Shown here: one piece after another, positions 1 through 64,000 of the stretch
How the letters are laid out: every line of letters starts with the position of its first letter
How positions within the stretch are numbered: the first letter of the stretch is position 1
Origin: Desulfurivibrio dismutans
Lineage (GTDB): Bacteria > Desulfobacterota > Desulfobulbia > Desulfobulbales > Desulfurivibrionaceae
NCBI RefSeq assembly: GCF_029210385.1
Contig: NZ_JARGDQ010000002.1
Location: 248,001 to 312,000 of the forward strand
DNA: 64,000 nt
Direction: 5' to 3'
Notes under the pieces: generated by a model
Seen by the model: the letters and a program-made list of their open reading frames with translations, nothing else
The model's database searches: none
Told to the model about the DNA's origin: nothing
Translations under genes and position numbers: made by a program

Positions 1-949
1 CCCCCGCATGACCTACGCCGAGGCCATGGCCCGTTACGGCACCGACCGGCCGGACACCCGCTTCGGCCTGGAACTGGTGGAATTGACCGCGGTGGTAAAA
101 AACTGCGGCCTCAAGGTGTTCCGTGAAATCGCCGACAAGGGCGGGATGATCAAGAGCATCAACGCCAAGGGTTGCGCCGATTTTTCCCGCAAGGACCTCG
201 ATGACCTCACCGCTTACGCCGGCCAGTTCGGGGCCAAGGGACTGGCCTGGGTCAAGATCAAGGAGGGTGGCGAGTGGCAGTCGCCCATCGCCAAGTTCTT
301 CACCGAGGAAGAACGGCAGGCCATGATGACCACCATGCAGGCGGAAAAGGACGACCTGCTCTTCTTTGTCGCCGACCAGCCGGCCATTGTCCATGGCGCT
401 CTGGCGGAATTGCGGCTGGAGTTGGCCCGACGGCTTAACCTGGTGGCCAAAGACGACTTTTCCTTTGTCTGGGTCACCGATTTCCCCCTGCTGGAATACG
501 ACCACGAGGCCAAGCGCCACGTGGCGGTGCATCACCCCTTCACCGCTCCCCACGAGGAAGATCTGCCTCTGCTGGACAGTGATCCGGGCAAGGTGCGCAG
601 CCGGGCCTACGACCTGGTGCTCAACGGCACCGAGATCGGCGGCGGCTCCATCCGTATCCACCACAAGGAGATGCAGGAGCGGGTCTTCACCGCCCTGGGG
701 ATCAGCCAGGAGGAGATCAACGACAAGTTCGACTTCCTGGTCCGCGCCCTGGAGCTGGGCGCCCCGCCCCACGGCGGCCTGGCCTTCGGCTTGGACCGGC
801 TGATGATGATCATCGCCGGCCGCGACAGCATCCGCGACGTGATTGCCTTCCCCAAGACCCAGAAGGCCACCTGCCCGCTGACCAACGCCCCGGCCCCGGT
901 GGCCCGGCGGCAACTCACCGAGCTAAGCCTTAAGCCCGACTGGCAGTAA
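1..949 (+). CDS. aspS: Aspartyl-tRNA synthetase, 3' part (5' end outside window)
   Basis: This is the C-terminal half of a class II aspartyl-tRNA synthetase, which charges tRNA-Asp (or Asp/Asn) in the cytoplasm. The reading frame is open to the first base. The codons before the first visible ATG (position 8) give Pro-Arg, matching the family signature PRMTYAEAM, so that Met is internal and not the start. Visible family hallmarks are TDFPLLE, the [12 protein letters not shown] segment and class II motif 3 (GLAFGLDRL) followed by IAFPKTQ near the end. About 315 of the usual 590 residues or so are present; the anticodon-binding OB fold and motif 1 lie upstream. The gene ends with TAA just before a repeat-rich gap. 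Confidence 0.97.
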
Positions 950-993
950 ACGTGCAGCAGCACCGCCAAAGGCGGCGATCGGGCCCGGCTTGC
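947..993 (+). repeat. Partial copy of palindromic repeat family B (left half)
   Basis: The stretch starting in the aspS stop codon region (CAGCAGCACCGCC ... GGCGGCGATCGG ... GGCTTGC) matches the left arm of the B elements at 2437, 27266 and 52947. The central GTAC-loop-GTAC tip and the right arm are missing. A family-A element begins about 20 bp downstream, so the copy may have been truncated there. Assignment rests on about 45 bp of similarity. Confidence 0.5.
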
Positions 994-1395
994 TTATTTG
1001 CAGGCACTCAGGGAGACCCAAGGATACGCTTTTGGTGGTGGCCAAGGGGTGGGGGCCGCGGCAACCGGTAGCGGCTCATTCTCGGCGGGCATCCATGCCC
1101 GCCTCCGAGGCGGCGGCGGCCTCCTGCGCGTCCATGCGCCCGGCCGCCGCCGAACCCGCCGCTACCGGTTGCCGCGGCCCCCGTCCAGGCTGCAAGCGAG
1201 TTGCACGTTGCGCTATGGTACCCACCTAGCACCACCAAAGGACGTTACCAGGTTTCAAGATCGCCTCTCTCTTGTTTGTCTGTTGCCGGTTGTGATAAGC
1301 TTGGGCCAAGTCTTCAATCATGTGGCCCGCTGCGTTACGCTGTAAACGATTCATGGGGCTGCGGGGTAAGTCGATCACGGCTTTGGGAGGTTATC
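950..1395. other. Repeat-rich gap without a gene
   Basis: This 446-bp gap between aspS and the phosphotransferase gene holds a partial family-B repeat, one complete family-A element and about 150 bp of unassigned leader before the ATG at 1396. Open frames running through it are by-products of the GC-rich hairpins; none has a ribosome-binding site or a recognisable product. Confidence 0.7.
1012..1235 (+). repeat. Structured repeat family A, complete copy A1
   Basis: A perfect 25-bp inverted repeat (1051-1075 with 1158-1182) encloses two further hairpins. One is at 1081-1109 (CTCGG..GCGGGCAT/ATGCCCGC..CCGAG). The other is at about 1111-1151, with an inner GCGC-GTCCAT-GCGC tip. The whole would fold as a three-way junction or cruciform. 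A second complete copy, A2 at 6440-6665 on the other strand, has a different stem sequence but the same pairing. Segments shared by A1 and A2 include CTCATTCTCGGC, CCTCCTGCGCGTCCATGCG and GGCCCCCGTCCAGGC. Confidence 0.85.
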
Positions 1396-2427
1396 ATGAC
1401 GGCTACCGCCGGGGAACTGCCGGCTGCGGTGCGTTTTTTGTTGGAACCGCAAGTTTATCCCCATCCGGTGGCGCGGGTGGAGTTGATACAGACCCATATC
1501 TCCTATGTGCTGCTGGCCGGTGATTTTGTCTATAAGATGAAAAAACCGGTGGATTTCGGTTTTCTGGATTTTTCCGACCTGGCCCGGCGACGCTACTACT
1601 GTGCCGAGGAACTGCGCCTCAACCGGCGTTTATGCCCGGAGATCTACCTGGCGGTGGTCAGCCTCAACCGGGCCGCAGACGGGGCTTTCAGCCTGGACGG
1701 GCCGGGGGAGCCGGTGGAGTACCTGGTGAAAATGGCGCGGATGCCGGAAAAGGGCATGATGCCGCGGCTGATTGAGCGGGATGAGCTGACCGCCGGGCAT
1801 TTGCACCTCATTGTCCACAAGCTGGTTCCCTTCTACCGCCAGGCCGACGACTCGCCGGAGGTGCGTGAGCTGGGCGGGGTAGAGGCGGTGCGGTTCAATG
1901 TCGAGGAAAATTTCCAGCAGACCGCCGCTTTTGTCGACACCCCGGCCCTGAGTCGGGAACGCTTTAACCGTATCCGCCAGCGTTCCCGGGCCTTTCTGGC
2001 CCGCCCCGAGCTCTTTGCCGCCCGCCAGGCGGCGGGCTGGATCCGCGAGGGGCACGGCGATCTGCATGCCGCCAATATCTGCTTTGCCGATCACCGGGTG
2101 CATATTTTCGACTGCATCGAGTTCAACCGCCGCTTTCGCTGCGCCGACGTGGCCGAGGATATCGCCTTTCTCGCCATGGACCTGGATTTTCGCGGCTTAA
2201 ACGAACTTTCCCGCCATTTCGTGGAGTATTACGCCGACCAGGCTGACGATCCGGAGGTGCTCACCATGCTCCCCTTTTACTGCTGTTACCGGGCCTACGT
2301 GCGGGGCAAGATCAGCCTTTTCACCGCCGCCGAACCGGAAGTGGACGCCGCCACCCGCCAACAGGCCCAACAGCAGGCCGGGCGCTATTTCGCCCTGGCC
2401 CAGTGCTATGCCGATGAACTCTGCTGA
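1396..2427 (+). CDS. COG2187-type aminoglycoside phosphotransferase-like protein
   Basis: This 343-residue protein resembles the N-terminal phosphotransferase-like half of COG2187/COG0645 proteins. The family signature HISYVLLAGDFVYKMKKPVDFGFLDFS is spread over residues 34-60. The kinase-like catalytic loop GHGDLHAANICF and the following IFDCIEFN lie near residues 218-240. The ATG at 1396 follows GGGAGG at good spacing; a longer frame upstream only reads through repeat A1. In many bacteria this domain is fused to a P-loop kinase. Here the P-loop part is a separate downstream frame, with repeat B1 between them. The substrate is not known; a small-molecule or antibiotic-like phosphotransfer role is only inferred. 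Confidence 0.85.
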   Translation: MTATAGELPAAVRFLLEPQVYPHPVARVELIQTHISYVLLAGDFVYKMKKPVDFGFLDFSDLARRRYYCAEELRLNRRLCPEIYLAVVSLNRAADGAFSLDGPGEPVEYLVKMARMPEKGMMPRLIERDELTAGHLHLIVHKLVPFYRQADDSPEVRELGGVEAVRFNVEENFQQTAAFVDTPALSRERFNRIRQRSRAFLARPELFAARQAAGWIREGHGDLHAANICFADHRVHIFDCIEFNRRFRCADVAEDIAFLAMDLDFRGLNELSRHFVEYYADQADDPEVLTMLPFYCCYRAYVRGKISLFTAAEPEVDAATRQQAQQQAGRYFALAQCYADELC

Positions 2428-2436
2428 TTCTCCTGT

Positions 2437-2540
2437 AAACGTCCAGCAGCACCGCATCTTTGGGCGATCAGCCAAGCTTGCGTACCTGGGGTACGCGGCA
2501 CTTGGCTGCTTGCCCAAAACTGCGGCACTGCTGAACGTTT
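2437..2540 (+). repeat. Palindromic repeat family B, copy B1
   Basis: This near-perfect palindrome of about 104 bp starts AAACGT-CAGCAG-ACCGCA and ends with the complementary TGCGGCACTGCTGAACGTTT. The tip is GCGTAC-CTGG-GGTACGC. Most arm mismatches are G-T wobbles, so an RNA hairpin would be nearly continuous. It lies in the gap between the two halves of the kinase pair. It is related to B2 (27266-27374) and B3 (52947-53053), which share GGCGATC..., TTGCGTAC and the GTAC-NNNN-GTAC tip but have different outer arms. Confidence 0.85.
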
Positions 2541-2548
2541 CCATCCCT

Positions 2549-3145
2549 TTGCAGCAGCAGGAGGGGGTTGATGAACAGTTTTATTCCTCTGACGGGCCGG
2601 TTTTGTATGTTTTCTTTGGGCTGATTGCCACCGGTAAGAGTACCCTGGCCCGGGCCTGGGCCCAGCGGCGGGGGCTGGCCCATTACAATTCCGATGTGGT
2701 GCGCAAGGAGCTGGCCGGCCTGGCGGTCACCGCCAAAAGCCGGGACGAGGAGGGTCGGGGCATTTACACCCCGGAGTTCACCCTTCGTACCTATGATGAA
2801 CTGCGCCGCCGGGCCGCCAACGAATTGCGGCAGGGGCGGAGTGTGGTGCTGGATGCCTCCTATCACGACCGGGACCAACGGCAGCGGCTGGTGGAACTGG
2901 CCGTATCCCTGGAGGTCGGATTGCACTTTGTCCTCTGCCAATGTTCCGATGAGGTCAAAAAACAGCGCCTGGCGCGGCGGGCCCAAGACCCGGCGGCGGT
3001 GTCCGACGGACGCTGGGAGATTTACCTGCGCCAGCGGCAAAAATACCAGCCCCCCACCGAACAGCCCGCCTCCCGGTTGACCACCATCGATACCGACCGG
3101 CCAGTGCCGAAGCTGCTTGCGGAACTAAGTAGGCGGTTGCCGTAA
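2549..3145 (+). CDS. COG0645-type P-loop kinase (start uncertain)
   Basis: This P-loop kinase domain has a Walker A motif (GLIATGKST) close to its N-terminus, followed by SDVVRKEL, VVLDASYHDRDQR and an R-rich lid, as in COG0645 predicted kinases. It normally forms the C-terminal half of a fusion with the upstream COG2187 domain. The start is a puzzle. The only well-placed ATG (2571, after AGGAGGGGG) is in another frame and stops after 17 codons. In-frame candidates are TTG at 2549 or TTG at 2603, four codons before Walker A. Either an unusual start or a frameshift between 2571 and 2603 is implied. The catalytic part looks intact. Confidence 0.75.
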   Translation: MQQQEGVDEQFYSSDGPVLYVFFGLIATGKSTLARAWAQRRGLAHYNSDVVRKELAGLAVTAKSRDEEGRGIYTPEFTLRTYDELRRRAANELRQGRSVVLDASYHDRDQRQRLVELAVSLEVGLHFVLCQCSDEVKKQRLARRAQDPAAVSDGRWEIYLRQRQKYQPPTEQPASRLTTIDTDRPVPKLLAELSRRLP

Positions 3146-3159
3146 TCAGGAGGTTAATC

Positions 3160-3438
3160 ATGGACACGACCAGCGTACATTTGTTGATTTCCGGCCGGGT
3201 GCAGGGCGTTTTTTACCGCGCTTTTACCGAGGAAACGGCCAAAAAGTTTGGCCTCAAAGGCTGGACCCGCAACTTGCCCGACGGCAGGGTGGAGGCGGTG
3301 CTGGAAGGCACCCGGACGGATATTGAGCAGGCCATCGCCCGGCTCCGGCAAGGACCGCCGGCCGCCAGGGTGGACGATATCGCCACCCAGTGGCAGGAAG
3401 CGGCCGGGCACCCCGATTTTACTATCCGCTATTCCTGA
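3160..3438 (+). CDS. acyP: Acylphosphatase
   Basis: This 92-residue protein is of normal family length and hydrolyses acyl phosphates. The N-terminal signature GRVQGVFYRAFTEETA carries the catalytic Arg of the phosphate-binding loop, and GWTRNLPDGRVEAVLEG carries the catalytic Asn. AGGAGGTT sits ahead of the ATG. It lies 14 bp after the P-loop kinase, so the two are probably co-transcribed. A product-specific role cannot be inferred. Confidence 0.95.
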   Translation: MDTTSVHLLISGRVQGVFYRAFTEETAKKFGLKGWTRNLPDGRVEAVLEGTRTDIEQAIARLRQGPPAARVDDIATQWQEAAGHPDFTIRYS

Positions 3439-3508
3439 TCCGGAAGCTCGACGGCTGACAACTTATTTACGGGGTCGGTGTCTGCCGCGCTCTGGCGGCC
3501 GGGGTCGC

Positions 3509-5497
3509 TCAACTGCCGCCCTGCAGACGCTTTTTCACCCCGGGGAACAGGTCCAGCTCGGTGTGGGGCAGGAACTGGGAGGCGGTGTACTGCTCCTGGA
3601 AGGCGGTGACCTCGGATAGTTCGAAACTGGTGAGCTTGCGGACCACCTCCACCACGTCCCGGCGGATATGGTTGCTCATGGCGCTCATCCAGGCCCCCAT
3701 CAGGGAGCCGTTACCGACATAAAGGAATTTCTCCGGGGCGATCTCCGGCAGCAGCCCCACGGTCATGGCGGCGTCCAGGTCCAGGTAGCTGCCGAAAGCC
3801 CCGGCCAGGATTACCTGCTCCAGGTCGCCGATACTCAACCCCACCTCCTCCACCAGGGTCTTGACCCCGGCAAAGATGGCCGCCTTGGCCCGCATGAAGT
3901 TTTCGATATCCACCTCGTTGAGCACGATGTCATGGTCCACTCCGGCCTCGTGCCGCCAGGCCAGCACGTATTCCCAGCCGCTGCGGCCTTCCCGCAGCCG
4001 GTCAGTGGCCCGCTGCCGGTTAAAGCGGCCTCCGTGGTCCAGCACCCCGACGGTGAACAGGGATGCCACCAGGTTGAGCAGCCCCGAGCCGCAGATCCCC
4101 ACCGGTGCTTTGCCGCCCACCGTGGTCAGGCGCGGCTCCAGGGTTTCCGGGTCGATGGCGGCATCCTCGATGGCCCCCTGGGCGGCCCGCATGCCGTGGG
4201 TGATGCCGCCGCCCTCGAAGGCCGGGCCCGCCGAACAGGCGGCGCAGACCAGCCACTCCCGGCTGCCGATGACGATTTCGGCGTTGGTGCCGATATCCAC
4301 ATAGAGGGTCAACTTGTCGGTGCGGTACATGCCCGAGCCCATCACCCCGGCCACGATATCGCCGCCCACGTAGCTGGAAACCGCCGGGTAACAGAGCGCC
4401 ACCGCGTGCTGGTCCAGCTCAAGACCCAGGTCGGCGGCCCGTACCGGCGGCAGGAAGGTGCTGGCCGGTACGTAGGGCGCCCGGCGGATGTGGCTGGGGT
4501 CCAGCCCCAGCAGCAGATGGGTCATGGTGGTGTTGGCGGCCAGGGTAATCGAGCTGATCTCCTCCCGCCGCACCGGCCCCCGGGCCGCCTCCTGGGGCGG
4601 GTGGGCCTTGGTTAGCAGCTTATCCAGCACCTGGTTGATGGTGTTGACCGCCAATTCCTGCATCAACTCCAGCCCTTTTGGCTTTTCGGCGTAAATGATG
4701 CGAGAGATGACATCCTCGCCGTAGCTGAGCTGACCGTTGTAGGCGCCGTCGCGGGCCAGCACCTTGCCGCTTTCCAGGTCCACCAGGATGCCGTAGATGG
4801 AGGTGGTGCCCAGGTCGAAGGCCAGGGCGAAGTTGCGCCGGGTCCAGTCGCCCGGCTGGATGTCCATGATGAAGTTTTTGCCGGCATGCACCGGCCGGGC
4901 CACGGTGACGGTGACCAGGAAATCGTCGGCCCGCAGGGCGGCGGGGATTTTTTTCAGCACCGGCAGGGTGATCACCATCCGGTGCTCGTCATACTGACTG
5001 CTCAGGGCGTTGATGATCCGGCCGGCGTCGGCCATGTTGTCGGCCTGTCCGGGCCGGGGCAGTTCCAGGAAAAATTTCTCCACCGGCGGTAGAAAAAGCC
5101 CGTGTTCCCTCAATTCTTCGATGTCGTAGACATGCATCCGGGCCTGGTTGCGGCCCGCCACCTCCCTCCGGTCGCCGGTGATCAGCCCGCCTTTGCCCAG
5201 GCCGGATTCCACCGGGATCCGCACCACCGTGTCGCCGGTGATGACGGCGCCGCAGGCCAGGCGATGGCCCTGCTGAAAATCACCCGGCAGGATCTTTTCG
5301 CTCTCCCCGCCCTGCACGGTGCCCTGTTCCACGATCACCCGGCAGCGCCCGCAGGCCCCGTCGCCGCCGCAGGAGGCGTTGACATGCAGCCCCAGTCGCC
5401 GGGCGGCGCTGATCAGGGTTTCGCCGGTCGCGGCGTTCACTGTCCGGCTGCCCGGCTCAAAGGTGATGCGGTATGACGTTTGTGACTGTTCGCTCAT
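3509..5497 (-). CDS. RACo-like ferredoxin-ASKHA corrinoid activator (paralogue 1)
   Basis: This 662-residue protein has an N-terminal plant-type [2Fe-2S] ferredoxin domain (Cys43, Cys49, Cys52, Cys82) and a C-terminal ASKHA ATPase fold (DUF4445). Hallmarks of the latter are FDLGTTSIYG, YVDIGTNAEIV, GICGSGL and ILAGAFGSYLDLD. Characterised relatives (RACo, RamA) use ATP to reductively reactivate inactive Co(II) corrinoid proteins. The ATG at 5497 was chosen because the longer frame only overlaps the upstream gene; five bases separate the two. As the last gene of the formate dehydrogenase operon, a link to one-carbon metabolism is likely. A second paralogue is at 36809-38737. Confidence 0.88.
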   Translation of the reverse strand: MSEQSQTSYRITFEPGSRTVNAATGETLISAARRLGLHVNASCGGDGACGRCRVIVEQGTVQGGESEKILPGDFQQGHRLACGAVITGDTVVRIPVESGLGKGGLITGDRREVAGRNQARMHVYDIEELREHGLFLPPVEKFFLELPRPGQADNMADAGRIINALSSQYDEHRMVITLPVLKKIPAALRADDFLVTVTVARPVHAGKNFIMDIQPGDWTRRNFALAFDLGTTSIYGILVDLESGKVLARDGAYNGQLSYGEDVISRIIYAEKPKGLELMQELAVNTINQVLDKLLTKAHPPQEAARGPVRREEISSITLAANTTMTHLLLGLDPSHIRRAPYVPASTFLPPVRAADLGLELDQHAVALCYPAVSSYVGGDIVAGVMGSGMYRTDKLTLYVDIGTNAEIVIGSREWLVCAACSAGPAFEGGGITHGMRAAQGAIEDAAIDPETLEPRLTTVGGKAPVGICGSGLLNLVASLFTVGVLDHGGRFNRQRATDRLREGRSGWEYVLAWRHEAGVDHDIVLNEVDIENFMRAKAAIFAGVKTLVEEVGLSIGDLEQVILAGAFGSYLDLDAAMTVGLLPEIAPEKFLYVGNGSLMGAWMSAMSNHIRRDVVEVVRKLTSFELSEVTAFQEQYTASQFLPHTELDLFPGVKKRLQGGS

Positions 5498-5502
5498 TTG
5501 GC

Positions 5503-6390
5503 TTACCCCAGTTCCATGATTTCCAGTTGCTGCAACTGCGCCAGGGTGTAAACCGGTCCGTCGACGCAGACCAGGTGGTGGTCCAGGTGGCAGTGGCGGC
5601 AGAGGCCCAGGCCGCATTTCATCTGGCGCTCCAGGGTGGTGATAATCTGTTCCGGGGCGATGCCCGTCGCTGCGGTCTGGCGACATACGGCCCGGATCAT
5701 CGGCGGCGGGCCGCAGATCAGGACGCTGGTTTGCTCCGGCGCCGGTTCCAGCTCGGCCAGCAGTTCGGTGACCAGCCCCACGGCGCCGGTCCAGCCCGGC
5801 GCGCCCTGGTCCACGGTGAGCCGGCAGTCCACCCGGCCGCTTTGCTGCCAGCGGGCCAGGTCTTCGCCAAAGGCCAGGTCGGCCGGGGTACGGCTGCCGT
5901 AGAGCAGGGTGAGGGGGCCGAATTTTTCCGGTTCGGCCAGGCAGCTTTCCAGCACCGAACGCAAAGGGGCCAGGCCGATACCGCCGGCGATGAACAGCAG
6001 CCGGCGGCCGTGCAGGTCGGCCAGGGGAAAAGGGCGGCCGTAGGGTCCCCGCAGGCCCACCTCCGCTCCCACCGGCAACCGGTGCAGGGCCTCGGTCAGT
6101 AAGCCCACCTTGAGCACGCTGAGCCGCAGCTCCGGCTCATGGGGCGAGGAGGCCAGTGAAATGGGCGCCTCGCCGCAGTGGGGTACGGAAACCATGACAA
6201 ACTGCCCCGGCTGGTAAGCCGAGGACCGTCCGGCGGTCGATCGTGCCCCGTTGGCTGCCGGCAACTCCTCCAGCGGCTCCAGAACCAGGGTCCGGATCCG
6301 TGGGTTTTCTTCGATAATCCGGCTGATCCGCGCCCGCACGGGCAGGTAGGGATCAATCACCCCACCGGGCCGGATCTTATCAATCGTCAT
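5503..6390 (-). CDS. FAD/NAD(P)-binding [2Fe-2S] oxidoreductase subunit (HydG/AsrB-like)
   Basis: This 295-residue protein is of the ferredoxin-NADP reductase superfamily. It has an FAD-binding half (YQPGQFVMVSV), a nucleotide-binding half (FIAGGIGLAPLRSV and LICGPPPMI) and a C-terminal four-Cys [2Fe-2S] motif (KCGLGLCRHC ... VCVDGPV). Relatives are gamma subunits of sulfhydrogenases and anaerobic sulfite reductase subunit B. Together with the preceding Fe-S subunit and FdhA it would move electrons between formate and NAD(P) or a ferredoxin. An AGGGGA site precedes the ATG. Repeat A2 separates it from the Fe-S subunit gene. The electron partner is inferred from context. Confidence 0.88.
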   Translation of the reverse strand: MTIDKIRPGGVIDPYLPVRARISRIIEENPRIRTLVLEPLEELPAANGARSTAGRSSAYQPGQFVMVSVPHCGEAPISLASSPHEPELRLSVLKVGLLTEALHRLPVGAEVGLRGPYGRPFPLADLHGRRLLFIAGGIGLAPLRSVLESCLAEPEKFGPLTLLYGSRTPADLAFGEDLARWQQSGRVDCRLTVDQGAPGWTGAVGLVTELLAELEPAPEQTSVLICGPPPMIRAVCRQTAATGIAPEQIITTLERQMKCGLGLCRHCHLDHHLVCVDGPVYTLAQLQQLEIMELG

Positions 6391-6439
6391 TGGCTAAATT
6401 CCCCTGATCTCTTTATGTAAGGGTTCAGTCGGAGCACCA

Positions 6440-6665
6440 ATCGTCTGGGCCCGGAGCAAAGTGAAAGTCGCGTGGGGCCTGGACGGGGGCCGTGAAACCC
6501 GGTAGCGACGGGTTCGCCCGCTGCCGGGCGCATGGACGCGCAGGAGGCGGCGGGCACCTCGGAGGCCGACAGGATGTCGGCCGAGAATGAGTCGCTACCG
6601 GGTGTCACGGCCCCCACCCCGTGGCCAAGGCCAATGACTTTGACGCCACTTTGGGTCGAGTCGTT
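6440..6665 (-). repeat. Structured repeat family A, complete copy A2
   Basis: A 25-bp inverted repeat with one mismatch (6485-6509 with 6591-6615) encloses two hairpins: 6516-6555, with the GCGC tip, and 6558-6585, CTCGG..GCCGACA/TGTCGGC..CGAG. Read on the minus strand it aligns along its length with A1. Arm bases differ in both partners, so pairing is kept. It occupies nearly all of the 281-bp gap (6391-6671) inside the formate dehydrogenase operon. No other gene is visible in that gap. Confidence 0.85.
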
Positions 6666-6671
6666 GCAAGT

Positions 6672-7709
6672 TTACCTCCCGGCCAGGTTGATAAAATGCA
6701 GGATATCGGCGCCGCCGAAGCAGGCCCCGACGCAGCGGCCGCAGCCCATGCAGCTGGGGCGGCCGTGTTTTTTCACATCCAGTTCAAGCTTGTGGCGGAA
6801 ACGTTGGCGCAACTTGTCTTTGCCCGGCTGCACCGGGTTGTGGCCGCCGGCCATGGCGGTGAAGCCGGTGGCGGTGCAGGCGTCCCAGAGCCGCAGGCGT
6901 CGGCCGTGGTGCTGGTCCTGCGGTTGGTCGACGATGGTGAAGCAGGTGCAGGTGGGGCAGAGGTAGGCGCAGCCGTTGCAGTCCTGGCAGCGGGTCGCCA
7001 GCTCTTCCCAGACCCCCGACGGCAGGGTGTCGGCGGCCAGCCGCTTGATGGCCTGGTCGGCGTGGACCTGGCGGCTGAAGCCGCCCCGGGCCTCCAGGTA
7101 GAGCTGGAAGCGGCGGTTGCGTTCTTCCGCCGGGGCCGAGCGGAAAAAGTGGGGCCAGCGCCGGATGATCTCGGCCCCGCCGGCCCGGCCCACCTCCACC
7201 AGGAAATCGCGGCCCAGGTCGGTGAGTTGCAAATCACTGCCCTCTTCCAGGAAGGGGCCGGCATTGACTGCGGCGCAGAAGCAGTCGGCAAAGGGCTGGT
7301 TGCAGTTGAGGCCGATCAGCAGGCTGTTTTCCCGCCGTCGCCGGTAGCTCAGCTCCCGGCGGCCGGGCAGAAAGACCACGTCGAGATAAAGCACGGCGTT
7401 GAGATCACAGGGCCGGACCCCGAAGAAGAGGGTGGGTGGGGTAGTGGTGGCCGGCGGTTGGAAATGGTAGCCCCCGGCGTCGTCCAGCCGGTAGTCGTAG
7501 AGGTGTTCCTGCTGGGGAAAGAGAAAATCTTTCAGGGAGTTCTGTGGCTGGCTCTCAAGGTCCGGGACGGTGGCGACCGGGTTGGCGATCTCCTGGAACA
7601 TGGTGTCGCCGTGGTCGTTGCGGACCGGGGCCACCAGCCGGTATTCCTTGGCCAGGCGCCGCAGCAGGGGGGCCAGATGGTCGCGGCTGAGCAGGTACTG
7701 GTCACTCAT
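6672..7709 (-). CDS. 4Fe-4S dicluster subunit (HydB/AsrA-like)
   Basis: This 345-residue iron-sulfur protein is related to sulfhydrogenase beta subunits and anaerobic sulfite reductase subunit A. Two C-terminal [4Fe-4S] motifs are visible: CQDCNGCAYLCPTC near residue 240, and CMGCGRCVGACFGGAD near residue 325. The N-terminal 200 residues match the family (FFGVRPCDLNAV). Its ATG overlaps the fdhA stop as ATGA, so translation is coupled. It most likely wires FdhA to the flavin subunit encoded downstream. Confidence 0.88.
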   Translation of the reverse strand: MSDQYLLSRDHLAPLLRRLAKEYRLVAPVRNDHGDTMFQEIANPVATVPDLESQPQNSLKDFLFPQQEHLYDYRLDDAGGYHFQPPATTTPPTLFFGVRPCDLNAVLYLDVVFLPGRRELSYRRRRENSLLIGLNCNQPFADCFCAAVNAGPFLEEGSDLQLTDLGRDFLVEVGRAGGAEIIRRWPHFFRSAPAEERNRRFQLYLEARGGFSRQVHADQAIKRLAADTLPSGVWEELATRCQDCNGCAYLCPTCTCFTIVDQPQDQHHGRRLRLWDACTATGFTAMAGGHNPVQPGKDKLRQRFRHKLELDVKKHGRPSCMGCGRCVGACFGGADILHFINLAGR

Positions 7710-9883
7710 GGCCGCCTCCCCTCATCCCCCCCGGCTTTTTCCAGCCTGACGGCGCAGATCTTGTATTCCGGGCAGCGGGCCCGGCGGTCGCTAGCGGTGG
7801 TGGTCAGTTGGTTGATGGGGGCCTCGGCGAAGTGAAAATTGCCGTAAACCATGCCCGGCGGCACCTGCTGGCTCAGCTCGGCCTTAAACTCCACCTCTCC
7901 CCGGCGGGAGATCAGCCGTACCGCCTCACCGCCGGCGATCTGCCGCGCCCGGGCGTCCGCCGGGTTGATCTGCAACAGCGGGTGGCGGCATTCCCGGTTG
8001 AGGATGGCGCTGTGGCGGGTCATGCTGCCGGTGTGGTAGTGGTGGTAAACCCGACCGGTGTTGAGCAGCAGGGGGTAGTCGGCATCGGTGCTTTCCGCCG
8101 GCGGCTGGTGCTCGGCCACGGCAAAGCGGCCCCGACCGCGGGTGAAGTAGTACTTGTGCAGATAAGGGGTGCCGGGATGCTGCCGGTCCCAACAGGGCCA
8201 TTGCAGGCCCCAGCCGCCGGCCAGGCGGTCGTGGTAGATGCCGCCGTAGATGGGGGTCAGCAGGGCGATTTCCTCCATGACCTCGGCCGCCGACTGGTAA
8301 TCCATGGGGTAGCCCAGTTGTTGGCTTAAGGCGGCGATGATCTCAAGATCGCTTTTGGCCTGGCCGGGCGGCGCCACGGCGCGGCTGATCAGTTGCACCC
8401 GGCGTTCGGTGTTGGTGAAACAACCATCCTTTTCGGCAAAACAGGCGGCGGGGAAGACCACGTCGGCTTGGGCGGCGGTTTCGGTGAGGAAAATGTCGCT
8501 GACCGCCAGGAAGTCCAAGCGGCGGAAGTTCTCTGCCACCCCGTTGAGATCCGGGTCGCTGAGCAGTGGATTTTCCCCCATGATCAGCAGAGCGCGGATG
8601 CCGCTGGCCGGGTCCGGCTGGCCGGGTTGGTCGGCACCGCCTGCGCCGCCGGGTTTCGCGGCCGGGCTGTCGCTTTTACTAACCGGACCATCGCCACTGT
8701 CCGGCTCCCGGCCATGGGTCATGGCCAGCAGGGTGCGACCCGGCCAGGCCGGCGGTTCCACCCCCCAGGCGGCGGCAAAGCGTTGCCGCGCCTCGGGGTC
8801 GGTCACCGGCTGGTAGCCCGGCAGCATCCCCGGCAGGGCTCCCATGTCGCAGGCCCCCTGGACGTTGTTCTGGCCCCGCAGCGGGTCCACCCCGGCGTCT
8901 TCCTTTTCCACGTTGCCGGTGAGCATGGCCAGGTTGGCCAGGACCTCCACGTTGGCCGTGCCGCAGACATGCTGGGTGACCCCCAGGCAGTAGCAGATCA
9001 CCGCCTTGCCGGCCCGGCCGTAGAGCAGGGCGGCCCGGCGCAGCTCTTCGGGGGCGACCCCGGTCTGCCGGTAAACCTCCGCCAGGTCCAGCCGGTAAAG
9101 ATAGTCTCGCAGGGCAAAAAAGTTTTCCGTGCGCAGTTCGATGAACAGGTCGTCGGCCAGGTTTTCATCGAGGATAACTTTCATCAGGCCGTTGATCAGC
9201 GGGATGTCGCTGCCGGGCTTGAGGGCCAGGTGCAGGTCGGCCAGACGGGCGATGGCGGTGCGGCGGGGGTCGATGACGATCAGCTTGGCGCCGCGGTCCT
9301 TGGCGGCATAGATGCGGCGGGCCACCTGGGGATGGGCCTCGGTGGTGTTGGAGCCGGAAACCAGGATAACCTCGGCGGCCTCAATCTCGTTGATGGAGTT
9401 GGTCATCGCCCCGCTGCCGAAGGTGGTGGCCAGACCGGCCACCGTGGGGGCGTGTCAGAGGCGGGCGCAGTGGTCGATATTGTTGGTCTTCAGCACCGCC
9501 CGGGCGAATTTTTGCAGCAGGTAGTTCTCTTCGCAGGTACACTTGGCCGAGGCCAGCACTCCCAGCGCCTCAGGACCGTGTTCCGCCCCGATGCGGCCCA
9601 ACTCGGCGGCGCAATAAGCCAGGGCCTCGTCCCAGCTCACCGGCTCCAGCCGGCCGTTTTTGCGGCGCAGGGGGGAGGTGAGGCGGGCCGGGTGCTGGAT
9701 GACCTCCGGCAACTGCCACCCCTTAACGCACAGGTTGCCTCGGGAAACCGGATGGTGGCGGCTGGGGAGAACACCCACCACCTGGTCGCCCTCACAGCGC
9801 AGGTACAGCCCGCAGCCACAGCCGCAATAGGGGCAGATGGTGAAGACATTTTCACGTACACGATCACGGGGCACCGCGTTCAC
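7706..9883 (-). CDS. fdhA: Selenocysteine-containing formate dehydrogenase catalytic subunit
   Basis: This molybdopterin (bis-MGD) oxidoreductase oxidises formate or reduces CO2. An in-frame TGA (9455-9457) sits at codon 143 in the context HCAR-L-[TGA]-HAPTVAGL, where E. coli FdhF has Sec140 in CARV-U-HGPSVAG. It is therefore read as selenocysteine, not stop. The N-terminal [4Fe-4S] motif is C17-x2-C20-x3-C24 plus a Cys in NLCVKG. The MGD segments SGSNTTEAHP and VIDPRRT follow. The chosen GTG start (9883) follows GGAGG. A longer frame would overlap the zinc-ribbon gene. The protein is about 725 residues with no Tat signal, so it should be cytoplasmic. Two annotated pieces would result if the TGA were taken as a stop. 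Confidence 0.95.
9425..9457 (-). promoter_or_regulatory. SECIS element and UGA selenocysteine codon of fdhA
   Basis: Immediately 3' of the UGA the message can form GGTGGCC-GGTCT-GGCCACC, a perfect 7-bp stem with loop GGTCT (9425-9443). The E. coli fdhF SECIS has the same AGGUCU-type loop at the same distance. This supports SelB-dependent recoding. Confidence 0.9.
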
Positions 9884-9908
9884 AGACCCGTCCTCCGCCG
9901 CCGTCGGC

Positions 9909-10067
9909 TCATTTTTTCGCCTTGCACCCGCCGCCGCATTTCTTGGCCGGGGCGGCGGCCGCCTCATCTTTCATCATGCAGCCGGTTTCCCCGCACCGCG
10001 GGCAAGTTTTGGGTTTGCAGCGTCCTTCCTTCGTAGTTCCGCATTTTTCGCATTTGAACGTTGCCAT
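9909..10067 (-). CDS. Small rubredoxin-like zinc-ribbon protein
   Basis: This 52-residue frame has CEKCG near the N-terminus, then RCKPKTCPRCGETGC, and a Lys/Cys-rich tail (KKCGGGCKAKK). The two CxxC knuckles suggest a zinc or iron site of rubredoxin type. GAGGCGAT precedes the ATG. It is the first gene of the fdhA operon and ends about 25 bp before the fdhA GTG. Similar small proteins occur in anaerobes, but I know of no assigned function. An accessory or metal-transfer role for FDH is a guess. Confidence 0.82.
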   Translation of the reverse strand: MATFKCEKCGTTKEGRCKPKTCPRCGETGCMMKDEAAAAPAKKCGGGCKAKK

Positions 10068-10415
10068 TTTGTATCGCCTCATGTTTTAGGGTTGTTAACA
10101 AAAACCATCGTTACATCCGACAATAATTGCCACTTTCCGTTCCATCATAGCCTTGTCCATGGGGTGTCAGCAAGTAACAAATATTCATGTTTGATCAATG
10201 TCTGGGCTTGCCGGCTTGGTTTGCTTTTCTTCCTTTGCGCCGGTTCAACTTCATTGTACTATTGGACGCAAATTTTTTGCTAATCTTTGTGCTTGCTTGG
10301 TTTCAAGCCATTGTTATGGTTGCTTAGCGCTGTGAAACCAGCAAAATAATTTACGACTTGTTTGTCGATGTGGCTTTAACTGCGCCGGCTTTTCTGCCGC
10401 TGGGGAGTAATTTCA
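10068..10415. other. Divergent intergenic region
   Basis: This 348-bp gap, more AT-rich than its surroundings, lies between the divergent fdh operon and the M20 peptidase gene and must hold both promoters. A minus-strand TACAAT (near 10255) is a possible -10 for the fdh side, but no convincing -35 was found. No sigma-54 (GG-N10-GC) site, repeat or small gene was recognised. Confidence 0.4.
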
Positions 10416-11573
10416 ATGCCTATACAACCGGAACGCCTGGCGAAAACTTTTGTGCGCCTTTGTGAAATAGACAGCCCTTCTCGTCGGGAGGGGCCGGTGG
10501 CCGCTTTTTTAAAAGGGCTCTTTGCCACCGAATTCAGAGCAGAGATCCTGGAAGATAACTCGGCCCCGTTTACTGGTTCCGATACTGGCAACCTGGTGGT
10601 CAGGATTCCTGGCCGCGGGGGAGGTTTGCCTCCTTTTTTCTGTAACTGTCATTTTGATGTTGTTGAGCCGTCCTGCGGGGTTAAGGTGCGGCGGCACGGT
10701 GAAACTTTTACCAGTGCCGGCGCCACGGTGCTAGGAGCCGATGATAAGGCCGGGATCGCCATGCTGGTGGAAATGGCCCGTTGCCTGAAAGAGGATGGCC
10801 GTTTGCAATCGCCTTTGGAGTTTATTTTTACCACTTGTGAGGAGGTTGGCCTGCTTGGCGCCAAGAATTTTGATTTTTCCCTGGTGCGAGCCGCTTCAGG
10901 TTATGCTCTGGACAGTGCCGGCTTGGATCTGGCCGTGGTTGCGGCACCAGCCGCCAACCATTTTACGGTTGATGTGTATGGCTTGGCGGCTCATGCCGGA
11001 CTTCACCCGGAGACCGGCATAAATGCGATTCAACTGGCCGCCCGGGCGATGGCCGAGCTACCCCTGGGTCGACTTGATGCCGAGAGTACCGCCAACATTG
11101 GAGTGATTTCCGGTGGCAAGGCCACCAATATCATTCCTGACCTTGTTACGCTGGAGGGTGAGGTCCGCAGCCATGATCACGATAAGCTGGCTCGCTACAC
11201 CCAGGCCATTAAAAACTCCTTTCAGCAAGCGGTTGCCGGGTTTGGCCCGCCGCCGCCATCGGCCGGGCCACCTCGTGGCGCGGCCCGGATACGGTTTGCG
11301 GCGCAAGAACAGTTTCCGGCCATGAAACTTAACCCTGGTGATCATGTTTTGCAGCTGCTCTCCAAGGCGGCCGAGCAATTACATCGACGGCTTGATTTTA
11401 CTGTGGCGGGAGGCGGCAGTGACGCCAATATTTTTTCTGCCCATGGTTTGCCCACTGCCATTCTGGGAACTGGGATGACTGATGTTCACACCACTGACGA
11501 ATCCATTACCCTCACTGCCTTGGTGCGCACGACAGAACTGCTGCTGACCATGTACCATGTTTCTCAAAACTGA
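10416..11573 (+). CDS. M20 family (PepT-like) metallopeptidase
   Basis: This 385-residue co-catalytic zinc peptidase resembles tripeptidase T. Metal and catalytic segments are visible: CNCHFDVVEP (HxD), GADDKAG (bridging Asp), TTCEEVGLLGAK (catalytic Glu-Glu) and YALDSAG. A dimerisation domain follows (AHAGLHPETGINAI) and a final metal His lies near the C-terminus. Length is close to the family norm and no signal peptide is present, so it acts in the cytoplasm on small peptides. It appears to be a single-gene unit upstream of the par locus. Confidence 0.9.
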   Translation: MPIQPERLAKTFVRLCEIDSPSRREGPVAAFLKGLFATEFRAEILEDNSAPFTGSDTGNLVVRIPGRGGGLPPFFCNCHFDVVEPSCGVKVRRHGETFTSAGATVLGADDKAGIAMLVEMARCLKEDGRLQSPLEFIFTTCEEVGLLGAKNFDFSLVRAASGYALDSAGLDLAVVAAPAANHFTVDVYGLAAHAGLHPETGINAIQLAARAMAELPLGRLDAESTANIGVISGGKATNIIPDLVTLEGEVRSHDHDKLARYTQAIKNSFQQAVAGFGPPPPSAGPPRGAARIRFAAQEQFPAMKLNPGDHVLQLLSKAAEQLHRRLDFTVAGGGSDANIFSAHGLPTAILGTGMTDVHTTDESITLTALVRTTELLLTMYHVSQN

Positions 11574-11634
11574 TTTTTTGCAGTTAATCCGCCTGCGTTC
11601 AGTTAACGCATTGAAGTTACGATAGTAATCGGTC

Positions 11635-11650
11635 TGTTTCACGTGAAACA
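11635..11650. promoter_or_regulatory. parS centromere site
   Basis: The 16-bp palindrome TGTTTCACGTGAAACA is an exact match to the bacterial parS consensus bound by ParB. The symmetry extends two bases on each side (11633-11652). It lies 114 bp upstream of parA and 15 bp before the proposed parA -35 box, so ParB could both load here and repress the operon. Confidence 0.96.
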
Positions 11651-11665
11651 GAGCAATCAGTCTTG

Positions 11666-11694
11666 TTGTGCTGGTCGCCAAACCGGGGTATAAA
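11666..11694 (+). promoter_or_regulatory. Likely sigma-70 promoter of parAB
   Basis: TTGTGC (11666-11671) and TATAAA (11689-11694) are separated by 17 bp, with transcription expected to start near 11701, about 60 bp before the parA ATG. parS lies just upstream of the -35 box. Confidence 0.55.
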
Positions 11695-11763
11695 GGCCAT
11701 ATGTTGCGACGGCGAAACCAGGCGCCGTGTTGTTCTGCTTAACTTCATTAAAGGGGGTGCGGA

Positions 11764-12576
11764 ATGGTGCAGGGTGAACAGCGAGCAAGGGTGGTGGCCC
11801 TGGCTAATCAGAAAGGCGGGGTTGGCAAAACCACCACCGCCATTAATCTCGCTGCCTCGGTGGCCGCGTTGGGCAAGCGGGTGTTGGTGGTGGACTCTGA
11901 CCCCCAGGGAAATACTTCCAGCGGGTTGGGTTGGGATATCCAGGCAGCTCCGGGCGGGGAAGAGGAGGCTGTGCATCTTTACCACTGCCTGCTGGATGGA
12001 GTGCCGGCCCGGGAAGCGATCGTGCCCGTGGCGGATTTGAAAGGCAAGCTGGGGTTGCTGCCGAGTCGTATTGACCTGATCGGGGTCGAAGTGGAACTGA
12101 TGGGCGCCAGTCGGCGGGAGCGCTACCTGGAAAATCTGCTGAGTCCGGTGCTGGGAGATTATGATTATGTTTTTGTCGATTGCCCGCCGTCGCTTGGGCT
12201 GCTGACCATCAATGCTCTCACCGCCGCCGATGCGGTGGTCATTCCCCTGCAGTGTGAATACTTTGCTTTGGAAGGGTTAAGCCAGCTGGTCAGGACCATT
12301 CGCCTGGTTAAAAACTCCTACAACGACCGGCTGGTTATCGAGGGGGTTTTGCTGACCATGTTTGACGGACGCAACCGGTTGACCCATCAGGTGGCATCGG
12401 AAGTTAACGAACACTTTAAAGGGCGGTTGTACAAAACGGTAATTCCGCGTAATGTCCGGCTCAGCGAGGCTCCCAGCTATGGCAAGCCCGCCCTGTTGTA
12501 CGACCGGCGATCCAGCGGCGCTGTCAGTTACCTGCAGTTGGCCAGAGAGTTTTTGCGGCAGCAGAAGAAAATCTGA
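11764..12576 (+). CDS. parA: Chromosome partition ATPase ParA (Soj)
   Basis: This 270-residue deviant-Walker ATPase segregates ParB-parS complexes over the nucleoid. The signature P-loop KGGVGKTTTAINLA lies near residues 17-30, followed by VDSDPQGNTSSGLG and DCPPSLGLLTINAL. The absence of an N-terminal DNA-binding domain and the length are typical of chromosomal ParA. GGGGG before the ATG is the probable ribosome-binding site. parB follows 93 bp downstream and a parS lies upstream, so the locus is self-contained. Confidence 0.96.
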   Translation: MVQGEQRARVVALANQKGGVGKTTTAINLAASVAALGKRVLVVDSDPQGNTSSGLGWDIQAAPGGEEEAVHLYHCLLDGVPAREAIVPVADLKGKLGLLPSRIDLIGVEVELMGASRRERYLENLLSPVLGDYDYVFVDCPPSLGLLTINALTAADAVVIPLQCEYFALEGLSQLVRTIRLVKNSYNDRLVIEGVLLTMFDGRNRLTHQVASEVNEHFKGRLYKTVIPRNVRLSEAPSYGKPALLYDRRSSGAVSYLQLAREFLRQQKKI

Positions 12577-12669
12577 AAAAGCCGGGCAGGCGTTTCGGGG
12601 CTTGGGTGGTGACATGCGCCGGAGCGTGGGGGATTATGGGTTACACCAAGGAAACAAGAGGGTAGAGCA

Positions 12670-13548
12670 ATGGTGAAAAGAAATCCTTTGGGCAAAGGGC
12701 TGGGCGCATTGCTGCCATCTCACGACGATGACAAAAAAAGGCCTTATCTGGTTTGTCCGTTGCAAGCCGTTGTGCCCAACCCGCACCAGCCGCGAAAAAA
12801 AGTTGATGACACAGCGCTGCAGCAGTTGGCGGAATCGATTCGCGAGAAGGGCGTTTTGCTGCCTTTGGTGGTGCGGCGCTTGGACGACGAGCGCTATGAA
12901 ATCATCGCTGGCGAGCGCCGCTGGCGGGCAGCCGGTCTGGCCGGTCTGGCAGAAGTTCCGGTGCTGGTCAAAGATGTTTCCCCCCAGGATCAGCTGGAAA
13001 TGGCTCTGGTGGAAAATATTCAGCGCCAGGATCTTAACCCCCTGGAAGAAGCTGAGGCCTACCTTCGTCTGGTGCAAGAATATGGGTTGACCCAGGAAGA
13101 GGTGGCCCGGCGGGTCGGCAAGGAACGTTCCACCGTGGCTAACGCTTTGCGGATCAACCAGCTGCCTGATTTTGCCAAGGATGATCTGGCGGCGGAGCGG
13201 CTCAGCATGGGGCATGCTCGGGTTCTGCTGGGGTTGCAGGACGAGCAACAGATGCGGCAGCTACGAGAAGAGATCATCGACAAAGGGTTGAGTGTCCGCC
13301 AGGCGGAAGAATTGGCCCGGCGGCGCAAGAACAGTCGCAGCGGAGGTAATGGGAAAGAAAGTGCCCGTAAACCGGCCCGGGGATTACCGGAATCATACTG
13401 TCGGGCCCTGGCTTCGGAGTTGGGCCGAAACTATGAAACCAAGGTGAGAATTGTGCAAAACGGTAAGCGGGGCAAGGTGGAAATAGAGTATTACTCCCCA
13501 GACGATCTGGAGCGTTTGATTGGGCTGCTGCAACCCGGCGGCAAGTAA
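12670..13548 (+). CDS. parB: Chromosome partition protein ParB (CTPase, parS-binding)
   Basis: This 292-residue protein begins KRNPLGKGLGALL, the usual N-terminal ParA-stimulating peptide. The ParB/Srx CTPase domain follows, with the GERRWRAAGLAGL box (CTP-binding) and ENIQRQDLNPLEEA. The helix-turn-helix region then has LTQEEVARRVGKERSTVANALR. A C-terminal dimerisation segment closes the protein. It binds the parS at 11635 and spreads as a clamp. pyrK starts 79 bp downstream. Confidence 0.96.
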   Translation: MVKRNPLGKGLGALLPSHDDDKKRPYLVCPLQAVVPNPHQPRKKVDDTALQQLAESIREKGVLLPLVVRRLDDERYEIIAGERRWRAAGLAGLAEVPVLVKDVSPQDQLEMALVENIQRQDLNPLEEAEAYLRLVQEYGLTQEEVARRVGKERSTVANALRINQLPDFAKDDLAAERLSMGHARVLLGLQDEQQMRQLREEIIDKGLSVRQAEELARRRKNSRSGGNGKESARKPARGLPESYCRALASELGRNYETKVRIVQNGKRGKVEIEYYSPDDLERLIGLLQPGGK

Positions 13549-13553
13549 CTCAC

Positions 13554-13573
13554 CACAACAGCCACATGTTGTG
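13554..13573 (+). terminator. Weak hairpin after parB
   Basis: CACAACA-GCCACA-TGTTGTG forms a 7-bp stem just after the parB stop and is followed by only a short T run (GTTTG). It could slow or end par transcription; evidence is weak. Confidence 0.35.
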
Positions 13574-13627
13574 TTTGCCAGGCGTGGCACATGACAGTTA
13601 TAGCAAAGCGAGGCTTAAGGCAAAAAT

Positions 13628-14431
13628 ATGCCCGGACAGTATTTAGCGACCATAGAGAGCAATGAAGATCTCGGTGCGGGAGTGTGCCGCTTGACCATTC
13701 TTGCTCCCGAGATAGCAGCGGCGGGGCGACCGGGACAGTTTGTCATGTTGCGCTCCGGGCGGGGGTTGGACCCGCTCCTGAGCCGGCCTTTTTCCTTGCA
13801 CCAAACCATGGCCGACGGCCGTATGCAGGTACTTTTCAAGGTGCTGGGAGAAGGAACCCGGCGTTTGGCAGCGTTGGCCGCCGGTGCGTCGGTGGCAATA
13901 GTGGGCCCCCTGGGAAGAGGGTTTGCGCTGACCCCGCCACCGACCGGCACCCGCCTGGGGTTGATCGGCGGCGGCATCGGCGTGGCGCCGCTTTTGTTTC
14001 TGGCCCGGGAAATCCAGCGTCTGCTGCCGGATGGCACGGCCCTGGATGTGCTTCTGGGGGCGCGCAGTAAGGCGGAACTGGCCCCCCTCCTGGCCGATTT
14101 TCGTGCCCTGGGGCTGGAACCGGCCGTTGCCACCGACGACGGTTCGTTGGGGCATCATGGCTTGGTTCCTGAGCTTATCGATCAGCAATGGGGCCAGGAA
14201 GGAAGCCACTGCCGGGTTTTCTGCTGCGGCCCTTGGCCGATGATGGCTGCAGTAGCCAGCCGTTGCCGGGAGCGGGGCTGGGCCTGCCAGGTGTCGCTTG
14301 AAGCCATGATGGCCTGCGGTTTTTCCGCCTGCCTGGGTTGTGCGGTGGCCGGTAGCGGCAAAAGAGAGCGCTACTTTCACGTATGTAAAGATGGACCGGT
14401 GTTTCAAGCTGAGGATGTCAACTGGGGTTAA
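13628..14431 (+). CDS. pyrK: Dihydroorotate dehydrogenase electron transfer subunit PyrK-type
   Basis: This 267-residue FAD/[2Fe-2S] protein passes electrons from PyrD to NAD. The FAD-binding RPFSLHQ, nucleotide-binding [16 protein letters not shown] and CCGPWPMM are visible. The C-terminal cluster motif is CGFSACLGC...C with HVCKDGPVF. It sits directly upstream of pyrD, the standard class 1B arrangement. The N-terminal PGQFVMLR segment is typical. Confidence 0.93.
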
Positions 14432-14477
14432 AGGGAAAGCGAGCAGCCGGATGGGTGGAGAACAGGAATGGACAAAG

Positions 14478-15404
14478 ATGAAGGCTGATACGGAAATAGA
14501 TCTGAAAGTAAAAATTGGCGGGTGTATTCTTCGTAATCCGGTAATGACGGCCTCGGGAACCTTTGGTTATGGCCGCGAATTCGAGGATTTTATTGATCTG
14601 ACTCGTCTGGGGGCGGTGGTGGTAAAGGGAATATCGCTGTTGCCGCGGGCAGGTAATCCTCCCCCTCGGGTGGTGGAAACGCCTTGCGGTATGCTTAACG
14701 CCATCGGCCTGGAAAATGTCGGGGTCGAGGCATTTGTACAGGATAAACTGCCCTGGTTACAGAGAACGGGGGCCACGGTGGTGGTCAACATTCTCGGGAA
14801 TACCGTGGATGAATATGCCGAACTGGCCCAACGCCTGGATAATGTTGAGGGGGTCGCGGCCGTGGAGGTCAATATCTCCTGCCCCAACGTTAAAGAGGGC
14901 GGGGTGGCCTTTGGCACCGATCCGGCGATGGCCGCCGCTGTCACCGGTGCGGTGCGGCGGGCCTGCAAGCTGCCGCTGATCATCAAACTTTCGCCCAATG
15001 TTACCGATATTCAGTTGATGGCCAGAAGTGTGGCCGAGGCCGGAGCTGACGCCGTTTCCCTGATTAATACCCTGTTGGGCATGGCCATCGACCTTCAAAG
15101 CCGGCGTCCCAAGCTGGCCAATGTGGTGGGTGGCCTTTCCGGTCCGGCCATCAAGCCGGTGGCGTTGCGCATGGTTTGGCAGGCGGCTCAGGCGGTGAAG
15201 ATTCCAGTAATCGGCATTGGCGGCATCATGACCGCCGAAGATGCCCTGGAGTTTATTATCGCCGGAGCCACCGCAGTACAGGTGGGGACGGCCAATTTCA
15301 TCAATCCCAGGGCCACTGATGAGATAATCAACGGGATTGTCGAATATCTGGCGCAACACAATATGCGCTCGATAAATGAACTGCGCAATACTTTGCGCAC
15401 TTAG
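14478..15404 (+). CDS. pyrD: Dihydroorotate dehydrogenase, class 1B catalytic subunit
   Basis: This FMN protein of 308 residues oxidises dihydroorotate to orotate in pyrimidine synthesis. Visible features are [13 protein letters not shown], the substrate loop [21 protein letters not shown] (the class 1B catalytic Cys) and the C-terminal FMN phosphate site PVIGIGGI...VQVGTANF. The ATG at 14478 gives the usual N-terminus; ATG 14451 would add nine residues. It follows pyrK after 46 bp, so the two form a heterotetrameric enzyme. Confidence 0.95.
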
Positions 15405-15501
15405 ATTAACTCCCTCACCGCTGCGGGCGCGTAACCGCCGAACGGAGTTTTTATAGTATAAGAGAAGGACGAGCCGACGGCCCGAGGCAGGGAAGCAAAA
15501 G

Positions 15502-16185
15502 ATGGAACAGGATGTTCAAATTAAACCACAAATTGACTGGCATCAAATCAGCACCGTGCTACTGGACCTGGACGGCACCCTGTTGGATCGTCATTTTGAC
15601 GACTACTTTTGGCACTGCTTTGTGCCGGAAAACTACGCACTAATCCATAATCTGGAAATTGATGAGGCCCGCCGCCGGCTGATTGCCAAGTTTGATGAAC
15701 GGCAGGGAACCCTGGCTTGGGCTGACCTGGATCACTGGTCGCAGGTGCTGGAAATGGATATCCCGGAGCTGAAACGGCAGGTTGATGCACTGATCGACAT
15801 TCACCCTCATGTGGTTGAATTTTTGATGTTTTGTCGACGGAAAGGCAAGCGGGTTTACCTGGTAACCAATGCTCATCACAAGACTCTGGCCATCAAACTG
15901 AAAAAAGCTGCCTTAACTGATTACTGGGAGCAGGTGGTCTGTGCCGAAGAGATCGGTTTGGCCAAGGAAGAAGCAGAATTCTGGCCCAGGTTGGAGCGTT
16001 ACCTGAGTTATGATAAAGACCGCACCATGTTGGTTGACGACACCGAAAGGGTTCTGGACGCGGCCTGTGCCCATGGCCTGGGCCAATTGGTGCATGTGGC
16101 GCGGCCAAGTAGCCGGGCCGCGCAAAGATTTTCAACCCAATATCCTTCCATCGTCTACTTCAGTGAATTGATGCCCCCCTACTAA
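15502..16185 (+). CDS. HAD hydrolase, GMP/IMP nucleotidase (YrfG) type
   Basis: This 227-residue HAD phosphatase has motif I as LLDLDGTLLDRHFDDYFW, motif II as YLVTNAHHKT, and motif III/IV as LAKEEAEFWPRL and MLVDDTERVLDAA. The extended motif I (HFDDYFW) is characteristic of YrfG-like purine nucleotidases. It follows pyrD by about 100 bp on the same strand, so a nucleotide-metabolism role fits. Substrate specificity is inferred from family resemblance. Confidence 0.85.
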   Translation: MEQDVQIKPQIDWHQISTVLLDLDGTLLDRHFDDYFWHCFVPENYALIHNLEIDEARRRLIAKFDERQGTLAWADLDHWSQVLEMDIPELKRQVDALIDIHPHVVEFLMFCRRKGKRVYLVTNAHHKTLAIKLKKAALTDYWEQVVCAEEIGLAKEEAEFWPRLERYLSYDKDRTMLVDDTERVLDAACAHGLGQLVHVARPSSRAAQRFSTQYPSIVYFSELMPPY

Positions 16186-16223
16186 CCGTGTTGCCTGGCA
16201 GGACGTAAAAAAGGACGAAAAAA

Positions 16224-17180
16224 TCAGAAGGTCATTCGGATGTGGCTGCCGATATGGAAGATAGAATCGGAGTTCTGGCCGGCGGACTGGGGAGTGGCGT
16301 CGCTACCGGTGTGCAGTACGGGAGTTTCGGCGGCAGATGGACTTTCATCAATACTGACGTACCCCAGGTGGGCCTGATAAACCAGATTGTCCAGCAGCCT
16401 GTAGGTGGCGGCAATATCAACCCCCCAGCGCCGGCTTTGCTCGTTCAGGAGGTGGTTGGGATCATCGCTGCTGATGCCGCCGGCGGTCTTGGCCAGGCCG
16501 ACGGAGCCGCGGAGGTTGAGTTGGGGGGTATGGTTATAGCCCAGATAGAAAAAGACGGCATGCCCTTCGGGACCTCGTTGGTCGCGGTGTTGCTCGGATA
16601 CTGGTCCCAAGGGGGTAAAAATATAGGACGGAAAGGACGGCGAACCGCTTATCGGACCACGTGAGGTGGGATAACCGCTCTGGTAGGCGTACAGCATCCC
16701 GGTGTTTAGTTGCTGATGCCTGAGGCCTGCCTCCAGACTCAGGGAAAGATTATCGTCACGGGGCAACTCGTTGGCAGAAAGCTGGTCATCTAGACCGACC
16801 ATGCCAGGAAGCAGCGAAAGGTTGTTAGTATCCAGTCGGGAGACACCATAGTAAGAGCCATAACCGAAATTTGCCAGGGCCGTAATTTGAGTGGGAGGGG
16901 AATCATCCAGGTAAGAAGGGGCGTGAAACTCTTCCTCCGGTGCAGCAACTGGCGCAAGGGGAACACCAGCGGTAAAAAAGCCCAGACTGAAGCGTGAAGG
17001 CAACTCTTGGTGGTTCCAGGATTCACCTTGCGGCTCGGAGCTGGGTAAAAAACGACTCAGCATTGACCCGGCAAACTTCCGCTCACCGCTATCGGTATCA
17101 TTGGCCGACGCCAAAACCGGTAAGGTCAGCAGCAAAGCCGTACTCCCCAGCAGAGCTATGCTGAATTTCAAGGTGTTCAT
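16224..17180 (-). CDS. Exported outer-membrane beta-barrel-like protein, function unknown
   Basis: This protein of about 318 residues has a clear signal peptide (MNTLKFSIALLGSTALLLTLPVLASA, cleavage before ND). The mature part is rich in short amphipathic strands separated by Asn/Ser/Gly turns. It ends HIGSHIRMTF, with the terminal Phe typical of barrel assembly signals. ATG 17180 is preferred over the one five codons upstream because the signal peptide then starts directly. I do not recognise the family. It is monocistronic, with a good sigma-70 promoter upstream. Confidence 0.72.
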   Translation of the reverse strand: MNTLKFSIALLGSTALLLTLPVLASANDTDSGERKFAGSMLSRFLPSSEPQGESWNHQELPSRFSLGFFTAGVPLAPVAAPEEEFHAPSYLDDSPPTQITALANFGYGSYYGVSRLDTNNLSLLPGMVGLDDQLSANELPRDDNLSLSLEAGLRHQQLNTGMLYAYQSGYPTSRGPISGSPSFPSYIFTPLGPVSEQHRDQRGPEGHAVFFYLGYNHTPQLNLRGSVGLAKTAGGISSDDPNHLLNEQSRRWGVDIAATYRLLDNLVYQAHLGYVSIDESPSAAETPVLHTGSDATPQSAGQNSDSIFHIGSHIRMTF

Positions 17181-17269
17181 GTCTATCTGCACCAACGTTT
17201 CGCCACCGCCGCTTGCCGGACCCGACTCAGTTATATTCGATCACTTTTCTTAATATTAATCTACCACCG

Positions 17270-17298
17270 ATTATATCTGGTTCAGTAGCCTATATCAA
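17270..17298 (-). promoter_or_regulatory. Sigma-70 promoter of the beta-barrel-like gene
   Basis: On the minus strand TTGATA (17298-17293) and a consensus TATAAT (17275-17270) are 17 bp apart in an AT-rich island. Transcription should begin near 17263, giving a leader of about 80 nt. Confidence 0.7.
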
Positions 17299-17348
17299 GA
17301 AAATAGTCGCTCCACCACAGCCCAGGAAAACCTGCATAAATGCATGGG

Positions 17349-17465
17349 TTAGTTGTAATATGCCAGTATCGCCAGGGTGATCGTGACACAAATAAAAAAG
17401 ATACCTGCCTTAAAGCAGACCGAGGGGTCTTCCGGTTCGTGATGTTGATGATCTGAGCCAGCCAT
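17349..17465 (-). CDS. 38-residue single-span membrane peptide
   Basis: An ATG preceded by AGGAGG at ideal spacing opens a 38-codon frame. The N-terminal half is His/Asp/Glu-rich (DHQHHEPEDPS); the C-terminal half is one hydrophobic helix (AGIFFICVTITLAILAYY). No family is recognised. It lies between mtnA and the beta-barrel-like gene on the same strand. The strong ribosome-binding site and bipartite composition support a real gene, perhaps a small subunit of a membrane complex encoded elsewhere. Confidence 0.65.
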   Translation of the reverse strand: MAGSDHQHHEPEDPSVCFKAGIFFICVTITLAILAYYN

Positions 17466-17542
17466 GGGGGCCTCCTGGTTACTGTAGATAGGTCAAAGAT
17501 TACCAGACCACCGGCAAAAAATCAAAAATTAGTCCGGCGAAT

Positions 17543-18655
17543 TCAGACGCTCTGTTGTTCAGGGTACAAACGCAAAATATCGCTCTCATCGGCCTTCATG
17601 ATGCCCCGCTCGCTGATCAGGCCGCTGATCAGCCGGGCCGGGGTGACATCAAAGCCGGGATTGACCGCCGGGCATAGAGGTGGGGCCAGCAACAGCTCCC
17701 GCTCAATTCCATCCGAATCGATGCCCGCTAGGAATTTTACCTCATCTCCGGAACGGTATTCAATGGGTATTTCGTTAACTCCGTCGGCAATCTGCCAGTC
17801 AAAAGTGGACGAGGGCAGGGCGACGTAAAACGGCACCGAATTATCACTGGCCGCCAGAGCCTTGAGGTAAGTGCCGATCTTGTTGGCCACGTCACCACGG
17901 CGAGTGGTGCGGTCGGTGCCCACCAGCACCAGGTCGACCTGGCCATGTTGCATCAGGTGGCCACCGGCATTGTCGGTTATCAGGGTATGGGGTACCGCTT
18001 CCCCCGCCAACTCCCAGGCCGTCAGCCGGGCGCCTTGCAACCAGGGGCGGGTTTCATCCACCCAGACATGGACCGGAATCCCGGCCTGATGCGCGGCGTA
18101 AATCGGAGCGGTGGCGGAACCATAATCGACAAATGCCAGCCAGCCGGCATTACAATGGGTCAGAATATTAACCGGCAACCCGCCTTTACGTCGGCTGATG
18201 GCGGCAATCAGGGGCAGTCCGTGCTCACCGATTTGGCGGCAGGCGGCGGCGTCTTCATCGGCGATGGTCTGGGCCGTAATTTTAGCCGCCTCCTGCTTGG
18301 CCGTCAGGCTGTCGAGGGGAAGCAGGGTTGCAAGCTGGCGGTTTACCGCCCAGGCCAGGTTGCTGGCGGTGGGCCGGGTGGCCTGTAGGGAGGTGGCGGC
18401 CTGCCGCAAAAAACGGTCACAATCAGCGGCGGGAGCAGCAAGCGCTGCGCTGTACATGGCAAAAGCGGCGGTGGCCCCGATCAAACCGGCGCCCCTCACG
18501 TGCATTTCCTTGATCGCCCGGCAACAGTCTTCAACGGTGCGCAACTCCTCAACCACCAAAGTATGGGGCAGGCGCCGTTGGTCAATAATTTTAACGATCC
18601 GGGGATCGTCGTTATCAAGCCAAATGGTACGGTAATGTTGGCCGTTAATTTTCAT
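17543..18655 (-). CDS. mtnA: S-methyl-5-thioribose-1-phosphate isomerase (or related aldose-1-phosphate isomerase)
   Basis: This 370-residue protein converts methylthioribose-1-phosphate to the ribulose form in methionine salvage. Visible features are VRGAGLIGATAAFAM, the catalytic Cys in NILTHCNAG, and the catalytic Asp region VLVGTDRTTRRGDVANKIGT, where most MtnA have VGADR..NGDVANK. PFYVALPSSTFD and IPIEYRSG follow. No other methionine salvage gene is nearby, so related phosphosugar substrates remain possible. Repeat C1 lies directly upstream. Confidence 0.92.
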   Translation of the reverse strand: MKINGQHYRTIWLDNDDPRIVKIIDQRRLPHTLVVEELRTVEDCCRAIKEMHVRGAGLIGATAAFAMYSAALAAPAADCDRFLRQAATSLQATRPTASNLAWAVNRQLATLLPLDSLTAKQEAAKITAQTIADEDAAACRQIGEHGLPLIAAISRRKGGLPVNILTHCNAGWLAFVDYGSATAPIYAAHQAGIPVHVWVDETRPWLQGARLTAWELAGEAVPHTLITDNAGGHLMQHGQVDLVLVGTDRTTRRGDVANKIGTYLKALAASDNSVPFYVALPSSTFDWQIADGVNEIPIEYRSGDEVKFLAGIDSDGIERELLLAPPLCPAVNPGFDVTPARLISGLISERGIMKADESDILRLYPEQQSV

Positions 18656-18668
18656 TTTGGTTTTCCTT

Positions 18669-18768
18669 GTCGGCGTCGCAAAAAACCGCGCCGCTACTGG
18701 GTGCGCTTTTTAACTCTTTGTTTATACGTTGACGTCCAGCACTTTTGGCGGGTTTTTGCGAGGCCATC
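18669..18768 (+). repeat. Intergenic repeat family C, copy C1
   Basis: This segment of about 100 bp between comF and mtnA aligns with C2 (40608-40708, opposite strand) and more loosely with C3 (31611-31705). Conserved blocks are GTCGGCG near the start, the core CTGGG-(TG/CA)-CGCTTT-TAACTCTTTGTTT-ACGTT, and GGTTTTTTGC-AGGCCATC at the end. It fills almost the entire gap. Confidence 0.75.
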
Positions 18769-18776
18769 TTCCTTGG

Positions 18777-19553
18777 TTATTCCCTAACCCGGGCCAGGGT
18801 GAAAACATCCACCCCAGCGGCGCCGGCCAGCCGCAGAATTCTGGCGCACTCATTGACCGTTGTCCCGGTGGTGAGCACATCGTCTACCAATAACAGTGAC
18901 CTTCGGCGTATCTTTTCCGGCTTGAGGACTTCAAAGGCGCCTTTGAGGTTTAGTCGTCGCTGATGGCCGCTCATTCCAGCTTGCGGCCGGGTCATGCGCT
19001 GGCGGGCAAGCAGATCGAAGCGAATTTTCTTCTTTTGGCCGGGAAAAAAAGCTCGGGCCAGCAACAGGGCCTGATTAAACCCCCGTTGTCGTAAACGCTC
19101 AAGGTGCAGGGGAACCGGCAGAATATAATCATATTCGGCCGCCCGGATGGCAATGGACTGGGCGGCACCAAGATCGAGGGCTGGTGAGCACCGGGCCAGG
19201 GAGGCCAGGGAGGCCAATGCGGCAAGGTCGGCCTGATATTTACAGGTCTGAATCGCGGCGGCCACCGGATCCTGGTAGATAACCGCCGCCCGGGCTCGAT
19301 TATAAAAAGGCGGCTTTTGCCGGCAGGGGCCGCACCAATGATCAACCCCGCTGCCCGCCGGCCAGGGACGGCCGCAACCGGGACACAGAGGCGCCTTCAG
19401 CCACTTAAGCTGTTCCCGGCAGGATACACAAAACAACGGTAGCCGGGAAGCGGGCAAAGGGTTCCGGCAGCCAAGGCAACTGGGCGGGAAGATGATATCC
19501 TGGCAGGCTTGGAAGATAGCTCCCGGTATGCTGGCCAGGTCCGGCGCCATCAT
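18777..19553 (-). CDS. comF: ComF family phosphoribosyltransferase-like protein
   Basis: This 258-residue protein has N-terminal zinc-finger cysteines (CLGC, CVSC, CPGC, CGPC within residues 27-78). A type I phosphoribosyltransferase domain follows, with the PRPP loop LLLVDDVLTTGTTV near the C-terminus. PVPLHLERLRQRGFNQ is the ComF signature. Relatives take part in DNA uptake and replication restart. Six bases separate it from the upstream yqeY, so the two are co-transcribed. Confidence 0.92.
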   Translation of the reverse strand: MMAPDLASIPGAIFQACQDIIFPPSCLGCRNPLPASRLPLFCVSCREQLKWLKAPLCPGCGRPWPAGSGVDHWCGPCRQKPPFYNRARAAVIYQDPVAAAIQTCKYQADLAALASLASLARCSPALDLGAAQSIAIRAAEYDYILPVPLHLERLRQRGFNQALLLARAFFPGQKKKIRFDLLARQRMTRPQAGMSGHQRRLNLKGAFEVLKPEKIRRRSLLLVDDVLTTGTTVNECARILRLAGAAGVDVFTLARVRE

Positions 19554-19559
19554 GTAAAT

Positions 19560-20054
19560 TCAAGCGGCTTTTTGCGCCAGTAGCTGTTTAACGAGGTTGC
19601 CGTCGGCTTTTTTACCGAAATGTTTCATAATCGGCCCCATGGCCTGCAAAGGGGTTTTAAACTGTGAAAAATCGATATTGGCGGCAATCCAGGCTTCAAT
19701 TTCTTCAGCGCCGGCGGGTTGCGGCAGGTAAGTGTGCAGCACCTCCAGATAGGGAGAGCTTGCTTTGCCCTGCAGCTCCAAAGTTGTTTTCTCCGACTTA
19801 ACCAAGCCACTGATGATTCCCAGAATATCATCGTTGGTGATTTCTTCGCCGGTCTTAAGACGAGTGCTTTTCTTTCCTGATTCCAGGGTAATGGGCACGG
19901 TGAGCTTGGGAAACTCGCTGATAATCTGGCGAATGGTGTTTTTGCGCAAATCATCGTGATCCCGCATGGCCTGCTTAAGGTCACTTTTCAGTTTGGCCAG
20001 CAGGGCAGTTTCCGACTCTTCGCTCCAGCCGTAGGCCTTGGCTTCGGTGTGCAT
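19560..20054 (-). CDS. GatB/YqeY domain protein
   Basis: This 164-residue helical protein resembles the C-terminal tRNA-binding tail of GatB. Typical segments are LKQAMRDHDDLRKNTIRQI, YLPQPAGAEEIEAWI and MGPIMKHFGKKADGNLVKQLL. YqeY proteins are widespread, with a probable tRNA-related role. It is the first gene of a small unit with comF. Confidence 0.93.
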   Translation of the reverse strand: MHTEAKAYGWSEESETALLAKLKSDLKQAMRDHDDLRKNTIRQIISEFPKLTVPITLESGKKSTRLKTGEEITNDDILGIISGLVKSEKTTLELQGKASSPYLEVLHTYLPQPAGAEEIEAWIAANIDFSQFKTPLQAMGPIMKHFGKKADGNLVKQLLAQKAA

Positions 20055-20079
20055 AGGTTATAGTCCTTACGAGGTAAAC

Positions 20080-20123
20080 AAAAAAACGCCGCCGGAAAAT
20101 TGACGGGAATTGAAACGGCGTTT
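20080..20123 (-). terminator. Rho-independent terminator of the LysM-M23 gene
   Basis: On the minus strand AAACGCCG (20123-20116) pairs with CGGCGTTT (20091-20084) and the stem runs into seven T residues. It lies about 90 bp after the LysM-M23 stop and just before yqeY. Confidence 0.75.
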
Positions 20124-20211
20124 GGGGGCAACAGTGTTGCTAGTTGACTGTAAACAGAGACTTGCGTCAAGCAAAAAGGGCCTGGCCGGCAGTGACCGGT
20201 ACCGGCAGCAT

Positions 20212-21360
20212 TCAGGCGCTTAGCAGGATGCTGAGATTAAGCCGCTGGCCGGCAACAATCCGGTCCGGATCACGAAGGTTATTGGCGGCCGCCAGTTGCA
20301 AAACCTGCCGGTGCAGATCCTGGGGCGAAGAATCCTTCCCTTGACGGTGCATTTCCCGGGCGGCAATGGTGGACAGGGTATCGCCGGGCCGCACCGTGTA
20401 CTCGCCGGTATGGGGATCAGGGTCGCCAGGGCGGGTGCCATCGGCCTGCAGCGGGCCCCGTTCAAGGTCAGGGCGGGTCAGCATGGTCAGAGGGTCGATG
20501 GGCTGTCGGTCCTGATGAATTTCGAGGTGAAGGTGGGGTCCGTTGGCCAACCCGGTGGCACCGGAACGGGCAATGGTCTGGCCGGCGGTGATCTGCTGAC
20601 CCGGCTGCACCAGGATCCTTGACAGGTGAGCATAGCGTGAACTCAGGCCGTTACCATGGTCAATATCAACCGTCAGGCCGTAGTTGCCGTTGTCGCCGGC
20701 GGCGATCACCGTCCCCGCCGCCACCGGTTTGATGGGGGTGCCTTGGGGCAGCACGATATCAAGGCCGTCATGGTGCTGTTCATGGCCGGCGATGGGGTGC
20801 AGCCGGCGGCCGAATTCCGAACTGATCCGGCCCAGGGCCGGCGGTTGTAAAGTGTCGCCGAGGGGGGTGGCTTCGATAGCGGTGGTGCGGTGAGCAACCG
20901 GGGACGCAGCGCCGCCGCCGAACCGGGGAAGACCGGCCATGTTGAGTCGCTGTCCGGGGAAAATTCGGTCGGGGTTGGTCAAATTATTGTCGCCGGCCAC
21001 GGTGTTGACCAGGCGGTAAAGCTCGCTGCGGGAATGGGATACCCCTTTCTGCTGCAGTTTACCGGCGACAATTCCGGACAGGGTGTCACCGGGGCTGACA
21101 GTATAGGTAAGTGTGACCGGCCTTTCTTCCCCACCGGAAGTCGTCTGATCAGGAGTGGACAGCCCGGAAACGGTCTTGGGGGGCAGGTGTGCGGCGTCTT
21201 TGTGCGCGGCTTTCGGATCGGAAGACGGCGACGATGGTCTGCGGCTGGCTTCCATGATCCGGGCAAAGTCGGAATCGGCGTTAAGGTTGGGGCGGTTTGT
21301 CGGGGACTGGGAAGAACCAGTTTTGGGGGCAGTAACGGAATAGATACCGGTGAGATCCAT
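20212..21360 (-). CDS. LysM-M23-LysM peptidoglycan endopeptidase-like protein
   Basis: This 382-residue protein has two LysM repeats, YTVSPGDTLSGIV near residue 92 and YTVRPGDTLSTIA near residue 320. Each ends in NNL.(N/D)PDRI..GQRLN. They flank an M23 (LytM) domain with HDGLDIVLPQGTPI and GPHLHLEIH, which carry the zinc and catalytic His residues. The ATG at 21360 follows AAAGGA; an upstream in-frame Met lacks a site. No signal peptide is predictable. That is unusual for a cell-wall hydrolase and suggests non-Sec export, possibly flagellar. A terminator follows. Confidence 0.85.
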   Translation of the reverse strand: MDLTGIYSVTAPKTGSSQSPTNRPNLNADSDFARIMEASRRPSSPSSDPKAAHKDAAHLPPKTVSGLSTPDQTTSGGEERPVTLTYTVSPGDTLSGIVAGKLQQKGVSHSRSELYRLVNTVAGDNNLTNPDRIFPGQRLNMAGLPRFGGGAASPVAHRTTAIEATPLGDTLQPPALGRISSEFGRRLHPIAGHEQHHDGLDIVLPQGTPIKPVAAGTVIAAGDNGNYGLTVDIDHGNGLSSRYAHLSRILVQPGQQITAGQTIARSGATGLANGPHLHLEIHQDRQPIDPLTMLTRPDLERGPLQADGTRPGDPDPHTGEYTVRPGDTLSTIAAREMHRQGKDSSPQDLHRQVLQLAAANNLRDPDRIVAGQRLNLSILLSA

Positions 21361-21606
21361 ATCCAGGTTCCTTTGGTCATTTTTTTGACTGTTATGCCAT
21401 GGTCGGCGGTTTTGGGGTATTGTAATGCAGATTGTGTGCCAGTTTTTAGCGATTTGGCGGCGCCCCAGGGTCGACAAAGCATGGTCGAGGATGGAACTGG
21501 TGTGAGAAAAACTTGAATTACCACGGCGTTTGGGCATACTGAAAAGCAGTAGCCGATAAATGGCGGCAAGTAGTGATTACGAACCTGATATTGATGGTGG
21601 CTGGCG

Positions 21607-23310
21607 ATGCAAAAAAGGGGATTAGGGCTCTGCGCGCTGTGGTTGGCAGCTTTCTGGCTGACGCTGCTCAGCTTTGGGGGGACTCTTGGCGCTGAAAGTA
21701 ATGCGCCGTCGCTGGTGTATCGGGGCTACGGCGGCCAGGGAACGGTTAGCGGATCTTTGCATGTCCTGGAAGTCGACGACGATTTTTACCTGGTGGACGT
21801 GGGATCTTTTTTCGGCCGTGATGGCGCCAATTATCCCTGGCCGGAAGAAGTGGCGGTGACAGCGATCCGGGCCGTATTCATCACCCATGCCCATGCCGAT
21901 CACCTGGGGCGGCTGCCGCTGTTGCTGCATGAGGGTTACCGCGGCCCCATCTATATGACCAGAATAACCTATGAACTGGCTCTCCTCACCCTGACGGACA
22001 ACCTCGGTTTGGTGGATTTCGGTCCGGAGCGTTTTTATTATTCCCGCCACCAAGCCGGTCGCCGCCGCATCCCCGTTTACCTGGAAAGTTATGATTTCGG
22101 CGATCGCACGGTGCGACCGGACAACCGGATACACTTTACGGCCAGGCGTGGTGAGCTCTCCGCCCAGGGCTATTATCTTGCCCGGCCCCAGCGGGAAAAA
22201 CTGGCAGCGGAACTGGAGCAACGCTTGGCGCAGCAGGTGGTTATCGTTGAGCCCGGCCGGCCGGTGCCGGTGGATAGTTCCGTACGGCAGGCCGAGTTCC
22301 TGCTCACCCCTCATATCCCCGGTTCCGCCATGATCCGGCTGACCCTTGACCACCACCGCCTGCTTTTTGCCGGTGACACCGGGGCTGGTTCCTCCCCTCT
22401 GCTGCCCCCTAATCCGCGCCTGCAAACAGCCGTGGACTTCCTGTTTTTGGAGGGCACCATGCGTTATGATCGGAATGATGCCGATCTGTTGCCGTTGCGG
22501 CGTCAATTTCGGCGGGAAGTGGCCCAATTGGCCCGCGACGGCAAGCGGGTGGTGATTCCGGCCGTGGTGCTGGACCGCAGCCAGCAGGTGATGTTTGAAC
22601 TGGGCCGGGCCATCGACCGGGGCAAGTTGCCGGCTGACCAGGTTATCAGGGTTTGCAGTCCTGCCGCCAACCGCTTGCTGCGTCTGTACGATGATTTTGC
22701 CCGGCATTACCGTCTCGAGACCAGCAACCTCGAGGCTGACGAGCATATCTATGCCCGCTATTTCACGCCAGCCATGGCCGAGGCCAATTTTTTTCCGGCG
22801 GGCTATATCGGCGAGTGCCGCGGCGAGGCACCGGACAACCCCCTGGGCCTGAAACACGGTGAAATCGGGATTATGGCCTCGGGCATGGCCGATTATTCGG
22901 CGGCCCGCCAGGCACTGCTCGATTACCTGGAAGATCCGGAGACGGTTTTTTATTTCGTCGGCTATCAGGCCCCCGGCAGCCTCGGCGGGCGCCTGATCGC
23001 CGGCAAGACCCCGCCCACCAGTCTAACCATTGGCGGCCAGCAGCGCCGGGTCAGGGCCACCATTCGCCAGACCGGGGCCTTTGCCGGCCATGCCGATCCG
23101 GCGACCATGCTGAACATTTTCACCGGCACCGACCCGCACAAAATTTTTCTGGTGCATCTGGCAGGGGAAAATGGTCAAAATCTGGCCCAACGCTATCGCC
23201 GGGAAGTGCAAACCGAGGTGGTGGTGCCGGAACCCAACCGGCTTTACCGGCTGGTCCTGCCGGCCGATCAGCAACCGCCGCTGGTCGGCCCGACAGGCAA
23301 AGAGGAGTGA
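21607..23310 (+). CDS. Exported beta-CASP metallo-beta-lactamase hydrolase
   Basis: This 567-residue protein has a signal peptide (cut near Ala29). A complete metallo-beta-lactamase/beta-CASP set follows: H94-A-H96-A-D98-H99, H236 in PHIPGS, D257 in AGDTG, and Glu282 of the beta-CASP A motif (FLEGTMRYD). The B-motif His lies in FAGHAD and the C-motif His in IFLVHLAGENG. The family includes RNase J and CPSF-like nucleases, which are normally cytoplasmic. About 100 extra residues lie between motifs 2 and 3. The stop overlaps the next gene's leader, so the two form an operon. Substrate unknown; export is inferred from the N-terminus. Confidence 0.85.
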   Translation: MQKRGLGLCALWLAAFWLTLLSFGGTLGAESNAPSLVYRGYGGQGTVSGSLHVLEVDDDFYLVDVGSFFGRDGANYPWPEEVAVTAIRAVFITHAHADHLGRLPLLLHEGYRGPIYMTRITYELALLTLTDNLGLVDFGPERFYYSRHQAGRRRIPVYLESYDFGDRTVRPDNRIHFTARRGELSAQGYYLARPQREKLAAELEQRLAQQVVIVEPGRPVPVDSSVRQAEFLLTPHIPGSAMIRLTLDHHRLLFAGDTGAGSSPLLPPNPRLQTAVDFLFLEGTMRYDRNDADLLPLRRQFRREVAQLARDGKRVVIPAVVLDRSQQVMFELGRAIDRGKLPADQVIRVCSPAANRLLRLYDDFARHYRLETSNLEADEHIYARYFTPAMAEANFFPAGYIGECRGEAPDNPLGLKHGEIGIMASGMADYSAARQALLDYLEDPETVFYFVGYQAPGSLGGRLIAGKTPPTSLTIGGQQRRVRATIRQTGAFAGHADPATMLNIFTGTDPHKIFLVHLAGENGQNLAQRYRREVQTEVVVPEPNRLYRLVLPADQQPPLVGPTGKEE

Positions 23311-23312
23311 AG

Positions 23313-24197
23313 ATGCGACACGGCTTAACCAACTACGGCGGCTGGCTGTTTGACCGGTTGGAAGAAGGCTGGGAGAGTGCCGCCGGGCGGCGGCGCAGCG
23401 CCTTTTTTCTAGTGGTCTTTTTTGTCGGCTCGTTACTGCTGATTGAAGCCAATCGCCAGGGCTGGCTGCCGGTCCACATGGCCGCGGTGGTTCCCACCAA
23501 TCATCTGGTGGCCATTGAGTGGGCTTTTACTCTGCTGCTGATCCTGGAAGTGGTGGGGCTGACCCTGGCCCTCTCCAAGTCGGTCTCCATATCGGTGGGC
23601 AAGCAGTTGGAAATTCTTTCCTTGATTCTCTTGCGTAACACCTTCAAGGAAATCAGTCATCTGGATGAACCTCTGCTCTGGGAACAGGTGGAACCGGCCC
23701 TGGTTCCCATGGTTTCATCGGCCATGGGCGCGCTGGTGATTTTTGCGGTGCTGGGTTTTTACTATCGGGTGCGCAGCACCTACCCCGCCGGTGGTGACCG
23801 CATTGTGGATAAAACCGGGTTTATTCTGACCAAGAAAAATATCGCTTTGGTGCTGCTGGCCGGTTTTGTGGTGATCGTACTGCATGATATCGGGGAATAC
23901 TTCCTTCACGGCCATCCGGAAAGTATTTTTGAGAAATTCTATACCCTGTTGGTGTTCAGTGATGTGCTGCTGGTGCTGATTTCCCTGCGCTACAGTAGCG
24001 GTTACCTGGTGGCCTTCCGGAATTCCGGCTTTGCGGTGGTGACGGTGATGTTGCGGCTGGCCCTGATTGCCCCGCCGCTGATCGGCGCTTTACTGGGGGG
24101 CGGCACGGCTCTGTTCGCCCTGGCCATCATTTATGCGTACACGGTCTTCAGTTCCCGGACGCCGGGACCGGAACAGCCCATGATCAAGGTGCCGTGA
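23313..24197 (+). CDS. Multi-span membrane protein of unknown function
   Basis: This protein of about 294 residues has a basic cytoplasmic start and at least six hydrophobic segments (roughly residues 30-46, 66-86, 132-148, 174-194, 208-224 and 235-275). An acidic loop carries HDIGEYFLHGHPE. AGAGGAG precedes ATG 23313; a GTG at 23307 would overlap the beta-CASP stop. It appears coupled to the exported hydrolase and may be its membrane partner. No family is recognised. Its 3' end overlaps the convergent gluQ by 14 bp. Confidence 0.75.
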   Translation: MRHGLTNYGGWLFDRLEEGWESAAGRRRSAFFLVVFFVGSLLLIEANRQGWLPVHMAAVVPTNHLVAIEWAFTLLLILEVVGLTLALSKSVSISVGKQLEILSLILLRNTFKEISHLDEPLLWEQVEPALVPMVSSAMGALVIFAVLGFYYRVRSTYPAGGDRIVDKTGFILTKKNIALVLLAGFVVIVLHDIGEYFLHGHPESIFEKFYTLLVFSDVLLVLISLRYSSGYLVAFRNSGFAVVTVMLRLALIAPPLIGALLGGGTALFALAIIYAYTVFSSRTPGPEQPMIKVP

Positions 24198-25116
24198 GGG
24201 TGGCCAGCAGGTCGGCCAGGGAGTTGATTTCGTCCCCGGGTTGCCCCAGAAAGCGGGCCGCCTGACGATAAATGTCTCCCGGGGTGGTGCCGGCCCGGCG
24301 CATGGCGGCCAGGGAAAGGGCCTGGTCGGACTTGGCCAGTTTTTGGCCCTGGTCGTTGGTCAGCAAGGGGTGGTGGAGAAAGTCGGCGGCCAGAAACGCG
24401 CCCCCGGCCCGGCCCAGTTGTTCGGCCAGGAAAGACTGGGCGGCGGTGGAAGGAAGCAGATCCCGGCCACGGACGATGAAATTGATGCCGTCGTCAAGAT
24501 CATCCACCAGGCTGGCCAGTTGATAGGCCGGCAAATTGTCCCGGCGCCAGAGGATAAAGTCCCCCATTTCGGTTGCCAGCGACACCGGGCACAGGGTGGA
24601 ACCGGCGAGCGGCCTTCCCGCCCCCGATGTCGCTGCCAGCACCATCTCCCGGGGGGCGGGGTCATGGGTCCACTGATCGGGGACCATGATCCGAGCGGTG
24701 TGCGGCCTCCCCGGTGGTTGGCCACAACTCCGGCAGGTGCCGGGATAGAGATGAGAATCGCTGATTTTTTTGATCTGCCGCCGGCTGCAGGTGCAGAAGA
24801 AGAGGCCCCCCCGCGCCTGCAGCGTGCTCAGCACTTCCCGGTACCGTTCCAAGCGCCGCCGCTGGGAGTAACGGGAGGTGAACTCATCGGGGCCGCCGGG
24901 GCCCAGATCCCAGTCCAGGCCCAGCCAGTCCAGTTGGCGGAAAATATCCTCGATGAACTCAGGCCGGCAGCGGTGGGCGTCGGCATCGTCGATGCGCAGT
25001 TTGATCAGGCCCCCGGCGCGGCGAACCAGCAGCCAGGCAAGGATAAGGTTGACGGCATTGCCCAGGTGGAGATAGCCGCTGGGGGTTGGCGCAAAACGGG
25101 AACGGATCATGGGCAT
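24184..25116 (-). CDS. gluQ: Glutamyl-Q tRNA(Asp) synthetase
   Basis: This 310-residue truncated GluRS-like enzyme attaches glutamate to queuosine in tRNA-Asp. It has RFAPTPSGYLHLGN (HIGH box), IDDADAHRCRPEF, the zinc-site cysteines CTC...CRSC and a KLAKS (KMSKS) box. The anticodon-binding domain of true GltX is missing, as expected. Length fits the GluQ-RS family. Confidence 0.92.
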   Translation of the reverse strand: MPMIRSRFAPTPSGYLHLGNAVNLILAWLLVRRAGGLIKLRIDDADAHRCRPEFIEDIFRQLDWLGLDWDLGPGGPDEFTSRYSQRRRLERYREVLSTLQARGGLFFCTCSRRQIKKISDSHLYPGTCRSCGQPPGRPHTARIMVPDQWTHDPAPREMVLAATSGAGRPLAGSTLCPVSLATEMGDFILWRRDNLPAYQLASLVDDLDDGINFIVRGRDLLPSTAAQSFLAEQLGRAGGAFLAADFLHHPLLTNDQGQKLAKSDQALSLAAMRRAGTTPGDIYRQAARFLGQPGDEINSLADLLATLTAP

Positions 25117-25193
25117 GGGATGCTGTGGAACATTAACAGATCGCTAAGTCAAAATGTTATTGGCCCTGGTGAACGGTTTATTTTTACAGTAAT

Positions 25194-25811
25194 ATGCAAA
25201 ACATGAACGACGAACTTACCATTCCACCGGAGTTGGCGGCCAGGATCAAAGATCTTTACCACCGCATGGAGGCGGCCTATGACGTGGTGGCTCGCCAGTT
25301 GGATTTTTCCTGTACCGGCTGCCCGGACAACTGCTGCAACTCATACTTCCTGCACCATACCCGGTTTGAATGGGCCTGGTTGTGGGTCGGTCTGCGGGAG
25401 CTGCCGGCAGCCAGCCTGGCGGTGGTGCGCCAGCGGGCGGTGAATTACAGGCAACAGGCGCAAGAAGAACTGGCCGCCGACCGGCGGCCGGAGATCATGT
25501 GCCCCCTCAACGAAGAAGGCCGGTGCCTGCTCTATGAGCATCGCCTGATGATCTGCCGCCTGCACGGGGTGCCTTCCAGCCTGACTTTTCCCGATGGCCG
25601 GGTGCAGAAGTTCCCCGGCTGTTTCCGCTGCCAGGAACTGGTGGCCGACCGGGACAAGGTGCCCACCGTGGAGCGGGCCTCACTTTTCAGGGAGCTGGCC
25701 CAACTGGAGCAGGAACTTCTGGCCGCCCACGGGTTGTCCGCCCTGGCCCGAGCCAGGGTGAAAAAAAGCATTGCCGAGATGATTGACGAAGGCCCGCCCC
25801 GGCGCCCCTGA
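25194..25811 (+). CDS. YkgJ-type CxxC(x)3CC metal-binding protein
   Basis: This 205-residue protein has the zinc/iron-chelating domain signature C-TGC-PDN-CC near residue 41. Further Cys are in MCPLNEEGRCLLYEHRLMICRLHG and PGCFRCQEL. This pattern is the YkgJ/UPF0153 family, of unknown function. No good ribosome-binding site precedes ATG 25194; ATG 25203 is an alternative. Confidence 0.75.
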   Translation: MQNMNDELTIPPELAARIKDLYHRMEAAYDVVARQLDFSCTGCPDNCCNSYFLHHTRFEWAWLWVGLRELPAASLAVVRQRAVNYRQQAQEELAADRRPEIMCPLNEEGRCLLYEHRLMICRLHGVPSSLTFPDGRVQKFPGCFRCQELVADRDKVPTVERASLFRELAQLEQELLAAHGLSALARARVKKSIAEMIDEGPPRRP

Positions 25812-25853
25812 AGCGCGCAGCGGGTTTGGGGTTAAAGTTTACCGGTATTTTGC

Positions 25854-27203
25854 CTATTTTTCCCGCAACAGTTCGGCGATCTGGAAGGCCAGTTCCAGAC
25901 TCTGCTCGGCGTTGAGCCGAGGATCGCACATGGTCTGGTAGTTGCGGCTCAACTGCTGATCCATGATATCCCGGCCGCCGCCTACGCATTCGGTGACATC
26001 GGCCCCGGTCATTTCAAAGTGCACCCCGCCGGGGACCGTGCCCTCCTGCCAGTGAATCTCGAAAAAGGCCCGGATCTCTTCCAGAATATTGACGAAGTTA
26101 CGGGTCTTCAGGCCGGTGGAGGAGGTGTAGGTGTTGCCATGCATGGGGTCGCAACTCCACACCAGGTTGAACCCTTCCTCTTTCAGGGACCGGACCAGCG
26201 GGGTTAGGCCTTCGGCGATTTTCTTGATGCCGAAACGGGTGATCAGGGTCAGTTTGCCCGGCTCGTTGTCCGGGTTCAGGGTGCTCACCAGGCGTTTAAC
26301 GTCGTCGATGTCGTGGTTGGGGCCGATCTTGACGCCGATGGGGTTGTGCACCCCGCGGAAAAATTCCACGTGGGCGCCGTCCACCTGGCGGGTGCGTTCG
26401 CCGATCCACAGCATGTGGGCGGAACAGTCGTACCAGTCGCCGGTGGTGGAATCCTGGCGGGTCAGGGACTCTTCGTAGCCCAGCAGCAGGGCTTCATGGG
26501 AGGTGAAAAAACTGGCCTGGGTCAGCTGGGGCATGCTGGTGTCCAACCCCACCACCCGCATGAAGTTGATGGCCCGTTCTATCTGGGAGGCCAGCCGTTC
26601 GTACATCTGCCCCTGGGGGGAGTTTTTGACAAACTCGTTGTTCCAGGCATGGACCCGGTCCAGGGCGGCGTAGCCCCCCCGGGTGAAGGCCCGCAGGATG
26701 TTCATGGTGGCGCAGGCCAGGAAATAGCCTTTGACCATCCGTTGAGGATCGGGGCGCCGGGCCTCGGCCTCGGGTTCGCTGCTGTTGACCATGTCGCCGC
26801 GATAGCTGGGCAGCTCCACGCCGTCGACCATTTCGGTATCGGCGGAGCGGGGCTTGGCGTACTGGCCGGCCATCCGGCCGACTTTGACCACCGGCTTGCC
26901 GCCCGCATAACCCAGGATCACCGTCATCTGCAGGATCACCTTGAGCAGCTCCCGTACCGTCGGGGCGTTGCAATAGGAAAAGCTTTCAGCACAATCTCCC
27001 CCCTGAAGCAAAAAGGCCTCGCCGCGGGCGACCTTGGCCAGTTGCTGCTTGAGATCCCGGATCTCACCGGCAAAAACCAGCGGCGGCAGCCCGGAAATGG
27101 TGGCCAGGGCGGTTTCCAGCTCTCGGGCATCGGGCCAGTTGGGCTGCTGCAGTGCCTTGAAATTCCGCCAGCTCTCTTTGCTCCAGTTGGTACGTTCACT
27201 CAT
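25854..27203 (-). CDS. 3-deoxy-7-phosphoheptulonate synthase, class II
   Basis: This 449-residue plant/Mycobacterium-type DAHP synthase is the first enzyme of the shikimate pathway. Signature segments are FLLQGGDCAESF, KPVVKVGRMAGQYAKPRS, GPNHDID, WSCDPMHGNT and a C-terminal DPRLNAEQSLELAFQIAE. The start SERTNWSKESW is typical. No other aro gene is nearby. Repeat B2 lies directly upstream within the probable leader. Confidence 0.96.
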   Translation of the reverse strand: MSERTNWSKESWRNFKALQQPNWPDARELETALATISGLPPLVFAGEIRDLKQQLAKVARGEAFLLQGGDCAESFSYCNAPTVRELLKVILQMTVILGYAGGKPVVKVGRMAGQYAKPRSADTEMVDGVELPSYRGDMVNSSEPEAEARRPDPQRMVKGYFLACATMNILRAFTRGGYAALDRVHAWNNEFVKNSPQGQMYERLASQIERAINFMRVVGLDTSMPQLTQASFFTSHEALLLGYEESLTRQDSTTGDWYDCSAHMLWIGERTRQVDGAHVEFFRGVHNPIGVKIGPNHDIDDVKRLVSTLNPDNEPGKLTLITRFGIKKIAEGLTPLVRSLKEEGFNLVWSCDPMHGNTYTSSTGLKTRNFVNILEEIRAFFEIHWQEGTVPGGVHFEMTGADVTECVGGGRDIMDQQLSRNYQTMCDPRLNAEQSLELAFQIAELLREK

Positions 27204-27265
27204 CGCTAAAACTCCAAATGCTGAATTGATAAATCACTTTGTAGCTGTCCAGCTCATTCTGGCAC

Positions 27266-27374
27266 GTAACTGTTCAGCAGTGCCCCAGGTTGCGGTAAGC
27301 CAAGTCGGCGTAGCGTACATCAGGTACTCAAGTCGACCTGATCGCCGCAAGATGGGGTGCTGCTGAACAGTTAC
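27266..27374 (-). repeat. Palindromic repeat family B, copy B2
   Basis: Arms GTAACTGTTCAGCAG and CTGCTGAACAGTTAC pair perfectly at the base. The inner arms (CCCA..TTGCGG/CCGCAA..TGGG) also pair, and the tip is GCGTAC-ATCA-GGTAC. Read on the minus strand it aligns with B1 and B3 through GCGGCGATCAGG and GTAC-NNNN-GTAC. It lies 62 bp upstream of the DAHP synthase start, where it could act as an mRNA hairpin. Confidence 0.83.
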
Positions 27375-27451
27375 AATCACTTTTATCTTGTGTGCCGGCC
27401 TAAAGTCAGCCGTAACTTGATCAACGGTTGAACCGCCGTGAACGTGCACGC

Positions 27452-28027
27452 TCAGCCTTCAGGGGCGCGAGGCAGGGCACAGGGATCCCCGGCACAGCAG
27501 GCCTCATAATCAAAGGCGTTTAAAATGCGCAATTCCGGCTCCCGTTGCCCGGCCGGCAGGGGACGGTTTTCCAGTGCTGCCTCCTGTTGTCGCAGCTCCC
27601 ATCGTGCTGGGATGGCGCCCAGTCCTTGGGCCACCACTTTGCCGCTGTAGCTGTCCATCACTTCCGCGTCTTGGCCGTTACTGACCACGGTCAAGGGAAT
27701 GACCCCCTGGGGGTCAAGCACCCGGGCGGCGGCCAAGGCCGGCCGCTGACGGGTAACCAGGGAGCCGGGACCGTAACGCAACAGTAATAGCGGCCGGCCA
27801 GCCAGCCTGATCAGAAAATCGATTCTGGAAAGCACGAACCGGCCGGCAAAGAGGGTTTCAATTTTCAGCCGGGATTCGATTTCTTCCTTGGCGAACCCCT
27901 TCTCTTCCACCAGCAACCGGGCCAGGTGCTGGCGGTAACGCTCATCATCAGTATCCACCAGGGTTTCCCCGGTAAGAAAGTCCTGGAGATAACCGTAAGT
28001 CATATGATGGGAGTCGACTTCCGTCAT
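27452..28027 (-). CDS. HsdR N-terminal-like nuclease-fold protein
   Basis: This protein of about 191 residues resembles the stand-alone HsdR_N_2 (type I restriction R-subunit N-terminal) family. It has LVDTDDERYRQHLARLLVEEKGF, an IDFLIRLAGRPLLLLRYGPGSL segment like the core of a PD-(D/E)xK fold, and LTVVSNGQDAEVMDSYSGKVV. No helicase or methyltransferase partner is nearby, so restriction is unlikely. Met at 28027 was chosen; 28075 and 28003 are alternatives. Confidence in nuclease activity is low. Confidence 0.65.
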   Translation of the reverse strand: MTEVDSHHMTYGYLQDFLTGETLVDTDDERYRQHLARLLVEEKGFAKEEIESRLKIETLFAGRFVLSRIDFLIRLAGRPLLLLRYGPGSLVTRQRPALAAARVLDPQGVIPLTVVSNGQDAEVMDSYSGKVVAQGLGAIPARWELRQQEAALENRPLPAGQREPELRILNAFDYEACCAGDPCALPRAPEG

Positions 28028-28070
28028 AGCTGAACCAACAGTTGCAAGGGGGCGGCCCTGGTTTAGCGCC

Positions 28071-28120
28071 AACAAGGAAAGGGGAAGAGCCTGATAGTTG
28101 TCTCTTCCCCTTTCCTTGTT
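28071..28120 (-). terminator. Strong hairpin after acsE
   Basis: A perfect 19-bp inverted repeat (28071-28089 with 28102-28120, AACAAGGAAAGGGGAAGAG) with a 12-nt loop lies 30 bp downstream of the acsE stop. No T tract follows, so it may protect or process the 3' end rather than terminate intrinsically. Confidence 0.6.
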
Positions 28121-28150
28121 GCTGCGGTTATCCCGTCCGGCGACGCTTAT

Positions 28151-29041
28151 TTACAATTCCAGCCAGGACTCGGAGAAGACGTTCTGGCCGGAGAGCACCT
28201 TATAGGTTTTGTAGTGCTCCAGCGCGGTCCCGGAAAGACCGTCTGGGCCCGGGTCATTGCCGTCCATCATGCCGTGGACCAGGTCCACCAGATCCTGGCG
28301 CTCGCCTTTACAGATGGCCATCAACTCTTCATCGTAAGAGTTAACGATGGCTGTAGTCAGGCCGTATTTCATCAGCATGATCAGGTAGGTGCGGTCCAGG
28401 TACTTGCGCAGGTGTTCGGCCACCCCGTTGGAGACGTTGGACAGCCCCACGGTGGAGCCGGAACCAGGTGCAATCTCCTGCAGCATGCTCATGAACTCCA
28501 GACCGGAGTTGATCTGGTCGGCCCCAAGGGTGATTGGGGTGCCAATGGGATCAAAAAGGATTTTTTCATTGGGGATCCCAGCTTCGCTGAGGGCCATCAT
28601 CAGATCGACGGCCATGGCGGCCCGTTCGTTGGAGTCCCGGGGCATGCCGTCGGGGCCCCAGAGCAGGGCGATTACGTTACAGCCGGCTTCGGCGGCCACC
28701 GGAATCAGCTTTTCCATCCGCTCGGGCTGGGCGGAAATAGAGTTCATGATAGCTGCTTCCTTGTTCTTCAATGCCTTAAAACCGGCGGCCATGGCATCGG
28801 CGTTGGTGGTGTCCAGGCACAGTGGCACGTCGGTGACCGCTTCCATGGTTTCCACCACCCAGGGCATCAACTCGGTACCGTCCTTGCGGGCTGGCCCGAT
28901 ATTGAGATCCAGGTATGAGGCACCGGCGGCGGCTTCCTCTTTAGCCATTTCCTGGATCGGTCCGGGATTGCGTTCTTTCATGGCTGTTCCGCTGCGCTTG
29001 CCCATGATGTTGATGCTTTCGGCGATGGCCTGTACCTTCAT
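28151..29041 (-). CDS. acsE: Methyltetrahydrofolate:corrinoid methyltransferase
   Basis: This 296-residue pterin-binding TIM barrel transfers the methyl group of methyl-H4folate to the corrinoid Fe-S protein in the Wood-Ljungdahl pathway. Visible features are YLDLNIGPARKDG, VPLCLDTTNADAM, IMNSISAQPERME, ILFDPIGTPITLG and TVGLSNVSNG, the family's pterin-binding strands. AAGGAGG precedes the ATG. The corrinoid protein and CO dehydrogenase/acetyl-CoA synthase genes are not in the window. Two RACo-like activators are. Confidence 0.9.
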   Translation of the reverse strand: MKVQAIAESINIMGKRSGTAMKERNPGPIQEMAKEEAAAGASYLDLNIGPARKDGTELMPWVVETMEAVTDVPLCLDTTNADAMAAGFKALKNKEAAIMNSISAQPERMEKLIPVAAEAGCNVIALLWGPDGMPRDSNERAAMAVDLMMALSEAGIPNEKILFDPIGTPITLGADQINSGLEFMSMLQEIAPGSGSTVGLSNVSNGVAEHLRKYLDRTYLIMLMKYGLTTAIVNSYDEELMAICKGERQDLVDLVHGMMDGNDPGPDGLSGTALEHYKTYKVLSGQNVFSESWLEL

Positions 29042-29264
29042 TGATTCCCTCCTTAGGTAAAACGTTCAAAAAATTAAAATAAATAAAAAATTGCGGTAAA
29101 CCGTCTGTCTGCGGGGCATTGGCAATCGTTTTCGATACACTTCAGCCCCCACCGGAACCACGGGTTTTTCTACTTAACAATAGGCAGTGACGGCCTGGCA
29201 ATACCAGCCATACGTGTTGGCCGACGATGGGATCTGGTCTCCCAGGAAAGCCGACAATCGTGCA

Positions 29265-29293
29265 AAATTAGCCTTAAATGGTGCGGATGTCAA
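29265..29293 (-). promoter_or_regulatory. Sigma-70 promoter and long leader of acsE
   Basis: On the minus strand a consensus TTGACA (29293-29288) and TAATTT (29270-29265) are 17 bp apart. Transcription from about 29258 leaves a leader of about 215 nt before acsE, with small hairpins (TGGGA-GACCAGA-TCCCA and TGG-TATTG-CCA). No known riboswitch consensus was recognised in the leader. Confidence 0.6.
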
Positions 29294-29331
29294 TCGAATG
29301 TGCCAAAAAGTGTGAGGGCGGCAGCGGGGGC

Positions 29332-30036
29332 TCAGGCCGAAAAACAACCGCCACCGGCCTTTTGGGCCTCCTCCAGGTGCTTGATGCCGGTGGTGCGCTC
29401 CACCGGCAGGACAAAGGCGATTCCCATACCGGGCTCATCCAGGCCGGTTTCCTGGCGGATGGCCTGCAGTACCGCCTCCGTTTTATCGTTGGCGATCAAC
29501 GTAAGAATCACTTCTTTTTCAGGCTCGATGGGAATTGAAAAAAGGGTCTCTTTTTCGTGAATGCCGGTGCCCCGGCCGTAAAGGATGGTGCCGCCTTCGG
29601 CGCCGGCCCGTTTACTGGCGCTGACCACCTTTTCGGAGTTGCCTTTGTTGATCACCGTGACGATCAACTCAAAGCCGCTTGCCTGTTGCATATCGTGCCT
29701 CTTTTTAGACTCCAGATCACAGAAATGGGCAATCCCGGCCAGGTTCACGACATCAACGACCATGGCGATGCCCTGGCCGGTTTCCTGCAGCTTACCCGCT
29801 TCCATGACCGTGTTGAACAGCATGTCGCTGATTTTCTCCGGGAAAAGGGTCAGAATTATCTCTTTATCCTGGTTGACCGGAATCCCGAAACATTTTTTTT
29901 CGTATATTCCGGTGCCTTTGCCCAGGAAGATGGTTCCCCCTTCGGCCCCGGCCTGTTTGGAGGCCTTGACGACCACCTTGGCCCGGCCCTTTTTGACCAC
30001 GGTAATCAGCAGCTTAAAACATGAAATCGAACTCAT
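29332..30036 (-). CDS. Tandem PII-like protein (two fused domains)
   Basis: This 234-residue protein is built from two PII-like domains of about 110 residues in direct repeat. Each starts with a strand (LLITVVKKGRAKVVV / LIVTVINKGNSEKVV). Each carries GAEGGTI..G(K/R)GTGI.EK where the T-loop and nucleotide site lie, then KEIILTLFPEK / KEVILTLIAND. Ordinary GlnB/GlnK have one domain of about 112 residues. The ATG overlaps the preceding DUF1538 stop (ATGA), so it probably regulates those transporter-like proteins. The ligand is unknown. Confidence 0.88.
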   Translation of the reverse strand: MSSISCFKLLITVVKKGRAKVVVKASKQAGAEGGTIFLGKGTGIYEKKCFGIPVNQDKEIILTLFPEKISDMLFNTVMEAGKLQETGQGIAMVVDVVNLAGIAHFCDLESKKRHDMQQASGFELIVTVINKGNSEKVVSASKRAGAEGGTILYGRGTGIHEKETLFSIPIEPEKEVILTLIANDKTEAVLQAIRQETGLDEPGMGIAFVLPVERTTGIKHLEEAQKAGGGCFSA

Positions 30037-30761
30037 GCTCGTTCCTTTTGGCGACGGTTGAACAGCAGGCCCAGGATCAGGACCGCCAGAATAGGGGCCA
30101 AGGCCACCAGGGTGATCATGCCGAAGCCGTCCAGCAGCGGGTCACGGCCTTCCATAACCCCGGCAGCGCCGACGGAAACGGCCATGATAAATGTAACGGT
30201 CATGGGGCCGGTGGCCACCCCGCCGGAATCAAAGGCGATGGAGGTGAAGGTTTTGCTGGAATGGCGCATCAGCAGCATAGCCAGCAGGTAGCCGGGAATA
30301 ATGAAATACCATAGGGGGATACCCAGTAGCATCCGGGCCATGGACAGGGCGATGGACAGCCCCACCCCTAGAGACAGGGTATAAAGCATAATGCTTTGCG
30401 GTATGGAGCCACTGGAGGTTTTTTCCACCTCCAGGTTTAGTATCCTTACCGCTGGTTCGGCAAAAGTAGCGACAAAGCCCAGCACAAAACCGATGGGGAT
30501 CAGCAGCCAGTTGTGATGCAGACCCGCTAAAATGGCGCCCATTTGGGTTCCAATCGGGAAAAAACCGACCTTGACCCCTTGCAGGAAAAGGGCCAGACCA
30601 AAAAAGGTCGGCACCAGTCCTTTTAAGATGTTAAGCAGTTGCGGCCATGGCAGGCGGAGGATAAAAATCTGGAAAAAGAGGAAAAAAAACAGCAGGGGAA
30701 CCAGGGCGAACCCCACTTCCAGCATGATATGGCCAAAACCGTCAAAAACTTTAATTTCCAT
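30033..30761 (-). CDS. DUF1538 membrane protein B
   Basis: This 242-residue integral membrane protein has about six hydrophobic spans. The DUF1538 signature is visible: FPIGTQMG, a FAEPAVRILN segment, and SFTSIAFDSGGVATGPMTVTF near the end. DUF1538 proteins often carry two such units in one chain; here each unit is its own gene. It is coupled to the PII-like gene by a 4-bp overlap. Transport is suspected but no substrate is established. Confidence 0.88.
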   Translation of the reverse strand: MEIKVFDGFGHIMLEVGFALVPLLFFFLFFQIFILRLPWPQLLNILKGLVPTFFGLALFLQGVKVGFFPIGTQMGAILAGLHHNWLLIPIGFVLGFVATFAEPAVRILNLEVEKTSSGSIPQSIMLYTLSLGVGLSIALSMARMLLGIPLWYFIIPGYLLAMLLMRHSSKTFTSIAFDSGGVATGPMTVTFIMAVSVGAAGVMEGRDPLLDGFGMITLVALAPILAVLILGLLFNRRQKERA

Positions 30762-30798
30762 AAATCACGCGGTGCAACCAAGCACATGGTTTGTCCGG

Positions 30799-30845
30799 TA
30801 AGCGGTCACGGAGTGTCGCAAGAGGAGGTGCCCCGTGGTCGCTTA
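30799..30845. repeat. Hairpin between the two DUF1538 genes
   Basis: TAAGCGGTCACGG (30799-30811) and CCGTGGTCGCTTA (30833-30845) pair with two mismatches, both G-T type on one strand. It fills most of the 92-bp gap and could act as an internal attenuator or mRNA processing site. Confidence 0.5.
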
Positions 30846-30853
30846 CTTCGCGG

Positions 30854-31546
30854 TTACCCATAAAAAATACCCAACAGCATAACAGCCAGAATGGGCCCGA
30901 TGGAGGCCAGGGCCACCAGGCCGAAGCCGTCGGAGGAAGCCGTTTTACCCCCCAGCACCGAGGCCACCCCCACGCCCAGGGCGAGGATAAAAGGTACCGT
31001 CATGGGGCCGGTGGTCACGCCGCCGGCGTCGAAGGAAACCGGAATGAAATGAGCGGGAGTGAAGGCGGCCAGCAGAAACACCAACGCGTAGCCGACGACC
31101 AGCAGGTAAGTGATGGGGATACTGAGAATGATGCGCAGCATGGCCAGCCCGACAAAAAACGCCACCCCGGCGGCCACGGTGTAAATCAGGATATTCTGTG
31201 AAATATCACCGCCGGACACCTGATCCACCTGCATGGCCAGGACCCGGACATCGGGTTCCGCCACGGTGGCGGCAAAACCCAGCAGCAGACCGAAAAAAAC
31301 CACCAGCCAGCTTTTTCCCAACCGGGGCAGGGAAGAGCCGATCATCTCGCCGATGGGCAGCATTGCCACCTGGACCCCCCACAAAAACATGGTCAATCCG
31401 GCGCTGACCATAATCAGACCAACCATAAACTGCAGAAAATCGGCCAGCGGAAGCCAGATCAGCGTGAACTGCAGGATTATCACCACCGCCGTGATCGGCA
31501 GTACGGCGTAAAAAACTTCCTGCACGGTTTCTTTTATATCCTGCAT
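30854..31546 (-). CDS. DUF1538 membrane protein A
   Basis: This 230-residue paralogue of the neighbouring gene has the same motif order: LPIGEMIG, TVAEPDVRVLA and PVSFDAGGVTTGPMTVPF. Both proteins end GFG(L/M)(V/I)(A/T)LA.(I/L)(G/A)PILAV. The likely complex is A plus B, controlled by the PII-like protein that is third in the operon. No strong ribosome-binding site is seen. Confidence 0.88.
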   Translation of the reverse strand: MQDIKETVQEVFYAVLPITAVVIILQFTLIWLPLADFLQFMVGLIMVSAGLTMFLWGVQVAMLPIGEMIGSSLPRLGKSWLVVFFGLLLGFAATVAEPDVRVLAMQVDQVSGGDISQNILIYTVAAGVAFFVGLAMLRIILSIPITYLLVVGYALVFLLAAFTPAHFIPVSFDAGGVTTGPMTVPFILALGVGVASVLGGKTASSDGFGLVALASIGPILAVMLLGIFYG

Positions 31547-31610
31547 TGGTCCCCGGGGCCGTTTGGTCTGTTTATGTCAGCCAGGTTAAAAGATATTTGC
31601 TAAAACGCGA

Positions 31611-31705
31611 CGTGCCGCAAATGTTGTCGGCACCGACCGGGCACGATCTGTAGCTCTTTGTTTCTGCGTTGCCGATCAACACGGTGGGCCAGTTATTGCT
31701 AGTCC
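31611..31705 (+). repeat. Intergenic repeat family C, divergent copy C3
   Basis: The core GGGCACGATCTGTAGCTCTTTG, then TTTCTGCGTTGCCGATCAAC, aligns with C2 and C1. The preceding hairpin GTGCCG-CAAATGTTGT-CGGCAC replaces the GTCGGCG/CGCCGAC stem of C2. It occupies the gap (31547-31799) upstream of the DUF1538 operon, which otherwise shows no gene. Confidence 0.65.
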
Positions 31706-31799
31706 ACCAATGTTAACGAAAAAAAGAGGTCATAGCCAGATAAAAAATCGACCCGGTCAAGGCCGGTCATTGTCGGCAGGGTACTGCCGATCTAGGCTG

Positions 31800-33236
31800 T
31801 TAGTGGCTGCCGGGTGGGTTGACAATCCGGCGCAGGTAATCTGGCAGAATTTTGTAGGCCGCCAGGGGGGACAAAGGTGGTCGTCGGCGATCGATTTTAA
31901 GATCCGGTTCGGCTGTCCCCTTGACCATTTTGATGGGATCCTGCTTCCGGCTTAAGGTTTTGCCCTGAAAGTCGGTGATCGGCAGCAGTACCGGGCCCTT
32001 GCTGTCCATGACGTAGCACTGGCGGCCGTCGGTGAGGGCGACCACGCTGCCCGGCGGGTAGATGCCCACCGAGTTAACAAAAGAATGCAGAATGTACTGC
32101 AGCAGCGGATCTTTTTTGGCATAGCGGTTGAAGATCTCGGTGACCACGCCCACCGGATTGAGCGCTTCCTTGTAGGCTCTTTTGGAAGTCATGGCGTCGT
32201 AGATGTCGGCCAGCTTGCAAACCTTCACATAGGGAGGAATGGCGGTGTGGTTTAGCTCGGGATAGCAGCGTGGCTCATCGCGATAAAGAGGGGCATGATG
32301 ATAGAGGCAGACGTTGGTGATATAGGGGTTGCCAAGACAGTTTTTTTCCAGCACCGTCATCGCCTTTTCAGCCGTATGGGTTTTTATTTCCTTAAATTCG
32401 CTTTCGCTAAGCTTGCCGTTTTTGTTCAGTATTTTGGGATCGATCAAGACCTTGCCGAGATCGTGCATGAAAAAACCGATGGAAATATCCCGCAGTTCTT
32501 CGGGCTGGAAGTAGCTAAAAGCATGTTCGTGGTGCGGGCCCTCTTCGAAAGCGTTGGCTGGGGTATTGTTGAGAAAGGCATTGACGGCGCCACTGAAATT
32601 TTCGTTGAATTTTTTCATCACCACCGTCCCGATGGTGCAAACGTTGATGGAGTGGTTGTACAGATAGTCGTCGTAGGAAAAAATCTCCCGAGTCATGTAG
32701 GAAAAGGAGTTTTCGTTGCGAGAGACGAAGTCCACCAGATCCCCCACCGTATCCGCCACCGGGGAGGCGTCGAACTCGCCGTTGTTTTGTTGAATGGAGT
32801 CCAAAACAAGTTTGATGCAGTCTTTGGCCTTTTCGTATTTGGCGGTGGCCACTTCTTTGATTTCCGTGATCTGCTGGAGTTGTTGATCAATTTCGCTCAT
32901 GGGCCGGCCCCCGCCGACGTCAGTCGGTGCCGGTGCCGACGGCAGCTCCAGCGGCTCTCCTTTGGCATCCCAGATGCCGCCCTGGGCGGCCGGTACAATG
33001 GGGACCGAGTCGATGCCCAGACGTTTGACCCGTTCCAGGGTTTCAATATCAGAGACCGGTACATCTTTCTCCAGCAGCAGCTTGCCCTGTTTGCTGACGA
33101 TATCTATCCCGGTGCGTACCGTGCCTCCCTGCCGGACCACGGCCATCAACCGCTCAATGGAAACTTTGGGCGGGCCGCTATTGGCGGTGGCTGAGGGTTG
33201 CTCGAGAGCAATCCGGGAGGCGATATTTTGTGTCAT
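31800..33236 (-). CDS. HD-GYP domain protein (c-di-GMP phosphodiesterase-like)
   Basis: This protein of about 478 residues has an N-terminal DUF3391-like region (KLLLEKDVPVSDIETLERVKRLGID) and an HD-GYP domain. The latter shows HSINV, the metal-binding HDLGK, the HxHH-region CLYHHAPLY, and IPPYVKVCKLADIYDAMTSKRAYKEA. The GYP triplet reads CYP and the HHExxDGxGYP loop is degenerate, so activity may be altered. A C-terminal extension of about 90 residues follows. It lies 51 bp downstream of a PilZ gene. ATG 33236 was chosen over GTG 33263. Confidence 0.87.
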   Translation of the reverse strand: MTQNIASRIALEQPSATANSGPPKVSIERLMAVVRQGGTVRTGIDIVSKQGKLLLEKDVPVSDIETLERVKRLGIDSVPIVPAAQGGIWDAKGEPLELPSAPAPTDVGGGRPMSEIDQQLQQITEIKEVATAKYEKAKDCIKLVLDSIQQNNGEFDASPVADTVGDLVDFVSRNENSFSYMTREIFSYDDYLYNHSINVCTIGTVVMKKFNENFSGAVNAFLNNTPANAFEEGPHHEHAFSYFQPEELRDISIGFFMHDLGKVLIDPKILNKNGKLSESEFKEIKTHTAEKAMTVLEKNCLGNPYITNVCLYHHAPLYRDEPRCYPELNHTAIPPYVKVCKLADIYDAMTSKRAYKEALNPVGVVTEIFNRYAKKDPLLQYILHSFVNSVGIYPPGSVVALTDGRQCYVMDSKGPVLLPITDFQGKTLSRKQDPIKMVKGTAEPDLKIDRRRPPLSPLAAYKILPDYLRRIVNPPGSH

Positions 33237-33286
33237 GGCAGGTGCCCTGGTGCCTGTTGGCACCTGTTGAGGTAATTATTTAATTG

Positions 33287-33709
33287 TCAGTCCGGGCGGT
33301 CGAACTCCCGCAGCTTGGCGAGAAACCTATTTTCTCGCTCTTGAAAGCCGAAGAGATTGATCAGCTGGCAGATGGTGTCCAGAATTTCGGTTGATGGCTC
33401 CGTCAGCGTGAAGCCGGCCTGAAATTTCCCGCCGCCGCCCGGCTGGCTCCAGCGGGTGACGGCGGTGCAATGCAGTTCCGGGGCGGCAAAATGGTCCTGC
33501 GGCAGCTTGATGCGCATCCGAAACCGCCGGGCCGTGATCATGGCCCGCTGGCAGTTGAGTTTTAATCCCCGGTGGCTGATTTGCACCAGGTGGCCGAGCA
33601 ACTCCCCGCTGTCGTAATCGTAAACCTCAAGGCCGGCAAGCAGCCGGTTACGGTCCGGTCGTGGGAGATGATTCAGGTTTTTTTTAGCCGGTGTTGTGTT
33701 AACCTGCAT
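33287..33709 (-). CDS. PilZ domain protein
   Basis: This 140-residue single-domain protein has RPDRNRLLAGLEVYD and LVQISHRGLKLNC, which match the RxxxR and (D/N)xSxxG-type c-di-GMP motifs (the latter reads QISHRG). The C-terminal GGKFQAGFTLTEP strand is typical. It is upstream of the HD-GYP gene on the same strand, giving a receptor/phosphodiesterase pair. Ligand binding is inferred because the second motif is not canonical. Confidence 0.75.
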   Translation of the reverse strand: MQVNTTPAKKNLNHLPRPDRNRLLAGLEVYDYDSGELLGHLVQISHRGLKLNCQRAMITARRFRMRIKLPQDHFAAPELHCTAVTRWSQPGGGGKFQAGFTLTEPSTEILDTICQLINLFGFQERENRFLAKLREFDRPD

Positions 33710-33954
33710 GGCGCCCTCCGTTTTGTTAATTTTCCCATGGGGAAAATATAGCAGAGACCGAGGGGTGCGGAATCACCCAAAAAGGTGATTTTGTCGGGCA
33801 TAACAAGACCGGCTGCCGCCGAACCTTGTTAATTACCATGGACCTAATGATAACCAATCCTGGACAACAATTAAAGCAATATCATGCTAAGTTGATTTTT
33901 AAAAAGCACCCCTGTTGCGTGGGTGTAAGCTGTCAATTTCCTGGAGGAGTTCCT

Positions 33955-34761
33955 TTGTCGGTAAAAAACAATCCCTACGCGTTGTACAAGCTGTTGCCGG
34001 GCGACAACTGCGGCCGTTGTTATCTGCCTTCCTGCATGGCCTTTGCCGCCGCCGTTATCCGGGGTGACAAGCGCCCAGCCGAGTGCCCGGCCCTGGAGCC
34101 GGCAACCCTGGCCCGTCTGGACGCGGAGTTGCAGCCCCGGCAGGGGCTGAAGGATGAACAGGAAGCCGCGGCCGCCGAGCTGCAGGCGCAGGTAGCGGCC
34201 CTTGACTACGTTGCGGCGGCCGCCAAAGTGGGCGGCTGGCGGCAGGGTGAGCGGCTGGCGATTCCCTGCCTGGGCAAGGATTTTTACCTGGAGCCCGACG
34301 GCCGGATGGCTTCCCAGTGTCACGTAAACCCCTGGATTCAACTGCCGTTGCTGCGCTATGTGCTGATTTGCCGGGGGGCGACGGCCACCGACGAGTGGTT
34401 GCCGTTTGCCGGCCTACCGGGAGGGCAGGCCGGGGCGGCCCTGTTCGCCAAGCGTTGCGAAGAGCCCCTGCGGCGTTTGGCCGATGACTACGGGGAAGAT
34501 TTTTTTGCCCTGCTGAACATGTTCGGGGCGGTGGAAGGCAAGGAAAGCAAGGCCGACAGCCGGGTGCTGACTTTTCATCCCCTGCCGTTGGTCCCTTTCC
34601 GGCTGGCCTACCAAGCTCCGGAAGAGGGGTTGGACTCGGCGTTGCGGATATCCTTTGACCGTTGTGCCGAACAGAACGCCAACCCCGAGATGCTGCATTT
34701 TTTGGGGACCGGAATTGCAGCCATGTTGGAAAAAATTCTCAAGCGGCAGGCCGCCTGCTGA
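33955..34761 (+). CDS. Fe-S cluster domain plus DUF3786 protein
   Basis: This 268-residue protein has an N-terminal [4Fe-4S] domain of the CoFeSP/RnfB kind (GDNCGRCYLPSCMAFAAAV ... ECPAL). A DUF3786 region follows (GKDFYLEPDGRM, WIQLPLLRYVL, FFALLNMFGAV). The start is TTG 33955 after GGAGGAG, because upstream ATGs lack a site. DUF3786 proteins occur mainly in anaerobes with corrinoid metabolism. A role with corrinoid or Wood-Ljungdahl enzymes is plausible but unproven. About 240 bp before it (33710-33954) hold no other recognised feature. Confidence 0.82.
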   Translation: MSVKNNPYALYKLLPGDNCGRCYLPSCMAFAAAVIRGDKRPAECPALEPATLARLDAELQPRQGLKDEQEAAAAELQAQVAALDYVAAAAKVGGWRQGERLAIPCLGKDFYLEPDGRMASQCHVNPWIQLPLLRYVLICRGATATDEWLPFAGLPGGQAGAALFAKRCEEPLRRLADDYGEDFFALLNMFGAVEGKESKADSRVLTFHPLPLVPFRLAYQAPEEGLDSALRISFDRCAEQNANPEMLHFLGTGIAAMLEKILKRQAAC

Positions 34762-34819
34762 TGCCGTCCCGTGTAGCCGTTCATAGAAGGTCACAACCGG
34801 CAGGTTTAGCGGTTGCAGT

Positions 34820-35971
34820 TCAGTCCAGTAGTTTGCCCCGATTGCCCTGTTGCTGTTTTAGCCCTTTATGGATTATCAGTTGCCTGCCCTCGCTTTGTCC
34901 GGCCTCATAGCTGGCGGAGTAAAGTCGACGGCCGCGGCCGCGGACGGTGCGCAGATGCGGATAGCGCTCCTGGAGAAAGTACTGGAGTTCCGGATCGCTG
35001 TTGCAAACCAGGCTGCTGCAGGTGACCGCCGGGGTCCAGGCATCGGCCGGCAATTCGTCGTCGGCTCTTCGCTGTGGGGGGGCGTCGCTCTCCTGGCGCT
35101 GCAGCTTTTCCCTCAGACCGTTTAATACTCCGATACAGTAAGAGTTTTTCTCTTGCCCCGCAGCTCCGGTGTGTTTGCGGTGCTGTTGCCAGAGCCGGGC
35201 CAGCCGGTCTTCCAGAAAGTGAAAGACATACTCGGCCACCGCCAGGTTTTCCCGGCGGCCCAGCAGTTCCAGCACCCGGTGCCGTTGGTCGTGGGCCGCA
35301 CTGTAAAGAGAATAACTGATGGTTTTGACATAAAAAAAATCCTGCAGCAGGGCGGTAAGATGAAGATGATGGGGGGGGCTGCGGCGGCGGCCGGTGCTGA
35401 TGACCAGGCAGTCGTAACCTTCTTGGGCTTCGGGTCCTGTGGAATCGGGGCGACCCCGCCGCCGGTCCAGGTTGTGCCGGCGCATCAGCTCCCCGGCCTT
35501 GGCCATGGCCAGGGCGGCTTCGTGTTCATTGACGCTGCCGGCCAGCGCCAGCAGTTTTTCTATTTTATTTAGCACCGGCCAAGCGCCGGTCGGCCGGCCG
35601 GCGGCGGCCAACTGCCCGGGGATGGTACTGGCGGCCCGGCGAAAGAGGGGGTGTACTCCCAAGCGTCGGCAGGCCTCCTGAAAGGCCGGGCCATGGGGGG
35701 GCTCGCTGCCGCCCGGCAAGAGCCGGTCCACGTACTGGTGGGCCATCTCATGTTTGAGCACCTCCAGAACCACCTCCCAGCCATGCTCCTGGATCAGCCA
35801 GGCGGCAATCTGCAGCACTCCCGGCGAGGGCTGCGGGCGCCAGGTACCGGCCCGGGATCTCCCTTCCCCGATAACCAGCAGCGGTGTCGGCAGGGGCAGC
35901 CGATAATATCGGCAAATCCATGTATGCTCCAGCAGCAGTTGCCGCTGCCATTTCAGTTGATCTGCAGCCAT
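34820..35971 (-). CDS. SprT-like metalloprotease fused to DUF2786
   Basis: This 383-residue protein has an N-terminal SprT-like domain with the zinc motif HEMAHQYVD and a further HGPAF ligand (residues about 70-105). A DUF2786 domain follows (NKIEKLLALAGSVNEHEAALAMAKAGELMRRHNL), then a C-terminal region resembling the DUF7168 partner of DUF2786. Eukaryotic Spartan relatives cleave DNA-protein crosslinks; the bacterial fusion's role is unknown. The N-terminus overlaps the preceding gene by 19 bp, which suggests translational coupling. Confidence 0.83.
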   Translation of the reverse strand: MAADQLKWQRQLLLEHTWICRYYRLPLPTPLLVIGEGRSRAGTWRPQPSPGVLQIAAWLIQEHGWEVVLEVLKHEMAHQYVDRLLPGGSEPPHGPAFQEACRRLGVHPLFRRAASTIPGQLAAAGRPTGAWPVLNKIEKLLALAGSVNEHEAALAMAKAGELMRRHNLDRRRGRPDSTGPEAQEGYDCLVISTGRRRSPPHHLHLTALLQDFFYVKTISYSLYSAAHDQRHRVLELLGRRENLAVAEYVFHFLEDRLARLWQQHRKHTGAAGQEKNSYCIGVLNGLREKLQRQESDAPPQRRADDELPADAWTPAVTCSSLVCNSDPELQYFLQERYPHLRTVRGRGRRLYSASYEAGQSEGRQLIIHKGLKQQQGNRGKLLD

Positions 35972-36753
35972 TTTTTTAACAGTATGCGGGTGGCGTCGGC
36001 CAGGTGGCCCGAAGGGCTGGTGCGCCGGATGAAGTCGGGATAGAAAAATTCCGGTGCCAGCTCGCGGGCCGGCGCGCCGGCCAGGTAATGACAGTGCCAG
36101 CCAGCCCTGATGGCACGGCGGCAGTAATCGGCATCATGGTAAAAATGCTTAAAACCCTCGTCAAAAGTGCCGATTTCCTCCAGGGTCTCCCGGCGCAGCA
36201 GCATGGCCCGGGCGCTTAAAAAAGCGGCGGCGGCCAATTTGAAAACCGGCGGCTCACCGGCGTGGTAGTGGCGTTTGAGCAGCGGCCCGCCCAGGCCACT
36301 GCCGCCCATCCTGGTATGCAGCAGTAAAATGGTCGCCAGCCCAGGCTGGCGGCGGCGGGAAGGAACTAAGCGGTTGGCACCGTCGAGTAGCCGGGGGGCC
36401 GCCAGCCCGCTTTCGGGATTTTCATCCATAAAATTCACCAGGTTGAACAGGCAGCCCGCCAGGGGGTAAACCCGGGGCGACCAGGGGGCCAGATAGCGAC
36501 CGGCGGCCAACCCCATGGCATGGTTCAGGCGCCGGCCGGGGGAGGCCGGTGGATTTTCGTATATGGTCAGTTGGGGGAAGTCGGCCCGCAGACTCCGACC
36601 TTCCGGGCTTTGTGGGGTGCAGTCCAGGCCGGCGACAATTACTTCGTAAGCCGCCGGGTCGGCATGCTCTTCCACCGCCACCAGAAACTGCCGCAGCGCA
36701 GCCACCGTGACCGGTTCCGTCAGGCAAAAGGAGATATCGACATCAATGGCCAA
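35953..36753 (-). CDS. Glycosyltransferase family 2-like protein
   Basis: This 266-residue GT-A-like protein has SFCLTEPVTVAALRQFL and VIVAGLDCTPQSPEG in place of the usual nucleotide-binding strand. RRLNHAMGLAAGRYLAPWSPRVYP sits where GT2 enzymes carry the metal-binding DxD. A late segment (GTFDEGFKHFYHDADYCRRAIRAGW) is well conserved. The lost DxD suggests reduced or altered catalysis. It overlaps the SprT-like gene. Confidence 0.75.
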   Translation of the reverse strand: MAIDVDISFCLTEPVTVAALRQFLVAVEEHADPAAYEVIVAGLDCTPQSPEGRSLRADFPQLTIYENPPASPGRRLNHAMGLAAGRYLAPWSPRVYPLAGCLFNLVNFMDENPESGLAAPRLLDGANRLVPSRRRQPGLATILLLHTRMGGSGLGGPLLKRHYHAGEPPVFKLAAAAFLSARAMLLRRETLEEIGTFDEGFKHFYHDADYCRRAIRAGWHCHYLAGAPARELAPEFFYPDFIRRTSPSGHLADATRILLKKWLQIN

Positions 36754-36808
36754 GGACGTTGTCCCCCTGCGGGATGTTAACCCGTGCCGTATCGGTGGGC
36801 GTTAAGCG

Positions 36809-38737
36809 TTAACCTGCCGGTTGGCTGCTTTTGGTCACCGAAGGGAACAGACTCATGTTGGTATGAGGTAGGAACAGGGCGGCCATGTAATGGTCCATGA
36901 ACTGGGGGTTTTCCGCCAGCTCCAGGTTGGTGACCAACTCGGATACCACCATTCGCTCTCGGAACCGCTGATTATCGCACAAGCTGACCCGGCAGCCCAG
37001 CAGCGAGCCGTTGCCCAGGTAAAAAAAACGTTCCCGGGGGATATCAGGCAGCAGGCCGATGGTGATAGCCCGTTCCAGGTCGATATAGGCCCCGAAATTG
37101 CCGGCCAGAATCACCCGGTCCAGGGCGTCGAAATCCATTCCCACCGACTCCAGCAGGGTCTGATAACCCGCGTACATGGCCCCCTTGGCCCGGATCAGAT
37201 TGTCGAGGTCGACCTCGCTGATCACCACATCCTGGCCCAGCAGGGCGTCCTTGCCCCAGGCCAGGACATACTCCCAGCCGTCTTCCCCATGGCGGATCCG
37301 GGGGTGTTCCAGGTTGCGGCTGAACTTGCCCTGGGGGTCGATGACCCCGGCGTTGAGCAGTTCGGCGACGATGGCGATCAGCCCCGAGCCGCAGATCCCG
37401 CAGGGCTTGATGCGGTCGATGGTGATGATCATCGGCTCCAGCGTTTCCGGATGGATATGAAAATTTTCGATGGCCCCGGAGTTGGCCCGCATGCCGTGGC
37501 GAATGCCGCCGCCTTCAAAAGCAGGTCCGGCCGAACAGGCGGCGCAGACCATCCATTCTTCATTGCCCACCACGATTTCCCCGTTGGTGCCGATGTCGAT
37601 AAACAGGGTCAGCTCCGGGTTCTTGTACATCCGGCAGGCATGCACCCCGGCGATGATATCGCCGCCGACATAACTGGCCACCGCCGGGTAGAGAAAGAGC
37701 CGCACCGAGGGATGGGCCAGCACCCCCAGTTCGGCCGCCGGGGTCAGAGGAAAATGGCTGCAGGTGGGGACATAGGGTGACTCCCGGATATATTTGGGAT
37801 TCAGCCCCAGCAGCAGGTGGCTCATGATGGTGTTGCCCGCCGCCATGATGTAACTGATGTCGCTGGGGCTGATGATTACCGTTTTACAGACCGTTTCGAT
37901 AATACCGTTGATGGTCCGTACCACTTTACCCTGCAGGGTGCGCAGGCCGTCTCCCCGCTGGGAATAAACGATGCGGGAAATGACGTCTTCACCGCAGGAG
38001 ATCTGGTCGTTGTAGGCCGAGGCCTCGGCGATGACTTCCCCGCTGTTGAGATCGATCAGCATGCCGCACACCGTGGTGGTGCCGATATCCACCGCCAGGC
38101 CGTACAGGCTGGCGGTGGTGTCGCCCGGTTCCACGGCGATGATCCGGGCCGGTTCTTCGGCCCGGCGCCCCTTTAGCAAAATCACCGTTATCTGCCAGTC
38201 GGCTTCCCGCAGAGTAAAGGGCAGGTCCTTGAGCATCTCGGGATGATCGTAGGTGGGCTCCTTGCAGTCGTGGCAATCCTGGCGGATGGCCCGCATCAGC
38301 CGCTGGAGATCGGGAATGTTGTTCTCCATGGTGGGCGGGTCGAGCTTGAGAAAACGCTTTTCCACCGGCGGGTCAAGCCGCCAGTCGCCGATGAGCTGCT
38401 CCAGGGAGCGGGCTGAAATGGTGCGGGTGGCGGCGGGTTTGTGTTTCAGGGCCTTGCCGTCCTTGCCCATGGCTTCGGGAATCCGCACCACCAGGTCGCT
38501 CTTGACCCGGCTCTGGCAGGCCAGCCGCAGGCCGGCGGCGTAATCATCGTTATTCAAACGAGCCTTGCCGGACTCCACCTCGCCGGCTTCCACCGCCACC
38601 TTGCACTTGCCGCACACCCCGTCGCCGCCGCAGTAGGCGTTGACATAGACCCCGGCCTGGGCGGCGGCGGCCAGCAGATTTTCCCCTTCCTCCACCTCGA
38701 TGGAGACATTATCCGGCAGAAATTGTATAGTTTTCAT
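36809..38737 (-). CDS. RACo-like ferredoxin-ASKHA corrinoid activator (paralogue 2)
   Basis: This 642-residue protein has a [2Fe-2S] ferredoxin domain with Cys36, Cys42, Cys45 and Cys74. A linker contains an extra Cys pair (CHDC) not seen in paralogue 1. The ASKHA domain shows VDIGTTTVCGMLIDL, FIDIGTNGEIV, CGICGSGL and ILAGNFGAYIDLERA. It probably reduces corrinoid cobalt in an ATP-dependent way, like RACo. It appears monocistronic, unlike the FDH-linked paralogue. The two differ strongly between the domains, so their partners are probably different. Confidence 0.88.
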   Translation of the reverse strand: MKTIQFLPDNVSIEVEEGENLLAAAAQAGVYVNAYCGGDGVCGKCKVAVEAGEVESGKARLNNDDYAAGLRLACQSRVKSDLVVRIPEAMGKDGKALKHKPAATRTISARSLEQLIGDWRLDPPVEKRFLKLDPPTMENNIPDLQRLMRAIRQDCHDCKEPTYDHPEMLKDLPFTLREADWQITVILLKGRRAEEPARIIAVEPGDTTASLYGLAVDIGTTTVCGMLIDLNSGEVIAEASAYNDQISCGEDVISRIVYSQRGDGLRTLQGKVVRTINGIIETVCKTVIISPSDISYIMAAGNTIMSHLLLGLNPKYIRESPYVPTCSHFPLTPAAELGVLAHPSVRLFLYPAVASYVGGDIIAGVHACRMYKNPELTLFIDIGTNGEIVVGNEEWMVCAACSAGPAFEGGGIRHGMRANSGAIENFHIHPETLEPMIITIDRIKPCGICGSGLIAIVAELLNAGVIDPQGKFSRNLEHPRIRHGEDGWEYVLAWGKDALLGQDVVISEVDLDNLIRAKGAMYAGYQTLLESVGMDFDALDRVILAGNFGAYIDLERAITIGLLPDIPRERFFYLGNGSLLGCRVSLCDNQRFRERMVVSELVTNLELAENPQFMDHYMAALFLPHTNMSLFPSVTKSSQPAG

Positions 38738-38831
38738 GGTGGTGGCAAAATATCAGGATTGGGCCAACTGTCAAGCACCATTACCGCCGCCGGCCCGACA
38801 GGGTTAAACGTAAAGACATACTGGTGAAGTC

Positions 38832-39764
38832 ATGACTGCTGTTGCGCATAATGCCAAATCGGCTGAAAATTTTGCGGTTCCGGCCGATTCTGCCAAAGTA
38901 AGTGATCACAGGGGCCACAAGGCCTGGCCGCCACGGGCCGGTTTTCTTCAATTCAGGGTGCGGTTTGGCGATCCGGCCGCCAATCTGGCGGTGGTGCGGG
39001 AACAACTGGCCCGGCTGGCGCCCCCGCCGGCCACCCTGGTGGTGCTGCCGGAACTGTGGTCCGGCGGTTTCGCCTATCACGCCATGGCCCGGATGGCGGC
39101 TGAAACCCCTGCCCTGCTGACCGCTCTGGCCGCCGAGGCCAGTCGGTACGACATTTTTCTGGCCGGCAGCCTCCCTGAAGCCCCGGTGCCCCCCGCTCAG
39201 GCAGCCTCTTCAGCATCCACGGACAGTGATCACGAAGGCCATCAGGTAAGCGAGCCCGGGGCTCGCTTGCACAACACTTTGTATCTGGTGGGGCCGCAGG
39301 GGGTGATGGGCCGGTATCACAAGCAGCAGATGTTTGCCCCCATGGGGGAACCGGATTATTTCCAGCCCGGCCGGTTGGCTGGGCCCTTGGCCGGCCCTGC
39401 CGGGCCGGTGGGTGGCCTGGTTTGTTTTGACCTGCGCTTTCCCGAACTGGCGGCCGCCCAGGTGCGGCAGGGCGCGACGGTTTTGCTGGTGGCCGCGCAG
39501 TGGCCGAAAGCCCGGCGGGAACACTGGCGAATCTTGCTTCGCGCCCGCGCCATTGAAAACCAGATTTTTGTGGTGGCCTGCAACACCTGCGGCCTGGTAG
39601 GCGATGCCGACTTTGCCGGCTGTTCGGCCATTATCGCTCCCGATGGCGATATACTGGCGGAGGCCGCCGACCGGGCAGCCGGCTTAATGGCGCCGCTGGA
39701 CTTTGCCCACCAGTCCGAGGTCCGGCGCCTCTTTCAGACCGCCGGCGGCGCTGCCGCAGCCTGA
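38832..39764 (+). CDS. Carbon-nitrogen hydrolase (nitrilase/omega-amidase type)
   Basis: This 310-residue nitrilase-superfamily amidase has the catalytic triad in place: Glu in VLPELWSGG, Lys in YHKQQMF and Cys in VCFDLRFPE. The pattern fits omega-amidase (YafV/Nit2) enzymes acting on alpha-keto amides. Two unusual His/Asp/Gly peptides, SDHRGHKA near residue 24 and SDHEGHQV near residue 133, are encoded by similar DNA and lie in the N-terminal extension and a surface loop. No strong ribosome-binding site was seen. Confidence 0.88.
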   Translation: MTAVAHNAKSAENFAVPADSAKVSDHRGHKAWPPRAGFLQFRVRFGDPAANLAVVREQLARLAPPPATLVVLPELWSGGFAYHAMARMAAETPALLTALAAEASRYDIFLAGSLPEAPVPPAQAASSASTDSDHEGHQVSEPGARLHNTLYLVGPQGVMGRYHKQQMFAPMGEPDYFQPGRLAGPLAGPAGPVGGLVCFDLRFPELAAAQVRQGATVLLVAAQWPKARREHWRILLRARAIENQIFVVACNTCGLVGDADFAGCSAIIAPDGDILAEAADRAAGLMAPLDFAHQSEVRRLFQTAGGAAAA

Positions 39765-39868
39765 ACGCAATCGGCCGGCGACTTTTTTTTCAAGGAAACC
39801 AGGCTGTCGGCCGATGATTGAAGACAGAACAGGTATTGGCCGGCAAGTACAACATAAGGATGGAGATT

Positions 39869-40609
39869 ATGAGTAAAAACCAAACATACGGCATCCAGCG
39901 GCGGCCGGGCCGGGTTGTCGGGATACGGCCGGCGGTTGGCTTGCTGTTGATTTTACTGGCCGGCCTTTGGCTGGTGCCGGCTCAAGCTTTGGCGGAATGG
40001 CCGGTTCAACCGGCGTCGGCTGTCGCACCGGCGGAGCCAAAAACGGCAGCCCCGGCGGTGTCCGGCCAAGTGGTGGCGGCGCTGCAGATTGATGAGACGA
40101 GCCGGCTTTATCATCACGTTGCCAGCCTCAGTGAGCAGCTTTTTGCCAGCCTCGCGGAACCGGATATTGAATTCGGGGAACTGCGGGGAGGGGTCATTGT
40201 GTTGTCCTTTGTCGATCAACGAAAGCTGACTCGTACCACCTCTTTTGGCCGTTACCTGGCGGAACAGTTGATGAACAACCTGCAGCAGCGCCGGGTGCCG
40301 GTGGTGGAGTTGCGCCAGAGCCGGGAGGTGCGCATCCAGGAACAGCGCGGAGAATACGGTCTTTCCCGTAATCCCGGCGAGATTCGGGAAACGGTACAGG
40401 CGGCGGCGATGCTTACCGGCACTTACACCGCCACCGCCGAGCAGGTCATCGTCAATGCCAGGATCATTAATAATCGTAACGGCGTGCTGCTGGCCTCCGC
40501 CACCGCCATCATTCGGCGCACCCCGGTGGTGGATGCGATGTTGTCCGATCCGGTCAGTGACGTGGTCATTGACCCCGAGCCCATGTATATGAAACGCCTG
40601 GAATTTTGA
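39869..40609 (+). CDS. FlgO-like exported protein 1
   Basis: This 246-residue protein has a signal peptide (cleaved after ALA near residue 41) and a FlgO domain. The domain shows GGVIVLSFVDQRKLTRTTSFGRYLAEQLMNNLQQRRVPVVELR, then EYGLSRNPGEI and VNARIINNRNGVLLAS. FlgO in Vibrio is an outer-membrane protein of the flagellar H/T ring region. The ATG at 39869 follows GGATGGAG. It is the first of four genes in one direction. Repeat C2 follows directly. Confidence 0.82.
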   Translation: MSKNQTYGIQRRPGRVVGIRPAVGLLLILLAGLWLVPAQALAEWPVQPASAVAPAEPKTAAPAVSGQVVAALQIDETSRLYHHVASLSEQLFASLAEPDIEFGELRGGVIVLSFVDQRKLTRTTSFGRYLAEQLMNNLQQRRVPVVELRQSREVRIQEQRGEYGLSRNPGEIRETVQAAAMLTGTYTATAEQVIVNARIINNRNGVLLASATAIIRRTPVVDAMLSDPVSDVVIDPEPMYMKRLEF

Positions 40610-40708
40610 TGGCTTTGCAAAAAACTGCCAAGCAGGTTGGTCGGTAACGTGAAAACAAGTAGCTACAAAGCGTGCCCAGTCGGCGGCGCGGCTTTTGGCG
40701 GCGCCGAC
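40608..40708 (-). repeat. Intergenic repeat family C, copy C2
   Basis: This 101-bp copy lies within the FlgO-like cluster. On the minus strand it begins with GTCGGCG pairing with CGCCGAC, carries the core CTGGGCACGCTTTGTAGC and ends TTTTTTGCAAAGCCATC. About 70 of 100 positions look alike between C1 and C2 by eye. Its last bases overlap the flgO-1 stop codon. Confidence 0.75.
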
Positions 40709-40747
40709 AATTTTGATGGCGTTATTAAAATTATGGAGACCATGGTA

Positions 40748-41503
40748 ATGACCGAGAAAGTGTCGTCAGTGGCGGGCCGTTGGCTTTGCATTCACGTTCT
40801 GGCCCTGCTGCTGTTGCTGCCAGGTCAGGCTGCCTGTGCCGGTCAGCAGCCGGTGGCGGTTGCTGAAAAATCGGCGTTGCACACAGAACAACAGCCCTCC
40901 TATTTTGTGCCGCAACTGGAGGCCCGGCCGATTGTTGCGGGAACCGTGGAGAACAGAGAACCGCGGGCTTTGTTTCCTTATCGCCCGACAGGCCCGGGAG
41001 GACCGGGACTGGCGACCCTGCTGGGCGAAATAACCCGGGAGGCGGCAGGGAAGGTCTTTTATCAGTTGCGGGAAGATAGCGTGGATCCGTCTGATGTCCG
41101 AGTGGCGGTGGTGGGCGCTGTTCCCCTGGCCGATCTGAAAAGGGAGAGTGAATTTGGTCGGGTGCTGGCCGAATTTATGCTCACCGACCTGGCCGACCGG
41201 GGCGTTAGCGTCACGGAACTTCGCCTGGGCAAAGACATTCACATTGTGCCCCAGACCGGCGAGTTTGTGCTGTCCCGCAACATTGGTGAACTGGCCAGCC
41301 GGCAGCAGGACTTGGACTACGTGGTGCTGAGCACTTACTCAAATACCCGCAGCACGCTGATGTTGCATGGCCGGCTGGTGGGTCTGCAGGATGGCCTGGT
41401 ACGGACCAGTTGGCGGCATAATTTACCGCTTGATCGCGAGCTGCGATGGTTTTTCGGGGAAAGCGAGCAACCGGTTACGGTTTCGATCCGGGGCATGCTG
41501 TAA
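40748..41503 (+). CDS. FlgO-like exported protein 2
   Basis: This protein of about 251 residues has a signal sequence ending LLLLLPGQAACAG, where the Cys could be a weak lipobox. It is homologous to protein 1: VRVAVVGAVPLADLKRESEFGRVLAEFMLTDLADRGVSVTELRLGKDIHI and EFVLSRNIGELA. The start could be ATG 40733, 40742 or 40748; the last gives the best signal peptide. The pair probably arose by duplication. Confidence 0.78.
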   Translation: MTEKVSSVAGRWLCIHVLALLLLLPGQAACAGQQPVAVAEKSALHTEQQPSYFVPQLEARPIVAGTVENREPRALFPYRPTGPGGPGLATLLGEITREAAGKVFYQLREDSVDPSDVRVAVVGAVPLADLKRESEFGRVLAEFMLTDLADRGVSVTELRLGKDIHIVPQTGEFVLSRNIGELASRQQDLDYVVLSTYSNTRSTLMLHGRLVGLQDGLVRTSWRHNLPLDRELRWFFGESEQPVTVSIRGML

Positions 41504-41548
41504 TCGGCCGATGGACTTGATTGCCGGCAGGCGAATGGCGGGAGAAAG

Positions 41549-42076
41549 ATGGTGATGAAAGCAAGATTGGCAATGGTTGGCCATCGGGGATGGTGGAGGG
41601 TTCCGGGACTGTTGCTGGTGCTGTTTTTTGTAGTGCTGCCGCCCTCGGTAATGGCCGAAGAAGAGCAGCAAGCGGCGTCGCCGGCCGGTTATGGCTCTCT
41701 TGCTGAACTGATCCACCTCATCGGCGAGGATGCGGCCGGTGAATTTGTCGATTTTTTTACCGCCGGACCGGTTCAGGTTACCCCTTTTGCTGTGCTGAGC
41801 GAGGGGATGCCCCGGCGTCTTTCGTTTTTGGGAGTAACCCTGGCCGACCAAATGCGGGCGGTGATCAACCGAGTGCCGGAGTCAGCCGCCGCCGGTCAAA
41901 GGCCCCCGGCAAGCCAGCAAATGTTATGGGGGTGGCTGCAGGAAATCGACGGTTGCCTGCGGGTTCACATAAGTGGTCGTAACAGTCACGGCCAGTGGCG
42001 TTCTTACGTGGCCAACGTGGAGATGTCGGCCGCGGTTTACCGGGCGATGCATACCTACGTGGCATACGGGCAGTGA
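41549..42076 (+). CDS. Exported protein, possibly a divergent FlgO-like member 3
   Basis: This 175-residue protein has a signal peptide (cut after VMA near residue 36). The mature part has VQVTPFAVLSEGMPRRLSFLGVTLADQMRAVIN, laid out like the FlgO segment of genes 1 and 2 but with weak identity, and a C-terminal domain with CLRVHISGRNSHGQWRSYVANVEM. The homology is a suggestion only. GGAGAAAG precedes ATG 41549/41555. The next gene starts 25 bp downstream. Confidence 0.65.
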   Translation: MVMKARLAMVGHRGWWRVPGLLLVLFFVVLPPSVMAEEEQQAASPAGYGSLAELIHLIGEDAAGEFVDFFTAGPVQVTPFAVLSEGMPRRLSFLGVTLADQMRAVINRVPESAAAGQRPPASQQMLWGWLQEIDGCLRVHISGRNSHGQWRSYVANVEMSAAVYRAMHTYVAYGQ

Positions 42077-42100
42077 TTAACACAGACGGATGGATGGATC

Positions 42101-44089
42101 ATGGCCAATGACAAGGATGTAAATGATTTTGGCGATATCGACGACTGGCTGGCCGATCTGGATGACGATGAACAGGGCCAGACCGCTTCGGTAGCCACCG
42201 CCGAATTGGATAGCGACGAACTGGATCAGTCGGATATCGATCAGCTTTTGAGCGGTGGCGGGACCGAAGATGGCGGCGCCCAGGCGGATTCGGTGGAACT
42301 GGACCAGAATGATATCGATTCGCTGTTTGGTGATGCCCCCCAGGAGGTGCCCGAACCGACGCCCGTAGCCGAGCAGGAAGCGGGGGCCGGAGAGGGCGGC
42401 GATGATTTTGAGGATCTGTTTGCCGGGGACTCCGGGGAGGATTCGGCCGAGCAACCGGAGGCCGGTTCACCCGAACTCGCCGAGTCTCCCGAAGCCTCCG
42501 AATCGTTGGAAGCCCCGCCGGCCACCGAGGAAGAAGCCAGTGTCGAGGTGGGCACCGAAGAGGTGGCGGGTGACGATGAGTTGCCGGTGGCGGAGGAGCA
42601 ACCTGCCGTTGCCGAGCGTGAAGCGTCGACCGGTGGAGGCGGGGAGGAGGAAAAGGATCCCTTTGCCTTCGATGACGGCGAATTTGATATCGAGGGTTTT
42701 GACTTCGATGATGACATCCCCGATATCCCCGACGAAAATATGCTGGAGTCATCCCGGGAAGGCAAGCAGGAGACGGCGGATGAAGATATTTTCGCCGATA
42801 CTCCCAGTGCCGCCGAACCGGCGAGTGAAGACGAAGAAGAGGCAACGGTTGGAGAGAACTGGAAAAAAGGTTTTGTCGCCTGGTTGCCTGCCTCTTTCGA
42901 TAAAAGCGCCATCAACAAAAGCACCATCGGCGCCTCGCTGTTCTCTCTTTTGGTGTTGATTGGTGCCGCCTACTTCCTGCTGGGACGGGACGGTGAACCG
43001 GAGTTGGCGATTCCGCCTCAGGTGCGGGAAGAACTGGTGGAGGCCTTGGAGCCGGAGCCCACGGACTTGGCGGAACCCCCGGCGCCGATAATGCCGCCGG
43101 TGGCCAGGGATGAGCGCTTTCGGATGGATCAACCCGGCGCCGCCGTTTCCATGCAACTGCGGGCGGAGGCCCCCGATGGCGGTCCGCTGGCCTACGAGAT
43201 TGTCACGCCTCCCCGCTATGGCCGTCTTTCCGGGGAGCCGCCCCGGGTGACCTATCTGCCCAACCCGGACTTCCCCGGGGAAGACCGTTTTGTATTCCGG
43301 GCCACCGATGGCCGCCAGGCCAGTGAGCCGGCTCGGGTGGCCATTGTCGGCCCCAGCCTGCGGGCGGCCGACAAGGAGGCGCCGCTGGAGGAAGTGGAGG
43401 AGGTCTTGACCATGACGCCGGAGCAACCTCTGATCAGAGTGCGGGATCTGGTGATGACCTCGCGCAGTACCGAGCCGCTGAAGATCGACTGGGCCGCTGT
43501 CTGGCGCCGGGATAATACGACCCCCTTTACCGGCGTGCGGGTGGAGATTATGCAACAGGATCTCCAGGAGGGGCGTCTGCGCCGGCTGGATCCGGCCACC
43601 CATATTTATGAGCCCGACCCCTACTTCCAGGGGGAAGAAAGTCTGGTCTACCGCTTCCACTACGCCGGTCAGCGCTCCAAGCCCCGCCGCCTGACTCTAC
43701 GGGTAGAGTCGGGCCATCCGCCGCCCAGTGTCAGGCTCGGCCCGTTGGCAGCAACTTATCCGCCGGGGGAGACAGTGCTCCTCGATGCCAGGGAAACCCT
43801 GGCCGTGCGGCCGCAGGAGTTGCGTTTTGAGTGGCGTCAGTTGAGCGGTTCGGCGGTACACCTGGAGTCATTGGCGGATAACGACGCGTTGGTGCGCTTT
43901 GTGGCGCCCTCGCCTTTTGCCCACGTCGCCTCACCCAAGGTCGTTCTGCAGGTGACGGCCATGGACCCCGCCGGGCGGCGGGACACGAAAACGGTGGAGA
44001 TCAACACCCCGTCGCGGCGGCAGAGCGCCCTGTGGCGGGGGGAAGAGGATGCCGGTCAGCAGCGCAACAGCCCATTGTGGGGTTTTTAA
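42101..44089 (+). CDS. Bitopic protein: FliM-like acidic peptides, one TM helix, periplasmic Ig-like domains
   Basis: This 662-residue protein has a strongly acidic cytoplasmic region (1-255) with four DID-type peptides: GDIDDWLADL (11), SDIDQLLSGG (44), NDIDSLFGDA (70) and DDFEDLFAGD (101). They resemble the LSQxEIDALL peptide at the FliM N-terminus. One TM helix (about 276-294) follows. The periplasmic part has two cadherin/tandem-95-like units (YLPNPDFPGEDRFVFRATDG near 385; YEPDPYFQGEESLVYRF near 503) and a PKD-like domain (about 541-640). It is last in the FlgO-like cluster. No family match is known to me. Confidence 0.78.
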   Translation: MANDKDVNDFGDIDDWLADLDDDEQGQTASVATAELDSDELDQSDIDQLLSGGGTEDGGAQADSVELDQNDIDSLFGDAPQEVPEPTPVAEQEAGAGEGGDDFEDLFAGDSGEDSAEQPEAGSPELAESPEASESLEAPPATEEEASVEVGTEEVAGDDELPVAEEQPAVAEREASTGGGGEEEKDPFAFDDGEFDIEGFDFDDDIPDIPDENMLESSREGKQETADEDIFADTPSAAEPASEDEEEATVGENWKKGFVAWLPASFDKSAINKSTIGASLFSLLVLIGAAYFLLGRDGEPELAIPPQVREELVEALEPEPTDLAEPPAPIMPPVARDERFRMDQPGAAVSMQLRAEAPDGGPLAYEIVTPPRYGRLSGEPPRVTYLPNPDFPGEDRFVFRATDGRQASEPARVAIVGPSLRAADKEAPLEEVEEVLTMTPEQPLIRVRDLVMTSRSTEPLKIDWAAVWRRDNTTPFTGVRVEIMQQDLQEGRLRRLDPATHIYEPDPYFQGEESLVYRFHYAGQRSKPRRLTLRVESGHPPPSVRLGPLAATYPPGETVLLDARETLAVRPQELRFEWRQLSGSAVHLESLADNDALVRFVAPSPFAHVASPKVVLQVTAMDPAGRRDTKTVEINTPSRRQSALWRGEEDAGQQRNSPLWGF

Positions 44090-44179
44090 GCCAACAGGCG
44101 GGGTGGTGGCCTACGGAATGGTCTGATTCCCCCGTCAATACTCGCGGAGACTGAAGCCGGTGGTCGGTTCCCTGGCAAC

Positions 44180-44197
44180 AGCCGGTGGGCACCGGCT
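44180..44197. terminator. Possible bidirectional hairpin between convergent genes
   Basis: AGCCGGTG-GG-CACCGGCT forms an 8-bp stem between the convergent bitopic-protein gene and rpe. There is no T tract and the loop is tight, so a terminator role is uncertain. Confidence 0.3.
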
Positions 44198-44210
44198 CTG
44201 GGCGCTTGGT

Positions 44211-44888
44211 TCAGCGGGTGATGATTCCTTTCATTTCCCCGATGACGGCGGCATAGTCCGGCTGGCCGAAGATCGCCGAGCCGGCGACGAAGATGTTGGC
44301 GCCGGCCTCGCGGATGGCGCCGATGCTCTTGGGGCTGACACCGCCGTCGATCTCAATCCCGGTTTGCAATCCCCGTTGGTCGATCATCTTTTTCAGGGCC
44401 CGGGTTTTCTCCAGGGCCGAAGGGATGAAGCTTTGGCCGCCAAATCCCGGGTTGACGCTCATCAGCATCACCAGGTCCACTTCCGCCAGCAGATAATCCA
44501 GAGCACTAAGCGGCGTGGCCGGATTCAGTACCACTCCGGCCTTTTTCCCCAGGTCCTTGATCTGGTGCACGGTGCGGTGCAGGTGATAACCGGTTTCCAC
44601 GTGCACCGTGATCCAGTCGGCGCCGGCGGCGGCAAAAGCCTCCACGTGGCGTTCCGGTTCCTCAATCATCAGATGAACATCCAGCGGCAGATCGGTGATC
44701 CGGCGCACCGCCGCCACCACCAGCGGCCCGATGGTGATATTGGGCACAAAACGGCCGTCCATCACATCCACATGGATGACATCGGCCCCGGCCGCCGCCG
44801 CCGCCGTCACCTCGTCGCCCAGGCGGGCGAAATCGGCGGAAAGGATGGAGGGAGCTATCAGGGGGGAGGCAAGATCGACGTTGCGCAT
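44211..44888 (-). CDS. rpe: Ribulose-phosphate 3-epimerase
   Basis: This 225-residue TIM-barrel enzyme interconverts ribulose-5-P and xylulose-5-P. Visible are [56 protein letters not shown] and VDGGVSPKS, which hold the metal- and phosphate-binding residues. AGAGGAACC precedes ATG 44888; an upstream TTG is not needed. Confidence 0.96.
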
Positions 44889-44968
44889 AGTTTTGGTTCC
44901 TCTGTTTTTTTGCAAACGTCCTGCTTAATTGATCACGGGGCTCCGGCGTAATCGTTCACGGGGTGACG

Positions 44969-47659
44969 CTATTCGCCGCCGATGGTCACCATGATGTAAC
45001 GCTCAGGCAGCAGGTAGCGGCGGGCCGCCGCCAGCACCTCCTCGGCACTGGTGGCTTCCAGCCGCCGGGGATAGTGGGTGGCAAAGTCCAGCCCCAGTTC
45101 GTAGGTTTCGTTCAGGGCCATCTCCATGGCCTGGGCGCCGTTGGTTTGCAGCCCCAGGCGGTAGTTGCCAATCAGCACGTTGCGGGCCCGCTCCAGCTCG
45201 ATATCACTGATGGGTTCACTGAGCACCCGGTAAAGTTGGGCCCAGAGTTCTTTGATCGCCTCTTCCCGGTGCTCGGGACTGGTGCCGATATAAACCCCGA
45301 AGGAGCCGGTGTCGGTTCCCAGCAAAGAGAACGAAGAGAGGCTGTAGGCCAGGCTCCGGCGGTCCCGCAGCTCGGTGAACAGCCGGCCGCTCTGGCCGGA
45401 CAGCACCTGATCCAGAATTTCCAGGGCATAGCGGTCCCGGTCGGTGATAGTGGTGCCCAGGAAACCGATAATGATATGCACTTGTTCCCGGTCCCGGGTC
45501 AGATTGACGATTTCCGGCCGAACCGGCGGTTCCGGTGGCAGTAAGGTTTCCACCACGGCTGCGGCGCCCTGGTCTGCCGCAGCCGTGGCCGCCCAGTCGC
45601 CGAAAAGTTCCTCCACCTGGTTTTTAACTCCGTCCGCGTCGACATCGCCCACCACCGACAGCACAAGCTGGTTCGGACGGGCATGCTGCCGGTAAATCTT
45701 GCGCAGGTCATCTGCGGTCAGGGATTGGATGGTACCGGTGGAACCCAGCGTGTTGAGAGCGTAAGGGTGGCCGTGAAAGAGAGAGCGGTTGAACTCCCGG
45801 AAGGCCACCGAAGAAAGTGAGTCTTCCTGGCGACGCAGGTTGGCCAGCAGTTCGGCTCGGACCTTTTCCGCCTCATCCGGGGCAAAGGCCGGTGTCAGCA
45901 GGATGTCGCGCATGATGATCAGGCCCTGATCAAAAAAGCGGGCCAGGAAATCACCCTTGAGGCCGAATGTGTTGCGACCGCTGAAACCGTCGATCTCCGC
46001 CGCCATGTCGGCCACCGTCCGGGCCAGCCGGCGAAAATCGAGGTCGCCGGCGCCCCGGGGCAGCAGTTCGCTGATAAAGGTGAACGCCCCGTTGGTCAGC
46101 GGGGTTTCGCCGCGCAGGCCGCCGGGAAACACGGCCCGTACCGCCACCGTGGGCACATCCCGCTGCTCCCGGATCAGCAGGGTAATACCGTTGTCCAGCC
46201 GGAAACGATGGGTGTGCGGCGGCAGGGTCGAGTCTCCGGCCGTTGCCGGGTGGCGATCTTTGGCCAGGGTGCCGGCCTGACCCAGCATGGCCGCCAGTTC
46301 CCGGGGCTCCAGATTGATATCCGAACCTTCCGGGGCCAGGATGCCGGCGGTGAGCCGGGGGGGCTTAAAATAGGTGGCGGCCACCCGCATGATGTCTTCG
46401 GCCTCCACCCCCCGCAGGCGTTCCAGGTACTCGTGTTCGCGCGGATCACCGGTGAGCAGTTCAAAAGAGCCCAGCACCCGGGCCATCCCCTCGGCCCGTT
46501 CCAGGTTGAAAACAAAATCCGCTTCCAAGTTGCGGCGGGCCCGGTCCAACTCTTCGTCGCTGACCGGAGAGTGCTGCAGAGCCAGAATTTCGGCCATTGC
46601 TTCCTTGATCACCTCGCGGCTGTTATCGGCATCCAGCACCGCCCCGATCCGGAAGATGCCGGGATCGCGGGAGCTGAACATGGAGGTGTCGATCTGGTAA
46701 ACCAGGCCCAGTTCATGGCGTAACCGTTCGTTGAGGCGCGAGGCCTCGCCCGGGCCCAAAATCTGGCTCAGCACGTTCAGGGCGGCGGTGTCCGGATGCT
46801 TGAAGGCGGGAATGGGAAAGGCCAGGGCCAGGTGGGTCTGGTTGATACTCTGCTCTTCCTGGAAAAAACGGAATTCCGTCGGCGGCGGTTCCTGGGGCAG
46901 ATCCCGTTCGTCGGTTGCTTCCCGGCGGGGCAGATTACCGAACAGTCGGCGGCTTTTCTCCAGTACCTGGGCGGCCCGCACATCCCCCACCACGACAACA
47001 GTGAAATTATCCGGGTGATAATGGCGTTCCAGGTAGGCCAGAATATCATCCCGGCTGATGGCGGCCACGCTTTCTTCGGTGCCGCTGATGGGCAGCCGGT
47101 AGGGGTGTACCTGGTAGGCGTGGGCCATCATTTCCTGGAAGAGGTGGAGCTCCGGGCGATCCCGGCGCATCCGGATCTCCTCGTGGATCACCGGTTTTTC
47201 CCGTTCCAGTTCTTCAGGATCAAAGAGCGAGTTCAAGACCGCGTCGGCCAGCACCTCCATGGCGGCACCCCAGTGGCGGGCGTCCAGAGTGGCATGGTAG
47301 ACCGTGTGTTCAAAACTGGTATAGGCGTTAATCCGGCCGCCCACAGCCTCAATGGCGCCGGCTACTTCACCAGGGCCGCGGCTGGGGGTGCCTTTGAAAA
47401 TCATGTGCTCGATGAAGTGGGTGATTCCGGCTTCATGGGACCGTTCGTAAACGCTGCCGGCTTCAACCCAGATCTGCACGGTGGCCACACCGGTGCCCGG
47501 GGTTTCCCGGGTGATCACGGTGAGGCCGTTGTCGAGCTGGCTTTTGTACAACCGGGGGGAAATTTGTTCGGCGTGGATATCGGTGGATGTAGTCATGAGA
47601 GCCAAAATACCAGTTAGCAGAAAAAGGGCAAGGTGCATACCCCGGGAAAAACTTGTCAT
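44969..47659 (-). CDS. Exported double M16 zinc peptidase
   Basis: This 896-residue protein has a signal peptide and two M16 halves in one chain. The N-terminal half has the inverted zinc motif H81-F-I-E84-H85 plus the downstream Glu region (REKPVIHEEI). The C-terminal half (about residue 480 on, HRFRLDNGITLLIREQ) lacks HxxEH, as in pitrilysin/PqqL-like enzymes. It should act in the periplasm on peptides. Upstream lies lgt, about 80 bp away on the same strand. Confidence 0.93.
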   Translation of the reverse strand: MTSFSRGMHLALFLLTGILALMTTSTDIHAEQISPRLYKSQLDNGLTVITRETPGTGVATVQIWVEAGSVYERSHEAGITHFIEHMIFKGTPSRGPGEVAGAIEAVGGRINAYTSFEHTVYHATLDARHWGAAMEVLADAVLNSLFDPEELEREKPVIHEEIRMRRDRPELHLFQEMMAHAYQVHPYRLPISGTEESVAAISRDDILAYLERHYHPDNFTVVVVGDVRAAQVLEKSRRLFGNLPRREATDERDLPQEPPPTEFRFFQEEQSINQTHLALAFPIPAFKHPDTAALNVLSQILGPGEASRLNERLRHELGLVYQIDTSMFSSRDPGIFRIGAVLDADNSREVIKEAMAEILALQHSPVSDEELDRARRNLEADFVFNLERAEGMARVLGSFELLTGDPREHEYLERLRGVEAEDIMRVAATYFKPPRLTAGILAPEGSDINLEPRELAAMLGQAGTLAKDRHPATAGDSTLPPHTHRFRLDNGITLLIREQRDVPTVAVRAVFPGGLRGETPLTNGAFTFISELLPRGAGDLDFRRLARTVADMAAEIDGFSGRNTFGLKGDFLARFFDQGLIIMRDILLTPAFAPDEAEKVRAELLANLRRQEDSLSSVAFREFNRSLFHGHPYALNTLGSTGTIQSLTADDLRKIYRQHARPNQLVLSVVGDVDADGVKNQVEELFGDWAATAAADQGAAAVVETLLPPEPPVRPEIVNLTRDREQVHIIIGFLGTTITDRDRYALEILDQVLSGQSGRLFTELRDRRSLAYSLSSFSLLGTDTGSFGVYIGTSPEHREEAIKELWAQLYRVLSEPISDIELERARNVLIGNYRLGLQTNGAQAMEMALNETYELGLDFATHYPRRLEATSAEEVLAAARRYLLPERYIMVTIGGE

Positions 47660-47741
47660 GTCTCACCTCGCTGGGGTGCAGATTGCCGGCAGTGAGAGGT
47701 ACGGCCGGGTAAGGCTGAAGCTGTAAGCGGTTACCTGAAGC

Positions 47742-48530
47742 TTACCGAGCGACCGGCCGCCGGTAGAAGAGCAGCAGGGCGGCGATGATCATCAGCCCAC
47801 TCAGCAGCTGGCCCCGGCTGAAAAGGCCCCAGGTCAGTCCCAGGTGCGCGTCGGGCTCCCGAAAAAATTCAACCATAAAACGAAAAATGCCGTAACCCCC
47901 CAGGAAAATGGCCACCAGCCGGCCGGCGGGCCATTTTCTTTGCCAGTAGAGGCGCAGGGCATACCACATGATGATGAACAGAACCAGTCCTTCGAGAAAA
48001 CTTTCGTACAGTTGCGAAGGATGCCGGGGCAAGGGCCCGCCGTTGGGGAAAACCATGCCCCAAGGCATCTCGGTAACCCGGCCGTAAAGCTCACCGTTGA
48101 TGAAGTTACCCAGTCGTCCCAGCCCCAGGCCGATGGGTACCGCCACGGCATAGGCGTCGGCGGTGCGAAAAAAATCCAGGCCGGTGCGGCGACAGAACAG
48201 CCAGCCACCGATTAACAGCCCCAGCATCCCCCCGTGGAAAGACATACCTCCTTGCCAGGTGGCGAAAATTTCCAGAGGGTGCTGCAAGTAATAGGAAAAA
48301 TTATAAAAAACCACATAACCCAGCCGGCTACCGACGATCAGGCTGATGATCAGCACCAGGTTGAGGTTGTCGAAATGTTCGGCCAGCCCGGGATGGGGAT
48401 AGCGCCGGATCTGGTAACGAACCAGAAAATAGGCGGCGATAAAGGCCAGGACGTACATCAGGCCGTACCAGCGCACGGCCAGGGGGCCCAATTGAAAAAT
48501 TACCGGATCTATTTGGGGGTAAGGCAGCAT
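47742..48530 (-). CDS. lgt: Prolipoprotein diacylglyceryl transferase
   Basis: This 262-residue inner-membrane enzyme adds diacylglycerol to the lipobox Cys of prolipoproteins. It has seven hydrophobic spans, the essential region GMSFHGGMLG and the Lgt signature GRLGNFINGELYGR, followed by HPSQLYES. Length is normal. Its gene follows a family-A repeat fragment. Confidence 0.96.
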   Translation of the reverse strand: MLPYPQIDPVIFQLGPLAVRWYGLMYVLAFIAAYFLVRYQIRRYPHPGLAEHFDNLNLVLIISLIVGSRLGYVVFYNFSYYLQHPLEIFATWQGGMSFHGGMLGLLIGGWLFCRRTGLDFFRTADAYAVAVPIGLGLGRLGNFINGELYGRVTEMPWGMVFPNGGPLPRHPSQLYESFLEGLVLFIIMWYALRLYWQRKWPAGRLVAIFLGGYGIFRFMVEFFREPDAHLGLTWGLFSRGQLLSGLMIIAALLLFYRRPVAR

Positions 48531-48577
48531 TAAAATTTTCCAGAGAGAGATGTCCGCACCGGACGGGAAAACACGGA

Positions 48578-48665
48578 AACGTGGGCCCGGCGGCGGGCGA
48601 ATCCGTCGCGGCTGGGGTTAACGGCCCCCGTCCAGGCGCGATACGACTTTGATGTTGCCTTGGAC
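48578..48665 (+). repeat. Structured repeat family A, truncated copy A3 (right half)
   Basis: The stretch GCCCGGCGGCGGGCGAATCC...AACGGCCCCCGTCCAGGC...ACGACTTTGATGTTGCC aligns with the right half of A1 and A2. The left arm of the long stem is absent. It fills most of the 231-bp gap between the divergent lgt and radical SAM genes. Confidence 0.65.
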
Positions 48666-48761
48666 GGCAAAGATAGGTGCTTGCCAAGTGCCGGCGGGGT
48701 CGCTATCTTTGACAAGTACCCTGCAAGCCACATAATTTAACCGGTTCCTTTCATTATCACA

Positions 48762-50459
48762 ATGCTAATTCGTCTGGTTGCCCTCAACGCCCGTTTTGTT
48801 CATTCCGCCCCGGCCCTGTTTTACCTGCGCCAGCAACTGGCTGCCCATCTGCCGGCCGCCCGGCTGGAGAGCAGGCAGCTGACCATCAACGACCCTTACT
48901 ATGAAACCCTGCTGGGGTTGCTGGAGCAAGAGCCGGCGGTGCTGTGCTTTTCCGTTTATGTCTGGAATGCCGCCTATACCCGCCGTCTGCTGCACGACCT
49001 GGGGCAGGTGAGACCTGAGTTGCCGGTGGTCATCGGTGGTCCCCAGGCGCCGCACCTGGAGTTGCCCCGGACGGCGGTCGGGCCCAGGGTAACTGTGGTG
49101 CGGGGACCGGTGGAGGGGCTGGGACCGGAGTTCTACGCCGATCTGGCCGCCGGCCGTCTGCAGCCAGTCTACTGGGCTGATCCCGCCGCCCCTTTCCAGA
49201 TGCCCTACCGGCCGGAAGATTTGGCCGGGGAACTGCGGAACCGTCATGTCTATTATGAATCTTCGCGGGGGTGTCCTTTTGCCTGCTCCTATTGTCTCTC
49301 TTCCGCCCGGCGGGGGATGGTGTACCGGGATCTGGAGGCGGTTCTGGCCGAACTGGAGAGCCTGCTGGCCGCCGGGCCGGCGACCATCCGCTTCGTTGAC
49401 CGAACTTTCAATGCGCCGCCGGAACGGGCCTTGGCTATTTGGCGCTTTTTGGCCGATCGCAGCGGGGAAATTGATCCGCGGCCGGTTTTTCACTTTGAGA
49501 TCGCCCCGGACCTTTTTACCGACGAGGTTCTGGAGTTCCTGGCTACTGTGCCGCCGGGGCTGTTTCGCTTTGAGATCGGCCTGCAGTCATTTAACCGGGC
49601 CAGTTTGGCGGCGGTCAACCGTGACCCCGACCTGGAAAAGGCCCAGGTGGCGGTCCGCCGCCTGCTGGCCGGCGGCAATATCCATCTCCATCTCGATCTG
49701 ATTCTGGGGCTGCCCTTTGAGACCCGCGCCAGTTATCTGGACTCGTTGAACCGTGTGATGGCTCTCCGGCCCCATCAACTGCAGCTGGGGTTGCTGAAAG
49801 TGTTGCCGGAAACACCCCTGGCCGCCCGGCGCCGGGAGTTCGCCTTGTGTTGTTGCCAGGAGCCCCCCTACCCGGTGCTGGCTACCCGCTGGCTGGCCCA
49901 GGAGGAACTGGCAGAGTTGTACTGTTTGGGGGAGCTGATCGAATCCTATTACAATCCGCGCTTTTTTCTCGCCACGATGGATTATTTGTTGCGCCGGGAA
50001 CCTGATCCGGCTGTTTTTTTTCAAGACCTGGCCGCTACCTGCGCTGAATTGGATTTTTTCGGCCGGGCCCGGACCCAGGAGTTGCTCAGCGGCGCTCTGG
50101 CCGCCCATTTCCGTAAACGGGCCGATGGCTCCCTGGGCCTTGAACTGTTACGTTTCGACTGGCTGGCCTGCGGTCACCGCCGGCTGCCGGAGCACCTGCA
50201 GTGCGCCGCCGGAGTCGGCCGGGACCAGTTGAAAGAGGCAAGGGATCGGCTCTGGCACCAGCTGCCAAACAACTTACCACCCTATTTCACCGCCACCGGA
50301 CGCAGCGTTTTTTTCAAGCGCAGTGTTTTTGCCCCGTTCAGTGCCGCTGCTATTGAAGAGTTGGGTCTGGGCGACGGTTGCCGGAATGGGGTAGTTGTCT
50401 TTTTGCCCGAACAAAACAGCGGGTTACAGGCGCGGCAGGCAACGACGGTTTTGTCGTGA
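48762..50459 (+). CDS. B12-binding radical SAM protein (DUF4080 type)
   Basis: This 565-residue protein has an N-terminal cobalamin-binding-like Rossmann region (VLCFSVYVWN, PVVIGGPQAP, VVRGPVEGLG). A radical SAM barrel follows, with the cluster motif C171-PFA-C175-SY-C178. IRFVDRTFNAPPERAL and FEIGLQSFN are barrel strands. The C-terminal 200 residues match DUF4080. No canonical DxHxxG B12 box was noted, so cobalamin use is uncertain. The reaction is unknown. Confidence 0.88.
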   Translation: MLIRLVALNARFVHSAPALFYLRQQLAAHLPAARLESRQLTINDPYYETLLGLLEQEPAVLCFSVYVWNAAYTRRLLHDLGQVRPELPVVIGGPQAPHLELPRTAVGPRVTVVRGPVEGLGPEFYADLAAGRLQPVYWADPAAPFQMPYRPEDLAGELRNRHVYYESSRGCPFACSYCLSSARRGMVYRDLEAVLAELESLLAAGPATIRFVDRTFNAPPERALAIWRFLADRSGEIDPRPVFHFEIAPDLFTDEVLEFLATVPPGLFRFEIGLQSFNRASLAAVNRDPDLEKAQVAVRRLLAGGNIHLHLDLILGLPFETRASYLDSLNRVMALRPHQLQLGLLKVLPETPLAARRREFALCCCQEPPYPVLATRWLAQEELAELYCLGELIESYYNPRFFLATMDYLLRREPDPAVFFQDLAATCAELDFFGRARTQELLSGALAAHFRKRADGSLGLELLRFDWLACGHRRLPEHLQCAAGVGRDQLKEARDRLWHQLPNNLPPYFTATGRSVFFKRSVFAPFSAAAIEELGLGDGCRNGVVVFLPEQNSGLQARQATTVLS

Positions 50460-50601
50460 TAAGCCGAGGGCATGGTTGTGTCGCGGCTTCGGGTAAAAAA
50501 ATATGGACAAAACGAGAAAGCATACTAGGATGGTGTGGCAAGGCCCTTTTGTGAGCTAGGTGCGTGGCCGGTTAACTGGCGAATGGTTGGTAAATAACCG
50601 T

Positions 50602-51549
50602 ATGACAAAAAAAGGTAAATTACGGGTGGCACTGCTGGCTGGCGGCAAGTCAGGTGAGCGCGAGGTTTCCCTGGCCGGCGCCCGAGAGGTTGAAAAGGCC
50701 ATGGATCTCGAGCGTTACGAAGTGATTCGCTATGATCCGGCCATTGATCTTGCCCGGTTGGCGGCTGATGCCCCACGACTTGATGTCGCTTTCATTCTCC
50801 TGCACGGTCCTCTGGGTGAAGATGGCAGTATTCAGGGGTTGCTGGATTTACTGGGACTCCCCTATCAAGGAAGCGGTGTGCTTGGCAGCGCGCTGGCCAT
50901 GGATAAGGATCTGGCCAAACAACTCTATCGTCAGGCCGGCTTGTTGGTTCCGGCTTGGAAGATGGCCCGGGCGGCCGATCTTGATGATCCCTCCCGCCTG
51001 CTGCAAAGTTTGAACCTGCCGCTGGTGGTCAAACCGGTGCGCCAGGGTTCCAGCCTGGGAATGAGTCTGGTTGAGCAGCCGGTCGAACTGGTGCCGGCCC
51101 TTCAGCAGGCCTTTGCTTTTGACGATCAGGTCATGGTGGAGGAATTCATCGCTGGCCGGGAACTGACCGGCGGGGTGCTGGGCAATGACGAACTGACCCC
51201 CCTGCCGGTGGTGGAGATTATTCCCGGCGAGGAATATCGTTTCTTCGACTATCAGGCCAAATATCAGGTCGGGGCCACCCGGGAGATCTGCCCCGCCGAA
51301 CTTTCCCCCACCGTAACCGCCGAGGTCCAGCGCTGCGCCTGTCTGGCCCATCAGATCCTGCGACTGCGCGGCTACAGTCGGACCGATATGATTCTGGCTG
51401 ATCAGGGGCTTTATGTCCTTGAAACCAATACCATTCCGGGGATGACGCCGACCAGCCTGCTGCCCCAGGCCGCGGCGGCCCATGGCCTGAGTTTCGGAGC
51501 GTTGCTGGACCGCTTGCTTGCACTGGCACTGGAAGACAGGGGGAGATAA
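50602..51549 (+). CDS. ddl: D-alanine--D-alanine ligase
   Basis: This 315-residue ATP-grasp enzyme makes D-Ala-D-Ala for peptidoglycan. Visible are LLAGGKSGEREVSLAGA, FILLHGPLGEDGSIQGLLDLLGLPYQGSG, LPLVVKPVRQGSSLGM, VEEFIAGRELTGGVLG and the metal-binding LETNTIPGMTPTSLLPQ. It stands alone from other mur genes. The next gene starts at the base after its stop codon, so the two are coupled. Confidence 0.95.
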   Translation: MTKKGKLRVALLAGGKSGEREVSLAGAREVEKAMDLERYEVIRYDPAIDLARLAADAPRLDVAFILLHGPLGEDGSIQGLLDLLGLPYQGSGVLGSALAMDKDLAKQLYRQAGLLVPAWKMARAADLDDPSRLLQSLNLPLVVKPVRQGSSLGMSLVEQPVELVPALQQAFAFDDQVMVEEFIAGRELTGGVLGNDELTPLPVVEIIPGEEYRFFDYQAKYQVGATREICPAELSPTVTAEVQRCACLAHQILRLRGYSRTDMILADQGLYVLETNTIPGMTPTSLLPQAAAAHGLSFGALLDRLLALALEDRGR

Positions 51550-52950
51550 ATGGCGCAACCGGCAAAGGAACCATTGCTGATCGTGGAGGACGATGCGGTT
51601 ACCCGGCGGTTGTTCGAAACAGTGGCTGCGGGTGAGGGCTACCAGGTTCACGCTTGTGAGGGCGCGGAGAACGGCTGGGAGGTCTTCCAGCAACACAACC
51701 CCCGGATTGTGGTCCTGGACTGGCTGCTGCGCGGCCTGGACGGCCTGGCTTTGGCCCGCCGGATCAGGCAGCACCCCGACGGCCCTTATGTCACCATCCT
51801 GATGGTCACCACCCAGGAGAGGCCGGAGGAGATGGAGGAGGCCCTCAAGGCCGGGGTAACCTATTACCTGACCAAACCGGTAAAACGAGATTTTTTTCAG
51901 GCCTGGCTGGCGGCGGCCCGCAAGAACAGCGAAGATATGCGCCTGCTTCAGCAGCACCAGGAGGCCCGGGAGAAACACCGCCGAGAACTGGAGTCGCTCA
52001 ACGCCCAATTGGAGAACGCCATCACCCGGGCCAACGAAATGGCCGCCGAGGCCTCCCGCTCCTATATCGAGGTCAACCAGATCTTCAAGACCGTGGCCGG
52101 CGGCATCCTGCTCGTCGATACCCAGTACCGGATTCTGCGTTTTAACGAAGCCTTTTTGCGTATGGCCGGGGTTTCTTCGATCAAAGCCAAGGCCGCCAAA
52201 TGTTACGAAGTCTTCCCCTCCTCCATGTGCAACACTCCGGGTTGCCCGATCCGGAGAATCAAAGCCGGGGAAGAGGCGGTGGAGAACGATATCGAACGCC
52301 CCGCTCCCGATGGAGGCACGGCCCATTATCATGTGCTGGCCACCCCTTTCCGTGGCCCGGCTGGCGATCTGGTGGGTATTGTTGAGCATATCTCCGATGT
52401 CACCAGCCGGGTGCAGGCGGAAAAGGCCCTGCAGGAAAGCGAGCAGCGCTATAAGGAGCTGAGTATCCTCGATGAACTCACTGGGCTGTACAATAAGCGT
52501 TATTTCAATAAACACCTGACCCCGGAGGTGGAGCGGGCCCGGCGCTATGGTAACCCCTTAAGCCTGCTGGTGGTGGATATCGATAACTTCAAGCACTTCA
52601 ACGACACTTATGGTCATCCGCCCGGTGACCGGGTGCTGGCGGCCATGGGTAAGCTGCTGCGGGAGACGGTGCGCTTGAATGATCTGGCCTGCCGGATCGG
52701 CGGTGAGGAGTTTGCCGTCATTCTGCCGGAAACCAGCGGTGAAAACGCCTTGAAGCTGGCTGAGCGGTTGCGGCGGAAATTTGCCGCCCTGGAATTTCAA
52801 CCCCAGGAAGGGGTGACGGTGCAGAAAACCATGAGTGTCGGGGTAGCGGAGCTTGAAACCGATGAAAGCACCGAAGAGCTGCTGGCTCGGGCCGACGGCA
52901 ATCTCTACGCGGCCAAGGAGGCGGGCCGCAACCGCAGTATCCTCCGTTAA
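51550..52950 (+). CDS. Response regulator-PAS-GGDEF diguanylate cyclase
   Basis: This 466-residue protein has a receiver domain with Asp57 as phosphorylation site (VVLDWLLRGLDG) and the conserved Lys in YYLTKPVKRD. A coiled-coil linker (about 130-180) and a PAS domain (about 180-290) with a CNTPGCPIRR Cys pair follow. The GGDEF domain has the active site GGEEF (IGGEEFAVILPE) and DIDNFKHFNDTYGH. It should make c-di-GMP on phosphorylation. Its stop codon lies inside repeat B3. Confidence 0.93.
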   Translation: MAQPAKEPLLIVEDDAVTRRLFETVAAGEGYQVHACEGAENGWEVFQQHNPRIVVLDWLLRGLDGLALARRIRQHPDGPYVTILMVTTQERPEEMEEALKAGVTYYLTKPVKRDFFQAWLAAARKNSEDMRLLQQHQEAREKHRRELESLNAQLENAITRANEMAAEASRSYIEVNQIFKTVAGGILLVDTQYRILRFNEAFLRMAGVSSIKAKAAKCYEVFPSSMCNTPGCPIRRIKAGEEAVENDIERPAPDGGTAHYHVLATPFRGPAGDLVGIVEHISDVTSRVQAEKALQESEQRYKELSILDELTGLYNKRYFNKHLTPEVERARRYGNPLSLLVVDIDNFKHFNDTYGHPPGDRVLAAMGKLLRETVRLNDLACRIGGEEFAVILPETSGENALKLAERLRRKFAALEFQPQEGVTVQKTMSVGVAELETDESTEELLARADGNLYAAKEAGRNRSILR

Positions 52951-53053
52951 AAGCGCGTCAGTGCCGCACCTTACGGCGATCGGCCCGACTTGCGTACTGA
53001 TGTACGCGGCGCCGGGCCGCTTGCCGCAAGGTGCGGCACTGACGCGCTTTTAA
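52947..53053 (+). repeat. Palindromic repeat family B, copy B3
   Basis: TTAAAAGCGCGTCAGTGCCG plus six further bases is perfectly complementary to the right arm ending GACGCGCTTTTAA, a 26-bp outer stem. The inner part (ACGGCGATCGG..CCGACTTGCGTAC-TGAT-GTACGCGG) carries the family tip. It contains the diguanylate cyclase stop codon (52948-52950) and could serve as a factor-assisted terminator. Confidence 0.87.
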
Positions 53054-53160
53054 CTATCCACCTATGCCATCCTTGTCCACCAATCCACTTACCTACCCAT
53101 CTACCTACCTGCCTGCCTGGCAAGCAGACACCTGCCGGGGTGATCTTTCTTGCTTAACCA

Positions 53161-54432
53161 TCATATTCTGGGGTTGAAATAAGGTTTGATGGCCTCGGGC
53201 AGGCGGATGGTGCCGTCGGGTTGCTGGTGGTTTTCGTAGATGGCCGCCAAGGTGCGGCCCACGGCCAGGCCGCTGCCGTTTAAGGTGTGGACCAGCGCGC
53301 TTTTGTTGCGGTCTTTGGGGCGGTAGCGGATGCCGCCGCGGCGGGCCTGGAAATCGCCGAAGTTGCTGCAGGAAGAAATTTCCCGGTAGCAGTTCTGGGC
53401 TGGCATCCAGACCTCGATGTCGTAAGTTTTACGGGCGGAAAATCCCAGGTCGCCGCGGCACAGGGTGACCACCCGGTAGGGCAGCTCCAGCATTTGCAGC
53501 ACCGTTTCGGCGTTGTTCAGCAGCATCTCCAGCTCATCGTCAGATGTTTCGGGAGTGGTGAACTTGACCAACTCCACCTTGTCGAACTGATGTTGGCGGA
53601 TCAGGCCCTTGGTGTCGCGCCCGTAAGAACCGGCTTCGGAGCGGAAGCACGGGGTGTAGGCGCAGTAGCGGATGGGCAGCTCCTGTTCGGCCAGGGTTTC
53701 CTCCCGGTGGATGTTGGTAACCGGCACCTCAGCGGTGGGGATCAGCCAGAGATCGGTGTCGGCGATTTTGAACAGATCCTCGGCGAACTTGGGCAACTGG
53801 CCGGTGGCGGTCATGCTGGCGGTGTTGACCAGAAAGGGGGGCAGCACTTCGGTATAGCCGTGGCGCTCGGTGTGCAGATCCAGCATGAAGCTGACCAGGG
53901 CCCGTTCCAGGCGGGCGGCAAAACCCCTCAGCAGGACAAAGCGGGCGCCGGACAGTTTGGCGGCCCGGGCGAAATCCAGGCTTCCGTCCAACTCCCCCAG
54001 CTCCCAGTGGGCCTTGGGGGTGAAGTCAAATTCGGAGGGGGTGCCCCAGCGGCGGTATTCAACGTTGTCGGCCTCGTCGGTGCCCAAGGGGACCGAATCG
54101 TCGCAGAGGTTGGGTACCCCCATGACAATATCTTCCAGCCGGCGGTCGATGCCGGCCAGCTGCTCCTCGAGTTCCTTGAGCCGCTGCCCCAACTCCTTGG
54201 TGGCCGCCATTTTGGCCGCTGCCTCCTCTTCCCGGCCCGCCTTTTTTAGAGCCCCGATCTCCTGGGACACCCGTTTGCGGCGGTTGCGGCCACTTTCCAG
54301 TTCCTGCAGGATGTCGCGGCGCTGCTGGTCCAGTGCGTTGAAGTTTTGTAAAGGGGCGGTATCCAAACCGCGGGTGGCGGTTTTCTCCTTGACCAGTTCC
54401 AGGTTTTCCCGGATGAAACGTAGTTCCAGCAT
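53161..54432 (-). CDS. serS: Seryl-tRNA synthetase
   Basis: This 423-residue class II synthetase starts [16 protein letters not shown] and has the N-terminal coiled-coil arm (residues 30-100). Motif 2 ([28 protein letters not shown]) and motif 3 ([20 protein letters not shown]) are visible. It charges tRNA-Ser and tRNA-Sec, which matters here because fdhA needs selenocysteine. moeA lies 18 bp upstream. Confidence 0.97.
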
Positions 54433-54450
54433 TATTTTTCCTTATCAAAT

Positions 54451-55677
54451 TCAGCAGTGTTGGCCGGCGCCAGTCAGCGGCAGCACCCGCACCAGTTCGT
54501 CCTTTTTTAACTCCCGGCGGTTGGCTGGGGCCAGAATAATGGCGTTCATGGTGGCGCCGGGGGGCAGCGGGCGGACCAGCAGCCGGCCTTTATCAGCCTG
54601 TAGATGGGCGTCTTTAAGTTGAATGACACCGCCCCGGCGAATTTTTACCGCTTGCTGCAGATGAGCTTTGACCACCTGCGGCCGGGGGCGGTGGTACCCC
54701 TGGGCCCGGCGCAGGGCCGGGGCTACCAGCAGGTAGAACAGCAAATGTACCGCCGGCGGCGGCCCCGGCAGGCCGAAAAAGAGGGTGCGACCCAGCATGG
54801 CGGCCATGGTGGCCTTGCCCGGCCGCAGATGCAACTCCCGATAAAGCAGCCCGGCCTGCAGGCGGGCCAGCACGCCGTCCACCAGATCGTACTTGCCCGG
54901 CCCCATGCCGCCGGTGGAAATGATCATTTCCAGACCGCTTTCCGCCTGGCACGTGAGAATGGCGGCAATGGCCCCGGGGTCATCCTTGACCGTGCCCAGG
55001 TCCACCGGCACGCCGCCACAGTGCCGGATCAGCCCGGCCAGTAGAAAGCGGTTGCCGCTGATCAGGTGGCCGGCCACCGGGGTTTCCCCGGTGTCGTCCA
55101 GCAGTTCGCTGCCGGTGCAGAGCAGGCCCACCCGGGGGCGGGGGTAAGCCGCCAGTTCTCCCACCCCGGCGGTGGCCAGCCGTGGCAAGTGCTCCGGCAT
55201 CACCGGCCGACCGGCGGGGACAATGATCTGCCGGCGGCGCAGGTCGGCCCCCACCGGCCTGATATAATCACCAGCCCGGCAGGCCCTTTGCAGGCTGATA
55301 CAGCCTTCATCTTCCCGGTGTACCCCTTCAAAAGGGATCACACAGTCGGCGCCGGGAGGCAGCAGGCCGCCGGTCATAATCCGGTAAGCCTGGCCGGACT
55401 GCAGCCGTTTGGCGGGCCTGGTCCGGCCGGCGGCAATTTCACCGACCACCGTCAGGCGGAGACTGCCCGGATCGCCGCCGATCTCTTCGCTGTCGTTGGC
55501 CCGCAGGGCATAGCCGTCCCGGGTGGACTGGGGAAAAGAGGGCACCGCCAGCCGGGCCCGGATCGCCGCCGCCGGAATCCGGCCCAGGGCCCGGTCCAAT
55601 GGGATCATTTCCGGCAGGCCCGGCCGGCTGTGGGCCAGGATTTCCCGCTGCGCCTGTTGCAGAGTGAGGATGGTCAT
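54451..55677 (-). CDS. moeA: Molybdopterin molybdenumtransferase MoeA
   Basis: This 408-residue enzyme inserts molybdate into molybdopterin-AMP. It has PSFPQSTRDGYALRA, GEIAAGRT, AYRIMTGGLLPPGADCVIP and the MoCF-binding STGGMGPGKYDLVDGVL and FGLPGPPPAVHLLF, where the usual TSGG reads STGG. The ATG at 55677 overlaps the mobA stop; a longer frame only covers mobA in another frame. It supports cofactor supply for FdhA. Confidence 0.93.
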   Translation of the reverse strand: MTILTLQQAQREILAHSRPGLPEMIPLDRALGRIPAAAIRARLAVPSFPQSTRDGYALRANDSEEIGGDPGSLRLTVVGEIAAGRTRPAKRLQSGQAYRIMTGGLLPPGADCVIPFEGVHREDEGCISLQRACRAGDYIRPVGADLRRRQIIVPAGRPVMPEHLPRLATAGVGELAAYPRPRVGLLCTGSELLDDTGETPVAGHLISGNRFLLAGLIRHCGGVPVDLGTVKDDPGAIAAILTCQAESGLEMIISTGGMGPGKYDLVDGVLARLQAGLLYRELHLRPGKATMAAMLGRTLFFGLPGPPPAVHLLFYLLVAPALRRAQGYHRPRPQVVKAHLQQAVKIRRGGVIQLKDAHLQADKGRLLVRPLPPGATMNAIILAPANRRELKKDELVRVLPLTGAGQHC

Positions 55678-56282
55678 GAAGGCTGTCGATCCAGGTCTTC
55701 CCGGAAATTGATATTGGTAAAGGCCGGGTCGGCGGCGGTGGTCAGGCCCAGTTCCGCCGCGTTCATCTCGCGCACCCGCAGTTCCTGCAACAGTTGGCCG
55801 AGCTTGCCCTCGCCCCGGGCCAGTGCCTCCTGCACCGCCGGCAGGATCCGACGATGGTAGACGGCATGCAGCGGCTCGGGACCGGTGGCGGTGGCCGGCA
55901 GGACCACATCCCAGTCGCCGGGGCAACGGCACAGCCGGCGGATGATTTCGCCGTTCAGCCGTGGCATGTCGCAGGCAACTACAAAGGCCCGGGGGGCGGC
56001 GATATGGTGCAGCGCCGCCTGGATGCCCGCCAGTGGCCCGGCGTTAAGCACTATATCGCCGGTCATGGGCCAGCCGAGAAAGGCGTATTCTGCCGGAGTA
56101 TTGGTTACCAGCAGCCGTTCGGAAAAAAGTTCTTCCAGCACCATTGCCACGTGGGCCACCAGGGGGCGGCCACGGTGGCGGGCCAGGGCCTTGTTGCTGC
56201 CGAAACGGCTGCTTTTACCCCCGGCCAGAATCACTCCCGCCGTGGCGAGGGCGAAGTCGCGGGCCGCCGGCTCAGTCGGCAT
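55674..56282 (-). CDS. mobA: Molybdenum cofactor guanylyltransferase MobA
   Basis: This 202-residue nucleotidyltransferase attaches GMP to form MGD. VILAGGKSSRFGSNKALARHRGRPLV is the GTP-binding loop; VVACDMPRL holds the metal-binding Asp. PEPLHAVYHRRILP is the family signature. It overlaps moeA by 4 bp and mobB by 11 bp, so the three are translated together. Confidence 0.94.
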   Translation of the reverse strand: MPTEPAARDFALATAGVILAGGKSSRFGSNKALARHRGRPLVAHVAMVLEELFSERLLVTNTPAEYAFLGWPMTGDIVLNAGPLAGIQAALHHIAAPRAFVVACDMPRLNGEIIRRLCRCPGDWDVVLPATATGPEPLHAVYHRRILPAVQEALARGEGKLGQLLQELRVREMNAAELGLTTAADPAFTNINFREDLDRQPS

Positions 56283-57009
56283 GGCCGAAATCGTCGCCGT
56301 TTTGGGACGAGTTGCCGTCGCCTTCGGTGATACTCAAGGCAATTTTGCGGGGACGGCCACAGCCCCGCAGGCTGGCGATCATCCCCTTGATGCCGCGCCG
56401 CAGCAGGGAAGCGGCGAAGCGGTTTAAAGGCACCGGCTGGCCGTCCACCTCCAAATGGATGTAAGATCGGCCGGTGGGACTGGTTTGGGCCAGCATTTTT
56501 TGCTGGTGTTGTACCAGGAAATCGGCCAATTCCCTGGTCTGGTCCGGGGCAAAGCAGGGAATCTCCAGGTTATCCGGCGGTTCGGCGCTGACCATGGCCA
56601 GCCAGGTGGTGTTGCGGCCGGGCAGGGGGGTGGGGTGCAACTCCCGGCGGTATACCTCGATTTTTGGCAGGCGAGTATGTTTGTAGCCTTCGGTAATCAC
56701 CAGGTCGGCGTCATTAAGATAACGGGTGACCAGCTCGTCCACCCCCAGATCGCGATCGGTGTCACGGACCAAACCGATACCGGTTGGCGAGGCCAGCACC
56801 ACGGCATCGGCGCCGGCCTGCTTGTGCCGCCAGGTATCCTTGCCCGGGGTGTCCATGGCAAACTCATGGACATGGTGCTTGATGGTGCCGATCCTCAGCC
56901 CCCGCCCTTTCAGTTCGGGCAGCAGTTGTTCCAGCAGGGTGGTCTTGCCGCAGTCGGGCAAGCCCACCACCGCCACCACGGGAATCCGAGCCATGCGTTT
57001 AGCCTGCAT
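56272..57009 (-). CDS. mobB: MobB GTP-binding protein with C-terminal extension
   Basis: This 245-residue protein has a P-loop (VVGLPDCGKTTLLEQL), TIKHHVHEFAMDTPGKDTWRHKQAGAD and LVITEGYKHTRLPKIEVYR. It is thought to aid MGD formation. Residues 165-245 are an extra domain (YIHLEVDGQPVPLNRFAASLLRRGIKGMIASLRG) not present in E. coli MobB and of unknown role. Its ATG touches the hinT stop. Confidence 0.9.
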   Translation of the reverse strand: MQAKRMARIPVVAVVGLPDCGKTTLLEQLLPELKGRGLRIGTIKHHVHEFAMDTPGKDTWRHKQAGADAVVLASPTGIGLVRDTDRDLGVDELVTRYLNDADLVITEGYKHTRLPKIEVYRRELHPTPLPGRNTTWLAMVSAEPPDNLEIPCFAPDQTRELADFLVQHQQKMLAQTSPTGRSYIHLEVDGQPVPLNRFAASLLRRGIKGMIASLRGCGRPRKIALSITEGDGNSSQNGDDFGHAD

Positions 57010-57350
57010 CAGCCCGGGGGCCAGGTAAGAGTTCGTCCGCCAAGCACATGCATGTGCAGGTGGAAAACGGTTTGGCCCGCCGCCGCACCGTTGTTCATCA
57101 CCAGACGGCAGTCGGTAATCCCCTGTTCAGCCCCCAGTTCGGCCCCTCTGCGTACCAGGGCGCCGATGATCCCGTCATCGGCGGCGCTGAGATCGCCTGG
57201 CCCGTTGACATGCTTTTTGGGGATTACCAGGAAATGCTTAGGAGCCTGAGGAGAGATGTCCCAAAAGGCCAGCAGCTGGTCATCTTCGTAAATTTTCTGG
57301 GCGGTAATCTCACCCTTGATGATTTTGCAGAACAGGCAATCTTCCGACAT
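57009..57350 (-). CDS. hinT: HIT family purine nucleoside phosphoramidase
   Basis: This 113-residue protein is of standard HinT length. It has CLFCKIIKGEI, FWDISPQAPKHFLVIPKKH and the histidine triad HLHMHVLGG. It hydrolyses AMP-lysine-type phosphoramidates. It is first in the hinT-mobB-mobA-moeA-serS string, followed directly by mobB with a one-base stop/start overlap. Confidence 0.96.
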   Translation of the reverse strand: MSEDCLFCKIIKGEITAQKIYEDDQLLAFWDISPQAPKHFLVIPKKHVNGPGDLSAADDGIIGALVRRGAELGAEQGITDCRLVMNNGAAAGQTVFHLHMHVLGGRTLTWPPG

Positions 57351-57740
57351 GGCTTGGTCCTCCTTAACAGTCCGTTGAAAAAGCCATCCCTGGCTTTTTT
57401 AACTAACGGTTGGCCAAAGATGGATTTGGTCAACCTTACGAATTAATTGCCACTTTCAGTGCGAATGAATTCGGCGGCCCATCCATGGGCCGCTAACAGC
57501 CCGTTTTTCAACGGGCTGTTAAGGGGGCATCCCGTGAATGTGTAGCCCCATAATCAGTTGGCTTCAAGTTCGCAGTTCAGGGAACTTAACGGTACATGGC
57601 GATAAATGTCAAGCCGTAAACCGAAGTTGCGGGCCGGTTATCGGCCCGGAAAAGATATCGTTTTTTTGCTGGTTTTCGAGTAATGTCAGCATAACTATGC
57701 TGATTCATGGAGTTTTGGATGTTTTTAAAGGGAGTTTGTT
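57351..57740. other. Divergent intergenic region with two hairpins
   Basis: This 390-bp gap between divergent hinT and a plus-strand small gene holds two hairpins. One is AAAAAGCCA-TCCC-TGGCTTTTT (about 57374-57397), part of a longer imperfect palindrome. The other is TAACAGCCCGTT-TTTC-AACGGGCTGTTA (57495-57522, perfect 12-bp stem). The rest shows no gene, and no promoter could be fixed with confidence. Confidence 0.55.
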
Positions 57741-58073
57741 ATGCGTCAACTGGTAATCGATCAGCTGAGCCGGGAAGAGCGGCAGAACATTGAAAGTTAC
57801 CTGAAACGTCACCTGCGGCCCGGCCCGATGAGTGATCTGTACTGGCTGGAGTTGCCCCGGGAGTTATGGGGGGTGGGCCAGCAGGGGCACGAAGAATGCG
57901 CCCCCTTTTTCTTCGCCGTTGAGCTGACGGAAAATCAGGTGGTTTTTGAGCTGCTGGTACGCAGTTCCAGTAACTTGCACTGTACCTGCATCGGTTATCC
58001 GGAAACACCCCAGCGCGCTTTCTTGCTCGACTTTTTTGATGGCCTGCTGGCCAGCGAAAAGATTCGCTCCTGA
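57741..58073 (+). CDS. Small conserved-looking protein of unknown function
   Basis: This 110-residue protein follows GGGAG seven bases before its ATG. It is mixed alpha/beta and soluble (LVIDQLSREERQNIESYLKRHL, YWLELPRELW, FFFAVELTENQVVFELLVRSS). It has one CTC pair (LHCTCIGYPE). I do not recognise a named family. It reads like the small stand-alone proteins common in sulfate reducers. It stands alone, 160 bp before the hybrid kinase. Confidence 0.75.
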   Translation: MRQLVIDQLSREERQNIESYLKRHLRPGPMSDLYWLELPRELWGVGQQGHEECAPFFFAVELTENQVVFELLVRSSSNLHCTCIGYPETPQRAFLLDFFDGLLASEKIRS

Positions 58074-58235
58074 GTGTTTTGTAGCGCCGGGGTTGATTCC
58101 CCCCCGCGTTGCCTGGCGCGAAGGGCTTGACTTTTGGCCATCCGGCCCCCTAGCATGATTTAACTTGCCCGGACTTGGTGCGGCGATCTTGCGCGGCCAC
58201 CGGGGCGTTGCCGATTTACTTACTGGTGTTTTGTT

Positions 58236-60143
58236 ATGGCGGGTTCGACTTTAGCCGGAGTTCCACAACATATCTCCCTGGCCCCGGAACAGTTGCTCCA
58301 AGGCGGGGAGGTGGTGGTCATTGTCGACGACGATGCCGCCATCCGGGAACCCCTTCGACGCTACTTCTCCAACCAGGGGCTGGCGGTGGAGGAAAGCGCC
58401 ACCGGTGCCGGACTGCTCGACCTGCTGAAGCACCGGAAAGTGGCCCTGGTCCTGCTGGACATCGGCCTGCCCGATATCGACGGGGTTACCCTGCTGCCCC
58501 AGGTGGTGGAAAAAGACCACGATATAGCGGTGGTGATGCTAACCGGGGTGGCTGATCTGCAGGTAGCTATGGAGTGCATACGCCAGGGAGCTACCGACTA
58601 CATCTCCAAGCCGGCCAATTTCGATCAGATTTTCCATGTTTCCCGCAAGGCCCTGGAAAAGCGGCGGCTGGTGTTGGAAAACCGCAAATACCAGGAAGAG
58701 CTGGAAGAGGCCCACTTCCGGCTGCGGCTGCTCCATCAGCTTTCCCTGAAGATGAACAACGTATATCTCAGCACCGTGGAACTCGATGAGATCCTGCAGG
58801 CGGTGCTGGTGGGGATTACCGCCCAGGAAGGGCTGGGCTTCAATCGTGCTTTCCTGGCCATGTTCACCGAGGATGAAAAAGAGCTGCGCGGGCATATGGC
58901 CATCGGCCCGGGGTGCCGCGAGGAGGCCGGCCGAATATGGGGGGAGATGCGGGAAAAGGGCATGGACTTTGGTCAGATCGTGCAGGATATCCGGCAACGC
59001 TGCAACGATGACGACTCGCAAGTTAACCGTATTGTCCGGCATCTTACCGTGTCGGCCGAAGAAAAGGACAACCTGCTGATCAGGGCGGTGAACAGTCGCC
59101 GCAGTGTCCTGGTTTCCCGGGACTACGGCGGGATATCCCTGCTGCTGAATCGTGATTGGGGTAACGGTGAGGAGGATGGCGATGGGGGACACCTGCCCGC
59201 CGGCGAGTCGGTGCCGATACCCCACGATCTTATCGGTACTCTGGGTGAAGGCAGCTTCGTGGTGGTCCCTCTCTATTCGCCCGGACGGGCCTTTGGGGTG
59301 ATCATTGCCGACAACTACGTCACCGGCCGGAGCATCACCGGTGTCCATGTCAGCGCCCTGGAGCTTTTTGCCAGCCAGGCCAGCTTGGCCATCGAGCAGA
59401 GTCATCTGTACCAGGAGATGCAGCAGCGGTTGGCGGAACTTGAAGCCCTGTACGACGAACTCAACCGCAGCAAGGATCTGCTGGTGGAAGCCGAGCGTTA
59501 TTCGGCCATCGGCCAGATGGCGGCTCAGCTGGTGCATACCATCCGTAATCCCATTACCTCCATCGGCGGGGTTTCCCGGATTCTGCAGAAAAAAACCGAC
59601 GATGAAAGCTGGGGCAAGTATATCAAGGTGATTACCCGGGAAACCGCCCGTCTGGAGTCCACCTTAAATGAGCTGTTTGACTTTGTCAGTCAGGTCAAGC
59701 TGGAAAAACATCCCCTGCAGCTTTGTGATCTGGTGAACAAGACCTTGTTGCTGCTCCAACAGGAGATTAAACGTCAACAGATCAAGTGGCATATCCAGTG
59801 TCCGCCCGATGGAATGACCGCCCGGGCCGATGAACGCCAGATGCGGCAGGTCTTTTTGCAACTGCTGAAAAACAGTGTGGAGGCCATGCCCGACGGCGGT
59901 GTTTTGACCATAACCATCAACGAGGAAGAGGGGCAGGCGGTAATCCGGATCTGCGACACCGGTACCGGGCTGCTCAGTTCCCAGGTGGAACGGGCCCGGG
60001 ATCCGTTCTTCACCACCAAAACCTATGGCACCGGCATGGGTCTGACCTTGGTGGAAAAAGCCGTGGAGGCCCACGGGGGCACTTTTACCCTGAAGACGGC
60101 CAAAACCGGCGGAATGGAGGCAACCGTCCGGATTCCCCTATGA
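58236..60143 (+). CDS. Hybrid sensor: receiver-GAF-histidine kinase
   Basis: This 635-residue cytoplasmic protein has an N-terminal receiver (Asp75 in LVLLDIGLPDIDG, Lys in YISKPANF). A coiled coil and a GAF-like domain (about 190-400, with FVVVPLYSPGRAFGVIIADN) follow. The kinase core has His434 in QLVHTIRNPITS, the N box LLKNSVEAMPDG and the G boxes DTGTGLL and TYGTGMGLTLVEKAVEAHGG. The N-terminal receiver suggests it is controlled by another kinase. It overlaps the FliK-like gene by 4 bp. Confidence 0.92.
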   Translation: MAGSTLAGVPQHISLAPEQLLQGGEVVVIVDDDAAIREPLRRYFSNQGLAVEESATGAGLLDLLKHRKVALVLLDIGLPDIDGVTLLPQVVEKDHDIAVVMLTGVADLQVAMECIRQGATDYISKPANFDQIFHVSRKALEKRRLVLENRKYQEELEEAHFRLRLLHQLSLKMNNVYLSTVELDEILQAVLVGITAQEGLGFNRAFLAMFTEDEKELRGHMAIGPGCREEAGRIWGEMREKGMDFGQIVQDIRQRCNDDDSQVNRIVRHLTVSAEEKDNLLIRAVNSRRSVLVSRDYGGISLLLNRDWGNGEEDGDGGHLPAGESVPIPHDLIGTLGEGSFVVVPLYSPGRAFGVIIADNYVTGRSITGVHVSALELFASQASLAIEQSHLYQEMQQRLAELEALYDELNRSKDLLVEAERYSAIGQMAAQLVHTIRNPITSIGGVSRILQKKTDDESWGKYIKVITRETARLESTLNELFDFVSQVKLEKHPLQLCDLVNKTLLLLQQEIKRQQIKWHIQCPPDGMTARADERQMRQVFLQLLKNSVEAMPDGGVLTITINEEEGQAVIRICDTGTGLLSSQVERARDPFFTTKTYGTGMGLTLVEKAVEAHGGTFTLKTAKTGGMEATVRIPL

Positions 60144-61219
60144 AGATCGGTGAACAGACTTTTCCCGCCCGGCCGCCTGAAGGTCGAGGTGATGCCCAGC
60201 CGGCCAGCCGCAGTGCCGGTCCGGCTGCAGCCTGGGAGCCTGGGCGTCTGGTCCAGGGCCGGGTGGTCAGTGCCGGTGCCGATGGCCGGGTGGTGTTGGA
60301 ACTGGGCGGGGAGCGGGTCAGTGCCCGCAGTTCGGTTCCTTTGACCCCGGGCCGGGAATTCTGGTTTGAGGTTCGCCAGGGGGGCAGTGAGCCCCGGCTG
60401 GCTTTGGCGGATAATAAAGGGGCCATGTACCGCTTTCTGCAGCAAGCCGCCGGTGGCCTTGGCGACTTGAGCCGGCTGGGGCAACTTGCCCCCCTGGTCA
60501 AGACCGCCGGCTTGTCGGCTGAACCGGCGGATCTGCTGGCTCGGCTTGCCCTGGGGGCGCAACCGGCTCCGGAAAAGCTTATTCAACTGGCTTCCTGGCT
60601 GCGACCGGGAGGAGGGGTAGGGGCCGGCGGCGGCTGGTCCTGGCCCACCAACGTTACCGGTAGCGCACACTCCCCCGCCACCCTCTCCGGGCAACTGCAA
60701 GCGATGCTGGCGCTGTTGCGGCAACAGCCGCCGGCCGGAGTCGACCGGGAGATGATGGCCGCTTTAGGCAGGGTCAGCGGTATGCTGGAGGCCATGGCCG
60801 GGATGAATGAGCAGCCGCCGTCTCTCCAGCAGTCGCCCCTGTGGCTGTTGCCCTGTTTTTTTGCCCTTGATGCCGGGGCCGGCAGCTGGCTGTTAAGCCA
60901 GGAAGAAACAGGCCAAGAGGAGGGGGAAGAGACCACGATCCTGGCCTTTTTTCTGGAGATGAGCCGGCTGGGTGAACTGCAGTTGCAGGCCCGGCTGCAG
61001 GGTGAGCGGCTGGAGGGGGATTTTTTTCTGGCCCGGCCCGAGGCTGTCGCCTTTATGCGGGGACGGCTGGGGGATTTGCGAGAGCGCCTGGCAGCACTGG
61101 GTTATCAGGCCGATTTCCGCTGTCGGCTAAGCGCGGGACCACTACTGCCGGCCCTGAAAGAGACCCTGGAAAAAGCTGCCGGCGGCGGTGAGCAGCGGTT
61201 GATTGATCTTAAAGCTTAA
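60140..61219 (+). CDS. FliK C-terminal-like (hook-length control family) protein
   Basis: This 359-residue protein has a Pro/Ala/Gly-rich first half (VVSAGADGRVVLELGGERVSARS, a small beta domain). A C-terminal part (about 235-350, WLLPCFF, TILAFFLEMSRLGELQLQARLQGERLEGDFFLARPEAV, LRERLAALGYQADFRCRL) has the layout of the FliK C-terminal domain. Whether it sets hook length is unknown, as no flagellar gene adjoins. Coupling to the hybrid kinase (ATGA) links it to signalling. It overlaps the convergent kinase by 4 bp. Confidence 0.7.
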   Translation: MKIGEQTFPARPPEGRGDAQPASRSAGPAAAWEPGRLVQGRVVSAGADGRVVLELGGERVSARSSVPLTPGREFWFEVRQGGSEPRLALADNKGAMYRFLQQAAGGLGDLSRLGQLAPLVKTAGLSAEPADLLARLALGAQPAPEKLIQLASWLRPGGGVGAGGGWSWPTNVTGSAHSPATLSGQLQAMLALLRQQPPAGVDREMMAALGRVSGMLEAMAGMNEQPPSLQQSPLWLLPCFFALDAGAGSWLLSQEETGQEEGEETTILAFFLEMSRLGELQLQARLQGERLEGDFFLARPEAVAFMRGRLGDLRERLAALGYQADFRCRLSAGPLLPALKETLEKAAGGGEQRLIDLKA

Positions 61220-63414
61220 AGCGTTGGCGTTGTGGCCCCGGTCGGCGACCTGATGCCGGTTAAGGGCAACGCAAAAGTGAAGGTGCTGCCCCGGCCCGGG
61301 CCCTCGGAACCGGCCCGGATCCAGCCGCCGTGGTGGGCCACTATTTTCCGGCACAAAGCCAACCCCACCCCGCTGCCCGGATATTGCTCCCGGCTTTGCA
61401 GGCGGGAGAATACCTGAAACAGGCGGTCCTTTTGCGCCGGGTCGATGCCGATACCCCGATCGCTGACCGCTACCTGCCAGTACCCGTCGCGGATCAGGCT
61501 GTTTACCTCAACCTTGGGCTGCTCTTCCGGTCGGTGGTACTTAAGGGCGTTATCAAGCAGGTTCTGAAGCAGCCGGGTGAGTTCGTCGCGGCTGGCGAAA
61601 ACCTCCGGCCAGTGACCGCTGATTTTAATCTCCGCCTGTTTTTCTTTGATCACCGGATCTAAAAAGAGGACTGCTTCGTCCAAGGCCCGGCGGCTGGCTA
61701 CAGGCTGCATGGGTTCGGTTTTGCGGCCCACCCGGGAGTAGTCCAGGAGGGCCACAATCATGTTGTCCAGCCGTTGGGCGCCGGCCACCGCGTAATGCAG
61801 TGATTCGGCTTCGGCGGCACTTAAGCGCGGACCCAGCTGTTTGGCCAGCAGTTGCAGGTGACCGGTGATCATCCGCAGCGGCTGGCGCATGTCGTGGGAG
61901 ATGGCGTAAGCGAACTGGAACAGTTCGGCGTTGGAGCGCTTGATTTCACCTTCCGCAGCTTTACGGGCGCTGATGTCCACCAGGATGCCTTCGGCGAACA
62001 GCGGCTTACCCGGTTTTTCGCTTACCAGGCGCGCGCTTATGGCTACCCAGATGGCCGTTCCGTCCCGGCGGCGCATGGCAACCTCGAAATCCTGCACCTC
62101 CCCCCGTTCTTGCAGGGTCTGCCACAGTTGCTGCCGGTCTTTGCCGTGCAGATACAGCTGTTTTGCCACGTTGGCAATGTCCTGCAGCATCTCACCAGGC
62201 GAATCATAGCCAAAAATTTTAGCCATGGCGGAATTAATCAGGTAAAAACGCCCTTCCGGGCTGCTCTGGAAAATACCTTGCAGAGATTGCTCAAAAATAT
62301 TGCGGTAACCTTCCTCGGCCTCTTTGAGGCGTCGGGTCTGCTCCTCCAGGCTGGCGGCCATGCGGTCGAAAGCCTGGGCCAGTTGACCCAACTCGTCGGG
62401 GCTGTGGGGCAAGTCGCTGCGAGCGGCCAGGTCGCCTTCATTGAGACGCCGGGTGGCGGTGACCAGCTTGCCCAGCGGAGTCAGCAACAGGTGACCGCTG
62501 AACATCCAGATCAGTATCAGGGCGGCCAGAATGGCGCCGCCCAAAAGTCCAAGATTGCGCCACAAAGCCCAGCGGCTGGCCTGCAGGGCTTCTTCTTTCA
62601 AGATGGCAATATGGATGACCATGTAGGGCTCGGTGGTATGGGGGAGAAAAAATTGCCGGTAGGCGAACAGGCGCGGGCGTTTATCTCCACCGGGATAAAC
62701 CACGGCGCCCTGTGGTTCGGGGCCGCTGAAAAAAGACCAGGCATGGTCCGGCACCTCTTCGCCGCTGGGGAAATGGTCGGCGGGTGGAAAGCGAAACAGC
62801 CGCCGGCCCTGGTGGTCCAGAATCCCCAGCACTGTTTGCGGGGGCAGTTCGGCTTTCAGGAAAGTGTCGACGAACAGTTCAAAGCTGTAGCCGGCCTGGA
62901 TTACCCCTGCCAAGTGTTGTCGGTCATCGTAAATCGGTAAGGCGAAGCGGAAGCTTGGGGTGCCGGTGATTCTGCCCATACTGTATTCTCCGGCCGCCAG
63001 CCGGCCGGTGGCCACCGCTTGGCGAAACTGTCGGCTGGCGGCGATATTGAACGGCTCCACCGGCCTCCCGGCGGCCACCAGGTCCCCACGGGAATCGAAA
63101 AGCCCGATATTGATCAGGTGAGGCAGAGGTTCCAGCAGTTCGGCAAAAAAGTAACCGCAGGCCTCAGCGTCCAGATCTTCCACCATGGGTAACCGGGAGA
63201 TGGTTGCGAGCATGGTGCCGATGGATTCCGTCAGCAGTTTTTGCTGCTCGGCCAGAGTGTCCACCAGCAGGATCGCTTCCCGGTGGCCTTCTGCAATGGC
63301 CTCCTGGTGGCGCTCATGGCCGGTGTAGTAAATGATTGCCAGGGCTGGGGTCAGGGCGGCTGCCAGTAACAGCAGCAGCTTGTTGCGAATGGAGGGGCGA
63401 AAAAGTAGCTTCAC
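61216..63414 (-). CDS. Membrane sensor histidine kinase (sensor-HAMP-PAS-HisKA-HATPase)
   Basis: This 732-residue kinase has TM1 at residues 12-29, a dCache-like periplasmic domain (about 30-285) and TM2 (about 288-310). A HAMP domain follows (LGKLVTATRRLNEGDLAARS), then a PAS domain (YRNIFEQSLQGIFQSSPEGRFYLINSAMAKIFGY) and a HisKA with AISHDMRQPLRMI. The ATPase has LLQNLLDNALKYHR, DRGIGIDP and GSGVGLALCRKIVAHHGG. Start is GTG 63414 after GGAGAAAAC. The ligand is unknown. Confidence 0.93.
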   Translation of the reverse strand: MKLLFRPSIRNKLLLLLAAALTPALAIIYYTGHERHQEAIAEGHREAILLVDTLAEQQKLLTESIGTMLATISRLPMVEDLDAEACGYFFAELLEPLPHLINIGLFDSRGDLVAAGRPVEPFNIAASRQFRQAVATGRLAAGEYSMGRITGTPSFRFALPIYDDRQHLAGVIQAGYSFELFVDTFLKAELPPQTVLGILDHQGRRLFRFPPADHFPSGEEVPDHAWSFFSGPEPQGAVVYPGGDKRPRLFAYRQFFLPHTTEPYMVIHIAILKEEALQASRWALWRNLGLLGGAILAALILIWMFSGHLLLTPLGKLVTATRRLNEGDLAARSDLPHSPDELGQLAQAFDRMAASLEEQTRRLKEAEEGYRNIFEQSLQGIFQSSPEGRFYLINSAMAKIFGYDSPGEMLQDIANVAKQLYLHGKDRQQLWQTLQERGEVQDFEVAMRRRDGTAIWVAISARLVSEKPGKPLFAEGILVDISARKAAEGEIKRSNAELFQFAYAISHDMRQPLRMITGHLQLLAKQLGPRLSAAEAESLHYAVAGAQRLDNMIVALLDYSRVGRKTEPMQPVASRRALDEAVLFLDPVIKEKQAEIKISGHWPEVFASRDELTRLLQNLLDNALKYHRPEEQPKVEVNSLIRDGYWQVAVSDRGIGIDPAQKDRLFQVFSRLQSREQYPGSGVGLALCRKIVAHHGGWIRAGSEGPGRGSTFTFALPLTGIRSPTGATTPTL

Positions 63415-63583
63415 GTTTTCTCCAGATTAAAGCGGCAGGACAGCCCTGAAAACGAAAAAATTTTTCACAGGTAAAAAGTGCAAGATACTTTCTTGTAATG
63501 GAAAAAGGCCAAGCAAACAAGCGGGAAAACAGGGAAAAGAGATAATGGGCGGTCAGGGAGAGGCCCCGGAATAAATAACGGCA

Positions 63584-63619
63584 TAAAAAAAGGGGCTAAC
63601 CTTCGCAGATTAACCCCTT
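63584..63619 (-). terminator. Rho-independent terminator of the tRNA operon
   Basis: AAGGGG(TTAA) pairs with (TTAG)CCCCTT across a 10-nt loop and ends in seven T residues on the minus strand, directly after tRNA-Glu. Confidence 0.85.
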
Positions 63620-63627
63620 GCTTTACC

Positions 63628-63705
63628 TGGCGTCCCCAACCGGATTTGAACCGGTGTTGCCGGCGTGAAAGGCCGGTGTCCTGGACCTGACTAGACGATG
63701 GGGAC
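63628..63705 (-). tRNA. tRNA-Glu (anticodon TTC)
   Basis: The cloverleaf has acceptor stem GTCCCC/GGGGAC, discriminator G and encoded CCA. The T arm is CCGGTTCAAATCCGG and the anticodon stem-loop is CCGGC-CTTTCAC-GCCGG with anticodon TTC. It lies 75 bp downstream of tRNA-Lys on the same strand and is followed by a terminator. Confidence 0.96.
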
Positions 63706-63779
63706 CAAGATGTAATACCTGGTCGGCGCAAGGGTTGGCGGAAAAGTTTCAACCGGCCGGCTGCCTTCCGCCTTGTCGA

Positions 63780-63855
63780 TGGTGGGTCGTGTTGGACTCG
63801 AACCAACGACTCTCTGCTTAAAAGGCAGGTACTCTACCAACTGAGTTAACGACCC
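63780..63855 (-). tRNA. tRNA-Lys (anticodon TTT)
   Basis: The acceptor stem is GGGTCGT/ACGACCC with discriminator A and encoded CCA. The D arm is ACTCAGTTGGTAGAGT, the anticodon loop CTTTTAA (anticodon TTT), and the T arm TTGGTTCGAGTCCAA. It is the first gene of a Lys-Glu tRNA transcript. Confidence 0.97.
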
Positions 63856-63921
63856 CCCTTGCTGAGACGCACTTTTTTACAACAGCCCGCAGCCGATGTC
63901 AAGTGAAAGCTGGAGTATTCC

Positions 63922-64000
63922 CAAAGGTCCGCCAAGGTGGCGCCCATCCCGGTGCCAAGACCAATGACTTTGGTGGATCTCCGGGGGTATTCCGGTCGCC
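63922..64000 (-). repeat. Family-A flank-like sequence at the window end (A4)
   Basis: The block GGCGCCCATCCCGGTGCCAA, continuing GACCAATGACTTT, resembles the outer flank of A2 (GGCCCCCACCCCGTGGCCAA, then GGCCAATGACTTT). The inner stem and hairpins are absent, so this is a truncated element or an independently conserved flank. The window ends before its other side can be judged. Confidence 0.4.

Follow-up and report, generated by a model that had tools for sequence, protein, structure and literature searches.

A probably flagellum-linked operon of Desulfurivibrio dismutans encodes FlgO proteins and a putative bitopic protein with repeated FliM-like peptides

The accepted target of phosphorylated CheY (CheY~P) is the flagellar C-ring, where it acts first via one peptide of FliM. 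Polar landmark proteins of the HubP/FimV/TspA type are bitopic, with an acidic cytoplasmic region and an envelope anchor, and HubP and FimV have a periplasmic LysM domain. Excerpts of two papers name LSQxEIDALL as the part of FliM responsible for the interaction with CheY-P (PMC6700473; PMC9126983), and sections of a review state that FlhG works on FliM/N via the FliM N-terminus and describe an FlhG-FliM interaction in monotrichous bacteria (PMC12826062). FlgO is given as a component of the Vibrio H-ring in an excerpt of a further paper (PMC7990780).

Here we describe a four-gene operon, F1-F2-X3-P4, located in a stretch of 64,000 nucleotides of the Desulfurivibrio dismutans genome, referred to below as the window. 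As in the Vibrio H-ring (FlgO/FlgP/FlgT), PF17680 is present, in both F1 and F2, and the operon accompanies a flagellar type. Unlike in the H-ring, the flagellum-linked FlgO pair of the host's order (fA and fB) sits in a locus separate from the operon, and the excerpts read on the H-ring name no bitopic component with FliM-like peptides. P4 and the N-terminal CheY-binding peptide of FliM have the core L-x-Q-x-x-[IV]-D-A-L-L-x-G in common; in P4, however, the peptide is repeated, its carrier is bitopic and has Ig-like domains, and D mostly precedes the Q (77%), where FliM has S. P4 is also bitopic with an acidic region and an envelope anchor, as are landmarks of the HubP/FimV/TspA type. Nevertheless, we rejected P4 as a HubP/FimV polar landmark, because it has no LysM match in Pfam at E up to 1 and because its acidic tail forms the N-terminus and its folded domains follow the helix, whereas the cytoplasmic region of HubP/FimV is C-terminal.

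A sequence-only reading of the window had described two clear FlgO-domain proteins, a third exported protein and a bitopic protein of 662 residues, encoded consecutively on one strand, and this layout was borne out (Table 1). F1 and F2 match PF17680 with 113 bits (E 1.2e-32) and 86.7 bits, respectively, against a Pfam cut-off of 22.6, and judged from these matches they are FlgO proteins. By eye, both carry an export signal; a lipobox cysteine is not apparent in F1, and a cysteine at the end of the F2 signal is ambiguous. The signal regions of homologues are mixed, and for F2 some homologues have a lipobox visible by eye. The F1 rows formed a single clade (SH-aLRT 99) that grouped with the flagellum-linked fA (support 86). 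The F2 rows also formed a single clade (SH-aLRT 99), which grouped with the FlgO of the other flagellar type, with a weak support of 76 and a warning from the tree tool of long branches meeting. That the flagellum-linked fA-fB-fC trio was simply duplicated into F1-F2-X3 is unsupported, as F1 lies near fA but F2, weakly, elsewhere. The order of the four genes, the conservation of which had been proposed as a check, is kept in 52/57 loci, and four of the other five are cut by contig ends. In the window, a carbon-nitrogen hydrolase gene lies upstream of the operon and rpe downstream (both by Pfam), followed by a gene that we take to encode an M16 peptidase; the neighbours included neither flagellar nor che genes as far as seen.

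Table 1. Positions in the window of the four genes and of the features of P4.
Feature	Positions	Strand	Residues	Description
F1	39869..40609	+		FlgO-domain protein, 246 aa
F2	40733..41503	+		FlgO-domain protein, 256 aa
X3	41549..42076	+		175 aa, hydrophobic N-terminus, conserved C-terminal half
P4	42101..44089	+		Bitopic protein, 662 aa
DIDDWLADLD	42134..42163	+	12-21	No Q, distinct from FliM-like motif
FliM-like peptide 1	42218..42256	+	40-52	ELDQSDIDQLLSG
FliM-like peptide 2	42296..42334	+	66-78	ELDQNDIDSLFGD
Predicted TM helix	42926..42982	+	276-294	Hydropathy mean 2.28, lone strongly hydrophobic stretch
Big_9 Ig-like domain	43094..43345	+	332-415	PF17963, 52.3 bits
Second and third predicted beta-sandwich domains	43448..44005	+	about 450-536, 544-635	

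X3 had been thought a possible divergent relative of FlgO, a proposal that the predicted fold tentatively favours and the sequence does not. The X3 of the window has no Pfam match, and 0/55 members of its family match Pfam FlgO or LpoB at E up to 1. Its AlphaFold2 model (mean pLDDT 82.2) had LpoB (4q6l) as the best Foldseek match (E 8e-4, TM 0.35/0.43, rmsd 9.3) and LpoB (4q6z) as the first VIA match, with a Z of 7.6, which is below 8 (rmsd 3.5, 95 aligned). The predicted fold of X3 is closest to LpoB, and X3 may share a periplasmic fold of the FlgO/LpoB/TolB-N kind. Alignment of profiles with hhalign gave a probability of 26.4 and an E of 7e-4 for X3 against F2, and probabilities of 2.5 and 2.3 against fC and fB; these values give no convincing support to shared ancestry between X3 and F2, fB or fC.

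The region of P4 ahead of its single TM helix is acidic (32% D+E) and presumably cytoplasmic. In the AlphaFold2 model, which begins with the TM helix, the second and third beta domains have ten-residue blocks at pLDDT 83-98, and P4 is predicted to carry three beta-sandwich domains after the helix, of cadherin/Ig-like likeness. The earlier description of the outer part as Ig-like plus PKD-like is upheld for the former by the Big_9 match; the PKD match (residues 554-635) reaches 13 bits, under the cut-off of 27, although a beta domain is predicted there.

The FliM-like peptides that had been read in P4 proved to be a property of the family. Motifs of the ELDQ-x-x-IDALLGG type are present in 56/58 P4 proteins, that of the window included, and all lie ahead of the TM helix; none was found after it in the 58 proteins. 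Counted with the pattern Q..[IVLM]D.[LMI][LFMI], the 58 tails have 252 motifs, with up to eight detected copies per tail, against a mean of 0.285 and a maximum of 3 in 200 shuffles. Moreover, the motifs are better conserved than the linkers in 76/77 pairs of related tails, pairs that are not independent of one another. Together, the shuffles and this constraint rule out chance or composition as the source of the motifs. The two motif-free proteins are L062, with an acid fraction of 0.05 before the TM helix, and L065, an ORF of 439 aa. The P4 tail has the FliM-type core L-x-Q-x-x-[IV]-D-x-L-L. When a matrix built from the P4 motifs only was run over 2534 ORFs, the FliM N-termini of 19/19 clusters of the LSQDEVDALL type ranked right after P4, with 14.5-15.9 bits. 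Three FlhG segments were intermixed with them, and the FlhG segment DLNLANIDVLLG scored up to 14.6 bits and above FliM in three clusters, so that a high matrix score does not by itself single out FliM. Taken without its context, the core occurs often: the DNA pattern Q..[IV]D.L[LF] occurs at 38 places in the genome, against 20 for a reversed-pattern control. Among 30 of the 38 places read by eye, the two in P4 were the only ones with an acidic tail and the full motif, and a place outside those 30 (C31:124235) coincides by coordinate with the FliM N-terminus. A QDDIDALL was discounted because it lies inside a 460-residue ORF, presumably DnaB. Outside the order, genome G159 encodes a protein with a QDDLDALL array beside valS-like and endonuclease IV-like genes; such arrays, therefore, need not signal flagella.

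The P4 tail has a further motif, of the form [DEN][DEN]W, within the first 60 residues of 54/58 P4 proteins. The likeness of DIDDWLADLD to the DDWxxAL of FliN is only suggestive. A DDW matrix from P4 failed to set FliN apart: the first FliN matches ranked 10 (L234) and 27 (L244) of the 2534 ORFs, among unrelated ones. POST, which has DWGxDWESAF, took second and third place in two clusters but only ranks 18-19 in the host's genome. We regard a DDW motif shared by P4, FliN and POST as a hint and not as evidence.

P4 was scored as present at E 1e-20 or better, in 69 genomes. A further 15 with weaker matches only, mostly on the Big_9 region among the matches listed, were scored as negative. Of the 68 P4 genomes other than that of the window, 57 were taken with wide flanks and 11 left out; the set of 58 proteins keeps both motif-free ones. 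The X3 profile matched 5/395 genomes of the phylum, all five from the host's order, and a scan beyond the order with P4 itself as the query found nothing. Two peptide patterns matched 58 loci in named genomes, with titles of Desulfobulbaceae, Desulfurivibrio(naceae), Desulfobia, Desulfobacterales, Deltaproteobacteria or plain Proteobacteria/Pseudomonadota; reach beyond the phylum consists of the P4 scan and this search of named genomes only. Our searches of open-licence papers turned up no account of this family of four genes.

P4 is present in 68/71 genomes with a marker of the flagellum whose FliM carries the LSQDEVDALL type of peptide (ILSQDEVDALLKG in the host), in 1/75 genomes without such a marker and in 0/41 genomes with the other FliM type, where A or S replaces the D. 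We set the high FliM class (67 genomes) to comprise matches of at least 150 bits, plus G110 and G057 (gene in two pieces). This distribution lends support to the proposed link to motility, and what had been called an envelope system is better put as a flagellum-linked module. Three genomes (G006, G010 and G016) have the LSQDEVDALL-type flagellum without P4, and the co-occurrence is partly lineage-bound, as the 41 other-type genomes all belong to families f4, f11 and f12. Within family f15, G039 has P4, FliM and POST, and the listed G021, G031, G047 and G054 have none of the three; within genus g1, all three are absent from G106 and G114, both just 77-79% complete. CheY follows FliA in 17/18 LSQDEVDALL-type clusters examined; in the other (L245, genome G018), the stretch examined has only FliM and FliN, with POST elsewhere on the contig. 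The host's CheY matches solved CheY with an E of 8.4e-43, with YIVKPFTA conserved. FlhF and FlhG share the cluster with FliM. They are also present in the two other-type clusters read (L250 and L251), where no CheY match was found in the 20 kb examined.

We tentatively favour, at somewhat less than even confidence, a flagellum-linked trans-envelope module whose P4 tail docks CheY~P. The operon would be an accessory module of the order's CheY-controlled, FlhF/FlhG-type flagellum. P4 would sit in the inner membrane, its tail peptides would mimic the FliM N-terminus and dock phosphorylated CheY, and this could concentrate or buffer CheY near the motor and so affect switching. The periplasmic Ig-like domains would be anchored via the FlgO-like F1, F2 and X3, possibly within or close to a periplasmic ring, or at the pole. 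Synteny, the motif arrays and their constraint, the likeness to FliM and the co-occurrence with one flagellar type support this reading, as do the presence of CheY in nearly all LSQDEVDALL-type clusters and, as far as the excerpts cited go, the role of the FliM peptide and the place of FlgO in the Vibrio H-ring. The lineage-bound part of the co-occurrence, the three genomes without P4, the lack of flagellar or che neighbours, the use of the FliM N-terminus by FlhG, the FlhG matrix scores, the G159 array and the L245 cluster weaken it. It is doubtful, but conceivable, that CheY~P has a second output in addition to the C-ring, a trans-envelope complex in which the P4 array would directly read the chemotaxis signal and the periplasmic domains would relay it to ring proteins of the FlgO kind. 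How many peptides a P4 has would then set CheY~P capture and tune the gain of the switch.

It seems rather unlikely that the repeats serve as an all-purpose docking motif for a different helix-binding partner (a further receiver domain, for example, or a polar scaffold) and resemble FliM through convergence on a widespread type of amphipathic peptide. The G159 array, on a different kind of protein, and the FlhG segments that score with the P4 matrix speak for this; on the other hand, the Q..[IV]D.LL core, which has L at -2 and is often followed by G, agrees with FliM at each position, and the occurrence of P4 follows the LSQDEVDALL type of FliM and not the type with A or S for D. The main rival, which we consider unlikely, is that the peptides dock FlhG and not CheY. 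P4 would then be a membrane landmark or decoy for this ATPase of flagellar number, the FlgO-like proteins would mark the site outside, and the role would be in flagellar assembly or placement. The action of FlhG through the FliM N-terminus, as given in the review sections cited, and the location of flhF and flhG in the cluster of FliM favour this possibility, but L250 and L251 have FlhF/FlhG and no CheY in 20 kb, and no other-type genome has P4. Nevertheless, FlhG could still be bound by the FliM tail of the other type (ILxKxEIxxLL), and just two such clusters were read. Finally, a module for the envelope or for adhesion that shares lineages with the flagellum but is not tied to it would agree with the hydrolase and rpe neighbours, the cadherin/Ig-like domains and the partly phylogenetic correlation, but it is improbable, given that P4, FliM and POST are all present or all absent in the f15 genomes listed and all absent from G106 and G114 of g1 (both incomplete), and that the tail motifs match FliM.

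At the cell envelope, P4 may thus capture the steering signal of the motor switch or else a factor of flagellar assembly. It occurs almost exclusively with the FliM type that bears the same peptide, is a candidate second docking site for CheY or FlhG at the envelope, and makes it readily possible to ask by genetics whether signalling or the placement of flagella is subject to buffering, localisation or relay beyond the C-ring.

The genes for the FlgO-domain proteins F1 and F2, the third exported protein X3 and the 662-residue bitopic protein P4 are consecutive on the + strand of the window, on contig C12 of the 2.84-Mb genome G000. The assignment of F1 and F2 to FlgO was borne out by Pfam (113 and 86.7 bits; cut-off, 22.6), which also placed a Big_9 domain in the window P4 and gave no match to the window X3. 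P4 was detected at E ≤1e-20 in 69 of the 146 genomes of the order, and a profile of X3 had hits in 5 of 395 genomes from the phylum, each belonging to this order. As the sequence-only reading anticipated, the gene order is kept in relatives: among 57 P4 loci sampled with their flanks, F1-F2-X3-P4 was complete on a single strand in 52, four were interrupted by contig ends, and X3 was undetectable in one (L073, from G018). Median intergenic gaps, in that order, were 58.5, 16.5 and 35.5 bp, and a convergent rpe lay within 800 bp in 33 of the 57 loci. We conclude that the four-gene module is real and conserved; no description of it was found in searches of open-licence papers.

The G018 genome (1.7 Mb, same genus, listed as 100% complete) retains F1, F2 and P4 at L073. 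Separately, the interspersed repeat between F1 and F2 in the window has 43 matches in the genome (74-100% identity, own copy counted), including copies near flagellum-linked genes (see the table).

Coordinates of features at the module, at flagellar loci and outside the order
Feature	Location	Remark
POST, 301-residue bitopic protein	L201:100-1005 = G000:C31:135399-136304	acidic DWGxDWESAF-type tail; after flagellar CheY
POST of G018	C3:21119	same contig as L245
Flagellum-linked trio	L092:8611-10877	a FlgO pair plus a lipoprotein-like protein, the latter with a weak LpoB match under the cut-off (E 0.024)
Interspersed repeat between F1 and F2	window 40608-40732	about 100 bases
Repeat copy beside fA gene	C31:108922	
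Repeat copy upstream of FliL-FliM genes	C31:123338	
G159 repeat protein, 430 residues	L287:772-2061	four QDDLDALLGEL repeats and two variants

On the presumed periplasmic side, AlphaFold2 predicted three beta-sandwich domains after the P4 helix (mean pLDDT 86.5, pTM 0.52); Foldseek listed chiefly cadherins, at TM-scores that were low across the multi-domain chain. For the suggestion that X3 may be a divergent FlgO relative, any support comes from the predicted fold: its AlphaFold2 model (mean pLDDT 82.2) was nearest to LpoB, with E 8e-4 but TM-scores of 0.35/0.43 in Foldseek and Z 7.6 in a second structural comparison (lower-ranked: TolB, 5.0; FlgT, 4.7; LPHT ring, 4.2), but by sequence X3 joins no family. 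In a tree, F1 and F2 formed one clade each, and the F1 clade grouped (support 86) with fA, a FlgO protein of the flagellum-linked fA-fB-fC locus, which in this organism lies some 15 kb away from FliM. All three labels were present in 19 of 21 such loci read; in the other two, a second fB-like protein replaces fA. Excerpts of two papers describe FlgO as an H-ring component in Vibrio (PMC7990780, PMC6375700). The operon arrangement suggests that P4 may contact F1, F2 or X3.

Across 58 P4 proteins, that of the window and 57 more, peptides matching Q..[IVLM]D.[LMI][LFMI] occurred 252 times, always N-terminal to the TM helix; 200 shuffles averaged 0.285 and never exceeded 3. At least one was present in 56 of the 58 proteins, and up to eight in one, so the peptides first noticed in the window P4 recur in its homologues. 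Relative to Q, L is found at -2 (71%), D at -1 (77%), I at +3 (89%), L at +6 (98%) and L or F at +7 (62% or 36%). In 76 of 77 related tail pairs (50% or more identical across 150 columns; pairs not independent) the motifs were better conserved than the rest of the tail, as for the window P4 and L072 (91% vs 62%). P4 displays FliM-like peptides, most probably on the inner side of the cell.

A weight matrix built from the P4 motifs alone was used to scan 2534 ORFs from the window and flagellar clusters, a set enriched in flagellar loci, so that the result is a ranking and not a probability. The window P4 came first by construction (40.6), followed by one FliM (15.9), three FlhG segments (DLNLANIDVLLGL; 14.6) and 18 FliM N-termini (14.5); the own FliM begins MAEQILSQDEVDALLKG. 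FliM was recovered in 19 of 19 LSQDEVDALL-type clusters, the following ORF scoring below 9, and FlhG scored above FliM in three clusters. The FliM of both other-type clusters was absent from the best 40 matches.

Outside the order, G159 encodes a repeat protein in which no TM helix was seen by eye, with neighbours that we take to be valS and endonuclease IV; a Pfam match of its repeat to Pup (36.2 bits) looks spurious. Such an array is thus not confined to P4 and, alone, does not prove a flagellar role.

The 146 genomes hold two types of FliM. The high class (67 genomes; a high score or split high-type pieces) had LSQDEVDALL in all tails read (three sets: 14 of 30 loci, 5 and 19) except that of L245, LTQDEVDALL. 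P4 was present in 64 of these 67 genomes, in none of the 41 with a lower-scoring FliM and in 5 of the 38 without FliM. A second marker is POST, encoded directly 3' of the flagellar CheY and found in 70 of the 146 genomes. With either marker, 68 of 71 genomes had P4 (exceptions: G006, G010 and G016), vs 1 of 75 without (G077, 73% complete; Fisher p 9e-37, kinship ignored). In family f15, one genome has P4, FliM and POST and four others listed have none; all three are also missing in two genomes of genus g1 (77-79% complete). By hand count, FlgO was present in four copies in 48 of 69 P4 genomes and in one copy in 33 of 41 other-type genomes; the four of the own genome are the operon pair and the flagellum-linked pair. 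The module is tied to one flagellar type.

CheY and POST come after FliA in 17 of 18 LSQDEVDALL-type clusters. In the 18th (L245), FliM and FliN alone were seen in 12 kb, where the contig stops, and POST lies elsewhere on the contig, suggesting that the flagellar cluster of G018 is split or rearranged. POST has no Pfam match, and its gene occupies the position where CheZ might be expected. CheY of this organism closely resembles CheY proteins of solved structure (E 8.4e-43). We tentatively regard docking of CheY~P as the likeliest mechanism for the P4 tail peptides. That they dock a partner other than CheY~P or FlhG is rather doubtful. Docking of FlhG seems unlikely, yet it stays a serious rival because, according to an excerpt of one paper (PMC12826062), FlhG uses the N-terminus of FliM to act on FliM/N; against it, the two other-type clusters read encode FlhF, FlhG and FliA, and neither CheY nor POST gave a match there in 20 kb, which favours CheY over FlhG, on two clusters only.

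The lower-scoring, second FliM type reads ILxKxEIxxLL or nearly so in the nine tails read, A or S replacing D. The occurrence of two FliM types in one order (L124-L137, L250 and L251) suggests that the flagellar switch, or the system, was replaced between families.
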